Below, piece after piece: positions 1 through 64,000 of a stretch of 64,000 nucleotides of DNA (its first letter is position 1; each line of letters opens with the position of its first letter). The stretch comes from Akkermansia muciniphila (GTDB taxonomy: Bacteria; Verrucomicrobiota; Verrucomicrobiia; Verrucomicrobiales; DEV007). The translations under genes and the position numbers were made by a program. The notes under the pieces were generated by a model. That model was not told the DNA's origin. It was given only the letters and a program-made list of their open reading frames with translations, and did not search any database. The DNA lies in NCBI GenBank assembly GCA_945883495.1, contig CAMCXS010000017.1, positions 1-64,000 on the forward strand, written 5' to 3'.

Positions 1-1568
1 AGGGAGCCCTTTTCCTTCTCCTCGAAGGTGAGCCAAGCGTTTTGGATGGTGTAGAGGGCGATCGCTTGTTCCCGGGTGATGATTTGTTCGGGATGGAGAG
101 CGACAGCTTGCCAACGGGGGACGCGGGTGAGCGTGGTCCAGATGCCGAGGAACGGGTTGTAGGGATTCACCGAGCGGAGGCTGCCGATTTTTTGCATGTG
201 GTCGGAGCCGCCGCCGACCTTCACGCCTTTTTCGAAGAGGGTGCGGTAGGGCTGAAACCAGGTGAGCCGTTCATCGCCGAATTGCTTGAGCAGCGTTTTG
301 CCATCGAGGAAAAGCCACGCGGGTTGGAGGTCGGCGACGATGCCGTGGGCGGCCATTTGGTCGATGGCTTGCGCGGTCATGAAGTTGCAATGCGTGACGC
401 AGGGCCTGGCTTTGCGGACGGGAAAATCGTTCTCGGCGATGCGGACGTAGGTGTTGACCAGGGTATCGACGGCGCCATCGCCGACCGAGTGGGCGGTGAA
501 CTGGAGTTCCTGGGAGAGGGCCGCCTTGGCCATGCGGTAGAGTTTGTCGGGATCGACGTAGCGCATGCCGCGGTAGGCGGGATCATCGATGCCGTAAGCG
601 GAGGAAACGCCCCAGGGTTGGTTCATGTAGGCGCTACCGGTGAGCATGCCGCCATCGAGGAAAATCTTGATGCCGCGGAGCCAGAGCCAGGGATCGTAGG
701 TGTGCAGCGAATGTTGCGCGGCTTTGGTGATGTTGGCGAAGACTTCGTCTTCCGGGGCTTGGGCGTTGACGCCGTAGTAGAGATAAACGCGACAGGTGAG
801 TTCGGAGCGGTCTTTCAACGCTTGGTAAAGCTTGATGCCGCCATCCGAGGCGTTGCGGTCCGCGATGCTGGTGATGCCGGCTTTGTTGTAATCCGCGAGC
901 AGTTCGCCCAAGCGCTGGACTTGCGTTTCGAAGTCGGCGGACTTTCCGCTGGGCTTGGATTTGATGAGGCGGCCCCCGGCGCGGATGATGCCAGTCGGTT
1001 CGCCCGACGCGTCGCGCTCGATTTTGCCGGGGAGCCCGTCGGTGATTTGAAAATTCCGGTCGATGCTGCTGGCCTGGAGGGCGAGGGAATTCAGGGCGGC
1101 GTCGGGGCCGGTGCGGAAGACGACGGGGTGCTTGGGGGCGGCTGCGTCGAGCTCCTGGCGGGTGGGGAAGCGCTGTTCCCGGAGCCGGGTGATGAAGACC
1201 TGATTCAGGTTGATCCACTCACCCTCGGGAACCACGGCGGCGCGCTGGCGGATGTAGGCCAGCACGCTTTCGATGGTTTCCATCTCCGGAATTTGGTGAT
1301 CGAACTCGTAGGTCGAGGCGCCGGTGGCGTGGACGTGGGAGTCGATCAGTCCGGGCAGGACGGTGGCACCACCCAGGTCAATGACTTTGGCGGCGGATTG
1401 CACGGCCTGCGGATCATCCGTGGCGACGATCCGTTCTCCCTCGATTACCAGGGACGAGCAAACGCGGAACTGGCCATCGACCGTAAGGATCTGGCCGTTG
1501 ACGAACGCGGTCCGGTCCGCGGCTTGCGCAGCGGAGACGGCGAGCAACGCGGCGACGAGCGCCTTCAC
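1..1568 (-). CDS. Secreted amidohydrolase, YtcJ-like (C-terminus outside window)
   Basis: Predicted metal-dependent hydrolase of the amidohydrolase superfamily, family 3 / YtcJ-like; the substrate is unknown. A GTG start overlaps the stop of the upstream DUF1501 gene (GTGA). A signal peptide of about 16 residues is followed by the beta-sandwich segment, the metal-binding SHVH motif at residues 77-80 (after LPGLID), and a late GGGSDH motif near residue 455 that fits the catalytic aspartate. About 522 codons are present without a stop, so only a short C-terminal part is missing. The overlap with DUF1501 argues for translational coupling. Family assignment is strong, specific activity is not predictable. 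Confidence 0.85.
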   Translation of the reverse strand, partial: MKALVAALLAVSAAQAADRTAFVNGQILTVDGQFRVCSSLVIEGERIVATDDPQAVQSAAKVIDLGGATVLPGLIDSHVHATGASTYEFDHQIPEMETIESVLAYIRQRAAVVPEGEWINLNQVFITRLREQRFPTRQELDAAAPKHPVVFRTGPDAALNSLALQASSIDRNFQITDGLPGKIERDASGEPTGIIRAGGRLIKSKPSGKSADFETQVQRLGELLADYNKAGITSIADRNASDGGIKLYQALKDRSELTCRVYLYYGVNAQAPEDEVFANITKAAQHSLHTYDPWLWLRGIKIFLDGGMLTGSAYMNQPWGVSSAYGIDDPAYRGMRYVDPDKLYRMAKAALSQELQFTAHSVGDGAVDTLVNTYVRIAENDFPVRKARPCVTHCNFMTAQAIDQMAAHGIVADLQPAWLFLDGKTLLKQFGDERLTWFQPYRTLFEKGVKVGGGSDHMQKIGSLRSVNPYNPFLGIWTTLTRVPRWQAVALHPEQIITREQAIALYTIQNAWLTFEEKEKGS

Positions 1569-2872
1569 GCAAAGAGCTGGGTGACCGGCTTGCCTTTGTC
1601 GGCCACCGTGAAGGGGCGCAAGGACGGCGAGTAGACGATCTGGTCGAGCGGGAGGCCCAAGGCGTAGGAGATGGTGGCGTTGAGGTCTGGGACGGAGAGT
1701 TTGTTTTCGACTACGTTGGCTCCGATTTCATCCGTGCGACCGTAAACTTGGCCACCCTTGATGCCGCCACCGGCGAGGAGGCAGGAGAAGGCTTGCGGAT
1801 GGTGATCGCGACCTTCGTTGGCGTTGATTTCCGGGGTGCGTCCAAATTCCGTGGCGACGACGACGAGGGTATCGTTGAGGAGCCCGCGGCGATGCAGGTC
1901 ATCGAGGAGGGCGGCCAGAGCTTGGTCGAGGATCTCGGCTTTTTCGGGCAGATTGACGAAGTTTGCGTTGTGGGTGTCCCAGCCTCCGGAGGTGACTTCG
2001 ACGAAGCGGATGCCGTGTTCCACAAGGCGACGGGCGAGGAGGACGCCTTTGCCGAACGGGTCATCGCCGTAGCGGTCACGAGTGGCCTCGGTTTCCTTGG
2101 AGAGATCGAACGCGGCCAGGTCTTTGCTGTTCATGAGCCGGATGGCGTCCTGATACATATCTTGGTAAGCCCGGACGTTGCGCTGATTGTATTTCTCGGC
2201 AAAGGCGCGGTCGAGCTTGGCGGAGACTTCGAGCTGAGAGGTGAACGATTCCTCGGAGAAGAATTCGGGTCGGCGGCTGTTGCGCAATCCTCCGGCGGGA
2301 TCGTTGATCATGAGCGGTTGGTAGGCTGCTTCGAGGAAGCCGGAGCCGGGGTGTTGGCTGTCGTTGCCGATCATCACGTTGCCCGGCAAGGACGGATTAT
2401 CGGTGCCTTGGAGGTGCATCAACCAAGCGCCCATCGCGGGATGGCGGATGGAAGAACGCAGCTCGTAGCTGGTGTGCATGAAGTAGTTCCCCTGTTTGTG
2501 GGCACCCTGGGTGGAGCTGAGGGAACGGATGACCGCGAGGTGCTGCGCGCGTTTGGCGAGGCGGGGCAAGTATTCGCCGAGTTGCAGGCCATCGACGGGC
2601 GTGTTGAGCGTTTTGGTGGGTCCCATCGCCTCTTGGCCTGGCTTCGGATCCAAGGTGTCGAGGTGGCTCATGCCGCCGCTCAAATAAAGGTAGATGACGC
2701 GTTTGGCGGTGGGGATTTGCTTCAACGTGGAAGCGCCCTGGCCGGCGGCGAGCACTTTGTCGCCAAACCAGAGCGACGCCGGGAGCGTGGAAACGCCCAG
2801 GAAGGTCCGGGCCGCGTTGGCGGCGAAACGGCGGCGGGTGAGGAGATCGGCACGATGCAGGTCGGATTTCAT
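1565..2872 (-). CDS. DUF1501 family protein
   Basis: DUF1501 protein of 435 aa, a family expanded in Planctomycetes and Verrucomicrobia and structurally related to the sulfatase/alkaline-phosphatase superfamily. The N-terminus has a twin-arginine-like signal (TRRRFAANAA then a hydrophobic stretch), suggesting export as a folded protein. Motifs visible are YLSGGMSHLDTLDPKPG near residue 65, SGGWDTHN near 295, and TEFGRTP...GRDHHP near 345-360, typical of the family. It lies 11 bp after the DUF1549/1553 gene, the usual partner of DUF1501, and overlaps the next gene. Biochemical role unknown; such pairs are often linked to degradation of complex substrates. Confidence 0.92.
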   Translation of the reverse strand: MKSDLHRADLLTRRRFAANAARTFLGVSTLPASLWFGDKVLAAGQGASTLKQIPTAKRVIYLYLSGGMSHLDTLDPKPGQEAMGPTKTLNTPVDGLQLGEYLPRLAKRAQHLAVIRSLSSTQGAHKQGNYFMHTSYELRSSIRHPAMGAWLMHLQGTDNPSLPGNVMIGNDSQHPGSGFLEAAYQPLMINDPAGGLRNSRRPEFFSEESFTSQLEVSAKLDRAFAEKYNQRNVRAYQDMYQDAIRLMNSKDLAAFDLSKETEATRDRYGDDPFGKGVLLARRLVEHGIRFVEVTSGGWDTHNANFVNLPEKAEILDQALAALLDDLHRRGLLNDTLVVVATEFGRTPEINANEGRDHHPQAFSCLLAGGGIKGGQVYGRTDEIGANVVENKLSVPDLNATISYALGLPLDQIVYSPSLRPFTVADKGKPVTQLFA

Positions 2873-2883
2873 GATGGCGATGC

Positions 2884-5109
2884 TCAGAGATTGAAGAGGA
2901 ATTGACGGGTGTTGAGAAGGGACCAGACCACGAGCTTGGTGCCGTCCCGTTGGGTGTTGCTTTGGAGCGTGGGCAAGAGAAGTTCCCGTTCTTCGGCGGT
3001 CGGTTTGCGACTCAGCATCGTGAGATAGATGGTTTCCAGCCGCTGTTCGGGTCGGGCGCCCTTGAGATCCCGGGAGATGGCGGAGAACGTGCCAGTCAAA
3101 TCGTCGAGAAGATCGCCGTTCAGAAGGGCCAAGGCCTGGGTGATGGAGGCTTGGTCGTTGGCGTTATCGACGAGTTCACGGTCGGATTGACCAAACTCGC
3201 GCACGAAGTGACCGTTCGGGGCGGGGGACGTCAGGTCCGAGGCGCGGACGAATCCGGGGCGGTTTTTGAGGAATTGCTGGAAGGCGCGTTGCTGGACTTC
3301 GGTGACGCCCCATTCCTTGGCTTCGCGTTGCGCCCGGGCGCGTTCGGATTCGGCGAGGGCTTCTTTCTCTGGGGCGAGGACGGCTTTGATCAGCGCTTTG
3401 ACATAGGAACCACCATCGAACCCGCTGCTCATGCTGGTTTCGTCGAGGGCCGGTTCGGGCAAGCCACCGTCGGCCGTGAGAGAGGCCAGTTGCTGGCGGA
3501 AGTTCCCGGGGCCCCCGGGCAGATTTCCGGAGGCGAGGGCGTCGGCCTTCGCGCGCAGTCCAGGCCCGTACACTTGCCGTGCGATGGTTTCCGCCAGTTC
3601 CCCGCGGACCAACGAGGCTTCTTTCTGCGCGGCCTTGATCGCATCCGCATCGCCAGATTCCCGGGCCGCGGCAAGTTTGGCTTGGGTGCCGTCGAGTTTG
3701 GCGGCGAGTTCGTCTTGTTTCGCGGCGACGCCTTGGGCTGCGAGCGCGAATTCTTCCGGAGTGAGATCGTAGACGCCGTTGCCGATCCATTCGACTCGGG
3801 TGATGGCCTCTTTGCGGCGCAGGGCGGCGTGGGGCGACGGGGCATCGACGTCATCGACGACCATGCTCATGAGGGAATCCCAAATTTGCTCCGCGGAGAG
3901 GCGGCGCAGGGCGGGGCCGGCGAAGTCGAACGGTTGGCCAGGGGCGACTTCCACCGGTGAGGCTTCCCGCTGATAGGACTTGGTGAGGTAGAGGGTACGG
4001 AGGAACGCCTTCACGTCGTAGTCCACCGACTTCAAGTGGGACTCCAGGAACTTCAGGAGTTCCGGATGCGAGGGGAGCGTTTGGTCGCGCATGTCATCGA
4101 CCGGCTCGATGATGCCGACGCCCATGACTTTCTTCCAGAGGCGATTGGCGATCACCTTGGTGAAGCGGGGATTGTCTGGCGAGGTAATCCAGGCGGCGAA
4201 CGATTCCACGGGATCGTCTCCGGCGAGCGGCGGCATGGTGCCAAACGGGACTTCGGGCTCGACGAGGTCCTTGGGCTTGGCGTCTGAGTATTGGTAATCG
4301 TGGGGGAGCCGCAAATTGCGATGGGTTTGCTCGACGGTGGTGAAGCGGACTGGTTTGAGAATTTCGCTGGCGGCACGGGCGAAGTCTTTGCGTTCCGCCG
4401 GGTCGGGATGGGCTTTGTTGAAGAGCTTTTGGGCGGCGTTTCCGTTGTGGGAGCCGTTCGAAGTGGTCACACCGAAGGTGAAGGCGGCCATGTGGTAGTA
4501 ATCCATCTGCGTCCAGGTATCGAACGGATGGTTGTGGCACTGGGCGCAGACAATTTGGGTCCCGAGGAAGACTTGGGAGGTAATTGCCAAGTTGTCGAGC
4601 GGCATGCCGAAGTCGCGGAGGTAATAGCCGATGGCGCCGTTGGCCCACGGCTTGCCCTTGGCGGTGAGGAGTTCGCGGACGAGGTCGTCGTAGGGTTTGT
4701 TTGCGCGGAGGGATTCCTTGATCCACTCCTCGTAGGCGTAGCCCGACGGCTGGCTGTTGCCTTGGCCGGCGACCTGGGTTTTGGCGCGAAGAAGGTCCGC
4801 CCAGAAGTGGTAGAAGTGATGGACGTAGGCCTCGGAGGCGAGCAGGTGATCGATGAGCCGGGTGCGGCTGCTTTCGGAATCGTCCGTGAGGAACGATTGG
4901 GTTTCTTCGAGCGTCGGGGTGCGTCCGGCGATGTCGAGATACACGCGGCGGACGAACGTTTCCCCAGAAGCGAGGGGCATCGGCTCTTTGCCGGCTTTCT
5001 TCAGGGACGCTTCAATAAAGGCATCGACCTGAGCGCTGGGAGAGGAAGCGGCCGAGGCGGCGGATATCGAGGCAAGGGCGAAGCAGATCGGCAGGAGCCG
5101 TGGTTTCAT
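2884..5109 (-). CDS. DUF1549/DUF1553 domain protein with c-type heme motif
   Basis: A 741-aa exported protein with a signal peptide (about residues 1-21), DUF1549 (about 28-235, starting FVRRVYLDIAGRTPT) and DUF1553 (about 295-735, with ANRLWKKVMGVGI). A CAQCH motif at residues 188-192 is a CxxCH heme c attachment signature, so periplasmic cytochrome maturation is implied. The segment between residues about 450 and 620 is charged and partly coiled coil. It forms the standard two-gene unit with the downstream DUF1501 gene. The family is known from PVC genomes; its substrate is not known. The start ATG is 25 bp after lpxK. Confidence 0.92.
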   Translation of the reverse strand: MKPRLLPICFALASISAASAASSPSAQVDAFIEASLKKAGKEPMPLASGETFVRRVYLDIAGRTPTLEETQSFLTDDSESSRTRLIDHLLASEAYVHHFYHFWADLLRAKTQVAGQGNSQPSGYAYEEWIKESLRANKPYDDLVRELLTAKGKPWANGAIGYYLRDFGMPLDNLAITSQVFLGTQIVCAQCHNHPFDTWTQMDYYHMAAFTFGVTTSNGSHNGNAAQKLFNKAHPDPAERKDFARAASEILKPVRFTTVEQTHRNLRLPHDYQYSDAKPKDLVEPEVPFGTMPPLAGDDPVESFAAWITSPDNPRFTKVIANRLWKKVMGVGIIEPVDDMRDQTLPSHPELLKFLESHLKSVDYDVKAFLRTLYLTKSYQREASPVEVAPGQPFDFAGPALRRLSAEQIWDSLMSMVVDDVDAPSPHAALRRKEAITRVEWIGNGVYDLTPEEFALAAQGVAAKQDELAAKLDGTQAKLAAARESGDADAIKAAQKEASLVRGELAETIARQVYGPGLRAKADALASGNLPGGPGNFRQQLASLTADGGLPEPALDETSMSSGFDGGSYVKALIKAVLAPEKEALAESERARAQREAKEWGVTEVQQRAFQQFLKNRPGFVRASDLTSPAPNGHFVREFGQSDRELVDNANDQASITQALALLNGDLLDDLTGTFSAISRDLKGARPEQRLETIYLTMLSRKPTAEERELLLPTLQSNTQRDGTKLVVWSLLNTRQFLFNL

Positions 5110-5134
5110 GGGATTCCGGAGCGTGCGATTTCTG

Positions 5135-6334
5135 TCAGAAGAATCGCCGGGCCGGGATCAGAGGTCTCGGCCGGCAGATACGGTCGATACACTCCGTAAA
5201 ACTCTCTTCGTTGCTCAAAATTCCGATTTCCACCCGCAAAAAATACATCGGCACGTCGAAGCGGGGGAGGCGTGGGAAGCGGACGGAGTCTTTTTCCGTG
5301 GTGATGATCATCTTCACGCCGGCGTCGCGGCAATCGTTGATGAAGGTGATGATTTCCTGCTCGGTGTAGCGGTGGTGGTCGGTGAATTGGCGCCGGATGA
5401 GGATTTTCGCGCCGAGGCGTTCGAGGCCGCCTTCAAAGCTTTCGGGAACCGCGATCCCGCTGACCGCGCCGATTTCCATTCCTTGTAGCGCTTCGAGCGG
5501 GATTTGGTCCCGGGTTTCGACGTTTTCCAGGTATTTCGGCTGGTGGGTGCACTCGATGATCTCGGCGGTCCGGTTGTAAAGCCGGATCCGTTCCTTGAGT
5601 TCGTCATTTTCCCCGGGGGTGCCGGTGCACTTGGTGATGAAGATGTAGGTGGCGCGTTTTAGGTTCTTTGGAGGCTCGCGCAGGGTGCCCCGGGGCAGGA
5701 GATACTCGTTTCCAAAGGGCTGGTAGCGATCGATCAGGACGATATCGAGCCGGTGGCGGAGGCGGAGGTATTGCAGGCCGTCGTCGAGGATCAAGGTGTC
5801 ACAGTTGAACTTCTTAATGGCGTGGAGCCCGCTCTTGACCCGGTCCTTGTCGGTGATGACGACGACGTCCTGGAGATTCGAGGCGAGCATGTAGGGCTCG
5901 TCGCCGGCGGTTTTGGAATCGAGGAGGAGCCGGCGGCCGTCGGAAACCACCCGGGGCGGGTCGATTTCCGGTTGGCGGCCCGCGAGACGGGCGGCGAGCC
6001 GGTCACTGAGGGGCGGCTTGACTGATTTGTAGCCGCGGCTCAGGATGGCGACCTTGCGGCCGCCGTCTTGGAGGGAGCGGGCGAATTTTTCGACCACGGG
6101 CGTTTTGCCGGTGCCTCCGACGGTGAGGTTGCCGATGCTGACGACGAGGCAGCCGAGGTTGCGTTCCCGCATGATCCGGTTCCGATAGAGCCAGAGCCGG
6201 AGCTTAACGAGGCTGCGGTAGATTTGAGACAAGCCGTAGAGCGTGGAGCGTAGGACGGTGGCGCGTTTGCCCTGGCGACGTTCCAGGACGACGTCGATCG
6301 CGAACTGTTCCAGCTTCTCGAGAGTCTCCTTCAC
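5135..6334 (-). CDS. lpxK: Tetraacyldisaccharide 4'-kinase
   Basis: LpxK phosphorylates the 4' position of the lipid A disaccharide precursor at the inner membrane, so the organism makes lipid A. At 399 aa it is a little longer than most LpxK. A membrane-associated N-terminal helix precedes the P-loop GGTGKT at residues 73-78 within [17 protein letters not shown], and the LSRGYKS and [10 protein letters not shown] motifs are present. The GTG start directly follows the thrB stop with no gap, which points to translational coupling. The mixture of lipid A, threonine and DUF1501 genes in one run is context rather than pathway. Confidence 0.95.
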
Positions 6335-7225
6335 TCACGAGGAGGCGGTAGCCGGGGCGTGAGACCAGCTCACCCCAGTGTTATCGACGGCTGCCAAATG
6401 GATGGCGGGAGACGGGGAATCGTCGCACGCGGCCTGCATGGCGGCGGCGATCGCGGGTGCGGCATCTGGATCCGCGGTGATGCAGGCGATGGTGGAACCG
6501 GATCCACTGAGGAACCCGCCGAGCGCGCCCGCTTCTTCTCCGGCGGCGACGATGCGGCGGAGGCCGGGATTGAGCGGCTCGCGGTAAGGTTCGTGGAGGG
6601 CGTCATGCATCAAGCCGCGGAGGGCAGGGTAGTTTCCGGAGGCGAACGCGGCGGCGATCGCGCTAGCGTAGCCCGTGTTGGCCACGGCCTCCGGGAAGGC
6701 GATCTGCTTCGGGAGGACGCGCCGGGCATCCTCGGTGCGGACTTCGTGGCGGCGGATGAGGAGAACCAGGCGGAGGCTGGGATCCACGGGGAAGCGGAAG
6801 CGGCTGCCATTGGGACCGCCGACGAAAAATCCGCCGAAGACGGCTGGACCGGCATTGTCCGGGTGACCTTCCAAGGCGGAGCACTCACGGAAAAGGTCAT
6901 CAAGCGTCAACGGCTCGCCATGAAGGGCGTTGAGGCCAGCGAGAATTCCAAGGCGGAGGGTGACGCTGCTGCCCAAACCCCGGGAAACGGGCACATTCCC
7001 GGAGATTTCCCATTGAAAGGGCTGGCTCTGGATCCCGCTGGCTTCGAAGAATCGTTGCGCCGCCTGATCCGCCATGGGATGGGCGGGCGTCGAGCCATCC
7101 AAGGTGATTTTCACCAGGTTGTGTAGGTCGAGAGCAAGGCCGAGGCAGTCGAAACCGGGCCCGAGATTGGAAGTGGTGCCGGCGACGCGGACCACGACCT
7201 GGGCGGGTTGATGAGCAAGAGGCAT
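6335..7225 (-). CDS. thrB: Homoserine kinase
   Basis: GHMP-family kinase that phosphorylates L-homoserine in threonine biosynthesis (cytoplasm). The chosen ATG gives 296 aa starting MPLAHQPAQVVVRVAGTTSNLGPGFDCLG, with the family's early SNLGPGFDCLG motif near residues 19-29. The glycine-rich ATP loop VPVSRGLGSSVT lies near residue 80, and a C-terminal GGFLSGSGST motif near residue 245. An upstream in-frame ATG would add 21 residues that do not resemble the family. It is first in the minus-strand run ending in the amidohydrolase and is divergent from rph across 76 bp, which should hold both promoters. Confidence 0.95.
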   Translation of the reverse strand: MPLAHQPAQVVVRVAGTTSNLGPGFDCLGLALDLHNLVKITLDGSTPAHPMADQAAQRFFEASGIQSQPFQWEISGNVPVSRGLGSSVTLRLGILAGLNALHGEPLTLDDLFRECSALEGHPDNAGPAVFGGFFVGGPNGSRFRFPVDPSLRLVLLIRRHEVRTEDARRVLPKQIAFPEAVANTGYASAIAAAFASGNYPALRGLMHDALHEPYREPLNPGLRRIVAAGEEAGALGGFLSGSGSTIACITADPDAAPAIAAAMQAACDDSPSPAIHLAAVDNTGVSWSHAPATASS

Positions 7226-7301
7226 GGTCGGGCGGGATCGGGCTAGTGGCGGCTCTAAATAGTTGCAAGGTGCGGGGAAAACAAGCAATTAAGCAGGCGT
7301 C

Positions 7302-8087
7302 ATGGATCGCAAGGATGGCCGCAGGCCCGAACAACTTCGCCCGGTCACCTTTGAACCGGATATCGCCCCTCACGCGCAAGGCTCCGTCTTGGTGGCCTTT
7401 GGGAAAACCCGGGTGATCTGCTCCGCGATGGTGGAGGATCAAGTGCCGGGCTGGATGAAGGCGCAAGGCGTGCCGGGCGGTTGGCTCACGGCGGAATACA
7501 GCATGCTGCCTTCTTCCACGCTGGAACGCAAACCTCGCGATATCAACCGTGGGAAACTCGATGGCCGGTCCTCGGAGATTCAGCGCTTGATCGGGCGCGC
7601 TTTGCGGGCCGTGGTCGATCTGCGGGCTCTGGGGCCGCGGACGCTTTGGATCGATTGTGATGTGCTCCAGGCAGACGGAGGCACCCGGACGGCCTCGATC
7701 ACGGGGGCGTGCGTGGCGGTGGCGATCGCTTTCCGGCGGTTGGTGGCGAATGGCACGTTGCGCAAATCGCCGTTGCGCCAGTTGGTCGCGGCGGTGAGCA
7801 CGGGAGTTCTCGAGGGACGCTGCCTGCTCGATCTCTGTTACGAGGAGGACCGGGACGCCACGGTGGATTGCAATATCGTGGGGACAAAAGGGGGAGATTT
7901 GGTGGAAGTGCAGTGCTCGGGAGAGGAAGCGGTTTTCCCCCGCAAAGACCTCGACGCGATGCTCGAACTAGCGGGCAAGGGCATCGCGGAACTGCTCCGG
8001 CTTCAGCAGGAAGCAATCGACGGGGTGGCCGACGGGCCATCGGGAAAACCGGTTTTGGATTTGTCCGAGCAATTCCCGTTGTCGTAA
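7302..8087 (+). CDS. rph: Ribonuclease PH
   Basis: Phosphorolytic 3'-5' exoribonuclease that trims tRNA 3' ends. The 261-aa product has the RNase PH hallmark segments: RPVTFEPDIAPHAQGSVLVAFGKTRVICSA at the N-terminus, then GWLTAEYSMLPSST and REINRGKLDGRSSEIQRLIGRALR-like sequence (here RDINRGKLDGRSSEIQRL), and DVLQADGGTRTASITGA near residues 125-140, including the phosphate-binding region. Length is only slightly above the usual 240-260. It is transcribed away from thrB and is followed by rpmB. Confidence 0.96.
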   Translation: MDRKDGRRPEQLRPVTFEPDIAPHAQGSVLVAFGKTRVICSAMVEDQVPGWMKAQGVPGGWLTAEYSMLPSSTLERKPRDINRGKLDGRSSEIQRLIGRALRAVVDLRALGPRTLWIDCDVLQADGGTRTASITGACVAVAIAFRRLVANGTLRKSPLRQLVAAVSTGVLEGRCLLDLCYEEDRDATVDCNIVGTKGGDLVEVQCSGEEAVFPRKDLDAMLELAGKGIAELLRLQQEAIDGVADGPSGKPVLDLSEQFPLS

Positions 8088-8177
8088 GGAGGGAAATCGC
8101 TTGACCGGAGATGGCAACGCTGCCACCCTATGCGCCCCGCTTTCCGGGCCATTGCGAAAATCACACCCGTCATTCCC

Positions 8178-8441
8178 ATGTCTAGAGTTTGCAGCATCCG
8201 CGGATCCCGAGTCACCAGCGGGAGAAGAATCCACCGCAGTGGTTTGGCGAAGAAAAAGGGCGGTATCGGCCGCCACGTGACCAAGACGGTCAAGCGGACT
8301 TTTTCGCCGAATCTCAAGGTTAAGCGCATCTGGGTCCCTGAGTTGAACCGCCACGTCCGTGTCAAGCTTTCCGCTCGCGCGTTGAAGACGGTCGACAAGA
8401 ATGGGGCTTTCGCGACGCTCAAAGAGGCGGGACTGATCTAA
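8178..8441 (+). CDS. rpmB: 50S ribosomal protein L28
   Basis: Ribosomal protein bL28, 87 aa. The chosen ATG gives MSRVCSIRGSRVTSGRRIHRSGLAKKKGG, matching the family N-terminus (C-x-[IV]-x-G...G..V.H....). An upstream in-frame ATG would add 16 residues unlike L28 and is rejected. The central TKTVKRTFSPNLKVKRIW segment is the conserved core. The protein keeps one early cysteine but lacks the four-cysteine zinc ribbon seen in some L28 proteins. It is followed by a non-coding gap of about 157 bp before the next small gene. Confidence 0.95.
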   Translation: MSRVCSIRGSRVTSGRRIHRSGLAKKKGGIGRHVTKTVKRTFSPNLKVKRIWVPELNRHVRVKLSARALKTVDKNGAFATLKEAGLI

Positions 8442-8598
8442 TTTTGTGTTGTCGACAGGGGGGCGCTCCGCAAAATTTGAAGGAATCGTCACAATCGGCA
8501 AGGCTGCTCTTGCGTTCCTCCTTTCGTCGTGTGACGCTCCCCCCAGCCCGTAAGGGGCCCGAAAAAAACTCTTTCGAATCGTAAACTCTCAGATCACC

Positions 8599-8802
8599 AT
8601 GGCATTCAGCGTTGTTTCCAAAAAATCTGGCAAGACCTATTATCTTCACGTTCGCGAGCAGACGAACAAGGATGGTAAGACCACGAAGCTTTATTTCTTT
8701 GCTCGTGAGGAGAAGGATGGCGTCCTCAAGGCTCTTCCTGATGGCTACAGCGTCATCGAAAACGAGCGCACCGGGCTTCCGTTCCTCAAGCGCAAGGCCT
8801 GA
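8599..8802 (+). CDS. Conserved small protein of unknown function (67 aa)
   Basis: Small basic protein starting MAFSVVSKKSGKTYYLHVREQ with YFFAREEKDGVLKALPDGY and ending ENERTGLPFLKRKA. The pattern GKTYYLH...YFFAR...LPxGYxVxExxRTGxPxLK is one I recall from small uncharacterised proteins in several phyla, so it is probably a real, conserved gene; the function is unknown. The alternating charged and aromatic pattern suggests a small beta-rich fold. It stands between rpmB and a convergent minus-strand gene, with no operon partner. Confidence 0.8.
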   Translation: MAFSVVSKKSGKTYYLHVREQTNKDGKTTKLYFFAREEKDGVLKALPDGYSVIENERTGLPFLKRKA

Positions 8803-8831
8803 TTCACCATCTTCATTTTGTCCGCTAGCCC

Positions 8832-9812
8832 CTAAAAATCGCTAGCGACACCGCATGGGGCGAGCAGCGAGAGTTTTACTCCTGTCTCGCCCTCATCATT
8901 TCCTTGGAAGCGGGCCACGATCCCGCCCGTGGAGACCTGGCCATCCTGTTCAAAATAGTAGGCGCGCAACTGGGGCTCGCCCGTTCCCAAACCGAGGACT
9001 TGGTTGCCTGGAGGGGCGATGGTGAACGCCGGACGCTCCTGGAGCAACCACGGAGCGGTCTCGAATTCGGCCAAGGCACCGTCCATGGCGCTCGCCCAGG
9101 CCGAATTCGTCACTTGAGATCGAATCACTTCGGATGGCCCTGAAGCAGTCTTGAGGAAGGGTCGAAGGACCAAATCGGAGCGATTCGCGTCGGTGACTTC
9201 CGCGAAGGAACGCACCCCCATACGCGGGATCACGGCTTGGTGTGGGAGTGGGCTCGGGTCCACGGCCCATGACATCGGCAAAAGTTTCCGGAGAAACGCC
9301 AGGTTGCTGGCCCGCAGTTCCCGGCTCCAGACGTTCTGCAACGGGGCGGCGCAAAGCAGCGCAAGCCAGATCGGATTTTCGAGAAGCAGTGGGGCATCGG
9401 CAGCCCATCTGGAGATCCTGCTGGTGTGCAGGGCTTCATTGAGTCCGGCGGGGTCTCCGATAAGATTCGCTCCGGAATCGCTCGCGGTTTGTTGCAACGA
9501 AGCCGCCGACTCCATCCCATCGCATCGCAGTTGCCAGCCAGTGAGGGAAAGCTGGGGAGCGGTGTCGATGAGGCGGAAGTCAGCTTGAAACACATGAATC
9601 TGGGCGTCATCAGCCACTACGCCTCGCCGGACCAAGCCGGAAATCCAGGGCGGCAGCGAGCCTCGTGCACTACGGCGCTCGATCACGCTCGCGGCTCTCC
9701 AAAATCGCGAAATGACCGTTCCGCAGCGCTTCACTAAATCCACCGTATCCCCGGACAAGAGGACCGGAGTCGAGGAAAGGATCGAGTGGTCGGAAGAAAC
9801 GGGATCGGCCAT
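8832..9812 (-). CDS. Hypothetical protein, possibly circularly permuted ATP-grasp-like
   Basis: A 326-aa protein beginning MADPVSSDHSILSSTPVLLS. I do not recognise it firmly. The C-terminal part (residues about 215-320) has the order HQAVIPRMGV ... RSDLVLRPFLKTASGP ... FETAPWLLQERPAF ... GLGTGEPQLRAYYF, which resembles the LVLKPxG...PYVLQExx pattern of the glutathionylspermidine-synthase-like, circularly permuted ATP-grasp proteins. No complete metal/ATP site can be assigned by eye. It sits 32 bp downstream of ruvA on the same strand and may be co-transcribed. A longer frame exists upstream, but that part lies in the ruvA coding region. Confidence 0.6.
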   Translation of the reverse strand: MADPVSSDHSILSSTPVLLSGDTVDLVKRCGTVISRFWRAASVIERRSARGSLPPWISGLVRRGVVADDAQIHVFQADFRLIDTAPQLSLTGWQLRCDGMESAASLQQTASDSGANLIGDPAGLNEALHTSRISRWAADAPLLLENPIWLALLCAAPLQNVWSRELRASNLAFLRKLLPMSWAVDPSPLPHQAVIPRMGVRSFAEVTDANRSDLVLRPFLKTASGPSEVIRSQVTNSAWASAMDGALAEFETAPWLLQERPAFTIAPPGNQVLGLGTGEPQLRAYYFEQDGQVSTGGIVARFQGNDEGETGVKLSLLAPCGVASDF

Positions 9813-9844
9813 GCCAACGAGGGACGATGGAAGAGGCGCGCGCC

Positions 9845-10450
9845 TTACTGAAGTTGAGCGAGCGATTTGCGGACCAAGTCTTCGACGGTGGCGGTGATCC
9901 CGAGAATGGTGACGCAATCGGTGACCGCCTTCGCGGCCTCGCTCTGTTTGTAGCCAAGGGATATGAGGGCGAGCACGGCGTCCGTCTGGCGGCGTTGTTC
10001 CTCGGAAGGTTTTTGGAGGGAGGCGGCGGCTTTCCAAGCTTCGGCGACGCCGACTTTGTCCTTCAGTTCGAGGACGATCCGTTCCGCGGTTTTGCGGCCC
10101 ACGCCCTTGATCTTGCTGAGGAGGGCGAGATCTCCATGAACGACGGCGTTTTTGAAGTCTTGGACGCTCATGCCGCCAAGGATGGAGAGGGCGACCTTGG
10201 GACCAACTCCTGAGACGCGATTGATCAGAAGGCGGAAGAGGTCCCGTTCCTCCGGGGTCATGAACCCGTAAAGAGTATGCTCTTGTTCTCGGATGTGAAG
10301 GTGGGTCAACAAAAAGACTGATTTTCCGGAGGGCCCAAGCCGTTCAAGGGTGGAGAGGGGGACAATCACCTCGTAGCCGACGCCGTTGACGTCGATGGCG
10401 ATTTGGCTGGAGAGGTTGTCTTGCAGAATTCCGCGCAGAAACGTAATCAT
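9845..10450 (-). CDS. ruvA: Holliday junction DNA helicase subunit RuvA
   Basis: RuvA binds Holliday junctions and loads the RuvB branch-migration motor. The 201-aa product shows domain I (MITFLRGILQDNLSSQIAIDVNGVGYEV, OB fold), the two helix-hairpin-helix motifs of domain II (LLINRVSGVGPKVALSILGG and LSKIKGVGRKTAERIVLELKDK, about residues 72-130), and a C-terminal domain III (DAVLALISLGYKQSEAAKAV) that contacts RuvB. The start is chosen at MITFLRG because the upstream extension is unlike RuvA. ruvB and ruvC are not in the window. Confidence 0.95.
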   Translation of the reverse strand: MITFLRGILQDNLSSQIAIDVNGVGYEVIVPLSTLERLGPSGKSVFLLTHLHIREQEHTLYGFMTPEERDLFRLLINRVSGVGPKVALSILGGMSVQDFKNAVVHGDLALLSKIKGVGRKTAERIVLELKDKVGVAEAWKAAASLQKPSEEQRRQTDAVLALISLGYKQSEAAKAVTDCVTILGITATVEDLVRKSLAQLQ

Positions 10451-10510
10451 AGGTGAACAAGTCCGATGGCCGGGGGGGCGGCCAAACGGCTTAATCAGCC
10501 TCCTTCCGAG

Positions 10511-11134
10511 ATGGGTCAACGCAAATATCTACGCTTGCTGGTGAGTTTGGCTGCCGTGGCGGTCCCGGGGTACCCGATTTCGGGGTGGGGCGATGAAGGT
10601 CCGATTGGGCTTGTGTTGGAGCGATCTCTGGCGGCGGCGGACGTCTTCCAGGAGGTGGCAGGGGCAAAGTCCACGGTTTTGGTGCCGGGCCGCCGCACTT
10701 CGGCCGGGGTGAACACCTTTACGAAGGAGGAATGGGTGGCCGAGAGTCTCGAATGGCCGGAAGTGATGGCGAGCGCCATGTCGATCGCGGACCAAATCAT
10801 CGAAAAGATGGCGATCCAATGGGAGCGAGACAAAAACGGGGTCATCCTCTACGGGGTGGTGCGGAGCGACGATCCGTTTCTTGGGAGCGCAATGTTTTCG
10901 AAACAATTTTTGGGCAAATTCCGGGCGGAATTGGGGGGCGAACTTTTCGTTTTGGTCCCAGAGCAGGGATGGATGTTCGTCTTCCCGCGGCATGGAGGGC
11001 GGTTGGAAGATTTTTCGGGGAGCTTAGCGGAGATTTACGCGGGATCGGCGTTGCGCGTGAGCCTGGAAGTCTTTCTCGTAAACGAAGCCGAATGCCGCGC
11101 GATAGGGACGCTTGGGGGTGATCCTCAAGAATGA
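10511..11134 (+). CDS. Hypothetical exported protein
   Basis: A 207-aa protein of unknown function. After MGQRKYLRLLVSLAAVAVPGYPISG, a plausible signal peptide, comes an alpha/beta region with FTKEEWVAESLEWPEVMASAMSIADQIIEKMAIQWERDKNGVILYGVV near residues 75-120. No catalytic motif is evident. The start ATG was preferred over an in-frame upstream one because it places the hydrophobic stretch near the N-terminus. It diverges from ruvA (60 bp apart) and is followed by a structured intergenic stretch. Confidence 0.65.
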   Translation: MGQRKYLRLLVSLAAVAVPGYPISGWGDEGPIGLVLERSLAAADVFQEVAGAKSTVLVPGRRTSAGVNTFTKEEWVAESLEWPEVMASAMSIADQIIEKMAIQWERDKNGVILYGVVRSDDPFLGSAMFSKQFLGKFRAELGGELFVLVPEQGWMFVFPRHGGRLEDFSGSLAEIYAGSALRVSLEVFLVNEAECRAIGTLGGDPQE

Positions 11135-11169
11135 GAAAACGCTGGGAAGTAAGACACAAAATCGCCAGA

Positions 11170-11196
11170 GGGTTTGCGAAAGGTCTCGCAAATCCC
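11170..11196. repeat. Inverted repeat upstream of the 110-aa gene
   Basis: A 10-bp imperfect dyad, GGGTTTGCGA and TCGCAAATCCC with a 6-base spacer and one G-T wobble. It lies 27 bp before the ATG of the next gene and is not followed by a T-run, so it is more likely an operator or a 5'-leader hairpin than a Rho-independent terminator. Confidence 0.55.
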
Positions 11197-11222
11197 GTAA
11201 CTCGTGGTAGATTAACAGGACT

Positions 11223-11555
11223 ATGTCTACTACAAGAAGAACTAGATTCTCCCGCCGTGTTCCTGATCATGTGACGGATGAACTTGTGGCAGTCTTGCAA
11301 GAGCCGAAGAATTTCGCCTTCAACGACCTTTTTGGGGAGGTCTACGAGAACTTGAAGAAGCGGAACGCAGTGAGCGGAGGGGAGGAGATGCTTCGCCTGC
11401 GCGCCTATGAAAAGCTTCAAAATCTTGTGAACCGCGGGTTGGTTCAGAAAGACGGGAAACAGTATCGCGGCCTCGATCGCATCATCGAAGCAGCCAGCAC
11501 CGCCGCCCAGGCAGGAGCTGCCGCCACCGCCCAGGCCAACGCGCAGTCGAACTGA
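11223..11555 (+). CDS. Hypothetical protein (110 aa), basic N-terminus
   Basis: Small protein of unknown function. The N-terminus is arginine-rich (STTRRTRFSRR), the middle is helical (FNDLFGEVYENLKKRNAVSGGEEMLRLRAYEKLQNLVNRGLVQKDGKQYRG), resembling a winged-helix-like or helical nucleic-acid-binding arrangement, and the C-terminal 25 residues are Ala/Gln-rich and probably disordered. It has its own dyad upstream and a strong terminator downstream, so it looks like a monocistronic, probably well-expressed gene. No family could be named. Confidence 0.72.
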   Translation: MSTTRRTRFSRRVPDHVTDELVAVLQEPKNFAFNDLFGEVYENLKKRNAVSGGEEMLRLRAYEKLQNLVNRGLVQKDGKQYRGLDRIIEAASTAAQAGAAATAQANAQSN

Positions 11556-11628
11556 CGTTTTCCTTTCCGGCCAGAGGGGTTCGAAGTGGATCGGATCCCT
11601 TTTGCCAACCGAAACTTTACTTGTTTTC

Positions 11629-11675
11629 AAAGAGCGCAGGTGTAATTCATTCACACCGGCGCTCTTTTCTTTTTG
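11629..11675 (+). terminator. Rho-independent terminator
   Basis: A perfect 9-bp outer stem (AAAGAGCGC / GCGCTCTTT) enclosing a 5-bp inner stem (GGTGT / ACACC), followed by TCTTTTT. It ends the 110-aa hypothetical gene, about 75 bp downstream of its stop, and separates it from nuoA. Confidence 0.88.
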
Positions 11676-11740
11676 TCGCAGGCCTCAGGGGTGCAGCCAG
11701 AGACACCGGGTTGGAAACGAGACCAAGTTCAGACGCAAAC

Positions 11741-12118
11741 ATGCTTCAAGATTACACTCCGGTTCTTCTTCAGATCGTCGTCGCGGGCGGTCTGGCTCTT
11801 GCCATTTTGATTTTGAGCTGGGTGCTCGGCCGGAGTGCGAAGAGTAATCAAGTCAAAGACAGTGCTTACGAGTGCGGCATGCTCCCCGTGGGAGAAGGTC
11901 AGGCACGTTTTAGCGTCAAATTCTATTTGGTGGCGATGCTTTTCGTCATCTTCGACATCGAGGTGGTGTTCCTCTATCCCTGGGCCGTCAATTTCCGGAA
12001 TATGATCGCGAGTGAGGCTGGGTTGACCATGGTCTGGAGCATGGCTGGCTTCGTGACCGTCTTGTTCATCGGCTACCTCTACGCATTGCGCAAAGGCGCT
12101 CTCAACTGGAAAGAGTAA
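11741..12118 (+). CDS. nuoA: NADH-quinone oxidoreductase subunit A
   Basis: Membrane subunit of respiratory complex I. The 125-aa protein has three transmembrane helices (about residues 8-28, 65-85, 95-115) and the conserved loop SAYECGMLPVGEGQARFSVKFYLVAMLFVIFDIEVVFLYPWA, including the ECG motif and FDxE. The start is chosen after the upstream terminator; an earlier in-frame ATG lies inside that terminator. It stands alone: no nuoB or other nuo genes follow, which is unusual because nuoA normally leads the operon. Confidence 0.95.
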   Translation: MLQDYTPVLLQIVVAGGLALAILILSWVLGRSAKSNQVKDSAYECGMLPVGEGQARFSVKFYLVAMLFVIFDIEVVFLYPWAVNFRNMIASEAGLTMVWSMAGFVTVLFIGYLYALRKGALNWKE

Positions 12119-12186
12119 GGCCCCATCTCCGGCCGGCGCAGGCTCCGGCTCGCTCATCCGGTCCTCATGCTGCGCTCGCTGTCCTC

Positions 12187-12504
12187 ATGGTCTACTTCCT
12201 CACTTTGTACCAGCTCAAGCCCACCGTTTCAGACGAAAAGCTTGAGGAAATGATCCGGTCCAGCCGCAGTCAACTGCTTCGTATCCCCGAAGTATTGCAC
12301 TTGCAAACAGGCCGGACGATCCGGCCGGATGCCGAGTGGCCGTTTTTCGTGGCCATTGATGTGGAATCCACCGACAAGCTTCGGATGTGTCTGGAGGATC
12401 CCGTCTACATCAAATTCAAGGAAGAGGTAATCCGCCCGTTCACTACCGAGTGCCTGGAACTGCGGTACGAGACGGAGCCTGGAAAGGACTTGAAGTATTC
12501 CTGA
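12187..12504 (+). CDS. Dabb (stress-responsive A/B barrel) domain protein
   Basis: A 105-aa single-domain protein starting MVYFLTLYQLKPTVSDEKLEEMIRSSRSQLLRIPEVLHLQTGR, the pattern of the dimeric ferredoxin-like Dabb family, in which a beta strand with a histidine/leucine-rich start is followed by a long helix, then FFVAIDVESTDKLRMCLEDPVYIKFKEEVIRPF. Members bind small hydrophobic ligands or catalyse cyclisation; here no ligand can be inferred. It lies 68 bp after nuoA on the same strand. Confidence 0.75.
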   Translation: MVYFLTLYQLKPTVSDEKLEEMIRSSRSQLLRIPEVLHLQTGRTIRPDAEWPFFVAIDVESTDKLRMCLEDPVYIKFKEEVIRPFTTECLELRYETEPGKDLKYS

Positions 12505-12564
12505 CCGGCGGTCGCGACTGCTTTACAGCCGGTTGCCCGTGGTGATACGATTCTCCGATACACC

Positions 12565-13137
12565 ATGAACACTTTCACTTCTACACGTGTTGCCGCGGCA
12601 ATTCTTTTCGCGACGCCTCTCGCTCTCCCGGGCTGGATTCAGGCGGACCCGAAGCAGGATTACCAACAGGCCAAGGCGGCCGAGAAAGAGGGGGACTACA
12701 AGACGGCCATCGCCACGTATGAAGCGCTGATTGCCCAATTCCCTCAGGATCCGAAATTGCGGGCGGCTTTGGCTCAAGCTCGGCTGGCCGCCCGGGAAGG
12801 CACTCCCAAGGGTTCGATGGAGGCTAAGCTCAAGGCCATCATTCTTCCGGAGGTGGAATTCAGCGACGCGGACCTTGAATCCGTGTTTCTTTACTTGAGC
12901 CAGAAGTCGGAGGAGTTGAGTCAAGGCAAGCTCAAGCCTAATTTCATCTACAAAGGATCGTTGGACGACCGGCGGAAGCCGCAAATCACCTTGCGATTGA
13001 CGAGCGTGCCGGTGAGTGAGGTGATCCGCTACGTGGGCGAGTTGAGCGCCACCGTCTTCGTCTACGAACCGCATGCCATTGTGGGCACGCCTGTTCATCT
13101 CAGCACGGCCCAACCGGCCGCCCCACCGTCCAAGTGA
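12565..13137 (+). CDS. Exported TPR / secretin-N-like small protein
   Basis: A 190-aa protein with a signal peptide (MNTFTSTRVAAAILFATPLALPGWIQA), one or two TPR units (QDYQQAKAAEKEGDYKTAIATYEALIAQFPQDPKLRAALAQARL, residues 30-75), and a C-terminal half with PEVEFSDADLESVFLYLSQKS and PQITLRLTSVPVSEVIRYVGELSATVFVYEPHAI, which resembles the short beta-alpha-beta secretin/TonB N-terminal (STN) repeat. Function unknown; probably periplasmic. The stop overlaps the GTG of the next gene (GTGA). Confidence 0.72.
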   Translation: MNTFTSTRVAAAILFATPLALPGWIQADPKQDYQQAKAAEKEGDYKTAIATYEALIAQFPQDPKLRAALAQARLAAREGTPKGSMEAKLKAIILPEVEFSDADLESVFLYLSQKSEELSQGKLKPNFIYKGSLDDRRKPQITLRLTSVPVSEVIRYVGELSATVFVYEPHAIVGTPVHLSTAQPAAPPSK

Positions 13138-13790
13138 GCGACCGAATCGCGGTCATTACTGGTGGAAAAGGAGGCCTGGCGAGAGCGATTCAAGGCGTTC
13201 TCCATGAAGCCGGTTGGACGGTTCATGCTCCAGGACGCGATGAGCTGGATGTGCGGCGGACGGATCAGGTCGCGGCTTGGTTTTCTTCGTGCGGGCCGGT
13301 CAGCTTGCTCGTGAACAACGCAGGGATCACCCGGGACGCTCCGTTTTTGCGAATGACCGTAGCGGACTGGGACGACGTGATCGCTACCAATCTCACCGGC
13401 GCCTTCCGTTGCAGCCAGGCGGTCGCTGCTGGAATGATCGAGCGGAGCCGCGGGCACATCGTGCAAATCGGTTCCTTTTCCGCTCTGCGTCCTCCTCTGG
13501 GACAGGCCGCCTACGCCGCCGCCAAGGCGGGCTTGATCGCCCTGACGCAGTCGCTGGCGGCAGAGTGGGGGCGCAACAACGTTCGCGTGAACTGTGTGCT
13601 TCCGGGCTTTTTGGAGACCCGGATGACCGAGGGGCTTGCCGCCGGAGTCGTAGCCTCCGCCAAAGAGGCCCATGAGCTGGGGCGATTCAATACCCCCATT
13701 GACGTGGGGCGCTTTATTCTGGAGCTGGACGCCCAATGGCACGTCTCGGGACAAGTGTTCCAGCTCGATAGCCGGTTGCGGCGCTGGTGA
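13134..13790 (+). CDS. Short-chain dehydrogenase/reductase (FabG-like)
   Basis: NAD(P)-dependent SDR oxidoreductase of 218 aa. It has the Rossmann start AVITGGKGGLARAIQ, NNAG (LLVNNAGITRDAPF), the catalytic Ser in QIGSFSALRPP and the YAAAK catalytic pair (AAYAAAKAGLIALTQSLAAEWG), then VRVNCVLPGFLETRMT. The glycine motif is GGKGGLA rather than GxxxGxG, a small deviation. It is shorter than most FabG (about 245 aa) but complete. The GTG start overlaps the preceding stop. Substrate cannot be assigned; 3-oxoacyl-ACP reduction is possible. Confidence 0.88.
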   Translation: MSDRIAVITGGKGGLARAIQGVLHEAGWTVHAPGRDELDVRRTDQVAAWFSSCGPVSLLVNNAGITRDAPFLRMTVADWDDVIATNLTGAFRCSQAVAAGMIERSRGHIVQIGSFSALRPPLGQAAYAAAKAGLIALTQSLAAEWGRNNVRVNCVLPGFLETRMTEGLAAGVVASAKEAHELGRFNTPIDVGRFILELDAQWHVSGQVFQLDSRLRRW

Positions 13791-13841
13791 GTGGCTTTTG
13801 GGACGCTGCCCATCAACCATCAGCTCGATCGGCCGTGCACG

Positions 13842-13869
13842 AAAAAAAGCGCCAGGGGATGCCTGACGC
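13842..13869 (-). terminator. Rho-independent terminator of the rplM-rpsI operon
   Basis: Read on the minus strand: GCGTCAGG, a 5-base loop, CCTGGCGC and then seven T residues. The 8-bp stem contains one wobble. It lies 37 bp after the rpsI stop, between the convergent SDR gene and rpsI. Confidence 0.9.
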
Positions 13870-13905
13870 CTTGTTGAAGAAAGGGGTTTCCGGTCGATGC
13901 TTGGA

Positions 13906-14295
13906 TTAACGCTTCGAGAACTGGAAGCGCTTGCGGGCTCCGGGCTGACCAGCCTTCTTCCGTTCCTTGGCGCGGGGGTCACGACGAAGCATCCCGTGAG
14001 GCTTGATGACGGCGCGGAGCGCTGGATCCGTCTTGATGAGGGCCCGCGCTATGCCGAGGCGAATGGCTCCGACTTGGCCAGTCACGCCGCCGCCGTTGGT
14101 GTTGACGGTGACGTCGAACTTGTTGAGCTGGTTGGCCTCTTGGAACACCTGGAGAAGGTGATTCTGGAGGGCGACGGTCGGGAAGTAGTCTTCGAAAGCC
14201 CGATCGTTGATCGTGATTTGTCCGGTTCCGGGGACGAGCCGGACGCGAGCGACGGCGGTTTTGCGGCGTCCGGTAGCGTGGAAGATATCAGCCAT
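13906..14295 (-). CDS. rpsI: 30S ribosomal protein S9
   Basis: Ribosomal protein uS9, 129 aa. Diagnostic features are the N-terminal ATGRRKTAVARVRLVPGTGQITIND, the GGGVTGQVGAIRLGIARAL segment, and the C-terminal LRRDPRAKERKKAGQPGARKRFQFSKR tail, whose last residue is Arg as is typical for the tRNA-contacting tail. It follows rplM by 30 bp in the universal L13-S9 order and is closed by a strong terminator. Confidence 0.97.
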   Translation of the reverse strand: MADIFHATGRRKTAVARVRLVPGTGQITINDRAFEDYFPTVALQNHLLQVFQEANQLNKFDVTVNTNGGGVTGQVGAIRLGIARALIKTDPALRAVIKPHGMLRRDPRAKERKKAGQPGARKRFQFSKR

Positions 14296-14325
14296 GGGTG
14301 CGGAGAACGTTTAAGGACGGACGAA

Positions 14326-14757
14326 TTAGGAGAGAGGGAACGGCTGGGGCTGTTGGGCCTCGTGCGGGTGCGCGGCACCGGCGTAGACGTGAAGCTTGCG
14401 GTATACGTCGCGGCCGAGACGGTTGTGCGGGATCATACCCTTTACGGCGCGTTCGATGAGGCGCTCCGGGTGCTTTTGACGAACTTTGCGAGGCGTTTCC
14501 ACTTTTTGACCGCCAACGAAACCGGTGTAGCGGCTGTAAATTTTGTGCTCCTCTTTGCGGCCGGTGAGGCGGACTTTCTCGGCGTTGATCACCACCACGA
14601 AGTCTCCGGTATCGACGTGCGGCGTGAAGATCGGCTTGTTCTTTCCACGTAGCAAGCGGGCCGCCTGGACGGCGACATCACCGAGGATTTGGTTCTCGGC
14701 GTCGATCACCCACCATTTGCGATCGACTTCGTTGGCTTTGGCTGAAAAAGTCTTCAT
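14326..14757 (-). CDS. rplM: 50S ribosomal protein L13
   Basis: Ribosomal protein uL13, 143 aa, an early assembly protein of the large subunit. The chosen ATG gives [39 protein letters not shown], matching the family start; an upstream in-frame ATG adds 25 unrelated residues. [23 protein letters not shown] and [34 protein letters not shown] are diagnostic. It leads the rplM-rpsI operon. Confidence 0.97.
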
Positions 14758-14904
14758 GTTCTGCGTTCCAGTGGGCAAGTAGCCACGAAAGAGAAGGGCG
14801 TGGATCCTAGTTGAGGGTTTTAAGGGTGTCAAACCGTTTGCGCTGATTTTGCGAACGCAGCGGAAGAAGTTTGCTCGTAGGTTTCCCAGTTGATATCACC
14901 GGGA

Positions 14905-17130
14905 ATGCTCCAGTTTGCCCGCGCTGCCGCCGTTTTGTTCATTCTGGCCCGATTTTCTTCGCTTCAGGCCGCCGGTTCGGCTCCCGGCTCCGCGGATCCA
15001 AGTGGTGTGCTCAAGGGGGTGCCGAGCTTTCCGCTACATGGCCTGGTCCCCGGCGTCCTGCGGCTCGATTCATCAAAGGCCCGGACTTTGCTCTCCGATG
15101 ATGAACGTCAAGTGTTCGGCGCGCTCGGGCTTTCATCGGGCGGGCGAGTGGTCGCCTTTGCGCACGATGCCTTTCTCTCGGGCTCGCGGTTTCAGGAGGA
15201 GCCAGCGCTTCTTCGGATCGCCACCAACGCGATCCGCTGGCTGGGGCGTGCGGAAGCTCCAGCCGTTGGAATCGACCCAGGGCTGGCCGCGTTGGAGCCG
15301 ATTTTCAAGGCGCAGGGTTTTGATGTGCGACAAATCGCTCCCGCGGACTTGGATCGGCAGGTGGATGTCTATTGCTTTGCCGGGCAGCGAGCGATTCCTG
15401 GGGCTGGTTTGGATCACATCCGCCGCTTTCTATTAAAAGGGGGCGGCGTCTTGACGGTCGCGACGCCGTGGGCCTTTGCCAGTGCGTTTCCTGATTTCCA
15501 TCGCTTGCCATCCAATGAAATCGCGATGCTGGCGGGCATTGAGTTCCTGCCGGAGGGCGTCGCGCGGGTTGAATCCGCCGTGGTCACATCCCAGCCTACG
15601 CTCGCCGAGGTTATCGCCGCCGCCCGGGAATTGTCCAAGCCGGGCGCCCCGCCGGACCCCGGGGCGATAGTACGCCTTCGCGGGGCGCTCCGGCTGGATC
15701 CGGCGGACTTGAGCGAGGTGCTGCCGGTGATCGCGGCGCTGGACCAAGCGATCGGGCCGGTGATTCCGTCCGCCAAGGCTCCGCTCGTTGCGGCCGCCGA
15801 TCCATTGCGTCAGGCGGTGGTGGAGATCCGGTCCGGGTTCAATCGTACACTGCCGGCGGAGCTGATCGGGGCGTTGCCGACTGCGGCGGATTTTCCCGGA
15901 GCGGTGCCGGACCGGGCGGCTCGCGTGGTCCGCCAATTGGAAGTGGATGGGACCTGGCGGGGCTGGTTGCCGGGGCGACAAGCGGGCGGATGGTTGGCCG
16001 GTGAACTCCGGAGCACCGGTTTTTACGCAGCTCCTGGCGAGATCGTTCAGGTGCAAGTCCCCCCAGCGATGCACGGGTGCGGGTTTGAAGTGGTGATCGG
16101 CAGCTACGGCGGCAGTTTGGAGAATCGGCCGGAGTGGCGCCGCTACCCGCAGACGCAGCGGGCCTTCCCCATTTTGGAACGAGTCACCAAGGCGGCGAAT
16201 GGTCTCGGCGGGCTGCTGCTAATCCGGGTGCCGCGCGGGGCGAATTTGGGCACGCAGCCGGTGGCGATCGCGGGAGCCGTTGAAGCTCCCCTGTTTGAGC
16301 TAGGCAAGACCAGCTTGGAGGATTGGCGCAATCGCGTCCGGAAGCTTCCGGGGCCTTGGTCCGAACTCGCGGGAAACCGGATCATTCTCACGGTGCCGTC
16401 CGAGGCGATCCGCAGCTTGGACGATCCGGAAACGCTGATGAAGACTTGGGACGAGATGTTGGACAAGGCGGCGGTGTTGGCCTCGATCGACCGGTCCGGC
16501 TACCGCAAGGAGCGCCTCATCTTCGACCGGCAGACATCCGCCGGCTCGTTGCATTCCGGGTATCCGGTGGCGGCGCACCTCGGCCCGGATCTGGAGCGGG
16601 CGTTGGATGCAGGCAAACTCAAAGGGGAGGGGAGTTGGGGCTTTTTCCACGAATTTGGCCACAATCACCAGCACGACCTCTGGGCCTTGCCGGGGACTGG
16701 GGAGACGACGTGCAACCTGTGGAGCGTCTATCTGTTTGAGGAATGGACGGGCCGATCCCGAGATGGGGCGCACCCGGACGTGCATCCGCTACGGCGTCAG
16801 CAACTGCGACGCGCCTACTTCGATGGCGGACGGGATTTTGCCGGGAAGTGGAATGTCTTCACGGCGCTGGACTGCTATCTCTTGATTCAAGAAAAGTTCG
16901 GTTGGGATCCGTTCCGGACGGTTTTCGCCGAATACAACGCCTTGCCGGAGTCGGATTGGCCGCGCAGCCAGCAAGATCGGAATGATCAATGGGTGCTGCG
17001 TCTTTCGAATGCCTGCGGCGCAAACTTGGCTGCCTATTATCGGGCTTGGAACCTCCCGGTCAGTGCGTCGGTGGAGGGGCAACTCTCTGGACTTCTGCAG
17101 TGGATGCCGAGCCAAGACCTTCTAAAGTGA
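14905..17130 (+). CDS. Secreted M60-like (enhancin family) metallopeptidase
   Basis: A 741-aa exported protein with a signal peptide (residues 1-20, MLQFARAAAVLFILARFSSLQA). The N-terminal third resembles a class I glutamine-amidotransferase-like (ThuA-like) domain (GGGVLTVATPWAF near residue 190). The C-terminal half shows the M60-like order: APGEIVQVQVPP, a GGLLLIRVPRG segment, EAPLFELGKTSLEDWR, and the zinc motif HEFGH at residues 582-586 with a glutamate at 600. M60 enzymes cleave O-glycosylated mucin-like proteins. It is 13 bp upstream of a PQQ-propeller gene. The mucinase activity is family knowledge, not shown here. Confidence 0.85.
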   Translation: MLQFARAAAVLFILARFSSLQAAGSAPGSADPSGVLKGVPSFPLHGLVPGVLRLDSSKARTLLSDDERQVFGALGLSSGGRVVAFAHDAFLSGSRFQEEPALLRIATNAIRWLGRAEAPAVGIDPGLAALEPIFKAQGFDVRQIAPADLDRQVDVYCFAGQRAIPGAGLDHIRRFLLKGGGVLTVATPWAFASAFPDFHRLPSNEIAMLAGIEFLPEGVARVESAVVTSQPTLAEVIAAARELSKPGAPPDPGAIVRLRGALRLDPADLSEVLPVIAALDQAIGPVIPSAKAPLVAAADPLRQAVVEIRSGFNRTLPAELIGALPTAADFPGAVPDRAARVVRQLEVDGTWRGWLPGRQAGGWLAGELRSTGFYAAPGEIVQVQVPPAMHGCGFEVVIGSYGGSLENRPEWRRYPQTQRAFPILERVTKAANGLGGLLLIRVPRGANLGTQPVAIAGAVEAPLFELGKTSLEDWRNRVRKLPGPWSELAGNRIILTVPSEAIRSLDDPETLMKTWDEMLDKAAVLASIDRSGYRKERLIFDRQTSAGSLHSGYPVAAHLGPDLERALDAGKLKGEGSWGFFHEFGHNHQHDLWALPGTGETTCNLWSVYLFEEWTGRSRDGAHPDVHPLRRQQLRRAYFDGGRDFAGKWNVFTALDCYLLIQEKFGWDPFRTVFAEYNALPESDWPRSQQDRNDQWVLRLSNACGANLAAYYRAWNLPVSASVEGQLSGLLQWMPSQDLLK

Positions 17131-17143
17131 GACACGAGAACCC

Positions 17144-18415
17144 ATGAAATCATTGCCTGCCCTGATCGCTCCCTTTCTGCTTTGCGCCGCGTCCTTGTCT
17201 GCCGCAGACTGGTTGCAATTTCGCGGTCCGAACGCCTCCGGGATCAGCCCAGAGGCCGTTCCCACCTCCTGGAGTCAAAGCGAAAACCTGCTCTGGAAGG
17301 TGGCGCTCCCGGGGCCGGGAAGTTCGTCGCCGATCATCGTGGGCAATGCCGTTTTCGTGACTTGCTACATTGGGGAGCCGCCGGCGGTGGAGCGTCATCT
17401 ACTGCGGGTGGATCGGGACACCGGAGCCATTGTCTGGCGGCAATCAATTCCCGTTTGGCACCCCGAGGACGCGCCGAAGGGCTACATCATGGAGCATGGC
17501 TGGGCCAGCAACACGCCGGTTTCCGACGGACAACGGGTTTACGTCTATGCCGGGAAAGCCGGGGTGCATGCGTTCGATTTGGATGGGAACCGGATTTGGA
17601 AGGTGGAGACCGGCTCGATGTCTTCGAAAATCGCTTGGGGTTCCGCCGCCAGCCCGATTTTGGCCGGAGACAAACTTATCGTTCCGGCGGGCGATGAAGC
17701 GCGGGCGGTGCTGGCGTTGCACAAAGAGACTGGCGAATTGCTCTGGAAGGCCGAAGGGGCACCGATGGAGCAGACTTATGGTTCCCCAGTGATCGCGTCG
17801 TTGCCGGACGGCCGGACAGACATCATCTACGCTGGGGCCGCGGAGCTTTGGGGCATCAACCCGGAGTCCGGGAAACTGCGGTGGTTTGCGACGTGCAACC
17901 TGCCGGGCAACATGTCGAATACCCCGGTCCTCGCGGGCGATGTCGTGACGATTTCCGGCGGGTATCCTCGCACTGCACGGGTGGCGCTGCGACTCGGCGG
18001 GATGGGAGATCTTTCGGGGACCTGGCTCTACGATACCGAAAAACCGGCCACCTACATGACGGCACCGGTTCTGGTAGGGGAGGTGCTTTACTGGGTTTCC
18101 GATGACGGAATCGCCTTCGCCGCGAAACCGGGCGAGGCGGAGCCGCTGTGGATGGAACGCATGCCGGGCCTGACCGGGGCCGGGGGGCGCGGCAAACCGT
18201 TTTACGCCAGTCCAGTGGTGGCTTGTGGCAAGATCATCGCGGTGAGCCGGGCGAACGGAGCGTTTGTCATCGAACCTGAAGCGACTGAGCTCAAGGTGTT
18301 GGCGCAGAACAAATTCGACGGGGACGACACGCTGTTCAACGCCACGCCAGCGGTATCGGCCGGGAAGCTTTTCGTCCGTTCCCAGACCCACCTGTATTGC
18401 GTGGGGACTCGATAA
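17144..18415 (+). CDS. PQQ-binding-like beta-propeller repeat protein
   Basis: A 423-aa exported protein: signal peptide (MKSLPALIAPFLLCAASLSA), then the common PVC start DWLQFRGPNASGISPEAVPTSWSQSENLLWKVALPGPGSSSPII. Repeated propeller blades of the type LLRVDRDTGAIVWRQ, VHAFDLDGNRIWKVETG, VLALHKETGELLWKAEG and LWGINPESGKLRWF run to residue about 260. These PQQ-like repeats form an 8-bladed propeller; a bound PQQ cofactor is not implied. It probably acts in the periplasm, possibly with the upstream M60-like peptidase in an operon. Confidence 0.9.
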   Translation: MKSLPALIAPFLLCAASLSAADWLQFRGPNASGISPEAVPTSWSQSENLLWKVALPGPGSSSPIIVGNAVFVTCYIGEPPAVERHLLRVDRDTGAIVWRQSIPVWHPEDAPKGYIMEHGWASNTPVSDGQRVYVYAGKAGVHAFDLDGNRIWKVETGSMSSKIAWGSAASPILAGDKLIVPAGDEARAVLALHKETGELLWKAEGAPMEQTYGSPVIASLPDGRTDIIYAGAAELWGINPESGKLRWFATCNLPGNMSNTPVLAGDVVTISGGYPRTARVALRLGGMGDLSGTWLYDTEKPATYMTAPVLVGEVLYWVSDDGIAFAAKPGEAEPLWMERMPGLTGAGGRGKPFYASPVVACGKIIAVSRANGAFVIEPEATELKVLAQNKFDGDDTLFNATPAVSAGKLFVRSQTHLYCVGTR

Positions 18416-18457
18416 GCGTTGTGACAAAAAAAGCCCGGACAGAGGCTGAGTCACGGG

Positions 18458-18463
18458 TATAAT
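18458..18463 (+). promoter_or_regulatory. -10 element (TATAAT), possible leaderless promoter
   Basis: A consensus TATAAT five bases before the GTG start codon. Transcription normally begins about seven bases downstream of a -10 box, which would put the mRNA 5' end at or next to the GTG. No clear -35 hexamer is seen at 16-18 bp and there is no room for a Shine-Dalgarno site. Confidence 0.45.
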
Positions 18464-18468
18464 GCCGC

Positions 18469-20673
18469 GTGCGGTCCCTCCTGCAACTGATCCGGCACTA
18501 CACCCTTGGCCCCGTCCTCCTGGCGGGAGCCTCCACTCTTTTGGTCTGGGGGGTGGCGATTTTGTGCCGGGAAGAACTCGGCTCCGGCGGGGTGAGCGTC
18601 TTGCTGGCGGCTGGAGCGCTGGCCTTGGGCGGAGCGTTGCTCTTCCGGCTCAAGCTGACCGGGGAACGCGATGAGTTGGAACGGCTCCGCGCTGGAGTAA
18701 ACGGCGAACGGGAGCTGATCGATGCGTTGCGCAAAAGCGTGGACGACGATGTCCATGGCTTCGAAAACCGCCGCAAAGAGTTCGAGCAGCGCTTGATGAC
18801 CTATCACGAGTGGATGGAGTTCCCGAAGCTCGATGAATGGTCTTCCTTGCAGCGGGCGCCGCAAGAGATCGACGATCGGGACCGGCTCATGATCGCCAAA
18901 GTCCAAGAGGCGGCCGATCGGGTCTTGGAAGGATTCCGCACGGACCGGTTCAGTGAGAACGGCCGGTTTGAGCCTCGCCTGCTGGTCAACGACATGGCGG
19001 AGTTCGTGGCGGACGTGGCCCGGGTATATCAGCCGCAGGCCAAGGAACCGCTTTTGGAAACGAGCTTGGAGAAATTGCTGAAGGCGACCAACCACATCTC
19101 CTTGCAGCTGCTCTTCCAGTTGGAGCAGCTGCCCTTCAACTTGAAGGATTACAGCTTGGCCCGCGCCTACGATCACTTCAAAACCGCGAGCAAGCTCCAC
19201 TCCGTTTACAAATCCGTCAGCCCGTATCTTCCCTACGCGAATTACACGTGGCAGCTTGGCCGCTTGGTTTTGGGGGCAAACCCGATTGTCACCGGCACGT
19301 GGATTCTCGGCTCGGAAATCGTGCGGCGTACTGGGTTTAAGGTCTCCAAAGTCTACATGGATCGCTATACCCTGAAGCTCACCGGGGAGGCGATCCGCGT
19401 CGTGGCCAATGAGGCGGCAATGATTTTCGACGACGACTTCCGCTACCGGGACGCGAGTTGGATCTACGGGCTCGAACTCGTGGAGATGGTCCACTTCTTC
19501 CCCTTGTCTCGGGAGACGTTGCAGGTCGCGCTTTGCGAGATCGGGAATCTCCCGTTGCGGAACAGTTACGACCGCATCTTCCTCTACCGTTGCCTCGCTT
19601 TGGGCCGGAGTCCGCAGCCGCAAGCCTTCGTCAAAGCATCGGTGCTCACCATGGATCAGCGTCGGGAAATCGCGGAACGTTTGGAGCGCTTTTTCCGGCA
19701 TCACCTTCACGGACGGCGGGCGGACAGGGTGGCCGAATGGAGCGCAGCGGCTGGCGAACGGCTCGGCATGGCGCTTCAGGTCGGCGCCCCACGCAGCGGT
19801 GTCGAAAGCGAGGAGGCGGTCAGCGATGCGTTGGCCTCGCTCTCGTCCTTCCTTTTCGGGGTCAAGGAAACTCCGGTGGAACTTGCGGGACCTCTTCTGG
19901 AGGGAACCCGGATTGCATCGCTTTTGGAGGAACCCACCCGCCGCCGCTTGATTGATGCCCTGCTGGCGGCTCCGGCGATGTTTTTCGATTACCCGAACCT
20001 CGATCCGGAAAATCCGTTGGTGGCGATCTATTTCGGAGATTTGGCGACACTGGAAACCCGGGACCGCCCCGGAGATTTGCAGGGGTTGTGGGCGATCCGG
20101 GAAGCGGCGGATTACTTCCGCCTAGACCGCAAGATTTTCGAGCCAGCGCTGTTTCAGGCGTATGGGCGGCATTACGCGGTGGATCTGCTTCCAGGATCAC
20201 CGGAACAGACGATTTCTTCGGACTTGGCGATGGGGCTGATTCGCACGTTGCACCCCGGAGAGACGCCCCTCTTCATCTTTCCGAGAGCAGGGATCGAGGA
20301 AGCGCAAGGAGTATTAGGCATCCGGCTTCCCGGGATGGATATGGGCCACCCTGTGCGATGGCTGGTGGGCACGCCGATGCGGCTTTTCGTCCTGGAGGTC
20401 GATGATGTGCTGGAGCCGGATGACTTCAACCGGCACCGGGTGATATGGACGCTTCACGCGGAACGTTGCGCGTCGGGGCAAGTCAGCTTGGAGCGCTGCC
20501 GAGGACTCGTGAAATCAGGTTGCCTGATCCGTGGAGGAGAATGGACGGGAGCAGGCATTGACAATGCGGGGCCAGATTCCCCCGGCTTGAGCATTCCGGA
20601 CAGCGCCAAGCGTCAAGACGCCTACTTTGACCCGTTGCGGGATTGGTTGCGCCGGACTGGAGCGGTTGCTTAA
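18469..20673 (+). CDS. Large hypothetical membrane-anchored protein
   Basis: A 734-aa protein that I do not recognise. Two N-terminal transmembrane helices (about residues 11-32 and 38-56) are followed by a coiled coil (about 60-105, GERDELERLRAGVNGERELIDALRKS). A helical domain follows with ATNHISLQLLFQLEQLPFNLKDYSLARAYDHFKTASKLHSVYKSVSPYLPY and LGANPIVTGTWILGSEI (residues 205-290), and a C-terminal alpha/beta region without an obvious catalytic motif. The start is GTG, five bases after a TATAAT. It follows the PQQ gene but probably has its own promoter. Most likely a cytoplasm-facing inner-membrane protein. Confidence 0.75.
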   Translation: MRSLLQLIRHYTLGPVLLAGASTLLVWGVAILCREELGSGGVSVLLAAGALALGGALLFRLKLTGERDELERLRAGVNGERELIDALRKSVDDDVHGFENRRKEFEQRLMTYHEWMEFPKLDEWSSLQRAPQEIDDRDRLMIAKVQEAADRVLEGFRTDRFSENGRFEPRLLVNDMAEFVADVARVYQPQAKEPLLETSLEKLLKATNHISLQLLFQLEQLPFNLKDYSLARAYDHFKTASKLHSVYKSVSPYLPYANYTWQLGRLVLGANPIVTGTWILGSEIVRRTGFKVSKVYMDRYTLKLTGEAIRVVANEAAMIFDDDFRYRDASWIYGLELVEMVHFFPLSRETLQVALCEIGNLPLRNSYDRIFLYRCLALGRSPQPQAFVKASVLTMDQRREIAERLERFFRHHLHGRRADRVAEWSAAAGERLGMALQVGAPRSGVESEEAVSDALASLSSFLFGVKETPVELAGPLLEGTRIASLLEEPTRRRLIDALLAAPAMFFDYPNLDPENPLVAIYFGDLATLETRDRPGDLQGLWAIREAADYFRLDRKIFEPALFQAYGRHYAVDLLPGSPEQTISSDLAMGLIRTLHPGETPLFIFPRAGIEEAQGVLGIRLPGMDMGHPVRWLVGTPMRLFVLEVDDVLEPDDFNRHRVIWTLHAERCASGQVSLERCRGLVKSGCLIRGGEWTGAGIDNAGPDSPGLSIPDSAKRQDAYFDPLRDWLRRTGAVA

Positions 20674-20695
20674 GTTGAGCGGCTCTCGGGCCGAC

Positions 20696-20875
20696 TCACA
20701 TGGACTGGGGGATAAACGCCCCCATCGCGGCGGACCCCTCCCAAGACTGCGGGCGATTCTGCGGCAGCGTGCTGAAGTTATCGTCGTAAGGCTTTGGCGT
20801 GGTCTCGCAGCTGGTCAACGAAGCGAAGACGATGGTGGAAACCAGACCAAGGAGGATGCGAGAAAGGCTTTTCAT
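20696..20875 (-). CDS. Small putative lipoprotein (59 aa)
   Basis: Short protein with a lipoprotein signal: MKSLSRILLGLVSTIVFASLTSC, with LTSC as a lipobox (Cys at residue 23). The mature part is only 36 residues, ETTPKPYDDNFSTLPQNRP and then QSWEGSAAMGAF. Short lipoproteins of the type C-x-T...PYDDNFSTLPQNRPQSWEG look like a lineage-specific family. It follows the two coiled-coil membrane genes by 79 bp on the same strand. Function unknown; convergent with the large membrane protein gene. Confidence 0.65.
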   Translation of the reverse strand: MKSLSRILLGLVSTIVFASLTSCETTPKPYDDNFSTLPQNRPQSWEGSAAMGAFIPQSM

Positions 20876-20954
20876 CAGAAGCGGAAGTGAGCGACTTTGA
20901 CCCGCGCTAGTGTAAGGCCCGGGCCCTGCAAAAAGCAAGAACAGAAGCGGTAGA

Positions 20955-21734
20955 TTAACGGATAGAGTCGAAGATCACCTTGTCCCGCACCATGAGGGAG
21001 GCTCCTGGCATGATGGAACCGGGCATGATATCAGCCACGGTAACCTGGGGCTCCACGGAGACAATGCGGAGACGAGCGATCCGATTGTTGCCGCGGGTGA
21101 CGAGCAATGAAGCCTCCGGGGCGACGCCGTGTTCAGCGCCAGCGTTGATAATGACGAAGCCCATATCCCGGTTGATCGCGATGATATCGGCCTGGAGGCT
21201 CTGGAGCTTGACGGACTCGCGACGTTTGTTTTCTGCCTTGGCCAACTCATCGATCCGACCTTGGGAACGATCCACGAGGTTCTGTGCCTTGACGACCTGT
21301 TCCTCAATCGCCTGAAGTTCCTTCTCCAAACCGCCCTTGCGATCCTTGAGCGCCTGGTACTCGGCGGTGATGGACTCGGGGGTCTTGCCTTCAATCTTCT
21401 TCTCGAGGATCTCGATTTCGTCCATTTGAGCCTTGCGACCCTCGAACGTAGCGGTGAGGCGCTCCACCTCCGCCTTCTTCCGGCGCAGATTGTCTTCGAG
21501 GGTGGCCTTTTCCCCATCCACTCCTTTGTGAGCGGTTTCGGCGGATTGGAAGGCGGTGCGCGCTGTTTCCTTCTTCTGCTCCAATTCGTCGCGGGACGAG
21601 TTGATGACGTTGAACTCCTGGGTCAGCTGTTCGATGAAGACCTTCTCAGTGGCAAGCTTCTTGTTGTTCATCATGGCGACAACCGCCGCTCCGATGAGGG
21701 CTGCCATGGCGAAAGCCATTAGGAACTTGATCAT
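20955..21734 (-). CDS. Membrane-anchored coiled-coil protein, paralogue B
   Basis: A 259-aa protein: N-terminal transmembrane helix (MIKFLMAFAMAALIGAAVVAMM), a long coiled coil (about residues 28-175, rich in Glu/Lys heptads), and a C-terminal beta-rich domain (about 180-259) with INRDMGFVIINAGAEHGVAPEASLLVTRGNNRIARLRIVSVEPQVTVADIMPG. The upstream gene encodes the same architecture with a similar C-terminal domain (DWGFVIIGAGDAQGLVPAATLDVTRQGKPICKLLVTEVE), so the two are tandem paralogues. The FVII-N-AG...G-V-P-A-L-V-R-G pattern recalls the SH3-like anchoring modules of periplasmic coiled-coil proteins such as MreC. Function unknown; a cell-envelope scaffold is my inference. Confidence 0.72.
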   Translation of the reverse strand: MIKFLMAFAMAALIGAAVVAMMNNKKLATEKVFIEQLTQEFNVINSSRDELEQKKETARTAFQSAETAHKGVDGEKATLEDNLRRKKAEVERLTATFEGRKAQMDEIEILEKKIEGKTPESITAEYQALKDRKGGLEKELQAIEEQVVKAQNLVDRSQGRIDELAKAENKRRESVKLQSLQADIIAINRDMGFVIINAGAEHGVAPEASLLVTRGNNRIARLRIVSVEPQVTVADIMPGSIMPGASLMVRDKVIFDSIR

Positions 21735-21779
21735 AAACGCGAAGAAGGGCTAAAGAAAAACTGTGGTGAAAGGCCAGGC

Positions 21780-22568
21780 TCAGGGAAGGGCGACGTTTGC
21801 TTTCTTAGTAACGGTGTCACCCACTTGCACGGTTTGACCAGGAAGCAGGGTGGCCGTGATGATGTCTGCCGTCGCCTGATTGACCTCGACCTCCGTGACG
21901 AGAAGTTTGCAGATCGGCTTGCCTTGACGGGTCACGTCAAGCGTGGCGGCGGGGACCAAGCCTTGGGCATCGCCGGCTCCGATGATGACGAAGCCCCAGT
22001 CGTTGTAGGCGGACTTGACTTTCGTGTTGATATCGCTCCAGATGGCACCGGTCTTGCGAAATTTTGCCATGGCATCCATGCGCTCGATCTGAATCTCGCT
22101 CTCCTGCTTGCGAACGTTTGCTGAAACCAAGGATTCTTCCGCTTTGGCCACGTTGTTTTGCAAGGCGGCTACCTCGGCCGTGGCGGCCGCGATCTTCTGG
22201 TTCACTGCATCAATCTCCACGAACAGCCTTTTGACCTCTTCGATCTTGGCGATCCGGGTATCCGCTGCCGCGATGTTGTCCGTCAGGGATTGAATGATCA
22301 GCTCCTGCTCCGTGATATCGGTCTTCAAGCCGATAAGATCCGAGCCCATCAACTCAGCTTCCTGTTCCAAGTTCTTGGCATCGCTTTCCAATTTAGCGAG
22401 CTCCTCCTTGGCTTTCTCCAGCGCCTTTTTGCCCTCGGCGACCTTAGTCTCCTGCACGCTGCGCGTCTCGATCGTTTCCAACAGAGTCGCCTTATTCATG
22501 AACGACAGCGCGATGGAGCCGATGGTTGGCAGCACGGCAACGAGCAAAATGACTTTCCAAGCTTCCAT
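21780..22568 (-). CDS. Membrane-anchored coiled-coil protein, paralogue A
   Basis: A 262-aa protein with an N-terminal transmembrane helix (WKVILLVAVLPTIGSIALSFM), a coiled coil covering about residues 30-165 (KKALEKAKEELAKLESDAKNLEQEAEL), and a C-terminal beta domain (about 175-262) homologous to that of the next gene. It is first of three co-directional genes (this one, paralogue B, small lipoprotein), separated by 45 and 79 bp. The duplication and conserved C-terminal domain suggest a hetero-oligomeric envelope complex. No enzyme motif is present. Confidence 0.72.
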   Translation of the reverse strand: MEAWKVILLVAVLPTIGSIALSFMNKATLLETIETRSVQETKVAEGKKALEKAKEELAKLESDAKNLEQEAELMGSDLIGLKTDITEQELIIQSLTDNIAAADTRIAKIEEVKRLFVEIDAVNQKIAAATAEVAALQNNVAKAEESLVSANVRKQESEIQIERMDAMAKFRKTGAIWSDINTKVKSAYNDWGFVIIGAGDAQGLVPAATLDVTRQGKPICKLLVTEVEVNQATADIITATLLPGQTVQVGDTVTKKANVALP

Positions 22569-22766
22569 GAACGGTTCGGATGGGATCTGAGGGTCGAAAT
22601 GAGGCGCAGCGGAGCCCGGAGGCTGTCCGGTTGATTCCGGCTGGCCTAAGTTTTAGCTGGGTCCCTTTTCAAACACAATGCCAAAAAAGATGCAATCTCC
22701 GTTCGGATTTTTTTTCATTGCAGGAAACGGTTGTTCGACGCCAAATCCGTGCGCACATTACCTGAA

Positions 22767-22868
22767 TCTGTCAGGGGCCATGGAGTGTCGGCCGGTGAAC
22801 CCCGCCAGGTCCTGACGGAAGCAACGGCAGCTGTTCCGGCATTGCCGTGGTTCTCTGACAGACCTTTT
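22767..22868 (+). ncRNA. ffs: Signal recognition particle RNA, small bacterial (4.5S) type
   Basis: The apical domain IV signature of SRP RNA is present: GCCAGGTCC, a GGAAGCAACGGCAGC stretch close to the consensus CAGGTCCGGAAGGAAGCAGC, and preceding GTGAACCCC. The ends pair perfectly (TCTGTCAG with CTGACAGA), giving a single hairpin of about 100 nt with no Alu domain, followed by a run of six T residues that serves as terminator. The RNA binds Ffh for co-translational targeting. Its terminator abuts the stop codon of the convergent M23 gene. Confidence 0.93.
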
Positions 22869-23636
22869 TTATTCTCTTCGCTGCCTCCCCGGATCGTTCG
22901 CTTGTCCGGGGGAGGGGTGCAGCCGGGATGGATCCGGTCGCGCCATCGCCCGGAGGGTTTCTGCGGGATTGAGGCGGTTTAGCGGGAAAGGCGAGTATCC
23001 CGAGCCCAAATCCAGGTGAAAGCCGCGGCGGATTTCAAAATGAAGGTGGGCGTAGTATTGGCCGTTGGCGGTGCCCACGGTTCCCAGAGTCGCGCCTCGG
23101 GCCACCAGTTCTCCGGGCTTCACCGTGAAAGCGTCCAGGTGTCCGTAGAATGTTTGAAAAAAATCACCAGCCTGGTCCCGGTGTTGCAGCATCACGACTT
23201 TGCCCCAACCGCCCCCAGCCTCCCCGGCGAAGATGACCAACCCGTCCCCCGCCGCGTAGACCGGATCTCCCAAATCGGAATTTTGGCCACCGATGCCGTT
23301 CAAATCGTCCGCCAGATGGTCTACTTCGCGAAACGGCCTGGCGTTGTAAGTGAGGGCGCCCGCCTCGCTTCCGAGCGGGTAGTCGAGTTGCGTGACGACC
23401 GGCACCCGCGCCAAATCCCAGGGCGAGGGGAGGGCCAAGCCGCCTCGCAGCAGTGTTTGCGCGTCCCTTGGCGTCCCGGCGAGGAGCAGGCCGATCCGGG
23501 GGACGGGGCGTGGCGGCAATTTCTCCGGGACCGGGCGGAGACAGAGCGATGCGCAGGCGCACACCCCGGCGAGGAGGAGGGTAAGGTTGATCCAGAGCCG
23601 CCAGTGGCGGGGCGGAATGGGGGGAGGAGAGCCCAT
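22869..23636 (-). CDS. M23 family metallopeptidase
   Basis: A 255-aa LytM/M23 endopeptidase-like protein, membrane-anchored or secreted by an N-terminal hydrophobic stretch (LWINLTLLLAGVCACASLCL). The M23 core includes GDPVYAAGDGLVIFAGEAGGGWGKVVMLQHRD, YGHLDAFTVKPGELVARGATLGTVG and the zinc motif YAHLHFEIR (HxH near residues 206-208). The classic first ligand motif is H(x)nD; here DDLNGIGGQNSDLGDP contains an Asp but no obvious His before it, so the first metal ligand is uncertain and the enzyme could be degenerate. It would act on peptidoglycan cross-links. Convergent with the SRP RNA gene. Confidence 0.82.
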   Translation of the reverse strand: MGSPPPIPPRHWRLWINLTLLLAGVCACASLCLRPVPEKLPPRPVPRIGLLLAGTPRDAQTLLRGGLALPSPWDLARVPVVTQLDYPLGSEAGALTYNARPFREVDHLADDLNGIGGQNSDLGDPVYAAGDGLVIFAGEAGGGWGKVVMLQHRDQAGDFFQTFYGHLDAFTVKPGELVARGATLGTVGTANGQYYAHLHFEIRRGFHLDLGSGYSPFPLNRLNPAETLRAMARPDPSRLHPSPGQANDPGRQRRE

Positions 23637-23709
23637 GGCGGGTCGAATCTCACGCTGACATCAATCAGATCGCTCTGTCCAATTGACGGAAGCGGGCAGA
23701 CCGCGATAG

Positions 23710-24174
23710 TTGATTCAGGTGGAAGCTGCTCTCAACGAAAAAATTGACGCGTTCCTGCAGCTCAAAGGCTTGCGGCGGACCACGCAACGCGATGTCATCA
23801 TCGAAGCCGCGTTTGGGACAAAGGAACACTTCACGGCAGATGAACTATGGGAGATGGCGAAGAACATCGATCCCTCGACCTCGCGAGCTACTTTGTACCG
23901 CACCCTGAACCTGCTGGTGGAGAGCGGGTTGCTCCGGGAAATCGATTTGGGCCGGGATCAAACCTGTTACGACCCGAACTTCATCGACCATCCCCATCAC
24001 AATCACCTGATCTGCTTGAATTGCCGCCGGGTGGTCGAGTTCGAAGATCCGCACCTGGAGATTCTGGGGGATTGCATCACCCGCCGGCTCGGTTTTACGC
24101 CCTCCACCAAAGGCGTGCGGATCGAGGCCGAGTGCGAGCAGTTTCGCGCCACCGGCGGCTGCACTCGCCAATAA
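23710..24174 (+). CDS. Fur family transcriptional regulator
   Basis: A 154-aa Fur-superfamily metalloregulator. The winged-helix DNA-binding domain reads LKGLRRTTQRDVIIEAAFGTKEHFTADELWEMAKNIDPSTSRATLYRTLNLLVESGLL, and the metal/dimer domain contains HPHHNHLICLNCRRVVEF with the CxxC and His ligands; a second pair near the end is spaced CEQFRATGGC. The start is TTG, or GTG three codons later; neither has a good ribosome site. The sequence does not separate Fur from PerR or Zur. It may control the iron genes with Fur-like dyads elsewhere in the window (inference). Confidence 0.9.
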   Translation: MIQVEAALNEKIDAFLQLKGLRRTTQRDVIIEAAFGTKEHFTADELWEMAKNIDPSTSRATLYRTLNLLVESGLLREIDLGRDQTCYDPNFIDHPHHNHLICLNCRRVVEFEDPHLEILGDCITRRLGFTPSTKGVRIEAECEQFRATGGCTRQ

Positions 24175-24240
24175 TGCCTCCGAAAACCCCTTTGCGTCGC
24201 GGGGTTGTGTTTGCGCTTCCCCGGTGTAGCGTCGCGCACC

Positions 24241-25605
24241 ATGTGGAAAGGCCGGTTTGAATGCGAAACCTCGGATCTGGTGAGGCGCCTGGGGGAGTCC
24301 ATCTCCTTTGATTGGCGGCTCTATGCTCACGATATCCGGGGCTCGATCGCTCATTCCCGCGCGCTGTTGCGTGCCGGCGTGCTGAATGCGGAGGAACAGG
24401 CTTCGATTGAAACGGGCTTGTTGGCGATCCGTGACGAGATCGAGCGAGGGGAGTTCGAGTTTTCCATGGACTTGGAAGACGTCCACATGAACATCGAGGC
24501 CGCATTGACGAGCCGGATCGGCGCGGCGGGGGCCAAATTGCACACCGCCCGGAGCCGGAACGATCAGGTGGCCCTAGACGTCCGACTCTTTTGCCGCGAG
24601 GAAACCGGAATCATCGAAGCGGCGCTTCGTTCCCTGCAGCGGGCGTTGGTCGAAGTGGGAATGCGCTATCCGGACACGGTCTTGCCGGGCTACACCCACT
24701 TGCAACGGGGTCAACCGGTGCTGTTCGCGCATCATCTGCTGGCCTACGTGGAAATGCTCGACCGGGACGCTGGACGGATCGCGGATTGCCGTCGCCGACT
24801 CAATGTGATGCCGCTCGGATCGGGCGCCTTGGCCGGGTCCACGATCGTCGTCGATCGAGAAGCCGTGGCGCGGGAACTGGAATTCGATGCCGTGACCCGC
24901 AACTCCATGGACGCGGTGAGCGATCGCGATTTCGTGGCGGAGCTGCTCTTTGGGCTGGGGCTCCTCGGGGTGCACCTTTCCCGGTTGGCGGAGGATCTCA
25001 TCCTGTGGGCCACGGCGGAGTTCGGATTCGTGACCTTGAGCGACGCGCACACCACGGGTTCAAGCCTAATGCCGCAGAAGAAGAATCCGGACGTGGCGGA
25101 ATTAACCCGCGGCAAGACGGGGCGGCTCATCGGCAATCTCATGAGCATCTTGACGATCCTCAAGGGGCTGCCGCTGACCTACAACCGGGACCTCCAAGAG
25201 GACAAGGAGCCGCTGTTTGATTCCGTGGACACAATCAAATTGTTGCTGCCGGTGATCGCGGAAATGGTGGCGGCCATGGAGGTGAACGAAGCCCGCACCA
25301 GCGCGGCGGCGGCGGATCCCTTCCTTTTGGCGACCGATATCGCGGATTACTTGGTGCTGCGGGGCGTGCCGTTCCGCCAAGCGCATGAGGTGGTCGGCAA
25401 GCTGACCGCGTTTTCGCTCAAGGAAGGGCGCGGATTTCCCGATCTCTCGTTGGAAGAGTTCCAATCTTTTAGCGAGGTCTTCGCGCCGGATGTCGTCGCG
25501 CTGTTCAACGTCCGCAACGCCTTGGAGGCCCGTCAAGCCATTGGGGCACCTTCGCCCAACGGCGTGGCGGCGGAGTTGGCGCGGTGGTGCAGTGCTCTCG
25601 CCTGA
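24241..25605 (+). CDS. argH: Argininosuccinate lyase
   Basis: Last step of arginine biosynthesis: argininosuccinate to arginine and fumarate. The 454-aa product begins MWKGRFECETSDLVRRLGESISFDWRLY, and has SRNDQVALDVRLFCRE, TVLPGYTHLQRGQPVLFAHHLLAY, PLGSGALAGST and the fumarase/aspartase superfamily signature GSSLMPQKKNPD near residue 277. The start excludes a 12-residue in-frame upstream extension that is not conserved. The next gene starts three bases after the stop, suggesting co-transcription with the NUDIX hydrolase. Confidence 0.97.
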   Translation: MWKGRFECETSDLVRRLGESISFDWRLYAHDIRGSIAHSRALLRAGVLNAEEQASIETGLLAIRDEIERGEFEFSMDLEDVHMNIEAALTSRIGAAGAKLHTARSRNDQVALDVRLFCREETGIIEAALRSLQRALVEVGMRYPDTVLPGYTHLQRGQPVLFAHHLLAYVEMLDRDAGRIADCRRRLNVMPLGSGALAGSTIVVDREAVARELEFDAVTRNSMDAVSDRDFVAELLFGLGLLGVHLSRLAEDLILWATAEFGFVTLSDAHTTGSSLMPQKKNPDVAELTRGKTGRLIGNLMSILTILKGLPLTYNRDLQEDKEPLFDSVDTIKLLLPVIAEMVAAMEVNEARTSAAAADPFLLATDIADYLVLRGVPFRQAHEVVGKLTAFSLKEGRGFPDLSLEEFQSFSEVFAPDVVALFNVRNALEARQAIGAPSPNGVAAELARWCSALA

Positions 25606-25607
25606 AC

Positions 25608-26216
25608 ATGATCGAAGGTCGTCCATTCCGGGTCGAAGACTCCGTGGGTTGGGAGCGGGTTGAGGAGAGCACGCTCTTTTCGCATCGCTACGTCCGCGTC
25701 GAGCAAGCGACCTTCCGGACTCGGGACCGGATCGGCGAAGTCACCTGGGTGGTTTCGCGACGTCCCGCCGGAGCGGTGGTGGCGCCGCGATTGCCGGACG
25801 GACGCATCCTGATGATCCGCCAGGAGCGATATCCGGTGCAGCGGGTGTTGTGGGAATTTCCAGCTGGGCTGATCGATGATCCCAGCTTTCGCGATGACTT
25901 TTCGGTGATTGAGGCGGCTGCACTGCGTGAACTGGGGGAAGAAACCGGGCACCGGTTGGCGGCGGATGGGAAACTGGTTTCCCTGGGGCACTACTTCAGT
26001 TCGGCGGGATTCACGGATGAGCACTGCTATTTGTTCCTTGCGGAAGGCGTGGAACCGACGGGGGAAGGTTTGCACTTGGACGGTGGTGAGAATATTCTCG
26101 AAGTCAGGCCGTTTGCCGTGGAGGAAATCCGGGATCTGATCCGGCGCAACGAGTTGGTCGACGCGAATTCGTTGGCGGTCTTCGCAAGACTTTGCGCTCT
26201 TGGGTTAATCGCGTAA
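25608..26216 (+). CDS. NUDIX hydrolase (ADP-ribose pyrophosphatase-like)
   Basis: A 202-aa NUDIX protein. The Nudix box is GLIDDPSFRDDFSVIEAAALRELGEETGH (residues about 88-116), in which the spacing between the initial Gly and the REL-x-EE core is a few residues longer than in the canonical GX5EX7REUXEEXGU, but the RELGEETG catalytic core is intact. The preceding RPAGAVVAPRLPDGRILMIRQERYPVQRVLWEFPAGLID resembles ADP-ribose/sugar-nucleotide pyrophosphatases (NudF-like). It starts two bases after the argH stop. Confidence 0.9.
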   Translation: MIEGRPFRVEDSVGWERVEESTLFSHRYVRVEQATFRTRDRIGEVTWVVSRRPAGAVVAPRLPDGRILMIRQERYPVQRVLWEFPAGLIDDPSFRDDFSVIEAAALRELGEETGHRLAADGKLVSLGHYFSSAGFTDEHCYLFLAEGVEPTGEGLHLDGGENILEVRPFAVEEIRDLIRRNELVDANSLAVFARLCALGLIA

Positions 26217-26267
26217 AGTAGCGACCCTCCGTTTCCAGCCGATCCCCAAACCCACCGCAGTCCCGTC

Positions 26268-27779
26268 GTGTTCGTCCAAGGTCTCCTCAAGAAGATGTTC
26301 CATTTGCGCGACAAAGCCGGTCAACGCCGGCCCAAAGGCGCCGATGATGGGTTCGATGCCGAAGAAAAGCCGTTCCTCGATCACCTGGAGGATTTGCGGA
26401 TTATGTTCGTCAAGATGCTGGTCACGGTCATCGTCACGGTGACCGCTGCCAGTGTCTTTAATGTGCAGCTGGTCGAGCTGATCCAGTTGCCCGTGAAATG
26501 GGCCGGGATCGGCAAGCCGGACGCGATCGCGGCTATCTTCAACCTGAAGCGCACCGAGATGGAGCCGCGGTTTCATGCCGGAGAGCTCGTGCTGATGCAG
26601 GGCGGGGTGATCGCCGAGGTCGTTTCGGAAGATGTCCAGGTCGGCGTCACCACGCTGCAAATCGCGGACGGCGTCGAGATCTCCGCGAAGACGGACATGA
26701 TTTTGGGGACGATACCGACCCCGTCCGGCGATGTGAAATCCGCCGACATGCGGCGGCTATCGACTCGGCAAGTGCTGGTGATGGAGACCTTCACGCCTTC
26801 CGAGGGCCTCATGATCGTCATCAAGCTTGTCTTCTTCTCGGCCATTGTTGCGGCGCTGCCGTTGCTCCTTTGGTTCGCCGTGGAATTCATTTTGCCAGGG
26901 CTGCGGCAATCCGAAAAGAAAGCCGTTTTTCCCGCGCTGGTGGCCTCGTTCCTTCTCTTCTTGTTCGGCGCGTTTTTCGCGTTCCGGATCGGATTGCCGT
27001 TCGCCTTGCGCTGGTTGGTGGAGTGGAACGTGCAGCACGGGCTCTACGGCGGCTGGCGGGTTGGCTACTACATTGAGTTCGTGACTCAGGTGGTCGTGGT
27101 ATTCGGGTTGGCGTTCCAGCTCCCAGTCATCATTTTCGTGCTCATCTCGCTGGAGCTGCTCTCCTACGAAGCGATGGCGAATTCGCGTTCCTACGCGATC
27201 ATGATCATCCTTTTCGTAGCGGCCGTGCTGACTCCGCCTGACCCGATCACTTTGATTCTGCTCGGCGGTCCCATGGTGGCGCTCTACGAGGCTTGCATTT
27301 GGATCGCCTGGTTCCAGGAGCGCGGCCGTCGCCGTCGCGCCGAGGCCGAGGAGAAGCGTCGCCAGGAAGAACACGCCCGGCGTTTGGAGGAACTCGCCCG
27401 TCTGCCGGCCCCAGACCCGGAGCTTGCCCCGGAGCCGGGCGGATCTCCCGAGGGACCATACGATTCTCAGGAGCATCATTCGTTGGTGGAGGCGGATTCC
27501 TCAACGTCCGGGTTCCACGACGACCCCTATCATGACTGGCACGGGCATGATTCCCATCACCACCATGATCACGGTCACGACCATGGTTACTACTACACTT
27601 CGATCGATATCAATCACGCGACCTTCGAGGAGTTGCAGCGGTTGCCGGGGATCGGTCCGAAACTAGCGCAACGAATCATCGATTCGCGGCCGTTTTACAG
27701 CCAGGAAGAGCTCGAATATCACGCCAAGCTCCCGCCAAGCGTGATCAAGCTCATGGTGGATAGGATTTACTTTCACTAA
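26268..27779 (+). CDS. tatC: TatC translocase subunit with loop insertion and C-terminal His-rich / helix-hairpin-helix extension
   Basis: TatC is the membrane receptor of the twin-arginine translocase. This 503-aa version is about twice the usual length (about 250). The core is recognisable: FLDHLEDLRIMFVK, TFTPSEGLMIVIKL, the membrane helices FFSAIVAALPLLLWFAVEFILPGL and ALVASFLLFLFGAFFAFRIGLPFAL, YYIEFVTQVVVVFGLAFQLPVIIF and TPPDPITLILLGGPMVALYEACI. Between helices 1 and 2 about 100 extra residues (80-180) form a beta-rich loop. After helix 6 come a charged segment, a His-rich linker near residues 420-440, and a ComEA-like HhH domain (SIDINHATFEELQRLPGIGPKLAQRII). GTG start; an ATG nine codons in is possible. 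The HhH end is in frame with no frameshift. Confidence 0.9.
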   Translation: MFVQGLLKKMFHLRDKAGQRRPKGADDGFDAEEKPFLDHLEDLRIMFVKMLVTVIVTVTAASVFNVQLVELIQLPVKWAGIGKPDAIAAIFNLKRTEMEPRFHAGELVLMQGGVIAEVVSEDVQVGVTTLQIADGVEISAKTDMILGTIPTPSGDVKSADMRRLSTRQVLVMETFTPSEGLMIVIKLVFFSAIVAALPLLLWFAVEFILPGLRQSEKKAVFPALVASFLLFLFGAFFAFRIGLPFALRWLVEWNVQHGLYGGWRVGYYIEFVTQVVVVFGLAFQLPVIIFVLISLELLSYEAMANSRSYAIMIILFVAAVLTPPDPITLILLGGPMVALYEACIWIAWFQERGRRRRAEAEEKRRQEEHARRLEELARLPAPDPELAPEPGGSPEGPYDSQEHHSLVEADSSTSGFHDDPYHDWHGHDSHHHHDHGHDHGYYYTSIDINHATFEELQRLPGIGPKLAQRIIDSRPFYSQEELEYHAKLPPSVIKLMVDRIYFH

Positions 27780-27866
27780 GGGTCCGTACGCCGGGGGGCC
27801 TGGTTGTGAGGATGAAACGGTTTTTGGGTTGCCAGGGGAAGTGAATCCAGGTACATAAGGCGCCTT

Positions 27867-28457
27867 TTGCGGAAAAAGCCGCCAGCCCGGCAAATCCGGG
27901 TCCAACCATCCAAGAGCGACGCAGTGAAAAAAGACAAAGAGTCGAAGCCGAAATCCGCCAACTCGCCTGAATCGGGCGTGACCGGAACCCCGTCCCCCGA
28001 GCGCACGGCCTTCATCCAGGCGCAGCATCAGCGCTTGCTGGAGCTCCAGGATCACCTGCTGGACGCGATGGCTGGGGTGGCGCAGGATAATCTGCGTTCC
28101 CGGGCGGAGGGGAGTGAGGCTTCCGCGTTCGGGATGCACCAGGCGGACGCGGGGAGCGATGCCTACGACCGGGATTTTGCGCTGAACCTTCTTTCCCAGG
28201 AGCAAGACGCCCTCTACGAAATCCAAGAGGCGTTGAAGCGCGTCGAGGATGGCAGCTATGGAATTTGCGAGATGAGCGGGCAGCCGATTCCGGAAGCTCG
28301 CCTGGAAGCGATCCCGTTCGCGCGCCTGACGGTGGAATGCCAAGAGAAGCTTGAGCAACAGAACGGCTACGGAACTCGCGGGTATGGTCGGCCGACCCGC
28401 TCACTTTTCGGTCTCATGGATGGGAATGAAGAGGGAGAACCGGTTGACAACGATTAA
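27867..28457 (+). CDS. DksA/TraR-family protein with reduced zinc finger
   Basis: A 196-aa protein related to the RNA-polymerase-binding DksA/TraR group. After a Lys-rich disordered N-terminus comes the helical coiled coil (residues about 45-120, ending DALYEIQEALKRVEDGSYGIC). The C-terminal finger reads YGICEMSGQPIPEARLEAIPFARLTVECQEK: compared with C-x2-C...C-x2-C, the second and third cysteines are Ser and Thr, so only two of four remain. The usual DxxDxA tip acidic pair is not obvious. The start is TTG; a GTG at codon 20 is an alternative. It precedes rpmG and rpsR on the same strand. Confidence 0.82.
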   Translation: MRKKPPARQIRVQPSKSDAVKKDKESKPKSANSPESGVTGTPSPERTAFIQAQHQRLLELQDHLLDAMAGVAQDNLRSRAEGSEASAFGMHQADAGSDAYDRDFALNLLSQEQDALYEIQEALKRVEDGSYGICEMSGQPIPEARLEAIPFARLTVECQEKLEQQNGYGTRGYGRPTRSLFGLMDGNEEGEPVDND

Positions 28458-28481
28458 AAACCGTTTAGTCTGACGATCCTC

Positions 28482-28655
28482 ATGCCACGGGAGATTATCA
28501 TTCTGGAATGCACCGAAGCGCGCGCGGAAGGGAAAACCGCCTCGCAGTACGTGACCAAGCGGAACAAGAAGAGCCTCCGTACCCCGGGGCGGTTGGAGAA
28601 GGTGAAGTTTAATCCCTTCTTGAACCGGAGAACGCTTCACCGCGAGAAAAAGTAA
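28482..28655 (+). CDS. rpmG: 50S ribosomal protein L33
   Basis: Ribosomal protein bL33, 57 aa: [21 protein letters not shown], then [35 protein letters not shown]. The YVTKRNKK...PxRLExxKFNPxLxRxTxHxExK pattern is diagnostic. It lacks the CxxC pairs of zinc-binding L33, so it is the zinc-independent (C-minus) form with a single early Cys. It is 24 bp after the DksA-like gene and 25 bp before rpsR. Confidence 0.93.
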
Positions 28656-28680
28656 TTTTTGTCCTGATCCCCGTCACGTC

Positions 28681-28920
28681 ATGGTCCCGAAGACTCGTCA
28701 AAGGCTTGCTAATCTGCGCCGCTCAAACAAGAAGATGCCACGTCGGCGTCTTGATATCCCGGCTGCGAAAATCAGCGTCAAGCACCCGGAGTTCCTTAGC
28801 AAGTTCGTGACGGAAACTGGCAAGATTTACCCGCGCCGCGTCACCGGGATTTCCGCTAAGCTTCATCGTCGCATCACCCGCGAGATCAAGCGCGCCCGTT
28901 CCATCAACGTGATGCGCTAA
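28681..28920 (+). CDS. rpsR: 30S ribosomal protein S18
   Basis: Ribosomal protein bS18, 79 aa, located next to the S6/S11 platform of the small subunit. The diagnostic segment is [39 protein letters not shown]. The N-terminus ([23 protein letters not shown]) is basic and lacks a zinc motif. It is adjacent to rpmG, an arrangement distinct from the common rpsF-rpsR pair; rpsF is not in the window. Confidence 0.94.
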
Positions 28921-29038
28921 TTTGCGCGAGGGGCGTTGCTTACGCCCGATTCGATTTCTCCTCCGGCTAGTTTCCAGCGTTCGCGCAGGTTCGTATGCTG
29001 TCGCGAGAATGAATCCCGCTTGTATGCCTTCCTCGGCC

Positions 29039-29824
29039 ATGGAGGAGTTGTCCGATACCCAGAATCAGCCTGACTCGCGCAAGATCGCGATAGATCGGGT
29101 TGGGGTTAAAAGTCTGCGTTTCCCGGTCAAGGTCCGGGACAAAGCGCGGACTGAGCAGCACACTGTGGCAACGGTTTCGTTGGCGGTGGATTTGCCGCAC
29201 GAATACAAAGGGACCCACATGAGTCGGTTCGTGGAGGTGCTCAATTCTCACGGCCCGGAGCTCGATGTCCACACCATCCAGGCGATTCCCCTGGAACTCC
29301 TCGCCCGCCTCAATGCGCGCCGGTCACACGTCGAGTTCACGTTTCCGTATTTCATGCGCAAAGCCGCTCCGGTCACCGGAAAAGCGGGATTGATCGACTA
29401 CGAAGTCTCCTTTGAACTCGAGGCGGATGGGGTTCACGACATCGATTTTGTGATCACCGTGAAAGTTCCGGTGACCACGCTTTGCCCCTGTTCCAAAGCG
29501 ATTAGCGACCGCGGCGCCCACAACCAACGGGGCCTCGTCACCTACTCGGTGCGCTCTCTGAAGCCGATCTGGATTGAGGATCTCATCCGCCTCGTGGAGC
29601 GTTGCGGCAGCGCGGAACTCTACAGCGTGTTGAAGCGGCCCGACGAAAAGGCCGTCACCGAGCAAGCCTACGACAACCCCGTCTTTGTCGAGGATTTGGT
29701 CCGTAACGTGGCCGCTCGCTCGGATCAGCAGCCGAATATCACGTGGTACCGAGTCGAGGCTGAAAATTTCGAGTCGATCCACAATCACAACGCTTACGCG
29801 CGGATTGAAAAACGGGTCGGGTGA
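29039..29824 (+). CDS. folE2: GTP cyclohydrolase FolE2 (type IB)
   Basis: Converts GTP to 7,8-dihydroneopterin triphosphate for folate (and queuosine) synthesis, with a metal that need not be zinc. The 261-aa product has [53 protein letters not shown] and the ligand motif [20 protein letters not shown] with the conserved Cys, then [12 protein letters not shown] near the C-terminus, all typical of FolE2. An in-frame ATG 10 codons upstream is an alternative start. No zinc-regulator operator is visible immediately upstream. Confidence 0.95.
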
Positions 29825-29837
29825 GCTTTGGTCCCTG

Positions 29838-31103
29838 ATGGATCGCCGCCGTTTCCTTTTTGCCGCCACTCTCGCCTGCGCGCTTCAGTCGATCGCTGCC
29901 GAGAAGGGGCGAGCCCCGCGTATCGTTTTGCGTTCCTCGTGGCAGACGGTCAATATTGGGGACATCGCTCACACACCGGGGATTTTGCGCCTCCTGGAGC
30001 AATATTTGCCGGACGCAGAAATCTCGCTTTGGCCGAGCCGGGTTGACAATGGCGTGGACCGCATGTTGCTCGCGCGGTTTCCGAAGTTGCGGATTTTGCA
30101 GAGCGCGGCGGAAATCGAGACGGCCTTTCGCGACGGGGATTTCTTGCTCCACGGATCGGGCCCGTCGTTGGTCGGCGAGAAAGAGGTGCGCCGTTGGCAC
30201 GAAAAGACCGGCAAGCCGTTCGGAGTGTACGGGATCACCTTTGGTTCCAAGGGATCGACCGCCACAACAGAGGCAGCGAACGCCACCCTGGCGAAAACGA
30301 TCGAACTCTTTAACGCCGCCCAATTCGTCTTTTTCCGGGATTCCCGTTCCCTTGCGTTCGCTAAGTCGAAAGGGGCGACCTGTCCGGTGCTGGGCTTCGC
30401 CCCGGATGCGGCGTTCGCGGTGGATCTGCGCGATGACGCTGCGGCCGACGCTTTCTTGAGCGCGAACGGCCTGGAGCCGGGACGGTTTCTCTGCTGCATT
30501 CCGCGACTGCGCTACACGCCGTATTGGACGATTCCCGAAAAGCAGGCTGCTCCGGACCCGGTGAAGCAGGCGCGGAACGACGAGCTGAAAGAGCACGACC
30601 ACCGGCCGTTGCGCGACGCGATCCTCGCGGTGATCCGGGAGACGCCGATGAAAATTCTGCTTTGTCCGGAAGACCGGACCCAGATGCAGGTCGGCAAGGA
30701 ATTGTTGCTTGATCCGCTTCCAGCGGACGTCCGCTCCCGGGTGGTATGGAAGCCGAATTACTGGCTGACGGCGGAAGCGCTGAGCACATATGTCCGCTCC
30801 GCCGGGCTGTTTGGGAACGAGATGCACAGCCCAATCATGTGCATCGGAAATGGCATCCCGGCGGTTGTGTGCCGTTGGGCGGAACAGACGTCCAAAGGGT
30901 ATATGTGGGAAGACATTGGGCTTGGTGACTGGTTGTTCGATCTCGACGACGAAGCGGCGGTGGCTCGGGTAGCCCCCACTGTGTTGGCGATGGCCGCGGA
31001 CCCAGCGGCCGCCAAAGCGAAGGCCGAAGCGGCGGGGGAACGGGTGCGTCAGTTTCAGAAGCAGACGATGGCGGTTTTGGGGAACTCTCTTCCGAAAATC
31101 TGA
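29838..31103 (+). CDS. Exported polysaccharide pyruvyl transferase family protein
   Basis: A 421-aa protein with a Tat-like N-terminal signal ([20 protein letters not shown]) and a CsaB-like fold: [38 protein letters not shown] near residue 35 and [19 protein letters not shown] near 95, then GFAPDAAF and [17 protein letters not shown] near 340. Polysaccharide pyruvyltransferases attach ketal-linked pyruvate to cell-wall glycans from PEP in the cytoplasm, so an exported member is unexpected; a changed function is possible. It starts 13 bp after folE2 and its stop overlaps the next ATG by one base. Confidence 0.78.
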
Positions 31104-32080
31104 TGAGGCGGACCTGGCGGCAGTTTTTCGTAGCGGGGTGTTTCGGACTTGGAATCTCCGCTTTCGGGCAGGATGTTGCGGCTCCGGCGGCCGGATTGTC
31201 CCCGGTGACGGCGAAATCCGTGGAAACCGGTTCTCAGGAACCTTGGCGCTATCTGCTCTACCTGCCGCAGCGCTACCTTCAGAAGCCAGAGGAAAAGCTG
31301 CCGCTCTTGCTCTTTCTGCACGGAAGCAGCGGGCGAGGGAAGGACCTGGAAATCCTGAAACGCTACGGCCCTCCTTCCCGGCTCAAGTCGGAAGCGAATT
31401 TCCCGATGGCGATGGTGGCGCCGCAACTCCCCGGTGGCGGCTGGGAGCCTGAGTCGGTCTTGGCCTTGCTCGAAGAAGTGCTGGCGACTTACCGGATCGA
31501 TCCCGACCGGGTTTACCTGACCGGCGTGAGTCTCGGCGGTCAGGGATCGTGGGGAGTCGCGGCCCGGGCGCCAGAACGGTTCGCCGCGTTTGCCCCGGTG
31601 TGCGGCTATGGAGATTTGCGAAGCGCGGCACGGCTCGGCAAGTTGCCCATCTGGGCGTTCCACGGAGCCATCGATGACATTGTGCCGTTGGCGCCGCACC
31701 AACAACTCGTCGAGGCCGTGAACCAAACGGGAGGCGCCGCCAAACTCACCATCTACGAGCAGGGCGACCACGGAAACATCATCGTTCCAATCTACGGACG
31801 GGAAGGCGGATCGCGGCTCTACAACTGGTTCTTGGGAAACCGCCGGAGTCAGCCCGCATCCCCCTGGCCGCCGGAACAACGCCTGGAACGCCTCCCAGGC
31901 CCTGGAGCTCCGCCTCCAAGTCCACCGTCTCCGGCACCTCCAACGGCAAACCCTGCTCCAACTTCCATCCCGAAACCGGGAGAACTCTGGGATCTGCTTT
32001 TCCGGGTGCTCGATGGCGATCCTTCCCAGCCGAATCCGGTGTCAGAAGGGGCGCAAGTTGGAGGCCCCCCCGTTCCGTGA
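31103..32080 (+). CDS. Exported alpha/beta-hydrolase esterase (PHB-depolymerase/feruloyl esterase-like)
   Basis: A 325-aa serine hydrolase with signal peptide. LPLLLFLHGSSGRGKDLEIL carries the oxyanion-hole HGxxG-like segment, GVSLGGQGSWGVAARAPERFAAF has the nucleophile Ser (GxSxGG), WAFHGAIDDIVPL supplies the Asp and YEQGDHGNI the His. The C-terminal about 65 residues are Pro-rich and likely disordered. Its start ATG shares a base with the upstream stop (TGATG). The C-terminus overlaps the 3' end of the convergent VirD4-like gene by 39 bp. The substrate is unknown. Confidence 0.85.
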   Translation: MRRTWRQFFVAGCFGLGISAFGQDVAAPAAGLSPVTAKSVETGSQEPWRYLLYLPQRYLQKPEEKLPLLLFLHGSSGRGKDLEILKRYGPPSRLKSEANFPMAMVAPQLPGGGWEPESVLALLEEVLATYRIDPDRVYLTGVSLGGQGSWGVAARAPERFAAFAPVCGYGDLRSAARLGKLPIWAFHGAIDDIVPLAPHQQLVEAVNQTGGAAKLTIYEQGDHGNIIVPIYGREGGSRLYNWFLGNRRSQPASPWPPEQRLERLPGPGAPPPSPPSPAPPTANPAPTSIPKPGELWDLLFRVLDGDPSQPNPVSEGAQVGGPPVP

Positions 32081-33430
32081 TTCGTAACGGGGATTGGCCC
32101 GGAAGCGACCTTTGAACAGAGGATCGGTTAGATAATCTGCTTTCAAACAGCGTTGCCAACGGCCGCCATGGAAGAGGACGATCTGCTCGTCCGGACCGAG
32201 CTTGAGGAGATCCTCCGGCCGGAGATCGCTCCCGAAGAGTTCGCCCATCTGCCGGGCCATCAGGTGATTGCTGAGATTGAAGGTCTGGATGGTGCCGGCG
32301 TTATTGACCACGGTTTCCCAGTCCTGAGGAAACATCCGCTTCAATTGGGTGAGATCCTGCAAGTAGATGAACACCCGCACGCCGTAGCCGCGCATCACCG
32401 TGAAGGCGGTGCGAAGCTGATCCATTTGCCCGAGGGCGCCCACTTCATCCACGAAGAACATCGTCGAGACCGCCGGGAGGACTTCCCGGGACATCGCGAT
32501 GGTGAACAGAGCGCTCAGCCAGTTCCGCAGCAACATCCCGTGGGAGTGCAGCCGGGTCACGGGTAGGATGAGATAAATCGTCATCGGCTCGCCCTGTTGG
32601 AACGCGTCGAGATCGAAGCTGGTGGTGCTCAATCCTTGCACCACCGCCGGGTCCGCGAGGATGCGGAGGTGCTGTTGGGCGGTGGCGAGAATTCCGCTCC
32701 GGGTTTGCTCGACGGTGGAGACAAAGCTGGAGATGTTCCCATACGCCATGCGCGGCATCTGCTTGCCCTTGGTATCGAGCAAAACCGCGAGGCTGTAGTG
32801 GACATCGTCGCACATCAAATAATCCCGAAGCTTCGGGAAGTGCCGGTCTTCCGGCTCGCCGCTGACGAGCATGTGGCAGATCAAGCCACTGATCAGGCTG
32901 TCCCCGTTGTTGTCCCAGAACGGATCGCGCGTGGAGCCGACGAACTCCGGGTGCAGCAGGCCCGGTGCCGTCAGGGCAAACTCCTCCGGGGAGCTGTCCG
33001 AAAAGCGGATCACGTCAAGCGGGTTCAGCGAGTCCGGGGTCTGCGTCACCAAGCGGAACGGATCAAGGTAAATGACCTTTTGGCCGAGGACTTGGGACCG
33101 GTAATGGCCAGTGGTCGCCGCCGCCTCACCTTTGGGATCGACGACAACCGCCGAGCCTCTCCAGGTCAAGAGGTGAGGGATCAGGCTGTTGCGCCCTTTG
33201 CCGGAGCCGGTGGGGGCCACGCAAATGCAGTGAGACTCCGGATTGTTGAGCCAGACGGGGCCGAGGCCTTGCTTGGCGGGACGGGCGGTGCCGGGCTTTT
33301 GCGGAGGGGCAAATCCGATGGGCCGTGCCGCGAGTGGGTCGGTGGCCTCCCAACCGAGAAGAAGGCGCGAGGTCTTGATCTTCGATTCGAGGCAGGGCTT
33401 GCGGGGATAAAGATAGGGACGCTTTTTCAT
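32042..33430 (-). CDS. VirD4/TraG-like coupling ATPase, orphan
   Basis: A 462-aa ATPase of the type IV secretion coupling-protein family. It has Walker A CVAPTGSGKGRNSLIPHLL, the VVDPKGE signature after it (SAVVVDPKGEAAATTGHYRSQVLGQKVIYLDPF), Walker B TMFFVDEVGALGQMDQL, and the LQDLTQLKRMFPQDW...NNAGTIQTFNLSN segment, all TraG/VirD4-like. The usual N-terminal transmembrane anchor is absent: the protein begins MKKRPYLYPRKPC, so it is predicted soluble. No relaxase or other T4SS genes are nearby. It could be a remnant of an integrated conjugative element, or an exapted motor. A GTG/ATG six codons upstream is an alternative start. Confidence 0.88.
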   Translation of the reverse strand: MKKRPYLYPRKPCLESKIKTSRLLLGWEATDPLAARPIGFAPPQKPGTARPAKQGLGPVWLNNPESHCICVAPTGSGKGRNSLIPHLLTWRGSAVVVDPKGEAAATTGHYRSQVLGQKVIYLDPFRLVTQTPDSLNPLDVIRFSDSSPEEFALTAPGLLHPEFVGSTRDPFWDNNGDSLISGLICHMLVSGEPEDRHFPKLRDYLMCDDVHYSLAVLLDTKGKQMPRMAYGNISSFVSTVEQTRSGILATAQQHLRILADPAVVQGLSTTSFDLDAFQQGEPMTIYLILPVTRLHSHGMLLRNWLSALFTIAMSREVLPAVSTMFFVDEVGALGQMDQLRTAFTVMRGYGVRVFIYLQDLTQLKRMFPQDWETVVNNAGTIQTFNLSNHLMARQMGELFGSDLRPEDLLKLGPDEQIVLFHGGRWQRCLKADYLTDPLFKGRFRANPRYESRNGGASNLRPF

Positions 33431-33638
33431 GTTGGTCGACCTGGCCACACAACTGCCGCGGCCGGAGCGGCAGGCTTATTAATCGGCACCTGGGCGTGAA
33501 TGTCCACGGTGGGGCGGGCCATTGCGCGAGATCGAGATGCCGGTGTCACCGGACCTTTGACGCAAGCAAGGGGGCGATTCACCGAAACATCTTGCGGGAT
33601 TGCGTACCCGTACGTGAATATTGCTCCTAGCAACATCC

Positions 33639-34772
33639 ATGAGTCGTCACAGCTTGCGCGAACAACTCCGGTCCGGGTTCCCAGGCGGTAGCATGACGCT
33701 GAACCAGCTTTGGGTTCTCCAAGAGATCGGCGCCGGGCGCATGCCGGAGTCCGCCGACCCCGAACAAAAGCGCCGGGATCACCGCAAAATGATTCAGGCG
33801 ATCGACCGCTTGCAGAAGGCCCTCAACGTCAACTTACTGCGAGCTCACTCCAGCCCCGGCGCCAGTCCGGCGGAATTGCTCACCCCGGAGGGTATCGAAT
33901 TGATCGATATCGTCGGCCGGTTTTTCGATGATCTTGACGCCTTCGGGCAGTCGCACACCCATCACGGCCCCAATGTTCGCTTAGCCAGCAGCACCACCTT
34001 GCTTCACTGGCTCGTGCTGCCATCCATCCGGGAGATCCAGAGCCTCGCTGCCGATTTCGGAGAGCCGCGCCAACCTGAGATCAGCTTCCAGCAAGTGGAG
34101 ATTGACGAGGTGGCCAACGGGCTGAGTTCGCACCTCTTCCAATACGCCGTGGTCCGGGAAGCGCCGGGCCTCGATGTCTCCTTGGTGGCTCCCGAGGTGG
34201 AGCAAACCTTGGAAAAGACTCTGGGGAGTTGGGCGGCGTGGAGCGACGACGAGTTCGCGCGGTTTCACAAGGAAGCGGGCACGAGTTGGTGGGGAGGCGC
34301 GGCGCACGGGCACCGGCGCATCGCCTGGGTGCTGGGCCAGTACGATTACGTGCTCTGCATGCGACAGGAATTTTACGAACGCATCGTGGAGTCCAGCCGG
34401 CTCGCGGGCCGGAGTTGGCGGCAGGATTTACCCGTCGCTCTCTGCACCAACCACCGGAAATTCGCCAACGAACTGCGGCACCTTGAGCGCAGCGGCGGAC
34501 TGCGGGTCGCCATCCGCACGGACACCTGGGTGGAGTCCGCCCAACTCGCGCTTTACGGAGATTTTGCCACCATCGTCCCGTCGATCGCGCTGCACGTCCA
34601 TCCGGAGTTGGTGCCCTTCACCATGCAAGGGTTGAGTCTGCCTTCCGAGCGAGTGCTCATGGTGCTCAATCCATCGATCCTCCACACCCGGACCCACCGG
34701 CAGATGCTCTGTGCCACGGCCGTGGGATTAGCCGAGGCCCTGCATCGGGCGGCGGCGAAGCCGGGGAGCTGA
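33639..34772 (+). CDS. LysR-like transcriptional regulator
   Basis: A 377-aa protein with a LysR-type layout. The N-terminal winged helix-turn-helix is divergent (GGSMTLNQLWVLQEIG ... MIQAIDRLQKALNVNLLRAH ... LTPEGIELIDIVGRFFDDLDAF, residues about 18-105), followed by a periplasmic-binding-like effector domain (NVRLASSTTLLHWLVLPSIREI to VGLAEALHRA). It is longer than usual LTTR (about 300 aa). It diverges from the VirD4-like gene across about 210 bp, which should hold both promoters. No effector can be proposed. Confidence 0.72.
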   Translation: MSRHSLREQLRSGFPGGSMTLNQLWVLQEIGAGRMPESADPEQKRRDHRKMIQAIDRLQKALNVNLLRAHSSPGASPAELLTPEGIELIDIVGRFFDDLDAFGQSHTHHGPNVRLASSTTLLHWLVLPSIREIQSLAADFGEPRQPEISFQQVEIDEVANGLSSHLFQYAVVREAPGLDVSLVAPEVEQTLEKTLGSWAAWSDDEFARFHKEAGTSWWGGAAHGHRRIAWVLGQYDYVLCMRQEFYERIVESSRLAGRSWRQDLPVALCTNHRKFANELRHLERSGGLRVAIRTDTWVESAQLALYGDFATIVPSIALHVHPELVPFTMQGLSLPSERVLMVLNPSILHTRTHRQMLCATAVGLAEALHRAAAKPGS

Positions 34773-34850
34773 AATTTTTCCGGCATTTCCCCGAATCGGT
34801 TTCGCGGGCGATCAGTCGAAATCTTCGGGTCAACCCACAGGGAGGTGCAC

Positions 34851-35228
34851 ATGCCAAGCAAGGTTTTAGCCGTCGATGACGATCAGCATTTCACGAACAT
34901 GCTGAAAATGAACCTGGAACGGAGCGGGGAGTTCGAGGTCAAGGTGGTCAACGATCCGTCTCGCGCGCTTGAAACCGCCCGGGCCTATCGCCCGCAAGTC
35001 GTCCTGCTCGATATCATCATGCCGAAGCTCGACGGTGGCGATGTGCTGCTTCAATTTCGCGAGGATCCGGACCTTCACAAAACGCCGGTCATCATGCTCA
35101 CCGCCCTGCTTTCCGATGGCGACGAAGAGAATTGGAAGACCGACGACGCCGATCAGGAGATGGGGTTTCTCTCCAAGCCGGTCGATATGGACTTGCTCGT
35201 CGGCACCTTGCGCCGGGCCCTTGGTTGA
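34851..35228 (+). CDS. Single-domain response regulator (receiver only)
   Basis: A 125-aa CheY-like receiver without an output domain. Visible are the acidic pair in AVDDDQ (residues 8-11), the phospho-acceptor Asp in VVLLDIIMPKLDGGDVL (about residue 56), the switch Thr in IMLTALLSDG and the conserved Lys in FLSKPVDMDLL. It could be a phosphotransfer intermediate or act by protein binding. No histidine kinase is nearby. An in-frame upstream start would add two residues. Confidence 0.93.
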   Translation: MPSKVLAVDDDQHFTNMLKMNLERSGEFEVKVVNDPSRALETARAYRPQVVLLDIIMPKLDGGDVLLQFREDPDLHKTPVIMLTALLSDGDEENWKTDDADQEMGFLSKPVDMDLLVGTLRRALG

Positions 35229-35283
35229 CTCGTCACGAGGAGAGAAGTCGAAACGATCGCTGGACGCGTCCGCTCCGCTTCGT

Positions 35284-35302
35284 AGATTCGTATTCAGAAT
35301 CT
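35284..35302. promoter_or_regulatory. Dyad directly upstream of the bacterioferritin start
   Basis: AGATTC-N7-GAATCT ends one base before the ATG's first base region (ctcATG). Read on the minus strand the site starts TGAGATTCTGAATAC, sharing the half-site TGAGATT with the Fur-like box upstream of the BFD-like gene. A repressor here would block both transcription start and translation start. Confidence 0.45.
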
Positions 35303-35303
35303 C

Positions 35304-35786
35304 ATGAAGGGCGACGAACAAGTTATCGAGGCGTTGAATGCCGGTCTCACGATCGAGCTGACCGCCATCAACCTGTATTTCATCAATGCCAAAATGTGCA
35401 GCAACTGGGGCCTCGAGCGCCTTGCCAAGCACTTCTACGATGAGTCCATCGAAGAAATGAAGCACGCCGAAGAGGTCATCGATCGCATCCTCTTCCTCGA
35501 CGGCGTCCCGGAAATCGCCCGTTACGACGTCATTAAGGTCGGACAATCGCCCAAGGAGCAAATCGAGAACAGCCTCGCGCTGGAAATGAAGGGTGTCGCC
35601 ACCTACAACCACGCCATCCAAATCTGTATGGAAAAGAAGGACGCCGGCAGCCGGGACCTGATGGAGCGCATGGTCGTCGAATCGGAAGAGAGCATCGACT
35701 GGGCCGAAGCCCAACTCGACCTCATCCGGCTCACCGGCCTCGAAAACTATCTCGCCGCGCAAATTGGCGAAGGCGAGGAAGGGTGA
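35304..35786 (+). CDS. bfr: Bacterioferritin with altered ferroxidase site
   Basis: Iron-storage protein of 160 aa, aligned without gaps to the start of E. coli Bfr (MKGDEQVIEALNAGLTIELTAINLYFINAKMCSNWGLERLAKHFYDESIEEMKHAEEVIDRILFLDG). The ferroxidase ligands E18, E51, H54 and E94 and the heme-ligand Met52 are present. By position, residues 127 and 130 (Glu and His in canonical Bfr) are Ser and Ser within ESEESIDW. Half of site B is therefore lost unless neighbouring E126/E129 compensate. Some organisms build heteropolymers of a catalytic and a non-catalytic subunit. Preceded by a dyad at its start codon; a BFD-like gene lies about 0.85 kb downstream. Confidence 0.94.
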   Translation: MKGDEQVIEALNAGLTIELTAINLYFINAKMCSNWGLERLAKHFYDESIEEMKHAEEVIDRILFLDGVPEIARYDVIKVGQSPKEQIENSLALEMKGVATYNHAIQICMEKKDAGSRDLMERMVVESEESIDWAEAQLDLIRLTGLENYLAAQIGEGEEG

Positions 35787-35989
35787 CGGCGCGCTGATCA
35801 TCGCGCTGGTTGGACATGCATGTGGTCCGGCCAACTCTCATGGCGGGCCGGATTCTCGGTCCAGTTTGCGGGACAGATCTGAATGGTTGGTTGAACCGGC
35901 CGGTCGTGGTGAGCCGGTTCGGTTCGACCGAAAGGCGCTCGGTACGCGTTTCCGGAACATGCTCCTGCCCAACGATCTGTCGTTGTCTC

Positions 35990-36442
35990 TCAAGATTCCG
36001 CCTTCGCCCCGGGCTTCTTGCCCCCCGCTTTCTTGCCGCCATCGGGCTTCTGAGTTCCAGCCTCGGAGCGATGGATGCCGACGATGGGCTCAAGCCTGCC
36101 GCTCCCGGCCTCGGCACCAAATTCCACCCGTTCCCCGGCCTGTAATTCCCGCAAGAGATCTCGAGCTGCATCCTTGAAGCCCCGAATCTCAAAGGTTTTG
36201 CCGACCAAGCTTTCTGCCTGCGTAGCTTCGCTCTTTTTCAGAACCTTCCCAACTTTTTGAACGGTAACCGTCAGGGTGGAACCCTTCACTTCGACGACTT
36301 GGCCCACCAGCATGCCGCGAAATCCCCGCGCCTCACTCGGGACATCATCAATTTTGGGTTTCTCGCCTTGCGCCCTTGATTCCGACGGAAGAGAGAGAAG
36401 GAAAAGCACCAGCAGACTGGCAAGCGGGAGTGGTGATTTCAT
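35990..36442 (-). CDS. Hypothetical secreted protein (150 aa)
   Basis: Signal peptide MKSPLPLASLLVLFLLSLPSESRA, then a short beta-rich domain (FRGMLVGQVVEVKGSTLTVTVQKVGKVLKKSEATQAESLVGKTFEIRGFKD...GERVEFGAEAGSGRLEPIV), an OB-like strand pattern, and a Lys/Gly-rich tail (GGKKAGGKKPGAKAES). No family was recognised. It lies between bfr and the BFD-like gene but on the opposite strand from bfr. The start was chosen at the signal peptide; a longer in-frame start exists upstream. Confidence 0.65.
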   Translation of the reverse strand: MKSPLPLASLLVLFLLSLPSESRAQGEKPKIDDVPSEARGFRGMLVGQVVEVKGSTLTVTVQKVGKVLKKSEATQAESLVGKTFEIRGFKDAARDLLRELQAGERVEFGAEAGSGRLEPIVGIHRSEAGTQKPDGGKKAGGKKPGAKAES

Positions 36443-36627
36443 GGCGTGGGGGTTCAGGGCCTGCGAACGTGGGCCGCACTGCAGATGTGCTCCCGAGTCC
36501 TTCGCTTGATCCAACACGAAGGAAGTGCGTCTGTCCATCACGGACTCCGTGCGGTCGGAAACTCCGGCGCAATTCGCTCAAGTTCTGGGGATAGAATTGA
36601 CGTTGTTGTCCGCAGCAACGGTCCAAG

Positions 36628-36918
36628 TCACCCATTCTGACAGGCGCAGAGCGCAGCGATGCACCCGCAATCGTCGCATCGGCTGCAAGGACCGCCGCAC
36701 TTGGCGGGCTTGCCTTCGAGGATTCTGTTGATGCGGCAGTGACAGGCCCGGCACGCCGTCCCGGCGCGGGTCTTGAGGCTGACTTCTTCCACCGAAGCAG
36801 CCTTGCCCACTACGATCGCCGTTCGGATCTCCAATTCCGTGATGCGCTCACAATTGCAGATCACGGTGCCGGCATCGCCGAGCAGGATGGACGTATCCGA
36901 AGGATGCAGTTGCGACAT
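36628..36918 (-). CDS. BFD-like [2Fe-2S] protein with Cys-rich C-terminal tail
   Basis: A 96-aa protein. The BFD fold pattern VICNCERITELEIRTAIVVGKAASVEEVSLKTRAGTACRACHCRINRIL supplies the four cysteines CNC and CRACHC-type ligands typical of the bacterioferritin-associated ferredoxin/NirB-like [2Fe-2S] domain (CxC...CxxC). After it come about 25 residues with CGGPCSRCDDCGCIAALCAC, seven or eight additional cysteines, absent from E. coli Bfd. Bfd reduces and mobilises iron from Bfr, so the nearby bfr supports a linked role. Two 15-bp Fur-like dyads lie immediately upstream, implying induction under iron limitation (inference). Confidence 0.82.
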   Translation of the reverse strand: MSQLHPSDTSILLGDAGTVICNCERITELEIRTAIVVGKAASVEEVSLKTRAGTACRACHCRINRILEGKPAKCGGPCSRCDDCGCIAALCACQNG

Positions 36919-36946
36919 ACGGGGAAGGAGGAGGGTTGAAGGACTT

Positions 36947-36961
36947 TGAGATAGAGACTCA
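36947..36961. promoter_or_regulatory. Fur-like 7-1-7 dyad, proximal to the BFD-like gene
   Basis: TGAGATAGAGACTCA, 29 bp upstream of the start codon. The TGAG...CTCA ends and the 15-bp size fit the 7-1-7 form of Fur boxes such as TGAGAAT-N-ATTCTCA, though the inner bases differ. Confidence 0.45.
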
Positions 36962-36979
36962 ATCTCTGCAAGCGAAATC

Positions 36980-36994
36980 TGAGATTGGGTCTCA
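36980..36994. promoter_or_regulatory. Fur-like 7-1-7 dyad, distal to the BFD-like gene
   Basis: TGAGATTGGGTCTCA, the better of the two boxes, with perfect TGAGA/TCTCA arms. Its centre is 33 bp from that of the proximal box, about three helical turns, so two regulator dimers could bind on the same face. Confidence 0.5.
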
Positions 36995-37520
36995 GTGTCG
37001 TTTATTCATCCATCTTCTCCTCTGCGGCTCCTCGTGCGTTGAGATTTTCCCGCCCTTTCTTGCTTCCATCACGAAGTCCGCAGGGCACTCGAGCTCGCCG
37101 AGCCGAAAATTGAGGCCATCATGAAGGATTTTGGCTCCCTGCGGAATTGGGGGCCCCCATCATGCCCGGACTCGGCCCGCCAGGACCTCCGCCGCCTGGA
37201 TTGCCTGGAAACGGTGGGCCGGGTGGGGAACCATGCATTGCCGGGGAGGAGCAGCTTTTCTAGCCAAGAAGGCAGTCAATGGCCGACGCCAGCATGGCTT
37301 GGCTGGAGTACGCCAGCGGGAATACGGAATGGCGATGCTCCCTTTTTGAAGAAAAGAGCGAGCCTGGACGAGGTAGTAGGCCCCAAGATGCCTGGGACCA
37401 GAAGCGTGGAGAGCTGCAAGGCGGCGCGTGCCGCGGTGAGGCGGCCGCGATGGCCAGGAAGGGGAGGAGCCAGGCGGGGAATCATGCGGATGAAAGCCGG
37501 AAAACGGCCGGGAGTTCCAG
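36995..37520. other. Non-coding stretch between the BFD-like gene and the glycoside hydrolase
   Basis: No convincing gene is seen in these 526 bases. Open frames exist on both strands, but their composition is low-complexity (Arg/Pro/Gly) and they do not resemble known proteins. A 33-codon frame from 37162 encodes a collagen-like Gly-Pro stretch (GPPGPPPPGLPG) but has no recognisable ribosome site. Confidence 0.5.
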
Positions 37521-39629
37521 TCAACGGAAGCGCGCGTCGTTCCAGCGGAAGGGCTCCCGTTCGCCGAGCAGGAGTTCGTAGATCCCGTGGTTTGTTTTCA
37601 TCATTTCCGCCAGCATTTCTTTCCACGGACGGTCGGCGACGCTGATGAGGCCGGTGTTGTAACTTTCGCCATTGTATTGGCTGAACCACCGGCCCGTCGT
37701 CGCTTGATCGACCAGGGTGAACCACTCGATCCCAATGACAAAACCAAGTGAGGCGCTTTGCTCGACATAATTGCGATACGCCAACCCGCGTTGCTGCTGG
37801 CTATCGACTTCGCGGCCGCCGATTAATCCGCTGTCCTTCGGCGATGCCCAAAAGAACTCACTCAACATCATCGGTTTCTGCCCGGACCAATCGTGATAAC
37901 GGCGCAGCTCCGCGGTGTCCACGCCGAACGTGTAATAATTATAGGAGATGACGTCGAGATGCTGGCCCATGATGCGGCAGAGGGTCTCGTCTTCTATGGT
38001 GACCGGTTGCAGCCGACAGCCCAGGAGCAGGTGGTGGGGATCGTGTTTCCGGAAATGTGTTTCGAGCTGGGCAAAATAGCTTTCCAAAAAGTGATGCACG
38101 AAAACGCGCACGTCGGCTTTGGCCGCATCCGTAGTGACCGCGAGTCCGCTATCGAGCAAGGATTCGAATGAGGCGGCTTGCGACTGCCAGGCTGCCCGGA
38201 AGGCCTCGATGGTTTGATATCTTGTCCGCAAGGAATCGACCAAGCGCATTTTGCAGGCATGTTTGCCATCTAAAGCCGGAATGACGCGTGGCAATTCGTC
38301 GAACCGTGGCTCATTGACAATGAACCAGCCGATGAGCAGAGGATCGTTGGCTCGTCCGGGAAGTTCCTTGGCCAAATTCTCCGCGATCTTGCGCTCGGTG
38401 GCGGGATCAAAAGGATCCCAGACCTCGTGGGCGCCGGGGATGCGGGGCAGGCCTTCCCACTGATTGATGGGGAGATGAGCCACATAGGGAAAGCTGGCTT
38501 TGACGTGAGCCGAGGGCGGCACTGGGCTGAAGGCGCCGATGGAGTTGAAACCCCATTTTCGGCACCGCTCCATCATCCGGCTGGCGTGCGCGTCGTAATC
38601 ATAGGGCGCGGAAAACTTCCGGATCGCGTTCGCTAGATAGAAAGAGAAATGCGCATCACCATCTCCCGGCCGGAAGGCGCTTGCGAACTCTCCGTCCGCT
38701 TTGGGAAGCCACTCGTAAATCGCTTCCCGGCCTTTGACATAGGTGTAATCATCATTGGGGGCGAAGCCGCAAACACCAAGATGAAAGAAGGCATTGCCGT
38801 CGGGATCGACCAGCCACCATTTACCTTCTTTGCGTTCGACGTGGAAGAAGCCGGTTTGCTTGAGTCCCAGCTTGGCACCGCTTTCGGGCAGACCGCCAAA
38901 TCGGTCGAAGGTCGGCTGGTGAATTCCTGCATAATAGGCGCGATCGGCTTCCAAATCTACCTGAAGTTCCTGAAGGCTCTTGAGCTTCGCCGGGAACTGA
39001 TCCTTAGTGCTCTGCCCGAAGGGATCGATCAATATGGCACTAGCGCTCAGGTCCGTGGTGACCCGGAGCTTTGACGTGGTGCGATCCGGAGCGTGAGGAA
39101 CAAAGAACTGCCAATTGTAAACGGCCCAGTTCCACTCCCGGTTGTCGGTCAGCTGCTGAAAGGAAAACTCTGGAGCCGTGATGGACAGGCTTTGGCCCTG
39201 AGCATTCTTCAGTTCGAAGTTGGTGCCGTGCAGGCTGGCGATCTGCGGTGGTGTGGCCTTCGAGCTGGGGAACGTCCCAGAGCTATCGCTGATTTTCCAG
39301 GTGCCGCCCTTTCCAAAGCTGATGTCGATCAGCATAGCCATCTTCCACGACTTGACGTCGATTGCGACGCCCTGGAAGGTCAACTGCACCTCGTTCCCGT
39401 CGACCTCGACCGAGCATTCCGCTCCGCCTTCATAGAGCACCTCTGCCTTCGCGCCCGTGGCCTTGACCTCAATTCTCTTGTGAGGCGGATCGAATTCCGG
39501 ATATCCGAGGGTGAATCTTCCCAGGCTGCCGGCGGCGATCTCGATGCCTTCGCCGGTGGGTTTGAGATCCGTTGCGCTGGCGAGGCCGACCCAGCAGTAT
39601 ATAGCGGCCAATACAGAAAGTGTTTTCAT
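37521..39629 (-). CDS. Secreted glycoside hydrolase, beta-agarase-like (clan GH-A)
   Basis: A 702-aa exported enzyme with signal peptide (MKTLSVLAAIYCWVGLASA), an N-terminal beta-sandwich (residues about 30-230) and a TIM-barrel domain beginning GFFHVERKEGKWWLVDPDGNAFFHLGVCG, the start typical of agarase-like GH50/GH2-superfamily proteins. In the barrel, GWFIVNEPRFDE provides the Asn-Glu acid/base pair and MMLSEFFWASP a glutamate positioned like the nucleophile. The substrate is probably a polysaccharide, perhaps of algal origin, but the exact family cannot be fixed by eye. It follows a TMEM220-like gene by three bases. Confidence 0.8.
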   Translation of the reverse strand: MKTLSVLAAIYCWVGLASATDLKPTGEGIEIAAGSLGRFTLGYPEFDPPHKRIEVKATGAKAEVLYEGGAECSVEVDGNEVQLTFQGVAIDVKSWKMAMLIDISFGKGGTWKISDSSGTFPSSKATPPQIASLHGTNFELKNAQGQSLSITAPEFSFQQLTDNREWNWAVYNWQFFVPHAPDRTTSKLRVTTDLSASAILIDPFGQSTKDQFPAKLKSLQELQVDLEADRAYYAGIHQPTFDRFGGLPESGAKLGLKQTGFFHVERKEGKWWLVDPDGNAFFHLGVCGFAPNDDYTYVKGREAIYEWLPKADGEFASAFRPGDGDAHFSFYLANAIRKFSAPYDYDAHASRMMERCRKWGFNSIGAFSPVPPSAHVKASFPYVAHLPINQWEGLPRIPGAHEVWDPFDPATERKIAENLAKELPGRANDPLLIGWFIVNEPRFDELPRVIPALDGKHACKMRLVDSLRTRYQTIEAFRAAWQSQAASFESLLDSGLAVTTDAAKADVRVFVHHFLESYFAQLETHFRKHDPHHLLLGCRLQPVTIEDETLCRIMGQHLDVISYNYYTFGVDTAELRRYHDWSGQKPMMLSEFFWASPKDSGLIGGREVDSQQQRGLAYRNYVEQSASLGFVIGIEWFTLVDQATTGRWFSQYNGESYNTGLISVADRPWKEMLAEMMKTNHGIYELLLGEREPFRWNDARFR

Positions 39630-39632
39630 GAA

Positions 39633-40058
39633 TTAGCGCGATGCGGGTTTTGAGACAAGGCTTCTCTGCCACCAGAGAAATCCGGAGCCCAACAAAGCGA
39701 TGACTGCGCCGAAGAATTCGCGGCTTTGTTCCACCTCCGCATGACCGGGGTTCATCGATTTCTTGGTCATGGTGAACTCGCCACCCGTCAGATTCTGGAT
39801 CAGACCTGGTCCGGTTGCCGCCAGTTCAAACACACAGAAGGCCACGGCAACGGCGAAGAGCGGCCAAGGAAACCGCCGGAACACGCCAAGCAGAAAGAGA
39901 AGAGCGATAAGGCCGTAAAACACGATCCAAGCCCAGACATCGACTAAGCTCGGGTTCGCGTAAATCGCCGGATTGTCGTCCTCGCGCTGCAACCACGCGA
40001 AGTATGCGAAGACGACAAATCCAAGGAGGTTAAAACCGAGCTGCATCTTGCCACGCAT
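39633..40058 (-). CDS. TMEM220-like membrane protein
   Basis: A 141-aa integral membrane protein with about four helices (LGFNLLGFVVFAYFAWLQ, VWAWIVFYGLIALLFLLGVF, WPLFAVAVAFCVFELAATGPG and FFGAVIALLGSGFLWWQR). The sequence QREDDNPAIYANPSLVDVWAWIVFYG, in which a polar segment separates the first two helices, and the EVEQSREFFGAVIAL end, match the transmembrane protein 220 family of unknown function. It is separated by three bases from the glycoside hydrolase and may share its transcript. The start is chosen at MRGKMQLG; a start four codons later is possible. Confidence 0.75.
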   Translation of the reverse strand: MRGKMQLGFNLLGFVVFAYFAWLQREDDNPAIYANPSLVDVWAWIVFYGLIALLFLLGVFRRFPWPLFAVAVAFCVFELAATGPGLIQNLTGGEFTMTKKSMNPGHAEVEQSREFFGAVIALLGSGFLWWQRSLVSKPASR

Positions 40059-40127
40059 GGAACCACCAAACACGGCTGCGGACGGGGCGCGAGCGAAAAC
40101 CATCCCCGTCCAATGCAATTCCAGAGC

Positions 40128-40721
40128 TCAGGAAAGCGGACCCGGGGCGCGGCCCACCGTCATGCGGAGGCGTTTGCGCAAGGCCGTGCAGGCCCGCCGC
40201 CGCGCCACTTGCGCGGCGCGTTGCCGGGCAGCGTGATGGTGCAGGGTCATCCGCACCGCGTGTAGCGAGGCCAGCAGCTGTTCGGCCTTGACCGCGGAAA
40301 TGTCTCCATCCGTAGATTCCAGATCCGGGTGGGTCCTTAAAAAATCGCGAAGGTCTTTCAAGAGCTTTTCCCGGCCTCGGAACGATGCTGGAACCGCCAA
40401 GGTCCCGTCACCAAAGCCAGCTTCTGCCCACGTGGCGTTCCAGCGGCGGCCAAGGGAAGAACGTAGCGAAGCTTTGCACAAACCAATGAAGCGGACGATT
40501 GCGGCGTCGGCCCGATGCACAGCAGGGATGAGAATTTTAGATGGTTCCGTGCGCAAGGCCAAGTACTCCCGGTGCCGGATCAAGGCAGGTTCAAGGGCTT
40601 GACGGATCCCGAGAGCGTTGTCGTGCTGCCCTTGCCAGGTCAGGCGGGAGATAAGCCGCAGGGCCAGGGTGGCGAGGTCATCCACAGTTTCAGGGAGGCG
40701 GGAAGGCGACAACGTGCTCAT
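40128..40721 (-). CDS. Hypothetical protein (197 aa), basic C-terminus
   Basis: Unknown function. The protein is largely helical and ends in an Arg-rich region (HHHAARQRAAQVARRRACTALRKRLRMT), which could bind nucleic acid. DLATLALRLISRLTWQGQHDNALGIRQALEPALIRHREYLALR near the N-terminus and GREKLLKDLRDFLRTHPDLE near residue 115 are the most ordered parts. No signal peptide. Its upstream region is markedly AT-rich compared with the surrounding sequence and contains a 13-bp dyad, so it probably has its own regulated promoter. Confidence 0.55.
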   Translation of the reverse strand: MSTLSPSRLPETVDDLATLALRLISRLTWQGQHDNALGIRQALEPALIRHREYLALRTEPSKILIPAVHRADAAIVRFIGLCKASLRSSLGRRWNATWAEAGFGDGTLAVPASFRGREKLLKDLRDFLRTHPDLESTDGDISAVKAEQLLASLHAVRMTLHHHAARQRAAQVARRRACTALRKRLRMTVGRAPGPLS

Positions 40722-40750
40722 GAGGAAACTCCGTACGATCCAAAATGTTA

Positions 40751-40763
40751 ACTTACATTAAGT
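40751..40763. promoter_or_regulatory. 13-bp dyad in an AT-rich divergent promoter region
   Basis: ACTTA-CAT-TAAGT is a perfect 5-bp dyad with a three-base centre, 30 bp upstream of the minus-strand hypothetical gene and 71 bp upstream of the DUF1080-like gene. TTGATT on the minus strand overlaps its edge. It is a plausible operator in this unusually AT-rich 80-bp gap. Confidence 0.4.
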
Positions 40764-40833
40764 AATCAAGAGAATTCTTCTGAAAAACTAGAAATTAGCG
40801 ACTTTTATCGATGAGAAGGGTTTGACGAAGTCG

Positions 40834-41538
40834 ATGAAAACTCCTCTTGGCCTTCTTCTTCTACCCTTCTGTTGGACCCATGTCGCGTTGGCGGCGGACG
40901 AACCCAAGCTGGCAATCCCCGGTGAGGTCCTTTACGAAAACAAGCTCGACTCGACGCCGGGGGCGGAATGGAAGGCCGCCAAAGGAAAGTGGGAGGCGAT
41001 TGATGGCGCTTGGCGAGGTTCGGAGCTGCCCGAAGACAAACATGGGGCGGTGATCCGGCTCAATCAGAAGTTGACCGACTTTGTCATCGACGCGGAATTC
41101 TGTTTCTCCGGGGCGAAGTCGACCAGTTTGACCATTAACGCAGTGAAGGACCACATGGCGCGAATCGCGATCACGGGCAACACGGTGACCATTCGCCGGG
41201 ATGACAACGACCACCGTGGGCCAGACAAGGCGATCACCTTTGCCGTGTTTTCGCGGAAGTTCGAACCGGGAACTTGGCACAAGATCCACCTAGAAATGGT
41301 GGGGGATACCATGCTGGGCCAAGTGGATGACTTGATCGCTTGGGGGAGCGATCCTCTATTTACCACGCCGAAGCTAGCGCCGGGCTTCACTGCGGCGGGG
41401 CAATCGATACAGCTGCGCAACTTCGTGATCCGCGCCGCGACGCTGAATCCAGCGTGGGAGGCGGTAAAAGCCAAACTGCCCAAGCCAGGTGAACAGTCAA
41501 TCGATGCCGGAGTGGGCGCGGCGCCGAAGAGGAAATAA
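40834..41538 (+). CDS. Secreted DUF1080-like / concanavalin-like lectin domain protein
   Basis: A 234-aa exported protein: signal peptide MKTPLGLLLLPFCWTHVALAA, then a jelly-roll domain with LYENKLDSTPGAEWKAAKGKWEAIDGAWRGSE, FVIDAEFCFSGAKSTSLTINA and WHKIHLEMVGDTMLGQVDDL. These strands match the DUF1080 / 3-keto-disaccharide hydrolase-like concanavalin fold abundant in Verrucomicrobia. It lacks evident catalytic signature and could be a glycan-binding protein. Residues 200-234 form a charged tail. It diverges from the 197-aa hypothetical gene. Confidence 0.75.
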   Translation: MKTPLGLLLLPFCWTHVALAADEPKLAIPGEVLYENKLDSTPGAEWKAAKGKWEAIDGAWRGSELPEDKHGAVIRLNQKLTDFVIDAEFCFSGAKSTSLTINAVKDHMARIAITGNTVTIRRDDNDHRGPDKAITFAVFSRKFEPGTWHKIHLEMVGDTMLGQVDDLIAWGSDPLFTTPKLAPGFTAAGQSIQLRNFVIRAATLNPAWEAVKAKLPKPGEQSIDAGVGAAPKRK

Positions 41539-41595
41539 CGCTTCGGGTTATTGCTCAAGCGATCTGGTATGGGAACTACTCGGGCTATTTGGCTC

Positions 41596-42312
41596 TCACA
41601 CAGAGCCTGGCTGGAGTTTGCGGACGGTTTCGTCAAAATTGGCTACACGTTCCAGATTGGCCGCCGTGAAGAGGGAACGGAAGTGTTTGCGGATCAGAAC
41701 TCCGGCGGCGGCGTTTCCTTCCCGCATGAGCGCTTGGAGGTCGTGAGCCTCCTTCGGAAAGTAGCGAGGCAACGCGTGCAAATGCTGGTCCAGGCTCGCG
41801 AAAAGCTTCAAGTCGCCATGCGCCACTTTGGAGAGGGATCGATAGATCGTATACAGGCGATTCGCGGGATGGCGCAGAGAGCTTGTCTGTAGGAGGACGC
41901 GGCGGTAGTCGCTCGCGCCGAGGTCCCAGTCATTCTGCACGATTGTGTCTCTCCGGCCGGGACCCAGACGGTCCAGCATCTCCTCGTCAGAGTAGGTAGA
42001 TTGCAAGACGGATTCGACGCTGAGGCGGTAAATCACATTTGCGCTGGCATACATCCCGGCCAACGCAGCGATGACGGCTTCAAGAATGTGTTGAGCGGCG
42101 CGCATCAAGTTGTCCCGAGCGTTCTGTCGATCGAACCCGTTAATGTGTTCCCAACGCGCGTCCAGCTCACCCACCATGTCGATGAGACAGGCAGCAAACT
42201 CAATGGATGGCTCGAAGAGCGCTCGTATCTCGGGTTGGGCGGCGTTCTCCGCGAGGCTGAAGCGCCGGGCGAATTCTTGCAGGTGCGACCAATTGGACCC
42301 GACTGGCTGCAT
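41596..42312 (-). CDS. Hypothetical helical protein in a parA operon (238 aa)
   Basis: All-helical protein of unknown function. AAQHILEAVIAALAGMYASANVIYRLSVESVLQSTYSDEEML and YTIYRSLSKVAHGDLKLF are the most distinctive parts; the second, S-x-x-x-H-G, recalls the C-terminal motif of HEPN- or DUF5677-like helical proteins, but this is not secure. The ATG overlaps the stop of the upstream gene, so it is translationally coupled to the 150-aa protein and, through it, to parA. No signal peptide or membrane helix. Confidence 0.65.
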   Translation of the reverse strand: MQPVGSNWSHLQEFARRFSLAENAAQPEIRALFEPSIEFAACLIDMVGELDARWEHINGFDRQNARDNLMRAAQHILEAVIAALAGMYASANVIYRLSVESVLQSTYSDEEMLDRLGPGRRDTIVQNDWDLGASDYRRVLLQTSSLRHPANRLYTIYRSLSKVAHGDLKLFASLDQHLHALPRYFPKEAHDLQALMREGNAAAGVLIRKHFRSLFTAANLERVANFDETVRKLQPGSV

Positions 42313-42764
42313 CAGGTGTGCTTGGCGTTGATGATGCCGATGGTGGCAGCCACCGTCTCGTCAATCCGCGAATTCCGGCGCGTGGCGGTCCGCCCCGGGC
42401 TGGGGAACTGGTAACGCAGCATGATTTCCGAGGCTTTGCCGGGCCCATGGCGGAGCAGGGCGGCCGCGGCGACGCTGGGTAACTGACTCCATGTTAGGTT
42501 GATCCAAGAGGAGGGTATGCCGAGTTCAGTGGAAAGGATTCCAAGCGCTTCTTTCTTAGAGGTGAAGAGCCGAGCATTGCCAAAGGCGGCGGCGCAATTG
42601 AGGATAGCTGCCACATGATTCTCCCAAGATTCCACAGGGGGTGGGGCCGAAATAGCCTGCGGTTGCAAGGCGGATGCCAGCTCGTCCAAGGAAACGTCCG
42701 GATAGCTGCGGAACAGCAGCTTCAACTCTCTGGCCACGGTGGCCGCTGGATCCGGTTTGCCCAT
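42312..42764 (-). CDS. Hypothetical protein in a parA operon (150 aa)
   Basis: Unknown cytoplasmic protein between parA and the 238-aa gene. It is helical, with KELLGILSTELG-like segments (KKEALGILSTELGIPSSWINLTWSQLPSVAAAALLRHGPGKASEIMLRYQ), and a basic C-terminus (SPGRTATRRNSRIDETVAATIGIINAKHT). In ParA operons the second gene is often a ParB-like DNA-binding or adaptor protein; no ParB box or HTH is clear here. It starts 22 bp after parA. Confidence 0.6.
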   Translation of the reverse strand: MGKPDPAATVARELKLLFRSYPDVSLDELASALQPQAISAPPPVESWENHVAAILNCAAAFGNARLFTSKKEALGILSTELGIPSSWINLTWSQLPSVAAAALLRHGPGKASEIMLRYQFPSPGRTATRRNSRIDETVAATIGIINAKHT

Positions 42765-42786
42765 GCGTCGGTTTGCCTATCTGACC

Positions 42787-43659
42787 TTATCTTGCGAGTT
42801 TGCGGGACAATTCTCCAGTGATCTTTCGCAGCTCGACCAAGGCGTTGTCCACGGACGCGGACTTCCGCAATTCCTTGATGAGCCGCTGATCCGCCTGATC
42901 CCGGGTGATCGCCGCACAAAGGGGCAAACAGCCATCGAAGACTTCGAAGATTTCTGGCCGAAACAGATTGGGATCTCTGGCGCTCTTCTCCAACCTTTCC
43001 CGGCCCTCCCTTTCCTGAGCGGGATTCTGGGTCAGGGTGAGGACGACGCCCAATGGCTTGGCTGTGATGCCGAAGTCCTGGTGCTCACACAGTGCTCTGA
43101 AAACGCGGGCAAACAGGCCAACGCCCTGGACGGAAAGGTGGTCGTGACGAGTGGGGATCACAAAGTGGGTCGCAGCTTTGAGGGCGGCAACCAAATAAAA
43201 GGACGGCGTTGGAGGCGTATCGATGAGGATATGATCGTAGCGATCTAGGACCCCAGCGGCTTTCAAGCCGTCGCTCAGTGCGTTGAAGTTAAGCGGCGGG
43301 GTGTCCCCGGGCAGACGCAGTTCGAGAAACGCGGTGTCCAAAGCACCGGGGATAAGGTCGAAACCTTTGCCTGTAGAAACCGGTCGAACCGGCTTTGGAC
43401 GCTGCAAGGTGTGGGCATCGAGCCCTTTCCCGGGGCCTCGCTGGTCGAAGAACTGGTAAACGGAGCCGTGCGTCTCGCGGACGGATTGAGAAACGTTGAA
43501 CGGGAGCAGGGCGGTAGTGGCGTTGATTTGCGGATCCATGTCCACCACGAGAACGCGTTGCTGCAACTCGGTGGCGAGTGCATGAGCGACGTTGATCGTC
43601 AGAGTGGTCTTACCGACCCCTCCCTTGATGTTGGCGAAGCAAATGATGGAGGCGCTCAC
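42787..43659 (-). CDS. parA: ParA/Soj-family ATPase
   Basis: A 290-aa deviant Walker-A ATPase (MinD/ParA superfamily). It has the KGGVGKTTLTINVAHALA signature at residues 12-29, VLVVDMDPQINATTALLPF (Walker A' Asp), YDHILIDTPPTPSFYLVAAL (Walker B) and VLTLTQNP. ParA proteins position DNA or protein cargo on the nucleoid. It has no N-terminal HTH, so it is of the chromosome/type Ib kind. It leads a three-gene unit with two unknown proteins rather than parB, suggesting another cargo or a mobile-element segregation cassette. Confidence 0.9.
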   Translation of the reverse strand: MSASIICFANIKGGVGKTTLTINVAHALATELQQRVLVVDMDPQINATTALLPFNVSQSVRETHGSVYQFFDQRGPGKGLDAHTLQRPKPVRPVSTGKGFDLIPGALDTAFLELRLPGDTPPLNFNALSDGLKAAGVLDRYDHILIDTPPTPSFYLVAALKAATHFVIPTRHDHLSVQGVGLFARVFRALCEHQDFGITAKPLGVVLTLTQNPAQEREGRERLEKSARDPNLFRPEIFEVFDGCLPLCAAITRDQADQRLIKELRKSASVDNALVELRKITGELSRKLAR

Positions 43660-43771
43660 GTAGAAAGTGGGACGGGGAAGGGGAAGATATCACGTAAGGG
43701 AAGCGCCGTGATGAACATTTTTTGGTTCCTTGTGGAGCGGAAAGGAGATAGCTTGATGTCACAGCGGCACC

Positions 43772-44077
43772 ATGGACTGGTATGTCGGACAGAAGGTGGT
43801 CTGCGTGAACGGGAAGTTTCCGGCCCATTTTTACGAGTGGGGCGACCATGTGCCCGTCGAAGGCGAGACTTACACGATCCGGTGGATGGGGGAACTGCCC
43901 AATGGCCTGACTGGCGTCATCGGGTTGGGGTTCTTGCTGGAGGAAGTCGTGAACCCATCCTTTGGGCGGAATTGCGAGGTTGCGTTTCACTACTCTAGGT
44001 TCAAACCGCTCTCAGGGGCCAACCCTGAGTCGGCGGAGACTATCCAAGAGGCGGAGTTGGTCGAAGTGGATTCTTAA
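43772..44077 (+). CDS. Hypothetical protein (101 aa)
   Basis: Small acidic cytoplasmic protein, MDWYVGQKVVCVNGKFPAHFY and then a beta-rich body (EGETYTIRWMGELPNGLTGVIGLGFLLEEVVNP) resembling short SH3-like barrels common in phage and mobile-element genes (VGQKVVCVND...PVxGxxYTVR). Function unknown. It diverges from parA across 112 bp, so the two could be linked by regulation. A strong hairpin follows its stop. Confidence 0.72.
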   Translation: MDWYVGQKVVCVNGKFPAHFYEWGDHVPVEGETYTIRWMGELPNGLTGVIGLGFLLEEVVNPSFGRNCEVAFHYSRFKPLSGANPESAETIQEAELVEVDS

Positions 44078-44105
44078 GCAACCGAGTTTCGCAAAAGGAT
44101 ACAAG

Positions 44106-44138
44106 AAGGGCCGCGGACGATCTTGTCGCGCGGCCCTT
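44106..44138. terminator. Strong hairpin between convergent genes (bidirectional terminator)
   Basis: A perfect 10-bp stem AAGGGCCGCG / CGCGGCCCTT with an additional GAC/GTC pairing inside the loop. It lies 29 bp after the 101-aa gene and 28 bp after the stop of the convergent Sel1 gene. On the minus strand it is followed by a modestly T-rich stretch. Confidence 0.75.
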
Positions 44139-44165
44139 CCCTATAAACAGCTAATGTCGGTTCGT

Positions 44166-45974
44166 TTAGCGGCCAATACCGGGGATCCGAAAGCCGCCGG
44201 GCTTCTTCGCCGAGTCAGCAGCCGGGGTGGTCGGGGAGGCCGGGGTGGCAGGCGCGGTGTCTGGAGAGGACGGGGTCGCAGCCGGGGTGGTGGCGGCCGG
44301 AGCGGGGTTGGCGGCCGTAGCGGCGGCGGCGGGCGAGGTTTGACCGGCAGCTGCGGTCTGCTTCTTGGCTTCCCGGTCCTTTTTCATCTGCTCGGCAGCG
44401 GCGTTGGCCTTAGTCCTTTGATCTTCGGTCAACTGTTTTGCGGTATCATCGACGATCGCCTTCAGTTGAGTATTGGCCGGAACGATATCAGAAGCTTGCT
44501 TGAAGTATGTGTAGGCCTTGTCGGGCTCAGGTTGAGCCTGAGAACCGGCAGGAACCATGAGGCCGCGGGCGTAAAGGTTGCCTAAGCGCAACAAGGCTTC
44601 CACTCGAAGGGCATCAGCGGCGGATGGTGCGTCAGCGGCCTTCTGGTACTGGTCGGCCGCAGTGCGGAACGGGGTGGTATCGGCCGCTCCCATGAACAGG
44701 CCGTTCTCGGCCATAAGGCCCAAGCTCAATAGACCTTCGGGCAGGCCGGCTGCCGCGGTCCTGGTGAACCAACTCGTGGCGGCAACAGGATCACGGAGCG
44801 TGCCTGCGCCGTTGAGATAATAAACCCCTGCCTTCTGCATGCCGAGAAGAAAGCCATCGACGGCGGATTGGAGGAAGTAGGCAAAGGCTTTTTGCATGTC
44901 CCGGTCCACCGCACGGCCAGCTTCGTAGAAAGTGCCAACGTTGTAGATGGCGAGCGGGACCCCATTCTGGGCTGCCAAACGATAGAGTTCCAAGGCGGCA
45001 GCGGGATTCGGAGCTACTTCGACCTTGGAGTCTGCGGGATCCAAATCGATACCATCATTGTAGATTGAAGCCAACCGAACCTGAGCGACAGAGTCGTTTC
45101 CTTGAGCAGCCTTTACAAAATAGCTGAGCGCCTTGGTGAAATCCTTAGACACTCCGGCCAGGCCTTCTTGGTGAAGTTCTGCCATGATGCGAAGGCCCGC
45201 CGGAACGCCTTGATCCGCCAACTTGGTGAACTTCTCGACCGCCTTTTTTTCGTCAGCTTTGATTTCTTTAGATCCGAACTTTTTTCCGTCGAACAGCACG
45301 GAACCCAACGCCGCGAGTGCGTTGGGGTTGCCGGAGTCAGCTGCCTTATTGAGCCAATCCCAGGCTTTGTCGTCATTTTTTAGCGACTCGCCTCCGCCGC
45401 CCAGGTAGAATTGGGCCAGCTCAAACTGGGCCTGGTCGTCCTTGTCATTAGCGGCGTCCTCAAGGAGTTTAAGAGCTGCGGCTGGATCCTGCTTCTGACC
45501 TGCTGCGCCGCGCAAAATGAAGGCGGCCATGTTGCGGCGAGCCGGGTTGAAGCCCTTGTCGGCAGCGGCTTTGATGGAGGCAATGCCTTCCTTTACTTTG
45601 CCTTCGTCTTGGCTGGAGGCAGCGGAGATGAAGCCCCAGTTGTTCATGGCGTGAAGCTGACCGCTGTCCGCAGCCTTCTTATAATAATCAAGAGCTTGCT
45701 CCAGGGCTCCCGACTGGTTGCTCTGCTGAAGGATCAGGCCCATGGCGAATTGGGCGTCTTTGTCGTTACCTTTGTCGGCCAGATCCTTGATGGCGTTGAT
45801 GGATTCTTGCAGCGAAGTCTTCGGTTGCTCGCCCCTGGCGGCGGCCGCCATGGCGTCGGAGATCGCTTGCACTTGGGCTACCATGGCCGAGCTGGGCTTA
45901 ACCCACTCATCGGTGTTCAAACCGAGAGCGGAGACCATGGCGGTCAACTGAAGGGAAAAGAGGGTTGAGAGCAT
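44166..45974 (-). CDS. Exported Sel1-like/TPR repeat protein A
   Basis: A 602-aa helical-repeat protein with N-terminal hydrophobic export signal (MLSTLFSLQLTAMVSALGL). It contains about ten Sel1-like repeats of roughly 36 residues (AQFELAQFYLGGGGESLKNDDKAWDWLNKAADSGNPNALAALGSVLFDGKKF; GLRIMAELHQEGLAGVSKDFTKALSYFVKAAQGNDSVAQVRLASIYNDG), then a C-terminal Ala/Pro/Thr-rich low-complexity tail (about residues 530-600) that is likely disordered. Sel1 proteins act as scaffolds. It is the downstream member of three repeat-protein genes on this strand. Confidence 0.9.
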   Translation of the reverse strand: MLSTLFSLQLTAMVSALGLNTDEWVKPSSAMVAQVQAISDAMAAAARGEQPKTSLQESINAIKDLADKGNDKDAQFAMGLILQQSNQSGALEQALDYYKKAADSGQLHAMNNWGFISAASSQDEGKVKEGIASIKAAADKGFNPARRNMAAFILRGAAGQKQDPAAALKLLEDAANDKDDQAQFELAQFYLGGGGESLKNDDKAWDWLNKAADSGNPNALAALGSVLFDGKKFGSKEIKADEKKAVEKFTKLADQGVPAGLRIMAELHQEGLAGVSKDFTKALSYFVKAAQGNDSVAQVRLASIYNDGIDLDPADSKVEVAPNPAAALELYRLAAQNGVPLAIYNVGTFYEAGRAVDRDMQKAFAYFLQSAVDGFLLGMQKAGVYYLNGAGTLRDPVAATSWFTRTAAAGLPEGLLSLGLMAENGLFMGAADTTPFRTAADQYQKAADAPSAADALRVEALLRLGNLYARGLMVPAGSQAQPEPDKAYTYFKQASDIVPANTQLKAIVDDTAKQLTEDQRTKANAAAEQMKKDREAKKQTAAAGQTSPAAAATAANPAPAATTPAATPSSPDTAPATPASPTTPAADSAKKPGGFRIPGIGR

Positions 45975-46096
45975 GAGGTTGATGTAAATCAGGGGGGATT
46001 CTCGCGGAACCGCGAAAAGAGATAGTAAGTGCAGGAAACCTGCTTCGAGATCAAGCCTTGAGACGCTATCGAGCCAAACTTTTTCAGAATTTCTTC

Positions 46097-47662
46097 TCAG
46101 CGGCCGCTCAGTTCGAGTCCTGCGGCCTGAAGGCGGCGCTGAAGTTCGCCTAGTTGATCAGAGCTCAAAGCAGATCGCAGTTGCTTCGAAAGTTCACTTG
46201 CGTTGGAATCATTGCGGGCGCTGCGCTCGGCCCAATAGGCGGCCCCGACCGGGTCGGCAGCTCCCGTGATGGCGCCGCTATTCAGAAGAATGGCGAGCCG
46301 GAGCTGGGCCCCGGTGTGGTCTCCTTTCGCTGCGGTTTCATAAAGACGCAGTGCCTCGGTTGGGTTGCCGGGGATGCCGAGCCCATTCTCGTGAAGGGCC
46401 GCCAAGTTGAAGAACGCCGCTGGAATCTGCTGTTGGGCGGCACGTTGGAACCACTGGGCAGCCTCCGCGGGATTCCGGGTAAGCCCCACACCACTGACAA
46501 GCATGATGCCGTATTCGTTCTGTGCCACTCCCAGTCCTCGTTCAGCGGCAAGGCGACACCACCCAGCGGAGGCGACCGAGTCTTGTGGCACTTCAATTCC
46601 ATCACGATAGAGCACCGAGAGCTGAAAGCAGGCCTCTGCGTCGCCCTGCTGCGCCGCTAGACGGTAGAGCCGGACCGCTTCCGTTTGATTGGGCTTGCCC
46701 AATTTGCCGCTCATCTCATACGTGGCGAGTCGGGTGCTGGCGCCGCTGAATCCGCGTTCGCTTGCTAGTCTCAGCCATCGGCTGGCCTCTTTCCAGTCTG
46801 GGGTCGCCGGATCCTTATGGGTTTCAAAAAAAATGGCCATTTGATAGGCTGCCTCCGCATCCCCCTGTTCACTGGCTTGTTTGCCGAGTTGTTCCGCTTT
46901 GGCTGCATCTTTTGGAATGATAGTTCCTTCGCGGTAAAGTTTATGAAGTGCGATCAGACAGGGAATAGAGCCGCGCTCCGCGCCTTCTTGAAAGTGGGCC
47001 AATGCGATGGCCCCATCTTGGGCCATACCGATCCCTTGAGCAGCCAAGTTGCCCAGGACGAAAAAAGTCTCCCTTGCGCCGGGTAGCTGGCGCGCGCGGT
47101 TAAGGAGGCGGATTGCCTCTTCGATTGAGCGTTCACGGCCGTTGGTGCCGTTCAGCAGCATCACCGCCTGCTTCTCCATGGCAACGGCTGAGCCTCCCTG
47201 AACCGCTTTGTCGAGCCAACTGTGTCCGTTTGGCCAAAAGGCAGGATTGTCGGAAGCCAATAGCAGTAGCGCTAGTTTCTCCTGGGCTTCCACATTGTTT
47301 GCTTCAGCGGCTTTCTGATAAAAATTGGAGGCCATGTCGGGCTTGCCGCCAGCGAGGAGCCGGTTGCCAAGCTCCACTGCGGCGGCGGTGTCGCCCGAGT
47401 TGGCTTTCTCTAGGAGTGACTGTAGCTCTTTGCCAAGGGGCCCGGCGTCGTTCGGCACCGAGTTGCCAGAGGGAGAAGCGACGGCCTGCTGGGAAGTGGC
47501 GGGCCTATCGGACGAAGAGACGGCTGCTTGAGATGAGTCGGAACCGACAGGTGCCGGGCTAGCGGACTCGACTGAAGGCCCTTGGGCGAGAAGGTTCGGC
47601 GCAATAAGAGCGAGAGCCCAAAATCGGCGCAGAAGGGAAAGGGAACGAACTCGTAGTTTCAC
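46097..47662 (-). CDS. Exported Sel1-like repeat protein B
   Basis: A 521-aa paralogue of the next gene with signal peptide (LLRRFWALALIAPNLLAQG), a Ser/Ala/Pro linker (residues about 28-70) and about ten Sel1-like repeats (AAVELGNRLLAGGKPDMASNFYQKAAEANNVEAQEKLALLLLAS; AEACFQLSVLYRDGIEVPQDSVASAGWCRLAAERGLGVAQNEYGIMLVSGVGL). It overlaps the upstream gene by four bases (GTGA-type) and precedes protein A by 122 bp. Likely periplasmic scaffold or interaction platform. Confidence 0.9.
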   Translation of the reverse strand: MKLRVRSLSLLRRFWALALIAPNLLAQGPSVESASPAPVGSDSSQAAVSSSDRPATSQQAVASPSGNSVPNDAGPLGKELQSLLEKANSGDTAAAVELGNRLLAGGKPDMASNFYQKAAEANNVEAQEKLALLLLASDNPAFWPNGHSWLDKAVQGGSAVAMEKQAVMLLNGTNGRERSIEEAIRLLNRARQLPGARETFFVLGNLAAQGIGMAQDGAIALAHFQEGAERGSIPCLIALHKLYREGTIIPKDAAKAEQLGKQASEQGDAEAAYQMAIFFETHKDPATPDWKEASRWLRLASERGFSGASTRLATYEMSGKLGKPNQTEAVRLYRLAAQQGDAEACFQLSVLYRDGIEVPQDSVASAGWCRLAAERGLGVAQNEYGIMLVSGVGLTRNPAEAAQWFQRAAQQQIPAAFFNLAALHENGLGIPGNPTEALRLYETAAKGDHTGAQLRLAILLNSGAITGAADPVGAAYWAERSARNDSNASELSKQLRSALSSDQLGELQRRLQAAGLELSGR

Positions 47663-49389
47663 GGGGTTGCGAGGACGAAGGCGGAACCGGGAATTTTGGA
47701 AAGACGCGAAAGAGCCTCTCGGCGTAACGGGCTGATCCGATCCAAGCTCAATCCTTTTTCCAGAGACTGTGCATCGCGGACGTTTTGATTCCGGTGGAGC
47801 GCTAGCGCGTAGATGGCCCGGTCCCAGTCTGGCGCCTCATTCCAGTTTACCGGCGCCGCCTTGAGGATATCGACAGCTGCGGCATCCTGGTTCTCTTTCA
47901 TTAAACACATAGCGTGCGTGCTGCGAAAACGCAGAACCTTTGGATAGGCTTGCACTAAAGGATCGGTAAGGCGACTACCCTGGGAGGAGGCCGGTGCGGT
48001 CGCAGAGATCACTTGCAAAAATGCGGTTTGCTCGGTTGCAATCGGATCAGATGGCCGGAAGCGCAGGAGGTCTTCCCAAAAACGCCGTAGCAACTCTGGG
48101 CGATCTCCGAGCCGAAGCTCCAAGAATTCTAGAGATTGGCTGGAGGGCAATTCGTTTGAGGGCAGCTTCAGGATGATTTCAAGGGTCCGTGCTGATACGT
48201 CCTTCTCCCCAAAGCGATCAGCGACGGCCAGGATATTGACGCAATCCGCAAATTTCTCGAATGATCTGGCCTGATCCAGACCTTGTTGCCAGAGGCTTGT
48301 CGCCTCGGCTCTGCGCCCAGCGTGGGAGGCGAAGGCTGCCTTCAAACTAGTGAGGAGAACAGGGCTGATTTCTGGATGCGGCGATTGAATCCACTTCTCC
48401 GCATCGGTCAATCGCCCGGTGTCAACGTAGGCTTGCAGCCTAGCGCTGTAGAGGCCAAGGTCGGTTCGCATTGGCTCAGCAGGAAGTTGCAATAGGCGAT
48501 CTGGCATTTTAATCTCGAGCAGCCAGCGGGCTAAAACCGGGGTTGCTGCAGGTTCTCTAGCGAATTCGGCCACGACTTTCTCAAAGAAGTCCGAGCGATC
48601 TGCGTCGGGGAGCCGAGTCAGTTCAATTTGCCGGGCTAGCACCCGATCTTCGGCGGTCGCCTTGGGATGGTTTGCTACCCATTCACGAACGTCAAGCTTC
48701 GGACTTGGGTCGCGAAGCTCCTGTGGTAAGAGCCTCAGGTTGCGCCATGCTTTGAGCGCGATTTCTGGATCGTCTGCGAGCAGCAGTTGAGCGATTCGCT
48801 CCCGGGCTTGTTGCGCTGCCAGGGGGTTTCCTTCCATGCGTGGAAGCAACGAGGTCAGAAGTAGGGATGCATCAGTTTTCGTGCTGGCAAGGTCGGCCAA
48901 GGCTCGAGCTTCCTCCACTGCTTCCAAGAGCCGTCCCTGGCGGGCAAGGCATTCGGCTTGAAGGAGACGTACCTGCGGCACTTGCCGTCTCTGCGCCCCC
49001 ATATTCTGATGGAGATCGGAGAAGGTTGCCACGTCGCCCCGATTGAGCAGCCATCTGAGAATCTCTTCCTGGTAGGCTAAGTTTGACTCGGGATGGTGGA
49101 AAACCAAAATTGTGATTTCCCCCAAGTCACCGAGACCAAGTTTGCGGTCGTGAATCATTAATTTGTGCAGGGATGGCAGATCATTGACTTGAAGCTGCCA
49201 GGCTTCTCTCGCTAGTCGCTGTGCGCCCAAGGTATCACCCGACTGCATTGCCTTCTCCGACTGCTGCAGGAGAAACGAGAACCTCACCGGGCGAATGGCG
49301 TCCGCGATGCGATCACGTGAGAACCAAACCGCGATGGCAGCGATAATGCCAACCGGCAAGATGATCAGGAGCAGGGGGCGTGCGGGCAT
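47659..49389 (-). CDS. Membrane-anchored helical-repeat protein
   Basis: A 576-aa protein with a transmembrane helix at the N-terminus (PLLLIILPVGIIAAIAVWFS) and a long all-helical body that looks TPR-like (SFLLQQSEKAMQSGDTLGAQRLAREAWQLQ; YSARLQAYVDTGRLTDAEKWIQSPHPEISPVLLTSLKAAFASHAGRRAEATSLWQQGL). No catalytic motif. It is the first of three repeat-protein genes and overlaps the second. The start ATG was chosen to place the helix at the N-terminus; a longer in-frame start would add 43 non-conserved-looking residues. Function unknown. Confidence 0.8.
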   Translation of the reverse strand: MPARPLLLIILPVGIIAAIAVWFSRDRIADAIRPVRFSFLLQQSEKAMQSGDTLGAQRLAREAWQLQVNDLPSLHKLMIHDRKLGLGDLGEITILVFHHPESNLAYQEEILRWLLNRGDVATFSDLHQNMGAQRRQVPQVRLLQAECLARQGRLLEAVEEARALADLASTKTDASLLLTSLLPRMEGNPLAAQQARERIAQLLLADDPEIALKAWRNLRLLPQELRDPSPKLDVREWVANHPKATAEDRVLARQIELTRLPDADRSDFFEKVVAEFAREPAATPVLARWLLEIKMPDRLLQLPAEPMRTDLGLYSARLQAYVDTGRLTDAEKWIQSPHPEISPVLLTSLKAAFASHAGRRAEATSLWQQGLDQARSFEKFADCVNILAVADRFGEKDVSARTLEIILKLPSNELPSSQSLEFLELRLGDRPELLRRFWEDLLRFRPSDPIATEQTAFLQVISATAPASSQGSRLTDPLVQAYPKVLRFRSTHAMCLMKENQDAAAVDILKAAPVNWNEAPDWDRAIYALALHRNQNVRDAQSLEKGLSLDRISPLRREALSRLSKIPGSAFVLATP

Positions 49390-49684
49390 TCGTGAAGAGC
49401 AAGGGGGGGACCTTAGCATTCGACGCAAGAAAAAATCAAACTCAGTAGGCGAGAAGAAGGAGAAATCAGTGGGGGAGGAGGATACCAGCCGTGACGTGGA
49501 TACCGAGGAGTTCCCCATATTTCGGAATCACCGTCCATCACAAACATTCGTGGACGAGCGAAAGACAGAAATGCTGAGGTTGCGGGCTTTTTCAGAATGT
49601 TGACGACGGCGAGAGGCTTGGCGGACCATGCCGGTCAGTTTTACGATTGGCTCGTGCGGCGAGGATGGCTCCCTCTGGGGATGT

Positions 49685-50818
49685 TTAGGTCGCCGATTCC
49701 CAGGCGCCTGAACTGGTTGAACGGAGGCAGGCTTCGAGCACTTGGGTGATGCGAACGCCATCGCTGAAATCCGGAGTGACAGAAGAAGTGCCGGGATCTG
49801 CGATGGCGGCGAGGAAGTCTGCTGCCGCGTGGACAAAGGTGTGCTCGTATCCGATGATGTGACCGGGAGGCCACCAGTTTTTAACATAGTCGTGACTCGG
49901 GTCCGTGACCAGGATGCTGCGAAATCCTCTCGTGGATTGATCCCCAGCGCCATCAAAGAATTGGAGCCGGTTCATGTCCTCAAGGTCCCAGGTAAGCGCT
50001 CCACCGTCCCCGTAGATCTCAAAGGTGTGGTGATTGTCGCGCCCTGTGGCGTAGCGGGTGGTTTCGATGGTTCCGATTCCGCCCGAGCCAAGTTCGAACA
50101 TCAGGTTGGCGGCGCATTCCACGTCGACCGTGCCAACGGTGGCGGGGTTTGAGGCGATCGGGCGTTGGGTGACAAACTGCTTGGTATGGCAAACGACGCG
50201 GATGATGTCCCCGGCGAGGAACTGTGCCAGATCTAGGGCATGCGATCCGAGGTCCCAGAGCGGGCCTGCCCCGGCGAATTCTTTGCGGAGCTTCCAGTCG
50301 AGCGGGTGGCTGGGATCTGAAAGCCAGCTTTGTTGGTAGGCTCCGCGCCAATGCCGAATGGTGCCGAGCTCGCCTTGCTCGATCAATTTCTTGGCGAGGA
50401 CGACTGCGGGGCAGCGGCGGTAGTTATGATTGAGGTAGTGGACGATACCAGCCGCTTGAGCGGCGGCCAACATTTGCTCCGCTTCCGTCAAATTGATGGC
50501 GAATGGCTTTTCGCAGAACAGATGCTTTCCAGCTTGGGCGGCGGCGATGGCAACCTCTGCGTGGAGGAAAGTCGGCAGGGCGATATCAATAATGTCGATG
50601 TCTTTGCGCTCGATGATCTTGCGCCAGTCACTTTCCGTCTCTTCCCAGCCCCACCGGTGGGCGAATTCACTCAGAGGGCCGGCGTCGCGGCCGCAGGCGA
50701 CTTTGAGGACCGGTTCATAGGGACAATCAAAGAATCGACCTACCTGTCGCCAGGCATTGGAGTGGGCACGGCCCATGAATCGGTGGCCGAGGATGGCAAC
50801 GTTGAGGCGGGATGGCAT
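49685..50818 (-). CDS. Gfo/Idh/MocA family oxidoreductase
   Basis: A 377-aa NAD(P)-dependent oxidoreductase. The Rossmann domain begins LNVAILGHRFMGRAHSNAW and contains IDIIDIALPTFLHAEVAIAAAQAGKHLFCEKPFAIN (the EKP motif near residue 102), followed by the C-terminal GFO domain (GPLWDLGSHALDLAQFLAG with the D...H pair). These enzymes act on sugars, inositols or related polyols; the substrate is unknown. The start ATG is directly preceded by 8-bp tandem repeats. It is co-oriented with lexA but not closely linked. Confidence 0.9.
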   Translation of the reverse strand: MPSRLNVAILGHRFMGRAHSNAWRQVGRFFDCPYEPVLKVACGRDAGPLSEFAHRWGWEETESDWRKIIERKDIDIIDIALPTFLHAEVAIAAAQAGKHLFCEKPFAINLTEAEQMLAAAQAAGIVHYLNHNYRRCPAVVLAKKLIEQGELGTIRHWRGAYQQSWLSDPSHPLDWKLRKEFAGAGPLWDLGSHALDLAQFLAGDIIRVVCHTKQFVTQRPIASNPATVGTVDVECAANLMFELGSGGIGTIETTRYATGRDNHHTFEIYGDGGALTWDLEDMNRLQFFDGAGDQSTRGFRSILVTDPSHDYVKNWWPPGHIIGYEHTFVHAAADFLAAIADPGTSSVTPDFSDGVRITQVLEACLRSTSSGAWESAT

Positions 50819-50820
50819 GT

Positions 50821-50846
50821 GGTGGAGTGGTGGAGTGGTGGAGTGG
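50821..50846. repeat. TGGAGTGG tandem repeat upstream of the Gfo/Idh gene
   Basis: Three perfect copies of the 8-bp unit TGGAGTGG with a partial leading copy. On the minus strand this reads as CCACTCCA units ending three bases before the ATG, so the mRNA leader is pyrimidine-rich and has no purine-rich ribosome site. Confidence 0.8.
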
Positions 50847-50987
50847 TTGTTTTGCGCTCCATCGAACTGATGAGGGGCTTGGCGCTTGGAAGCGGGCGAC
50901 AGCCGTGCCGACAAGATCGCCACCGCTGGAAGTCTGGCGACCAGCGGTCCCGAGGTGAGGCAGATTGGAGCTTCGAGGAGCGGGGGG

Positions 50988-51608
50988 TTAGATGCGGCGG
51001 CCGGTCCTCATGAGGCCGACCATGACCCCTTGGATGATCAATTCAGCGGCGGGGATGAGATCCGGGTAGCGGGGATTTTCGGCGCGAAGGAAGGGTCGGC
51101 GGTTCTCCTCCAAGTAGCGTTTGAGCGTGGTCTCTCCGTCAATGAGAGCCGCTACGATGTCCTTGTTGCGAGGCTCGCGCGATTCGAGGATGACCAAATC
51201 ACCATCCACGATATGGGCATCAATCATGGAGTCTCCGCGGACTTTCAGGGCGAAGGTCTTGGATGTGGGAGAAAGGCCGAGATTGGACGGGTCCACGGTG
51301 ACGGTGCCTTCCTTGAGGGAGGCTGCTTCTTCGGGGCGTCCGGCGGGGATATTGCCGAAGACGGGGATGGTGAGGAGATCGGAAAGTCTCATACCAAGTT
51401 CTTCGGGGAAAATCACGGCGCGGGCCTTGCCGGCGAGGCGCTGGATGACTCCCTTCTTTTCCAGGGCCCGCAAGTGACTGACAGCCGCCGTTTGGCTCAA
51501 AAAGCCAAAGTGCTTCTGGATTTCACGCGTCGAAGGCATGATTCCAGTCTCACGTGAGTAGTCTCGAAGGAAGTTGTAGAGTTCCTGTTGTCGTTCAGTA
51601 AGATTCAT
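50988..51608 (-). CDS. lexA: LexA repressor
   Basis: SOS-response repressor and autoprotease of 206 aa. The winged HTH covers residues 1-65 (LTERQQELYNFLRDYSRETGIMPSTREIQKHFGFLSQTAAVSHLRALEKKGVI). The autocleavage bond is Ala89-Gly90 in NIPAG; the catalytic dyad is Ser127 (VRGDSMID) and Lys163 (TTLKRY). The ATG is the start matching LexA; a long in-frame upstream extension is not. The start codon lies within a near-perfect Verrucomicrobia LexA box, implying autorepression. It diverges from a TPR gene. Confidence 0.96.
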   Translation of the reverse strand: MNLTERQQELYNFLRDYSRETGIMPSTREIQKHFGFLSQTAAVSHLRALEKKGVIQRLAGKARAVIFPEELGMRLSDLLTIPVFGNIPAGRPEEAASLKEGTVTVDPSNLGLSPTSKTFALKVRGDSMIDAHIVDGDLVILESREPRNKDIVAALIDGETTLKRYLEENRRPFLRAENPRYPDLIPAAELIIQGVMVGLMRTGRRI

Positions 51609-51621
51609 ATTCCAACGAACA
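51608..51621 (-). promoter_or_regulatory. LexA box overlapping the lexA start codon
   Basis: On the minus strand TGTTC-GTTG-GAATA, one mismatch from the palindrome TGTTC-N4-GAACA reported as the Verrucomicrobia LexA-binding motif. It shares its last base with the first base of the ATG. Confidence 0.75.
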
Positions 51622-51645
51622 CTACTCAGGCGCGCGGTTGATGCA

Positions 51646-52602
51646 ATGAGAATTTTCGAAAAATGTGATGGGCAATTTTGGGGATCGTTCCCCAACCTGT
51701 TCGCGGCTTTGGCAGGGTTGACTCTGGCGGTTTCCGCTGAGGAGGGCAAGCCTGCGGTAAAGGCCATCACGCCGAAGTCGACCGCCAATCCGACGGGATT
51801 GCAGGTGGGGGTCAATCCGGCGGAGGCCGGGGTGCTGCCGCCTGGGACCGAGGCCCTAGCCAAGGAAGGCGCGATGGCATCCGCCGATATGGATTGGGAC
51901 AAGGCGAAGAAGGTCTATTTGCAATTGTTGGAGAAGGCACCCGAGAATCCGCTGGCGTTGAGCAATCTGGGCGCGGTGGAGTTTCGCTTGGGCAATTTGG
52001 ACGTGGCCTTGGATTACTTGGATCGCGCGACGCGGGCCGCTCCAATGATTGCGCAAAACTGGCTCACGATCGGGCTGATTCATTACGGGCGCGGGCAATC
52101 CTATCTGGCGTTGAGCGCGTTGTCTCGAGCATTGCACGCGGATCCGGGCGATCCCCGGGCTCATAATTACATGGGCGTGGTGATCCGTGGGTTGGGCTGG
52201 GCAAGTGGGGCGGAAACGGAGTTGCAGCGCGCGATCGCCCTCGATCCGGCGTATGCAGACGCCCACTTTAACTTGGCAGTGATGTATCTCGACCGGACGC
52301 CGCCGCTTTTGGAATTGGCCCGACGCCATTATTACGCTGCGCTGGAATATGGAGCGAAGCCGGACCCGGTGATTGAGCAAAAATTGAACCCCGCCGCAGC
52401 GGCGGTGGATGCTGCTGGCGAAACGGGAGCGATGCCCCCTGCCGTGCCTGGGGCGCCAGTTTTACCGGCGGCAGCGGTTCCGGTGCCGGTGCCGCCCGTA
52501 GGCCCGCCGAAAGCGGCGGCTCCGGCTCCCAAAACTACCGATCCTTCTTCCTTGCGCGGAAAGCATCCCGGGGCGAATTCAATTAGCAAACCGAGAAAGT
52601 GA
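51646..52602 (+). CDS. Exported TPR protein
   Basis: A 318-aa protein with N-terminal hydrophobic signal (LFAALAGLTLAVSAEEG), about four TPR units (AEMASADMDWDKAKKVYLQLLEKAPENPLALSNLGAVEFRLGNLDVALDYLDRATRAAP, then WLTIGLIHYGRGQSYLALSALSRALHADP and YADAHFNLAVMYLDRTPP), and a Pro/Ala-rich tail (residues 250-318). It is divergent from lexA (37 bp apart), so its promoter region overlaps the LexA box. Its stop overlaps the ATG of the D,D-carboxypeptidase gene, so the two are coupled. Probably a periplasmic adaptor. Confidence 0.85.
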   Translation: MRIFEKCDGQFWGSFPNLFAALAGLTLAVSAEEGKPAVKAITPKSTANPTGLQVGVNPAEAGVLPPGTEALAKEGAMASADMDWDKAKKVYLQLLEKAPENPLALSNLGAVEFRLGNLDVALDYLDRATRAAPMIAQNWLTIGLIHYGRGQSYLALSALSRALHADPGDPRAHNYMGVVIRGLGWASGAETELQRAIALDPAYADAHFNLAVMYLDRTPPLLELARRHYYAALEYGAKPDPVIEQKLNPAAAAVDAAGETGAMPPAVPGAPVLPAAAVPVPVPPVGPPKAAAPAPKTTDPSSLRGKHPGANSISKPRK

Positions 52603-53528
52603 TGTGGCAATCCGTGTGTAAAGGAGCTGCGGCGTTGGTGGCGCTGGGGATGTTGGCAGGATGTTCGGCCCCCGGTCGTGCCTCTGGGCCATCCGTTGGT
52701 GGCATCACGAACGTTTCCGCTCCCGCCGCGACTGGGGGAAACTTTGGAGCAGCTGCTGCCTTGGGGCAACCGCCAGTGGTCAATGCCGCTGCTTATATCG
52801 TGATCGATCCGCGGAACGGCCAAGTGCTCTTGGAGAAGAACGCTCATGTGCGCCGCGCGGTGGCTTCGACGCAAAAGCTGCTCACGGCCATGGTTGTGTT
52901 GGAATCCGGCCGGATGGATGAGTGGGTCACAGTGGCGGCATCTGACACGACGGTGGAGCCGGCCAAGATGGGGATCCGTTCTGGAGATCGTTACCGGCGT
53001 CGCGACCTCTTGGAAGCGATGATGGTGCGGAGCTGCAATGACATCGCCGCTTGTTTGGCGCGGACAACGGCGGGGAGCCAAGCGGCGTTCGTCGCGCAGA
53101 TGAACGCCAAAGCGGCCCGCCTGGGGATGCGCAATTCGCATTTCGTGACACCGCACGGCTTGGATGCGCCGGGGCAGTATTCGACGGCGTTTGACTTGGC
53201 GATTTTGGCGACGGCCGCCTTGAATCACGGGGAATTGCACCGGATCACGCAGACGCGCGAGATGGTTTTCCGGATGGCCGATGGGAATGATGCCTATATC
53301 ATGAACACCAACAAGGTGCTGCGGACGTCTCCGTATTGCTCGGGCTTGAAGACCGGTTACACGTCACAGGCTGGGCGTTGCCTGGTTTCCTCTGGGGAAC
53401 GAGGGTTGAAGCGGGCCGTGGTGGTGGTTCTGGGGAGCCAAATCCCCGATGTTTGGAACGATTCCCGGGATCTCCTGCACTGGGCTCTCGACGTGCCGTC
53501 GACCGCGTCGGTAGCGACGAGCAATTGA
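52602..53528 (+). CDS. Lipoprotein D-alanyl-D-alanine carboxypeptidase (peptidase S11)
   Basis: A 308-aa penicillin-binding protein of the DacA type, removing the terminal D-Ala from peptidoglycan stem peptides. The N-terminus has a lipobox MLAGC after a hydrophobic stretch (residues 6-22). All three active-site motifs are present: S-x-x-K in VASTQKLL, S-x-N in VRSCNDIA, and K-T-G in GLKTGYT. Unlike most DacA proteins it is predicted to be a lipoprotein rather than to have a C-terminal amphipathic anchor. It is coupled to the upstream TPR gene and is followed 24 bp later by an AONS-like gene. Confidence 0.93.
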   Translation: MWQSVCKGAAALVALGMLAGCSAPGRASGPSVGGITNVSAPAATGGNFGAAAALGQPPVVNAAAYIVIDPRNGQVLLEKNAHVRRAVASTQKLLTAMVVLESGRMDEWVTVAASDTTVEPAKMGIRSGDRYRRRDLLEAMMVRSCNDIAACLARTTAGSQAAFVAQMNAKAARLGMRNSHFVTPHGLDAPGQYSTAFDLAILATAALNHGELHRITQTREMVFRMADGNDAYIMNTNKVLRTSPYCSGLKTGYTSQAGRCLVSSGERGLKRAVVVVLGSQIPDVWNDSRDLLHWALDVPSTASVATSN

Positions 53529-53552
53529 TTTTCCCGGCGGCTGGCCCCGTTG

Positions 53553-54722
53553 ATGCGCACGCCGGAAGAAGAATTGGCCGAGATCCGGGCCAGCGGGCTG
53601 TGGCGGCAAGTGCGGTCTTTTGATCCCATCCCGGGAGCGATGGAGTGCCTGCTGGATGGGCGACGGCTGGTGCATTGGGCGTCGAATGACTATTTGGGCC
53701 TCGCGAACTCCGAGGAACTGCGGACCGCCTTCCAGGAGGCGGTGGGCAAGCTTGGTGCGGGAGCGGGCGCATCCCGGCTCGTTGTTGGGACGCGTCCGGC
53801 ACATTTGGCATTGGAAGAGGAACTGGCCGCGTTCAAGGGAGCCGAGGCGGCGCTGACTTTCAGCAGCGGGTATGTGGCGGCGGTGAGCGCGATTCCGGCG
53901 ATCGTGGGGAAAGGAGATGTCATCATTTTGGACAAGCTCTGCCATGCCTGTCTCATCGACGGTGCCCGATTGAGCGGGGCGACGATCCGGGTGTTTCCGC
54001 ACAACGACTTGGAGAAGCTGCGCTCGCACCTGGAATGGGCGAGGAAACAGGTCGATGCCAAGGGACGGATTCTCATCGCCGCGGAATCGGTTTACAGCAT
54101 GGACGGGGATTTCGGTGATCTCGCGGGCATGGTGGCATTGAAGGAAGAGGCGGGAGCGTTGATGCTGGTGGATGAAGCGCACGGGGTGGGGCTTTATGGC
54201 CCGCATGGGGAAGGGCGCGCCGATGCCCTTGGGCTGGGCGACCGGATCGAGTTGCGGATGGGCACTTTAAGTAAGGCGGTTGGTCTTGCCGGCGGCTATC
54301 TGTGCGCGAGCCGGGCTTGGATCGATCTTTTGATCAACTCGGGGCGCGGCTGGATCTATTCGACGGCGCCCCCTCCGGCGATGGCGGAAACGGTGCGGTG
54401 CGCCTTGCGGATCATTCAGGGGAGTGAGGGGGAGCGACGCCGGGGGCGGTTGTGGGAGAACGTCGCGGCGCTCGACACCGCGCTGGGGCTGACAGGATTA
54501 GATCTCAGTCCGATCCGGCCAGTGGTGGTGGGGCAGTCCGAGGCGGCGTTGGCGTTGAGCGAGGACTTGCGGAGCCGTGGGCATCACGTTCCGGCGATTC
54601 GCTTTCCGACGGTGTCGAAGGGGACGGCGCGACTGCGGGTTTCCGTGAGCGCGGACCACAGTTTGGAAGAAATCGAGAGCTTCGCCGGGGCGCTGCGGGA
54701 GTTGCGCCATTTCAGCGATTGA
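53553..54722 (+). CDS. bioF: 8-amino-7-oxononanoate synthase-like (alpha-oxoamine synthase)
   Basis: A 389-aa PLP enzyme of the alpha-oxoamine synthase family. Visible are WASNDYLGLANSEELR, GAGASRLVVGT, FSSGYVAAVSAI, ESVYSMDGDFGDLAGMV, VDEAHGVGLYGPHGEG and the Schiff-base lysine K241 in GTLSKAVGLAGGY. In BioF the motif is usually GTFGKALG, so the neighbourhood of the lysine differs. No other biotin gene is present; the gene is flanked by two peptidoglycan-modifying genes. BioF is most likely; another acyl-CoA plus amino-acid condensing enzyme is possible. Confidence 0.85.
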   Translation: MRTPEEELAEIRASGLWRQVRSFDPIPGAMECLLDGRRLVHWASNDYLGLANSEELRTAFQEAVGKLGAGAGASRLVVGTRPAHLALEEELAAFKGAEAALTFSSGYVAAVSAIPAIVGKGDVIILDKLCHACLIDGARLSGATIRVFPHNDLEKLRSHLEWARKQVDAKGRILIAAESVYSMDGDFGDLAGMVALKEEAGALMLVDEAHGVGLYGPHGEGRADALGLGDRIELRMGTLSKAVGLAGGYLCASRAWIDLLINSGRGWIYSTAPPPAMAETVRCALRIIQGSEGERRRGRLWENVAALDTALGLTGLDLSPIRPVVVGQSEAALALSEDLRSRGHHVPAIRFPTVSKGTARLRVSVSADHSLEEIESFAGALRELRHFSD

Positions 54723-54761
54723 CTCGACACCATTTTGGGGGTGTCATGACAGGGATTCCAC

Positions 54762-55403
54762 ATGGCGGGCTGGAGGCGACAGTGGCAACCGGGCGGAGCT
54801 TTCCGGAGTGTTGGGCAGCGTTGGTTTTTACTCGCGACGGTGAGTGGGCTGTGGCTCGCTGGAGTTGGATGGGGTTGGAGCTTTGATACCGTTGTCATCG
54901 ATCCTGGGCATGGAGGCATCGATCCCGGATCCGAGTGGTTTGGCGTTCAGGAGAAGCACCTCACCTTGGATCTCGGGCTGCGGATGGAGCAAATCCTCAA
55001 AGACCGGGGATTCGAGACGGTGATGACGCGCCGCACGGATGTTTATGTGGAGTTGGGGCGGCGGGCGGAAATTGCGAACCGTTATCCCGACGCGGTCTTC
55101 ATCTCGCTGCATTTCAATGCCACGGTGAGTGGGGAAATCACGGGGGTGGAGACGTATTACTTGAGCGATGGTGGGCTGCGGCTGGCTCAAGTGGTGCACA
55201 GCCATTTGATGCGGAAGTTGAACACCCGGGACCGCGGCGTGAAGCGCAACAGCTTGAAAGTGCTGCGCGATACCAAGGGGATGGCGATTTTGATCGAAGG
55301 CGGATTTATCAGCAACCGGTGGGAAAACCAACGCTGTCAGGCGCCGTGGTATCGTCAGATTTTGGCTGAAGAGATCGTCGCCGGGCTGCTGCGCTATCGC
55401 TGA
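54762..55403 (+). CDS. N-acetylmuramoyl-L-alanine amidase (Amidase_3)
   Basis: A 213-aa zinc amidase that splits the lactyl-amide bond between MurNAc and the stem peptide. After a signal anchor (FLLATVSGLWLAGVGWGWS) comes the catalytic domain: VVIDPGHGGIDPGS (His ligand), EKHLTLDLGLRMEQ (Glu), FISLHFNATVS (His), and ILIEGGFISNRWENQ (catalytic Glu). It lies 39 bp after the bioF-like gene and two genes after the D,D-carboxypeptidase, consistent with a cell-wall context. No regulatory blocking helix is apparent, so the enzyme may be constitutively active. Confidence 0.92.
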   Translation: MAGWRRQWQPGGAFRSVGQRWFLLATVSGLWLAGVGWGWSFDTVVIDPGHGGIDPGSEWFGVQEKHLTLDLGLRMEQILKDRGFETVMTRRTDVYVELGRRAEIANRYPDAVFISLHFNATVSGEITGVETYYLSDGGLRLAQVVHSHLMRKLNTRDRGVKRNSLKVLRDTKGMAILIEGGFISNRWENQRCQAPWYRQILAEEIVAGLLRYR

Positions 55404-55430
55404 GATTCTCCAAGTCGTTGCCTACCCCCC

Positions 55431-56651
55431 ATGAAACCGCCTTGTTTGCTCGTGATCGCCCTAGCCCTGGCTGGAATGGCGCTCAGTCCCGCCTTCGCCT
55501 CCGCTCAAGAATTGGTCGCGCCCGAGACGAACACTCCCTCTGGCCGGGGCAACGTGTTTGGCCGGGCGGTGCAGTGGGAGCGGGCGATCACCTCGACCAC
55601 CGGGATGGCAATTTCTCCGCTGCTCGGGATGGGCGTGCTGGGGGTGATCGAATGGTTTCAGGCGAGCGAGGCCGAGCGGGCGAACTTGCCTTGGTATGGT
55701 CATCCGGCGGTGTGGGGCGTGGCGTTGGGCGTGTTCGGCTTGTCGACGCTGAAAGACACGTTTGGGATCGTTGTGCCCGAGGCGGCGAAGAAACCGCTGA
55801 CGGTGGTTGAAGTGCTCGAGAACAAGCTGAGCGCGGTGATCGTGGCGTTGGCGGTGATCCCGGCCTCCGTGGCGGCTCAGTTTCCGCCGCCGGAGATGGC
55901 GCCAAGCGCGAGTGCCTGGGGCGGAGGACCGGTTTTGGCCGTCTTGCCGATCGCGGGAGCGCCGGTTTTGATCAGTCTGGGCTTGATCGTGATGTTCGCG
56001 GTGGTGTTTCTGGTGTCGCACGCCTGCAAGTGCCTGCTGCTGCTGAGCCCTTCGAGCTTCGTCACGGCAGGACTCAAGGGGACGAAGGGAGTGTTCCTGG
56101 TGGGATTTGCGGGGACGTCCTATTTGGCGCCTTGGGCAGGAGTGGGGCTCTCGCTGGCGATCGTCGCGGTGTGCCTCTTGCTTTCTGGGTGGGCGTTTCG
56201 GTGGAATGTGTTTGGCTGGCTTTTTCTGAAGGACTTTTTAGGCAACCGCTATCAACGCGAAGTCGAACCGGAGGAGCCGCTGACGGGATTCGCGACCTCG
56301 GCGCTGCCCGGGGTGAAGCCGCGGACCTATGGTGAGATCCGCCGGCAGGGGGAGGATTGGGTGTTTTCGTATCGCCCCTGGTTGATGTTCGCGAGGCGTG
56401 AAGTGCGTTGGAAGGGCGTGACTTCGGGCTTGCGGGTGGGGCTCCTGTCGCCCGCGCTGACGATGAAGCGGAACTCCGACCAGGGCTTTGTCACGGTGGT
56501 CGATTTCCGGTTGCGGTTTTACGGCCAGGGCGATGTCCTGGTGCAGCGGTTGGCGGTGGACGAGCGGCAGCCCTCCCGGGTCATCCAGGGGATGCAGGCA
56601 GCGTGGATTTGGTTCCGGGAGCAGTTGGGTGGGGGAGTTGCCGAGGCGTAA
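55431..56651 (+). CDS. Multi-pass membrane protein, DUF4126-like
   Basis: A 406-aa inner-membrane protein with signal peptide (LLVIALALAGMALSPAFASA) and about five membrane helices between residues 55 and 265 (MAISPLLGMGVLGVIEWF, AVWGVALGVFGLSTLKDTF, APVLISLGLIVMFAVVFLVSHACKCLLLLS, TSYLAPWAGVGLSLAIVAVCLLLSGWAF). The soluble C-terminal domain (290-406) includes RTYGEIRRQGEDWVFSYRPWLMFARREVRWKGVTSGLR. Helix patterns resemble DUF4126 proteins. Role unknown; 27 bp after the amidase, and three bases before the next gene, so all may be in one transcript. Confidence 0.75.
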   Translation: MKPPCLLVIALALAGMALSPAFASAQELVAPETNTPSGRGNVFGRAVQWERAITSTTGMAISPLLGMGVLGVIEWFQASEAERANLPWYGHPAVWGVALGVFGLSTLKDTFGIVVPEAAKKPLTVVEVLENKLSAVIVALAVIPASVAAQFPPPEMAPSASAWGGGPVLAVLPIAGAPVLISLGLIVMFAVVFLVSHACKCLLLLSPSSFVTAGLKGTKGVFLVGFAGTSYLAPWAGVGLSLAIVAVCLLLSGWAFRWNVFGWLFLKDFLGNRYQREVEPEEPLTGFATSALPGVKPRTYGEIRRQGEDWVFSYRPWLMFARREVRWKGVTSGLRVGLLSPALTMKRNSDQGFVTVVDFRLRFYGQGDVLVQRLAVDERQPSRVIQGMQAAWIWFREQLGGGVAEA

Positions 56652-56654
56652 GAG

Positions 56655-59021
56655 ATGAGGTGGGTTGGGTTTTGGACCGGTTTGGCAATGGTGGGAGCGG
56701 GTCTCTCGGTTGTGGCGACGGCGGGAGAGTTCCAATCGGCCTGGGAGGACGAGTCCGCTCGGGTTTGGTTGGGGGAGGATTATTGGCCGGAGCGCTTGTC
56801 GGATTGGCGACTGCGCGAAGGGCGGGCGGAATGCGTGGCGGGTCCGGATGAGCCCGGTTTTCGGGTGGTTCGTGTCCTGACGCAGCGTCTTGGCGAAGGG
56901 CCGGGCGGGTTTGTCATGGAACTCCGGTTTCAGGCGTCGCAACCGGTGGAGGTTGGTTTCCGGTTCGGCGGAGGCGATGGCGGTTGGCTGGCCGGGCAAG
57001 GGCGCGATGGGCAGGTGTTTCTCGGGACGAGTCTGGCCGGTTCGCAGGGCGTGGCGCTTCCCGGCGTGCGGCGGCTGCGCGTTGAGGGGAGCGAAGAGGG
57101 CGGTGCGTTGTCGATCCGGGCGACGATTTTCGATGAGGCGGGAGCCAAGTTGACGGAGCGCGTCGAAACGGTTGACGAAGCGCTCATCACGGGGCCGATT
57201 GCGTTTTTTGCCAGCGGTGGCGCCAGCCTGGTGACCTTGAAGATGGATGGCCCGCGAGTGGTCACGGATCCAAGCGCGCATTTTGGGCCGGTCGCGGGGG
57301 CGTTGCACACCTTGAGCCGTGGGGTTCTCAAGCTGACGGCGCAGTTGCTGCCCGTCGGCGCGGATGATCCGGAGCGCGTTTTTCTGGAGACCGCGCGTCA
57401 GGGCGTCTGGGAAACGATCGGAGAAAGTGTCATCGAGACACCCGGCTGGACGGCGACGTTCCGGGTGCCGAACTGGCGGGAGAGCGAGGACGTGGCCTAC
57501 CGCCTAGTCTATGGCGAGCACACCTGGGGCGGGACGATCCGGCGCAATCCGGTGGACCGGACCGAGCTCAACCTCGTGGCGCTCGCCGGAAGTGGCGCGT
57601 TGCTGACGGAATCCGTGCCGGTGCCGTCCGCATCCACGGAAAACCTGGTGACGGCGGTCGCCGACGCGAAGCCGGACGTGCTGTTTTTCCCGGGCGGGCA
57701 GGTGCAGGCCGGAGCTGGCCTCCGAGGCGATGCGCTGGGATTGACGCTGGATTATCTGCAACATTGGTATCTCTGGTACGCGTCATTCCGGGAACTGGCT
57801 CGGGATTTGCCCTGCGTTGTGCTGCCTGGGCCCGCCGATGTCTTCCAGCAATCCCTCTGGGGGGAGGGCGGGCGGCCGACGCTGAAGGACGCACAGGGCG
57901 GTTATGTTCACCCGGCATCGTTCGTTCAGGTGGTGCATCGCACGCAGACGAGTCATTTGCCGGACCCGGTGGAACCGGCTCCAGCGTTGCAGGGCTTGCC
58001 GGTCTGTTTCACGGAGCTGACGTATGGCCGGGTCGGGTTCGCCTTGATTGAGGACCACAAGTGGAAGTCGGGTTGCGAGGGAATCGGCCTTCCGCTGCCG
58101 GAGGGCGACCGGCCGGAGTTGGTTCCGGACGCGACGGTGGATCCGCGGCAACTTGATTTGCCGGGATTGAAATTGTGGGGAGATCGCCAGCTCGCGTTTC
58201 TGGAACGATGGGCGGCGGACTGGACCCAGACTGACGTGAAAGTGGCGTTGTCCGGTGCGTTGTTGGCGCAGATGGCCACGAACCAAGGAGTGGATCTGGC
58301 TCCGGTGGGGGCGGATCTTTCCTCCAACGGTTGGCCGCAATCAGGCCGCAAGCAGGCGTTGCAAGTGTTGCGCAAAGCCGGGGCGTTTCATGTGGCGCTG
58401 GACGGCGGCTTGCCGGCGCTGATCCGCCATGGGATCGAGACGCACGACGATGCGGTCTATTCTTTTGCGGTGCCTTCCGTCAGTCCCGTGAAGGATCGAA
58501 TTTGGAAACCGCGATCCTCCGGAGGCGGCCGGGAATCTGGCCAACCGTTCTGGAGGGGGCAACACGTCGATGGCCTGCGCAATCCAATCACCGTGGCGGC
58601 CGCGGGGCAGGCTGGGGCGGACGGGGCGATTCCGGGAGGCTTTGCCATGGTGCGCATTGACCGCGACGCTCGGGAGATTCATTGCGAAGCTCTGAGAAAC
58701 GATGAGGAGGGGTGGAGCCCTATTGATGGTTGGCCGATCACGATTTCTCAAGACGACAACTTCGCCGGGCTGCCGCGCTCGTGGCTCCCGCCTTTGCAAG
58801 TGAGTGGGATCGCCAAACCGGTGGTCCAGGTTTGGAACGTGGCGGACCGGAGCCTTGTGTATGCTCGCCGTCTCCGCGAACCGTCTTTCACGCCTTGGGT
58901 TTTGGAGCCAGGGCGTTACGACGTCCGGATTGGAGACCCGGACACCGGGTTGTGGATCGACCTCAAAGGAGTGGAAGCCGCCGACGAGCCGTATCGCGAA
59001 GCGCGCGTGATTGAATTCTGA
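56655..59021 (+). CDS. PhoD-like metallophosphatase family protein lacking metal-binding motifs
   Basis: A 788-aa exported protein, signal peptide in the first 24 residues, two beta-sandwich domains (about 25-300), then a PhoD-like domain. Recognisable from the PVC PhoD-like group are PDVLFFPGGQV, LDYLQHWYLWYASFRELARDLPCVVLPGPADVFQQSLWGEGG, VVHRTQTSHLPDPVEP and VGFALIEDHKWKSG. Where active members read AGDQ and PDDHDVYQ, this protein has PGGQ (G348) and PGPADVFQ (G392, P393, A394), so the metal ligands Asp, Asp-Asp-His are gone. It is therefore predicted to be inactive as a phosphatase, a pseudoenzyme or a binding protein. Ends eight bases before the convergent DUF1080 gene. Confidence 0.75.
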   Translation: MRWVGFWTGLAMVGAGLSVVATAGEFQSAWEDESARVWLGEDYWPERLSDWRLREGRAECVAGPDEPGFRVVRVLTQRLGEGPGGFVMELRFQASQPVEVGFRFGGGDGGWLAGQGRDGQVFLGTSLAGSQGVALPGVRRLRVEGSEEGGALSIRATIFDEAGAKLTERVETVDEALITGPIAFFASGGASLVTLKMDGPRVVTDPSAHFGPVAGALHTLSRGVLKLTAQLLPVGADDPERVFLETARQGVWETIGESVIETPGWTATFRVPNWRESEDVAYRLVYGEHTWGGTIRRNPVDRTELNLVALAGSGALLTESVPVPSASTENLVTAVADAKPDVLFFPGGQVQAGAGLRGDALGLTLDYLQHWYLWYASFRELARDLPCVVLPGPADVFQQSLWGEGGRPTLKDAQGGYVHPASFVQVVHRTQTSHLPDPVEPAPALQGLPVCFTELTYGRVGFALIEDHKWKSGCEGIGLPLPEGDRPELVPDATVDPRQLDLPGLKLWGDRQLAFLERWAADWTQTDVKVALSGALLAQMATNQGVDLAPVGADLSSNGWPQSGRKQALQVLRKAGAFHVALDGGLPALIRHGIETHDDAVYSFAVPSVSPVKDRIWKPRSSGGGRESGQPFWRGQHVDGLRNPITVAAAGQAGADGAIPGGFAMVRIDRDAREIHCEALRNDEEGWSPIDGWPITISQDDNFAGLPRSWLPPLQVSGIAKPVVQVWNVADRSLVYARRLREPSFTPWVLEPGRYDVRIGDPDTGLWIDLKGVEAADEPYREARVIEF

Positions 59022-59028
59022 CGGCGGG

Positions 59029-59670
59029 TCAGTTTTTCGGCAAATTCGTCCAGCGGATGTTGCGGTAGGCCGCCCAAGTTTGGTAGGTGGCCAAGCCGAG
59101 CGGCACGCACATTTCAATGTCACCTGGGCGCATGTCGATTTTGGCGCCCTCATAGTTGAGACTGACCACTTCGCGCTCGCCGATCCAGCAGGTGATGAAG
59201 CGCTCCGTGACGCGGACCTTGACCGGATACCAGACGCCGTTTTCGAAGGATTCGACGGAAGCGGTTTCGTTTTCAGAGGCATCCATGCCGTTGATGCTGG
59301 AGATGCCCACCAAACCACCGCCCCAACCGCCGCAGACGAAGGTGCAGTGGCTCTCTTTCACGGGGATCGTCAGGGCGAGGAAGAAGTCGTCGCCGTTCAC
59401 CTTCTTGGCTTCCAGGGTGATTTCGTAATTGGAGGTGGCCGGGATTTCGCCTTTCCAGACTACCGCCGTGAGTGGCTCCCCTTGGTCGAGCCGGAGATCG
59501 CCTTTTTCCTCATCGATCCAGACATTCCCTTCACCTCCGAAATTGACCGCCTCCCACTTGCCCATCGTCTTGCCATCGAAGAGCGAGATAGGCGCAGGTG
59601 CCGGGGCGTCGGCGGCGAAAACTGGACCAGACGCGAGCAGCAGGGCGAGGGAAACGAGGCGGGGGATCAT
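59029..59670 (-). CDS. Secreted DUF1080 (3-keto-disaccharide hydrolase-like) protein
   Basis: A 213-aa exported protein with signal peptide (MIPRLVSLALLLASGPVFAA) and one jelly-roll DUF1080 domain: ISLFDGKTMGKWEAVNFGGEGNVWIDEEKGDLRLDQGEPLTAVVWKGEIPATSNYEITLEAKK, FVCGGWGGGLVGISSINGMDASENETA and MRPGDIEMCVPLGLATYQTWAAYRNIRWTNL. This is a standard family in Verrucomicrobia and Planctomycetes, concerned with carbohydrates. The 8-bp tandem repeat lies immediately upstream of its ATG. Confidence 0.88.
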   Translation of the reverse strand: MIPRLVSLALLLASGPVFAADAPAPAPISLFDGKTMGKWEAVNFGGEGNVWIDEEKGDLRLDQGEPLTAVVWKGEIPATSNYEITLEAKKVNGDDFFLALTIPVKESHCTFVCGGWGGGLVGISSINGMDASENETASVESFENGVWYPVKVRVTERFITCWIGEREVVSLNYEGAKIDMRPGDIEMCVPLGLATYQTWAAYRNIRWTNLPKN

Positions 59671-59675
59671 TTGGG

Positions 59676-59739
59676 ATGGAGTGATGGAGTGATGGAGTGA
59701 TGGAGTGATGGAGTGATGGAGTGATGGAGTGATGGAGTG
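59676..59739. repeat. Eight tandem copies of ATGGAGTG
   Basis: Eight perfect copies of an 8-bp unit ending at the leader of the DUF1080 gene; on the minus strand they read CACTCCAT and end five bases before the ATG. The unit is nearly the same as the repeat upstream of the Gfo/Idh gene (TGGAGTGR core). Confidence 0.9.
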
Positions 59740-59968
59740 GGGCGGCAGTTGAAGACCGTGCCGGTTGGAGCGAATTCTTCTCCATCAACACGCAGCCCTC
59801 AACCCCCATCGATCACGATCCAGCGGTCCCTGTCCTCGTTTGGATGAACGGTGAGATGCGCCCGGCGGCGGACCCGGTTTTGACGGCGGACAATGCGGGA
59901 TGGATGGTGGGGCAGCGGGATGATTGCTGTTCATTCTCTGCGGTTTCCTCTCGTAAACCCGCGGTGGC
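59740..59968. other. Intergenic stretch without recognised features
   Basis: About 229 bases between the tandem repeat and the Uma2 gene. No gene, RNA or clear palindrome was identified. Confidence 0.4.
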
Positions 59969-60667
59969 TCAAGCCGGGCGGATGCCGGCGCAAAAGGCGG
60001 CATGTTCTGGGCTGGCAAGTCCGGCTTGAAGGGTGGTGAGGACCTGCGCCAAGTCACCTCCCACCAGGGCACAAACATCGAGCCATAATCCCGGAAACGC
60101 TTGGCTCCGAACCACGCCCGAGCATTCGGGTTCGATGGGGGCATACACGCCATCGACGAGGCGCAGCCAGAGGATTTCCTTTTCCCGGACTTTCCAGACC
60201 AGATATTCCAGGGCGCCACACCGCTGGTAGACCCGCTTCTTCTCATGGAGATCATAAGAAGCACTGGAAGCGGTGATCTCCGCGACGAGTTCCGGCGGGC
60301 CCTGGAGGTAACCCTTGGGCGTGGTCTGGCAGCAGCCTCCGAACTCGGGAAGGATGCGTAGGATGGCGTCTGGCTGGGGCTCATTGTCTCCGTCCAGGAT
60401 CACCGTCGGGTTGTCACTGGCTTCCACGCCGGGGGTCAGCACGGCATAGTGTTGCAGGCTCCAAACGATGGCGCCGTGCGGCTTTCCGTGTTGATCGTGG
60501 CGGACGGGTGAGCCCATGTGGACAATTCCTTCTATGAGTTCGGCCTTTTTCAGGTCTGGCATGGCGGCATACCGGCGATGGAACTCCGCCCGGGACAGGT
60601 GATCGCCTGCTTCCAGCGGAGGAACCTCAATAGCGTCCAAAGACGGAACGTCAGTTAGCGGAGCCAT
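59969..60667 (-). CDS. Uma2 family endonuclease (DUF820)
   Basis: A 232-aa PD-(D/E)XK-like nuclease. The Uma2/DUF820 order is present: SRAEFHRRYAAMPDLKKAELIEGIVHMGSPVRHDQHG, EPQPDAILRILPEFGG (active-site Asp: PDA), GPPELVAEITASSASYDLHEKKRVYQRCGALEYLVW (E-x-K-type site with ELVAEI and K). The C-terminal about 60 residues after the core are additional (YAPIEPECSGVVRSQAFPGLWLDVCALVGG). Uma2 proteins are numerous, often near mobile elements, function uncertain. The longer in-frame region upstream belongs to the transposase remnant. A TATACT box is eight bases from the ATG, with TTGTCA 15 bp upstream. Confidence 0.82.
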   Translation of the reverse strand: MAPLTDVPSLDAIEVPPLEAGDHLSRAEFHRRYAAMPDLKKAELIEGIVHMGSPVRHDQHGKPHGAIVWSLQHYAVLTPGVEASDNPTVILDGDNEPQPDAILRILPEFGGCCQTTPKGYLQGPPELVAEITASSASYDLHEKKRVYQRCGALEYLVWKVREKEILWLRLVDGVYAPIEPECSGVVRSQAFPGLWLDVCALVGGDLAQVLTTLQAGLASPEHAAFCAGIRPA

Positions 60668-60689
60668 GGGAGCAGAGTATACGGAAAAT

Positions 60690-60960
60690 CGCTTCCTGAC
60701 AACGGTCAGAGGCGCGTGCCGCCGCGCATCCCCCAGATGAACCCCAGATGGTGACCAGCAGATGCCAGTGGTTTCCATGATGCAGAAGGTCACGAGCTGG
60801 ATCTGGGAGAAGGCGAGCTGCTGCGCGAGCAGCTTGCGGAACTTTTCGCTGGCCGCTGCATCGAAGATCAACTGCCGGTCCAAGGCCCGGGAGATGAGAT
60901 GGACGTTGATGACGGACGAGTTGACGGCTTGGAAGATGCGATGCGGCCTCATGAACCCTG
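60690..60960 (-). pseudogene. REP-associated tyrosine transposase (RAYT / TnpREP), frameshifted
   Basis: Remnant of a Y1-type REP-associated transposase. In one frame it reads RPHRIFQAVNSSVINVHLISRALDRQ, then LIFDAAASEKFRKLLAQQLAFSQIQLVTFCIM; at that point a single-base change moves the continuation NHWHLLVTIWGSSGG to another frame. HWH is the HUH metal motif of Y1 transposases. The C-terminal half, with the catalytic tyrosine, is missing: the sequence runs into the Uma2 start. REP-like palindromes occur 1.5-2 kb away. It lies immediately after the AAA/protease remnant. Confidence 0.75.
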
Positions 60961-61041
60961 TTCAAATGAAGCAATGTCCGCGTCCGCGCAACAGAAAGAT
61001 CGAAGCTTCGCTTCAATTGAACATCTGGACTGCCGGTGTTC

Positions 61042-61332
61042 TTATGCGCAAATTGCCTGGCACGATGAACATTCTCGAACCAGCTCGTGAACCGCAATCT
61101 CGGCATCCAAAGCCTCAAAGCTTACGACCAGGGCAAAACGCGCATGTCCTCCGTGCTCCTCCCGATTCCATCCCTTGTGGGCCTGGACGGCGATGGCAAA
61201 TCGATCGGGCAATTGCGCATTCGACACCACGGCCCAATCCTTCTGCGCGGTGCCGTTTTGTCTCGCGACGCCGTCAATGCCGCCCCAATCCTTCCGCTCC
61301 CGCAGCATCCAGGGGACATCGGGGCGATTCGT
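61042..61332 (-). pseudogene. C-terminal stub of a subtilisin-like protease (IetS-type partner)
   Basis: Ninety-six codons, in frame with the preceding ATPase after its TGA, reading TNRPDVPWMLRERKDWGGIDGVARQNG, then KDWAVVSNAQLPDRFAIAVQAHKGWNR and ARFALVVSFEALDAEIAVHELVR. This resembles the extreme C-terminal domain of the S8 proteases that pair with AAA ATPases. The GTG that overlaps the ATPase stop encodes only about 20 codons (VNESPR...) before a stop, so almost the whole protease domain has been deleted. No catalytic Asp/His/Ser motif remains. Confidence 0.6.
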
Positions 61333-62319
61333 TCACGGTGCCGCCGGATGTTGCAGATGCTCGCTCAAGGCGGCATCGAAATCTGAGGCCGTCACCTGTT
61401 TGCGTCCTTCGAGCACCGTCCGGCGGGCGGCGTTCTGGGCGATCCTCACCGATTCCGCACAAGAAAGCCCATCCATCCGCCGGGCGAAGTCGCCCCACGA
61501 AAGATTCTTTGCCACCGGAATCGCGCTCAGGGTGGATCGGATCAGGCGCTCAATCTCATGCTCCGAGGGCTGAGGGATTTGCACCACCTCGTCAAACCGC
61601 CGGAAAATTGCGGGATCCAGGGATTCATCAAGATTGGTGGCGGCGATCACCAATCCGTCCCCCACGTACGCTTCGAGATGCTCGAGCAGAGCGTTGACCA
61701 CCCGCGGGATTTCCCCCACGTCGTTGCCGGCTTGGGTGCGGCTTTTGGCGATCGTGTCGCATTCGTCGAGGAAGAGCGCACACGGGTTGGCCGCCGCGTC
61801 CTCGAAGATTTTGGCCAGGTTCGCCGCCGTCTCGCCGAAGAATGAGGAGATCAGGGTATCGAAGCGCACCTTTTTCAGGTCGAGACCGGTAGACCAAGCA
61901 AGGCGTTCCGCCGCCAGACTCTTGCCGCACCCCGGAGGTCCATAAAGCAGCACCCGGGAGCGCGGCCGCAACCCAAAGTGAGCCAGCCGGTTCCGAGCCG
62001 CGTGTTCGTGCTCAATCCGGCGGAGCCGAGCTTCCACCGCTTCCGGCAAAACCATTTCGTGCCGCAGGCGATCATGAGGCAGATGATGCACCAGCGGAGC
62101 AGCATCCCGGCGGCTCGTGGGCAATGCGGTCAGCGAACTCGGACCACTCGGAGCCTTTGCCCGGGTGGAGGTGGTCAGGATCTTGTCCAAGTCCGCCGCC
62201 ACCTGCCCATGTCCGCGCTGGCGCTCCTCCTGCACGATCCGGCGGCACAACGCTTCCACTTCCCGGGGATCGTTCCCCTGGATCGCGACGAACAGGCGTT
62301 TGAGGAGTGCGCTTTTCAA
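61333..62319 (-). CDS. AAA+ ATPase, IetA-like
   Basis: A 328-aa ATPase. The N-terminal helical part (residues 1-110) is followed by an AAA module: Walker A LLYGPPGCGKSLAAERLAW, Walker B CALFLDECDTIAKSR, sensor-1 VIAATNLDESLD, and the arginine finger AIFRRFDEVVQIPQPSEHEIERLI. The helical N-terminus with RRIVQEERQRGHGQVAADLDKIL fits ATPases encoded beside subtilisin-like proteases, such as IetA of the IetAS anti-phage system. The partner gene that should follow is reduced to a stub. The ATPase appears intact. Confidence 0.82.
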   Translation of the reverse strand: MKSALLKRLFVAIQGNDPREVEALCRRIVQEERQRGHGQVAADLDKILTTSTRAKAPSGPSSLTALPTSRRDAAPLVHHLPHDRLRHEMVLPEAVEARLRRIEHEHAARNRLAHFGLRPRSRVLLYGPPGCGKSLAAERLAWSTGLDLKKVRFDTLISSFFGETAANLAKIFEDAAANPCALFLDECDTIAKSRTQAGNDVGEIPRVVNALLEHLEAYVGDGLVIAATNLDESLDPAIFRRFDEVVQIPQPSEHEIERLIRSTLSAIPVAKNLSWGDFARRMDGLSCAESVRIAQNAARRTVLEGRKQVTASDFDAALSEHLQHPAAP

Positions 62320-62472
62320 CGGGTGATCGGGTCGTCTGAAAACTCTACACGGCTAGAGGAAAGAGGAGGGAAGGAAACCGCAAAACTTCTTCGATGCGCT
62401 AGAATTCCTTTGGAAAACCTAAACGTCAAGGAGGGAGATCGGAGTGGTCGGCTCAGAATGAACGGAACGGGA

Positions 62473-62525
62473 GCGCACCTCGGCAAGCCTCGGGCGGGAA
62501 GGCGGCGACGAGTCGCGCGCAGTCC
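62473..62525. repeat. REP-like element, copy 1 (single arm)
   Basis: Contains CACCTCGGCAAGCCTCGGGCGGGAA and GGCGGCGACGAGTCGCGCGC, closely matching the right arm of copy 2. It includes the internal palindrome core GCGACGAGTCGC. It sits in the gap between the ATPase gene and the 106-codon frame. Confidence 0.75.
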
Positions 62526-62549
62526 AAGAAATTGAGGTGGTTCGACGGC

Positions 62550-62870
62550 TCACAACTCCTCCGCGATCCGCGTCGCCTCTTCAATCAGCGCGGCCCGGGC
62601 TTCGTCGGTGAGGGGATCGGGGGATTGGCCGGTGGCTTGGAGGAGGATGGAGGCGATGAAGCCGATCTTTTGCTCCGGCGGCATCGCGGCGAGGTCGAGG
62701 TTATGGGCGGTGGCGAGTTCGCGGAGGAGCGGGAGGAGTTGGGCCGGCTTTCGTCGGACTGCGGAGACTCGTCTCCGCCTTCTGCCCGAAGCTTGCTGAG
62801 GGGAAAATCGCACCTCAGCAAGCTTCGGGCGGGAAAGCGGCGACGAGTCGCCGCAGTCCGCATCACCCAC
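62550..62870 (-). CDS. Uncertain small frame (106 codons) containing REP sequence
   Basis: The C-terminal 66 residues, QLLPLLRELATAHNLDLAAMPPEQKIGFIASILLQATGQSPDPLTDEARAALIEEATRIAEEL, look like a real protein tail with regular helices. The N-terminal 38 codons are translated REP palindrome (Arg/Ser-rich) and are not convincing. Likely the 3' part of a gene whose start was separated by the palindrome, or a gene beginning near residue 40. Function unknown. Confidence 0.4.
   Translation of the reverse strand: MGDADCGDSSPLSRPKLAEVRFSPQQASGRRRRRVSAVRRKPAQLLPLLRELATAHNLDLAAMPPEQKIGFIASILLQATGQSPDPLTDEARAALIEEATRIAEEL
62756..62859. repeat. REP-like element, copy 2 (large inverted repeat)
   Basis: Two arms of about 46 bases, with an 11-base loop: left arm ending CCCGAAGCTTGCTGAGG, right arm starting CCTCAGCAAGCTTCGGGCGGG. 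Each arm carries its own palindrome (GCGGAGACTCGTCTCCGC on the left; GCGACGAGTCGC on the right), the twin-hairpin structure typical of REP/BIME. Transcribed, it would form a long hairpin that could stop or stabilise mRNA. Confidence 0.85.
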
Positions 62871-63018
62871 GCTCCAGGAGTTCCAGGAGGAGGAGGAGCT
62901 CGGCGGCGTCGTCGTAGTCGAGGTTCGGGGCTTGCCAGAGGGATTCGTCCCGGACGCCGTCGAGGCGGCGGAGGAGTTGGGCGCTGAGGGCTCGGTCGCG
63001 AGAGGTGGGGCATCTCAC
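62863..63018 (-). CDS. Small protein (51 aa) coupled to the TOPRIM-like gene
   Basis: A GTG start overlaps the stop of the TOPRIM-like gene (GTGA) in the same direction. The product is helical, with SRDRALSAQLLRRLDGVRDE and DYDDAAELLLLLELLERG at the end. It stops four bases before the REP palindrome. Given the coupling it may be a third component of the AAA/TOPRIM unit or the N-terminal remnant of a longer gene interrupted by the REP element. No known family. Confidence 0.5.
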   Translation of the reverse strand: MRCPTSRDRALSAQLLRRLDGVRDESLWQAPNLDYDDAAELLLLLELLERG

Positions 63019-63776
63019 CACCGAACGATGAGCGGGATCGCGTTGGCCTCCACCTCGTCGAGGAACTCCTTCAATCCAGTCTGTTCTCCATTCTCCCGCA
63101 ACAGCATCAGATCGGTTTGCTCCCAGCAGCTCCTCCGGCGCTCGGGATCATCGCCGGTGATCCGGTTCAAAACCCGTTTGGCGCTCTTCTTGGCCTGGTC
63201 TGCCTTTGCAGTCAGGCGCTCCGCCTTGGTCACCGGATCGAACCCCATCGATGCCTTTTCTTCCCGCAACCTGCCGGTCTCTGCCTCGTCCTTCGGGACG
63301 AAGCCGTTGAGCAGCCAGGCTTCGAGCTTGCAGTGCTGCGCCGCCAAGATGACGACTGGCTTGGGTCCGGATGTGTTTCTTACTTCCCTCCAGCTTTCCC
63401 ACCGTTCCAGGCGACCATCGGTATCCCGCGACACGATCACCGCGTCGAAATTCCGATCATCCGCTGCCGCCAGCGCGACGACCTTCCACGTATCCGCAAA
63501 GTCCTCGCCGATTGGGGAACCGAAGGATCGCAGACGCTGGATCGCCCGTTTGTGCGGCAGCGCCCGTTCCTCCGCGATGGCCCTGATCCGGCGCCGTTGG
63601 GTGAATTCCGTTTCCGGTTCCAACCCAGCGAACCGCAATTCCTCGGCCAGTTGCTCGGGATCGTCCCGGATCCAATCTGGCGTCATCGCGCTTTCGGCGA
63701 CAACACGCTTCGTCAGCCCCATGCAGACCTCTGCGTCTTCCCTCGCTTCGGCAACAACCGCGATCAGGGTGGGCAT
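63015..63776 (-). CDS. TOPRIM-like (DUF4276/OLD-nuclease type) protein
   Basis: A 253-aa protein. MPTLIAVVAEAREDAEVCMGLTKRVV begins with a strand and an acidic E-x4-E pattern, and FDAVIVSRDTDGRLERWESW provides the D-x-D, the arrangement of TOPRIM domains (E...DxD). HCKLEAWLL follows near residue 150, and a charged helical C-terminus (residues 170-250) with KRVLNRITGDDPERRRS. Such proteins are encoded next to AAA ATPases in two-gene defence modules. Seven bases separate it from the upstream ATPase stop. Confidence 0.72.
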   Translation of the reverse strand: MPTLIAVVAEAREDAEVCMGLTKRVVAESAMTPDWIRDDPEQLAEELRFAGLEPETEFTQRRRIRAIAEERALPHKRAIQRLRSFGSPIGEDFADTWKVVALAAADDRNFDAVIVSRDTDGRLERWESWREVRNTSGPKPVVILAAQHCKLEAWLLNGFVPKDEAETGRLREEKASMGFDPVTKAERLTAKADQAKKSAKRVLNRITGDDPERRRSCWEQTDLMLLRENGEQTGLKEFLDEVEANAIPLIVRW

Positions 63777-63783
63777 ACAGCGG

Positions 63784-64000
63784 TCAGGCGGACTTCTTTT
63801 CAGGTTCCGGTTTCTCGATGACCCAGCGTTCCCCCTCAGAACTCCAGAACTCCCCAGGCGTCAGAATCTCCTGCATCCGCTTCCACTTGGGATGCTCAAT
63901 GAGCCGTTTGGCCACGCAGAAGCCGTTGTCATCCGATGACATCAGGATGATCTCCTCGGGGCTACATTCGTTGAGGATGTAGGGCGAGTGCGTCGTTGCG
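63784..64000 (-). CDS. AAA ATPase (AAA_21/AAA_15 type), C-terminal fragment at window edge
   Basis: The last 71 codons of a gene that begins outside the window: ATTHSPYILNECSPEEIILMSS, then RLIEHPKWKRMQEILTPGEFWSSEGERWVIEK. THSPYIL...PEEI is the C-terminal signature of RecF/SbcC-like AAA ATPases (H-loop). It is followed by the TOPRIM-like gene, so the two almost certainly form an operon. The N-terminal Walker motifs are not in the window. Confidence 0.8.
   Translation of the reverse strand, partial: ATTHSPYILNECSPEEIILMSSDDNGFCVAKRLIEHPKWKRMQEILTPGEFWSSEGERWVIEKPEPEKKSA

Follow-up and report, generated by a model that had tools for sequence, protein, structure and literature searches.

The window analysed here, the whole of a 64,000-nucleotide stretch of DNA, carries on its forward strand a tatC gene whose product joins a TatC core to an insert in the first periplasmic loop (P1) and to a C-terminal tail that ends in a helix-hairpin-helix (HhH) domain. 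The gene and its parts are as follows:

26268..27779, + strand: tatC-HhH gene, GTG start, stop included, 503 aa; an intact ORF with the Pfam TatC and HHH_3 matches in one frame
26268..26501, + strand: residues 1-78, cytoplasmic N-terminus and TM1 with the signal-peptide site H39/D42 (E. coli H12/E15, roles from PMC13323110); AlphaFold2 helix 36-63; H39 invariant and D42 nearly invariant
26502..26783, + strand: residues 79-172, genus-specific P1 insert of 94 residues; 82-95% identity and dN/dS of 0.047-0.087 between congeners
26784..27314, + strand: residues 173-349, TatC TM2-TM6 with F207, L212 and E216 (E. coli F94, L99 and E103) and Q284 (E. coli E170); Pfam TatC, AlphaFold2 pLDDT mostly 85-97, Foldseek matches to TatC structures
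27315..27401, + strand: residues 350-378, charged helix prolonging TM6, Arg-rich at its start; from composition and the unbroken AlphaFold2 helix 326-378
27402..27590, + strand: residues 379-441, disordered His/Asp-rich linker; 13 His and a net charge of -13 (377-440), pLDDT below 50 over 394-442 with small gaps, indels and the highest dN/dS between congeners
27591..27776, + strand: residues 442-503, HhH domain; HHH_3 E 1.6e-11, AlphaFold2 pLDDT of about 94-97, 2duy TMt 0.80 and rmsd 1.3, dN/dS 0.035-0.056

The core of this protein is that of a complete TatC. Residues 38-335 match the whole of the Pfam TatC profile (positions 1-208; E 2.9e-47, 161.6 bits against a cut-off of 25.1), and the NCBIfam TatC model TIGR00945 is also passed (138.1 bits against 132.7). 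The residues of the signal-peptide site are kept as H39, D42 (a conservative change), F207, L212 and E216, which correspond to H12, E15, F94, L99 and E103 of E. coli TatC, whose roles have been described (PMC13323110). No second TatC accompanies it in the 6.46-Mb assembly, and two TatA-type genes (102 and 101 aa) lie side by side on another contig. Judged by its sequence, the 503-aa protein probably functions as a TatC and receives signal peptides for the only Tat system of the genome, a route by which folded proteins are exported; to this core are added clade-specific accessory parts.

One position within the core distinguishes the group to which this protein belongs. At residue 284 (27117-27119), which corresponds to the conserved TM4 Glu (E170) of E. 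coli, 42 of the 43 TatCs in the HhH group carry Gln, the likely exception being L005, and the other TatC rows carry Glu (81 of 82 by pattern, the 82nd showing Glu when read). A glutamate/glutamine residue has already been mentioned at this position (PMC6251230), and we consequently treat the Gln as a lineage marker.

An AlphaFold2 model of the full protein, built from 50 aligned sequences, comprises a confident TatC fold, a continuous helix that runs on from TM6 (residues 326-378), a disordered linker (pLDDT below 50) and a confident HhH block (pLDDT 94-97 over 442-500). In Foldseek searches the core matches 4hts with a TMt of 0.83, while the Nitratifractor salsuginis TatC 9e07 comes first by E-value; the tail, which makes up 154 residues after TM6 (350-503), matches the ComEA-related structure 2duy (TMt 0.80, rmsd 1.3, 37% identity) and also PsbU chains, with E-values that are weak because the tail is a small part of the model. 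Sequence comparisons agree, with Pfam HHH_3 matching residues 445-496 (E 1.6e-11, 44.6 bits against a cut-off of 27), and with N. salsuginis TatC as the best PDB match, over the core only, and 2duy as the nearest single structure to the HhH (E 7e-7). The initial annotation had read the gene as a TatC with a P1 insert followed by a tail of charged coil, His cluster and HhH, and this reading is borne out by the single ORF, the Pfam matches, the predicted structure and the relatives described below; the fold prediction does yield an HhH.

The P1 insert is a different matter. It had been described as an extra periplasmic loop domain, and an insert of 94 residues, conserved between congeners, is indeed present; however, its status as a folded domain is not supported. 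Residues 97-154 fall below a pLDDT of 50 in the full-length model, and the insert alone, predicted from three sequences, reached a pLDDT of 33, neither of two runs giving a confident model, so that we do not call it a folded domain, its conservation notwithstanding. Comparison with the helical P1 insert that is common in the order gave an hhalign probability of 0.3% against 99.2% for the positive control, and homology between the two is accordingly rejected. We likewise reject a YajC-like identity, tempting by eye, given a Pfam match below cut-off (E 0.032) and an hhalign score of 9.7 where shuffled sequences reached up to 18.3; the resemblance furthermore fades in the sister species (2.5-3.4 bits). 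The genus-specific insert (26502-26783) is well conserved yet without a detected relative.

As a kind of feature it is not new, since large periplasmic-loop inserts have been described in the TatCs of N. salsuginis and Myxococcus xanthus (PMC13323110) and inserts are common in the order. Their placement varies within the HhH-tailed group itself: a P1 insert is present in the window genus and absent from g9, while in the main clade (L034, L036-L051, L082-L108) the large insert occupies the second periplasmic loop (P2) in place of the first. L223 and L224, from another family, also possess a second-loop insert, without an HhH.

The HhH tail extends well beyond the window genus. The entire layout, GTG start included, is retained at 83-86% identity in two congeneric genomes, and the 75 genomes of the family, 67 of which have a TatC match, bring the HhH-tailed TatCs to 43 sequences in seven genera (g1, g2, g7, g9, g11, g13 and g17), all from this one family of the order Verrucomicrobiales; the public records of these relatives are of metagenome-assembled Verrucomicrobia or Verrucomicrobiales. 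The proposed check for the same architecture in other Verrucomicrobiota thus finds the whole layout in the two congeners and the HhH tail within the family. Among relatives with an uncut gene, none has the HhH as a separate gene; in L039 and L042, one a g14 and one a g7 member, the contig ends inside the TatC tail. In g1, g7, g9 and g13, tatC has fur and argH on its upstream side, and in g1 and g7 a NUDIX gene separates it from argH. An assembly error or chimera is ruled out by the shared reading frame of the 43 sequences, the conserved neighbourhood and the conserved start codon.

We find no HhH on TatC elsewhere in the order or in a sample of the class, where none of 48 TatC frames of at least 300 aa from outside the order has one and only five have a tail of more than 70 residues. 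When a tree is built from 124 TatC cores without their tails, and two contig-truncated rows are left out of the count, the presence of the HhH requires a single change and the group has an SH-aLRT of 95. A single origin is favoured, short of proof because the joining of the window genus and L005 (g9) involves long branches. From these sequences, the HhH tail looks like a feature inherited by descent from an apparent single fusion.

The ends of TatC tails in the order differ from clade to clade. In 13 rows of one sister clade from the same family (L016, L017, L020-L023, L028, L049, L059-L061, L068 and L070) a His/Asp linker is followed by a C-terminal amphipathic helix of the EELK type (motif type YYSGPTEELKRxLREEL) instead of the HhH, again by one change on the tree, and 68 rows of the order with neither end module have acidic tails with a median length of 110 residues and a median of 3 His. 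The HhH is a clade-specific end module on an acidic, often His-containing tail type that is common in the order. A possible third end module is found at the end of one further TatC tail (L035:1895-3424), which has a weak SAP-like match below the cut-off (E 0.011).

Selection acts unevenly along the tail. Comparison of three congeners gives dN/dS values of 0.035-0.056 in the HhH, 0.026-0.040 in core residues 173-349 and 0.047-0.087 in the P1 insert; the linker, with indels, reaches 0.14-0.18 in the two congener pairs for which it could be computed. These ratios are rough because dS is high (approximately 0.5-2.5). The HhH is under strong purifying selection and evolves at about the pace of the TatC core, whereas the sequence of the tether is not so constrained: the linker is conserved in composition rather than sequence.

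How might an HhH at the end of such a tail serve a Tat receptor? The known topology of TatC, together with the Arg cluster after TM6, would place the tail on the cytoplasmic side. Tat core complexes are (TatBC)3 assemblies in which the TatC cup opens to the cytoplasm (PMC13323110), and three TatC tails should therefore project at the cytoplasmic mouth. The explanation we favour, to which we give a probability of roughly 45%, is that the HhH is a protein-docking module on a flexible tether of TatC. On each of the three tails at the mouth of the receptor, the charged helix would lead into the flexible tether and this into the folded HhH, which would bind a protein partner and so keep it near the receptor. 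The partner might be a substrate, a substrate's chaperone, a TatA-type protein, a second HhH or some other cytoplasmic complex. The tether would set the reach of this arm and might also bind divalent metal, which is plausible for a His/Asp linker. The sister clade in which an amphipathic helix takes the place of the HhH lends support to a contact function, as the end of the tether then looks like an exchangeable contact module. Against this explanation, the tails of the TatA-type proteins offer nothing complementary and no hint of a partner.

Several alternative hypotheses may account for the same tail. One possible, if unlikely, explanation is that HhHs bind to one another or to the TatC core and thereby hold the receptor oligomer together on its cytoplasmic face, in the manner of the periplasmic insert of M. 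xanthus on the other side. That insert forms a homotrimer that adds TatC-TatC contacts (PMC13323110), and tails borne by a trimer would place three HhHs close together; yet a long disordered tether, of approximately 60 residues here and longer in relatives, is ill-suited to serve as a rigid brace.

We also consider it unlikely that the tail is mainly a metal-handling device, in which the His/Asp linker would buffer or sense metal ions (Zn, Ni, Co or Cu) close to the receptor, possibly in the service of metal-containing Tat substrates, with the HhH as a structural cap. The abundance of His is consistent with such a role, all 41 HhH tails of the tree having at least 8 (median 18; the coil-ended tails of the sister clade have a median of 8). 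However, acidic tails with a median of just 3 His are found in 68 further TatC rows of the order, no ordered metal site is visible, and this explanation gives no account of why the HhH should be the most conserved part of the tail.

The initial annotation had raised the idea of a DNA- or metal-binding tail that could couple Tat export to another process. Were the HhH to bind nucleic acid, the Tat receptor would be tethered to the nucleoid, to mRNA or to ribosomes, and export coupled to gene expression. In favour of nucleic-acid binding, DNA is what HhH folds are chiefly known to bind, the ComEA-related 2duy comes closest in sequence among single structures, and the L035 tail has its weak SAP-like match. 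Vibrio cholerae ComEA contacts DNA mainly through K63, assisted by K62 (PMC3879209). With the K63 position mapped by inference from the G60, K62 and K63 of that study, none of the 41 aligned TatC HhHs has Lys there (L in 22, M in 16, D in 2 and I in 1; L in the window HhH), while Lys is present at the K62 position in 23 of the 41, the window HhH included. The absence of a K63 equivalent is not decisive by itself, since this Lys can also be missing from HhHs elsewhere in these genomes. However, net charge averages -5.1 in the TatC HhHs and +0.7 in 23 further HhHs taken from 11 of these genomes (p 4e-4 when restricted to those genomes, the rows being related and not independent), the second hairpin glycine is replaced by D, E or N in seven of them, and the tether is strongly acidic. 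Furthermore, when seven relatives, with or without an HhH, were scanned, L005, L037 and L051 passed the Pfam cut-off for PsbU, which the window HhH falls below (18.9 bits against 24.5). Taken together, DNA binding is not supported and nucleic-acid binding by the group is rather unlikely, while for the window genus, whose HhH is near neutral (net charge -1), has an intact GIG hairpin and keeps the K62-equivalent Lys, it is disfavoured rather than rejected. Secreted nuclease-like proteins ending in an HhH of the same subtype occur in the window's own genome (L275, G000:C8) and as L274, L283, L284, L268, L279 and L289, the thermonuclease-like label having been given by eye.

A composite scheme, in which the HhH would bind nucleic acid and the His/Asp tether would respond to metal, keeping the export machine beside DNA, mRNA or ribosomes and so coupling substrate synthesis or cofactor loading to Tat export, seems improbable. 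Least probable is a neutral decoration or an artefact of gene prediction or assembly, to which the variable, low-complexity linker might have pointed, in view of 43 in-frame sequences, core-like purifying selection on the HhH and a conserved neighbourhood and start codon.

TatC is usually regarded as a pared-down membrane protein that extends little beyond the bilayer. Throughout one branch of the Verrucomicrobiales, however, the sole TatC has kept a folded, soluble domain, and selection on this domain is approximately as strong as selection on the core. Should the HhH dock a partner, as in the protein-docking explanation favoured here, it would open a way to learn how substrates, chaperones or TatA gather at the receptor. 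Natural TatCs with cytoplasmic bulk may also help structural work on the cytoplasmic side, just as the inserts of N. salsuginis and M. xanthus were chosen for the periplasmic side. In the literature searched, which covered few subscription papers, we found nothing relevant on a TatC with an HhH, a C-terminal extension, a His-rich tail or a DNA-binding fusion, and the words 'extension' and 'tail' are absent from a TatC survey (PMC3827258). The view that the architecture is undescribed consequently stands, within that literature, for the cytoplasmic HhH tail, but not for periplasmic TatC inserts, which are already known (PMC13323110).

Each part of the protein resembles a known system and departs from it. 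With ComEA and ComEA-related HhH proteins (2duy, 8dss) the tail shares the HhH fold and sequence (2duy E 7e-7, rmsd 1.3), yet here the HhH is carried on TatC, is presumably cytoplasmic, has no K63 equivalent and is acidic on average. PsbU, the extrinsic HhH protein of photosystem II, whose HhH serves protein contact, has the same fold, and three relatives pass its Pfam cut-off, although the window HhH does not and there is no photosystem context here. The TatCs of N. salsuginis and M. xanthus likewise possess large inserts in their periplasmic loops, and that of N. salsuginis is the best PDB sequence match; however, the match covers the core only, and we saw no cytoplasmic HhH tail mentioned in PMC13323110. 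Finally, in common with the TatC family at large (PF00902, TIGR00945; E. coli, Aquifex), the protein has the complete six-helix core (4hts TMt 0.83) and the signal-peptide residues, with E15 as Asp, but in contrast to the E. coli and Aquifex proteins it is approximately twice as long, bears a 94-residue P1 insert and a 154-residue HhH tail, and has Gln in place of the TM4 Glu.
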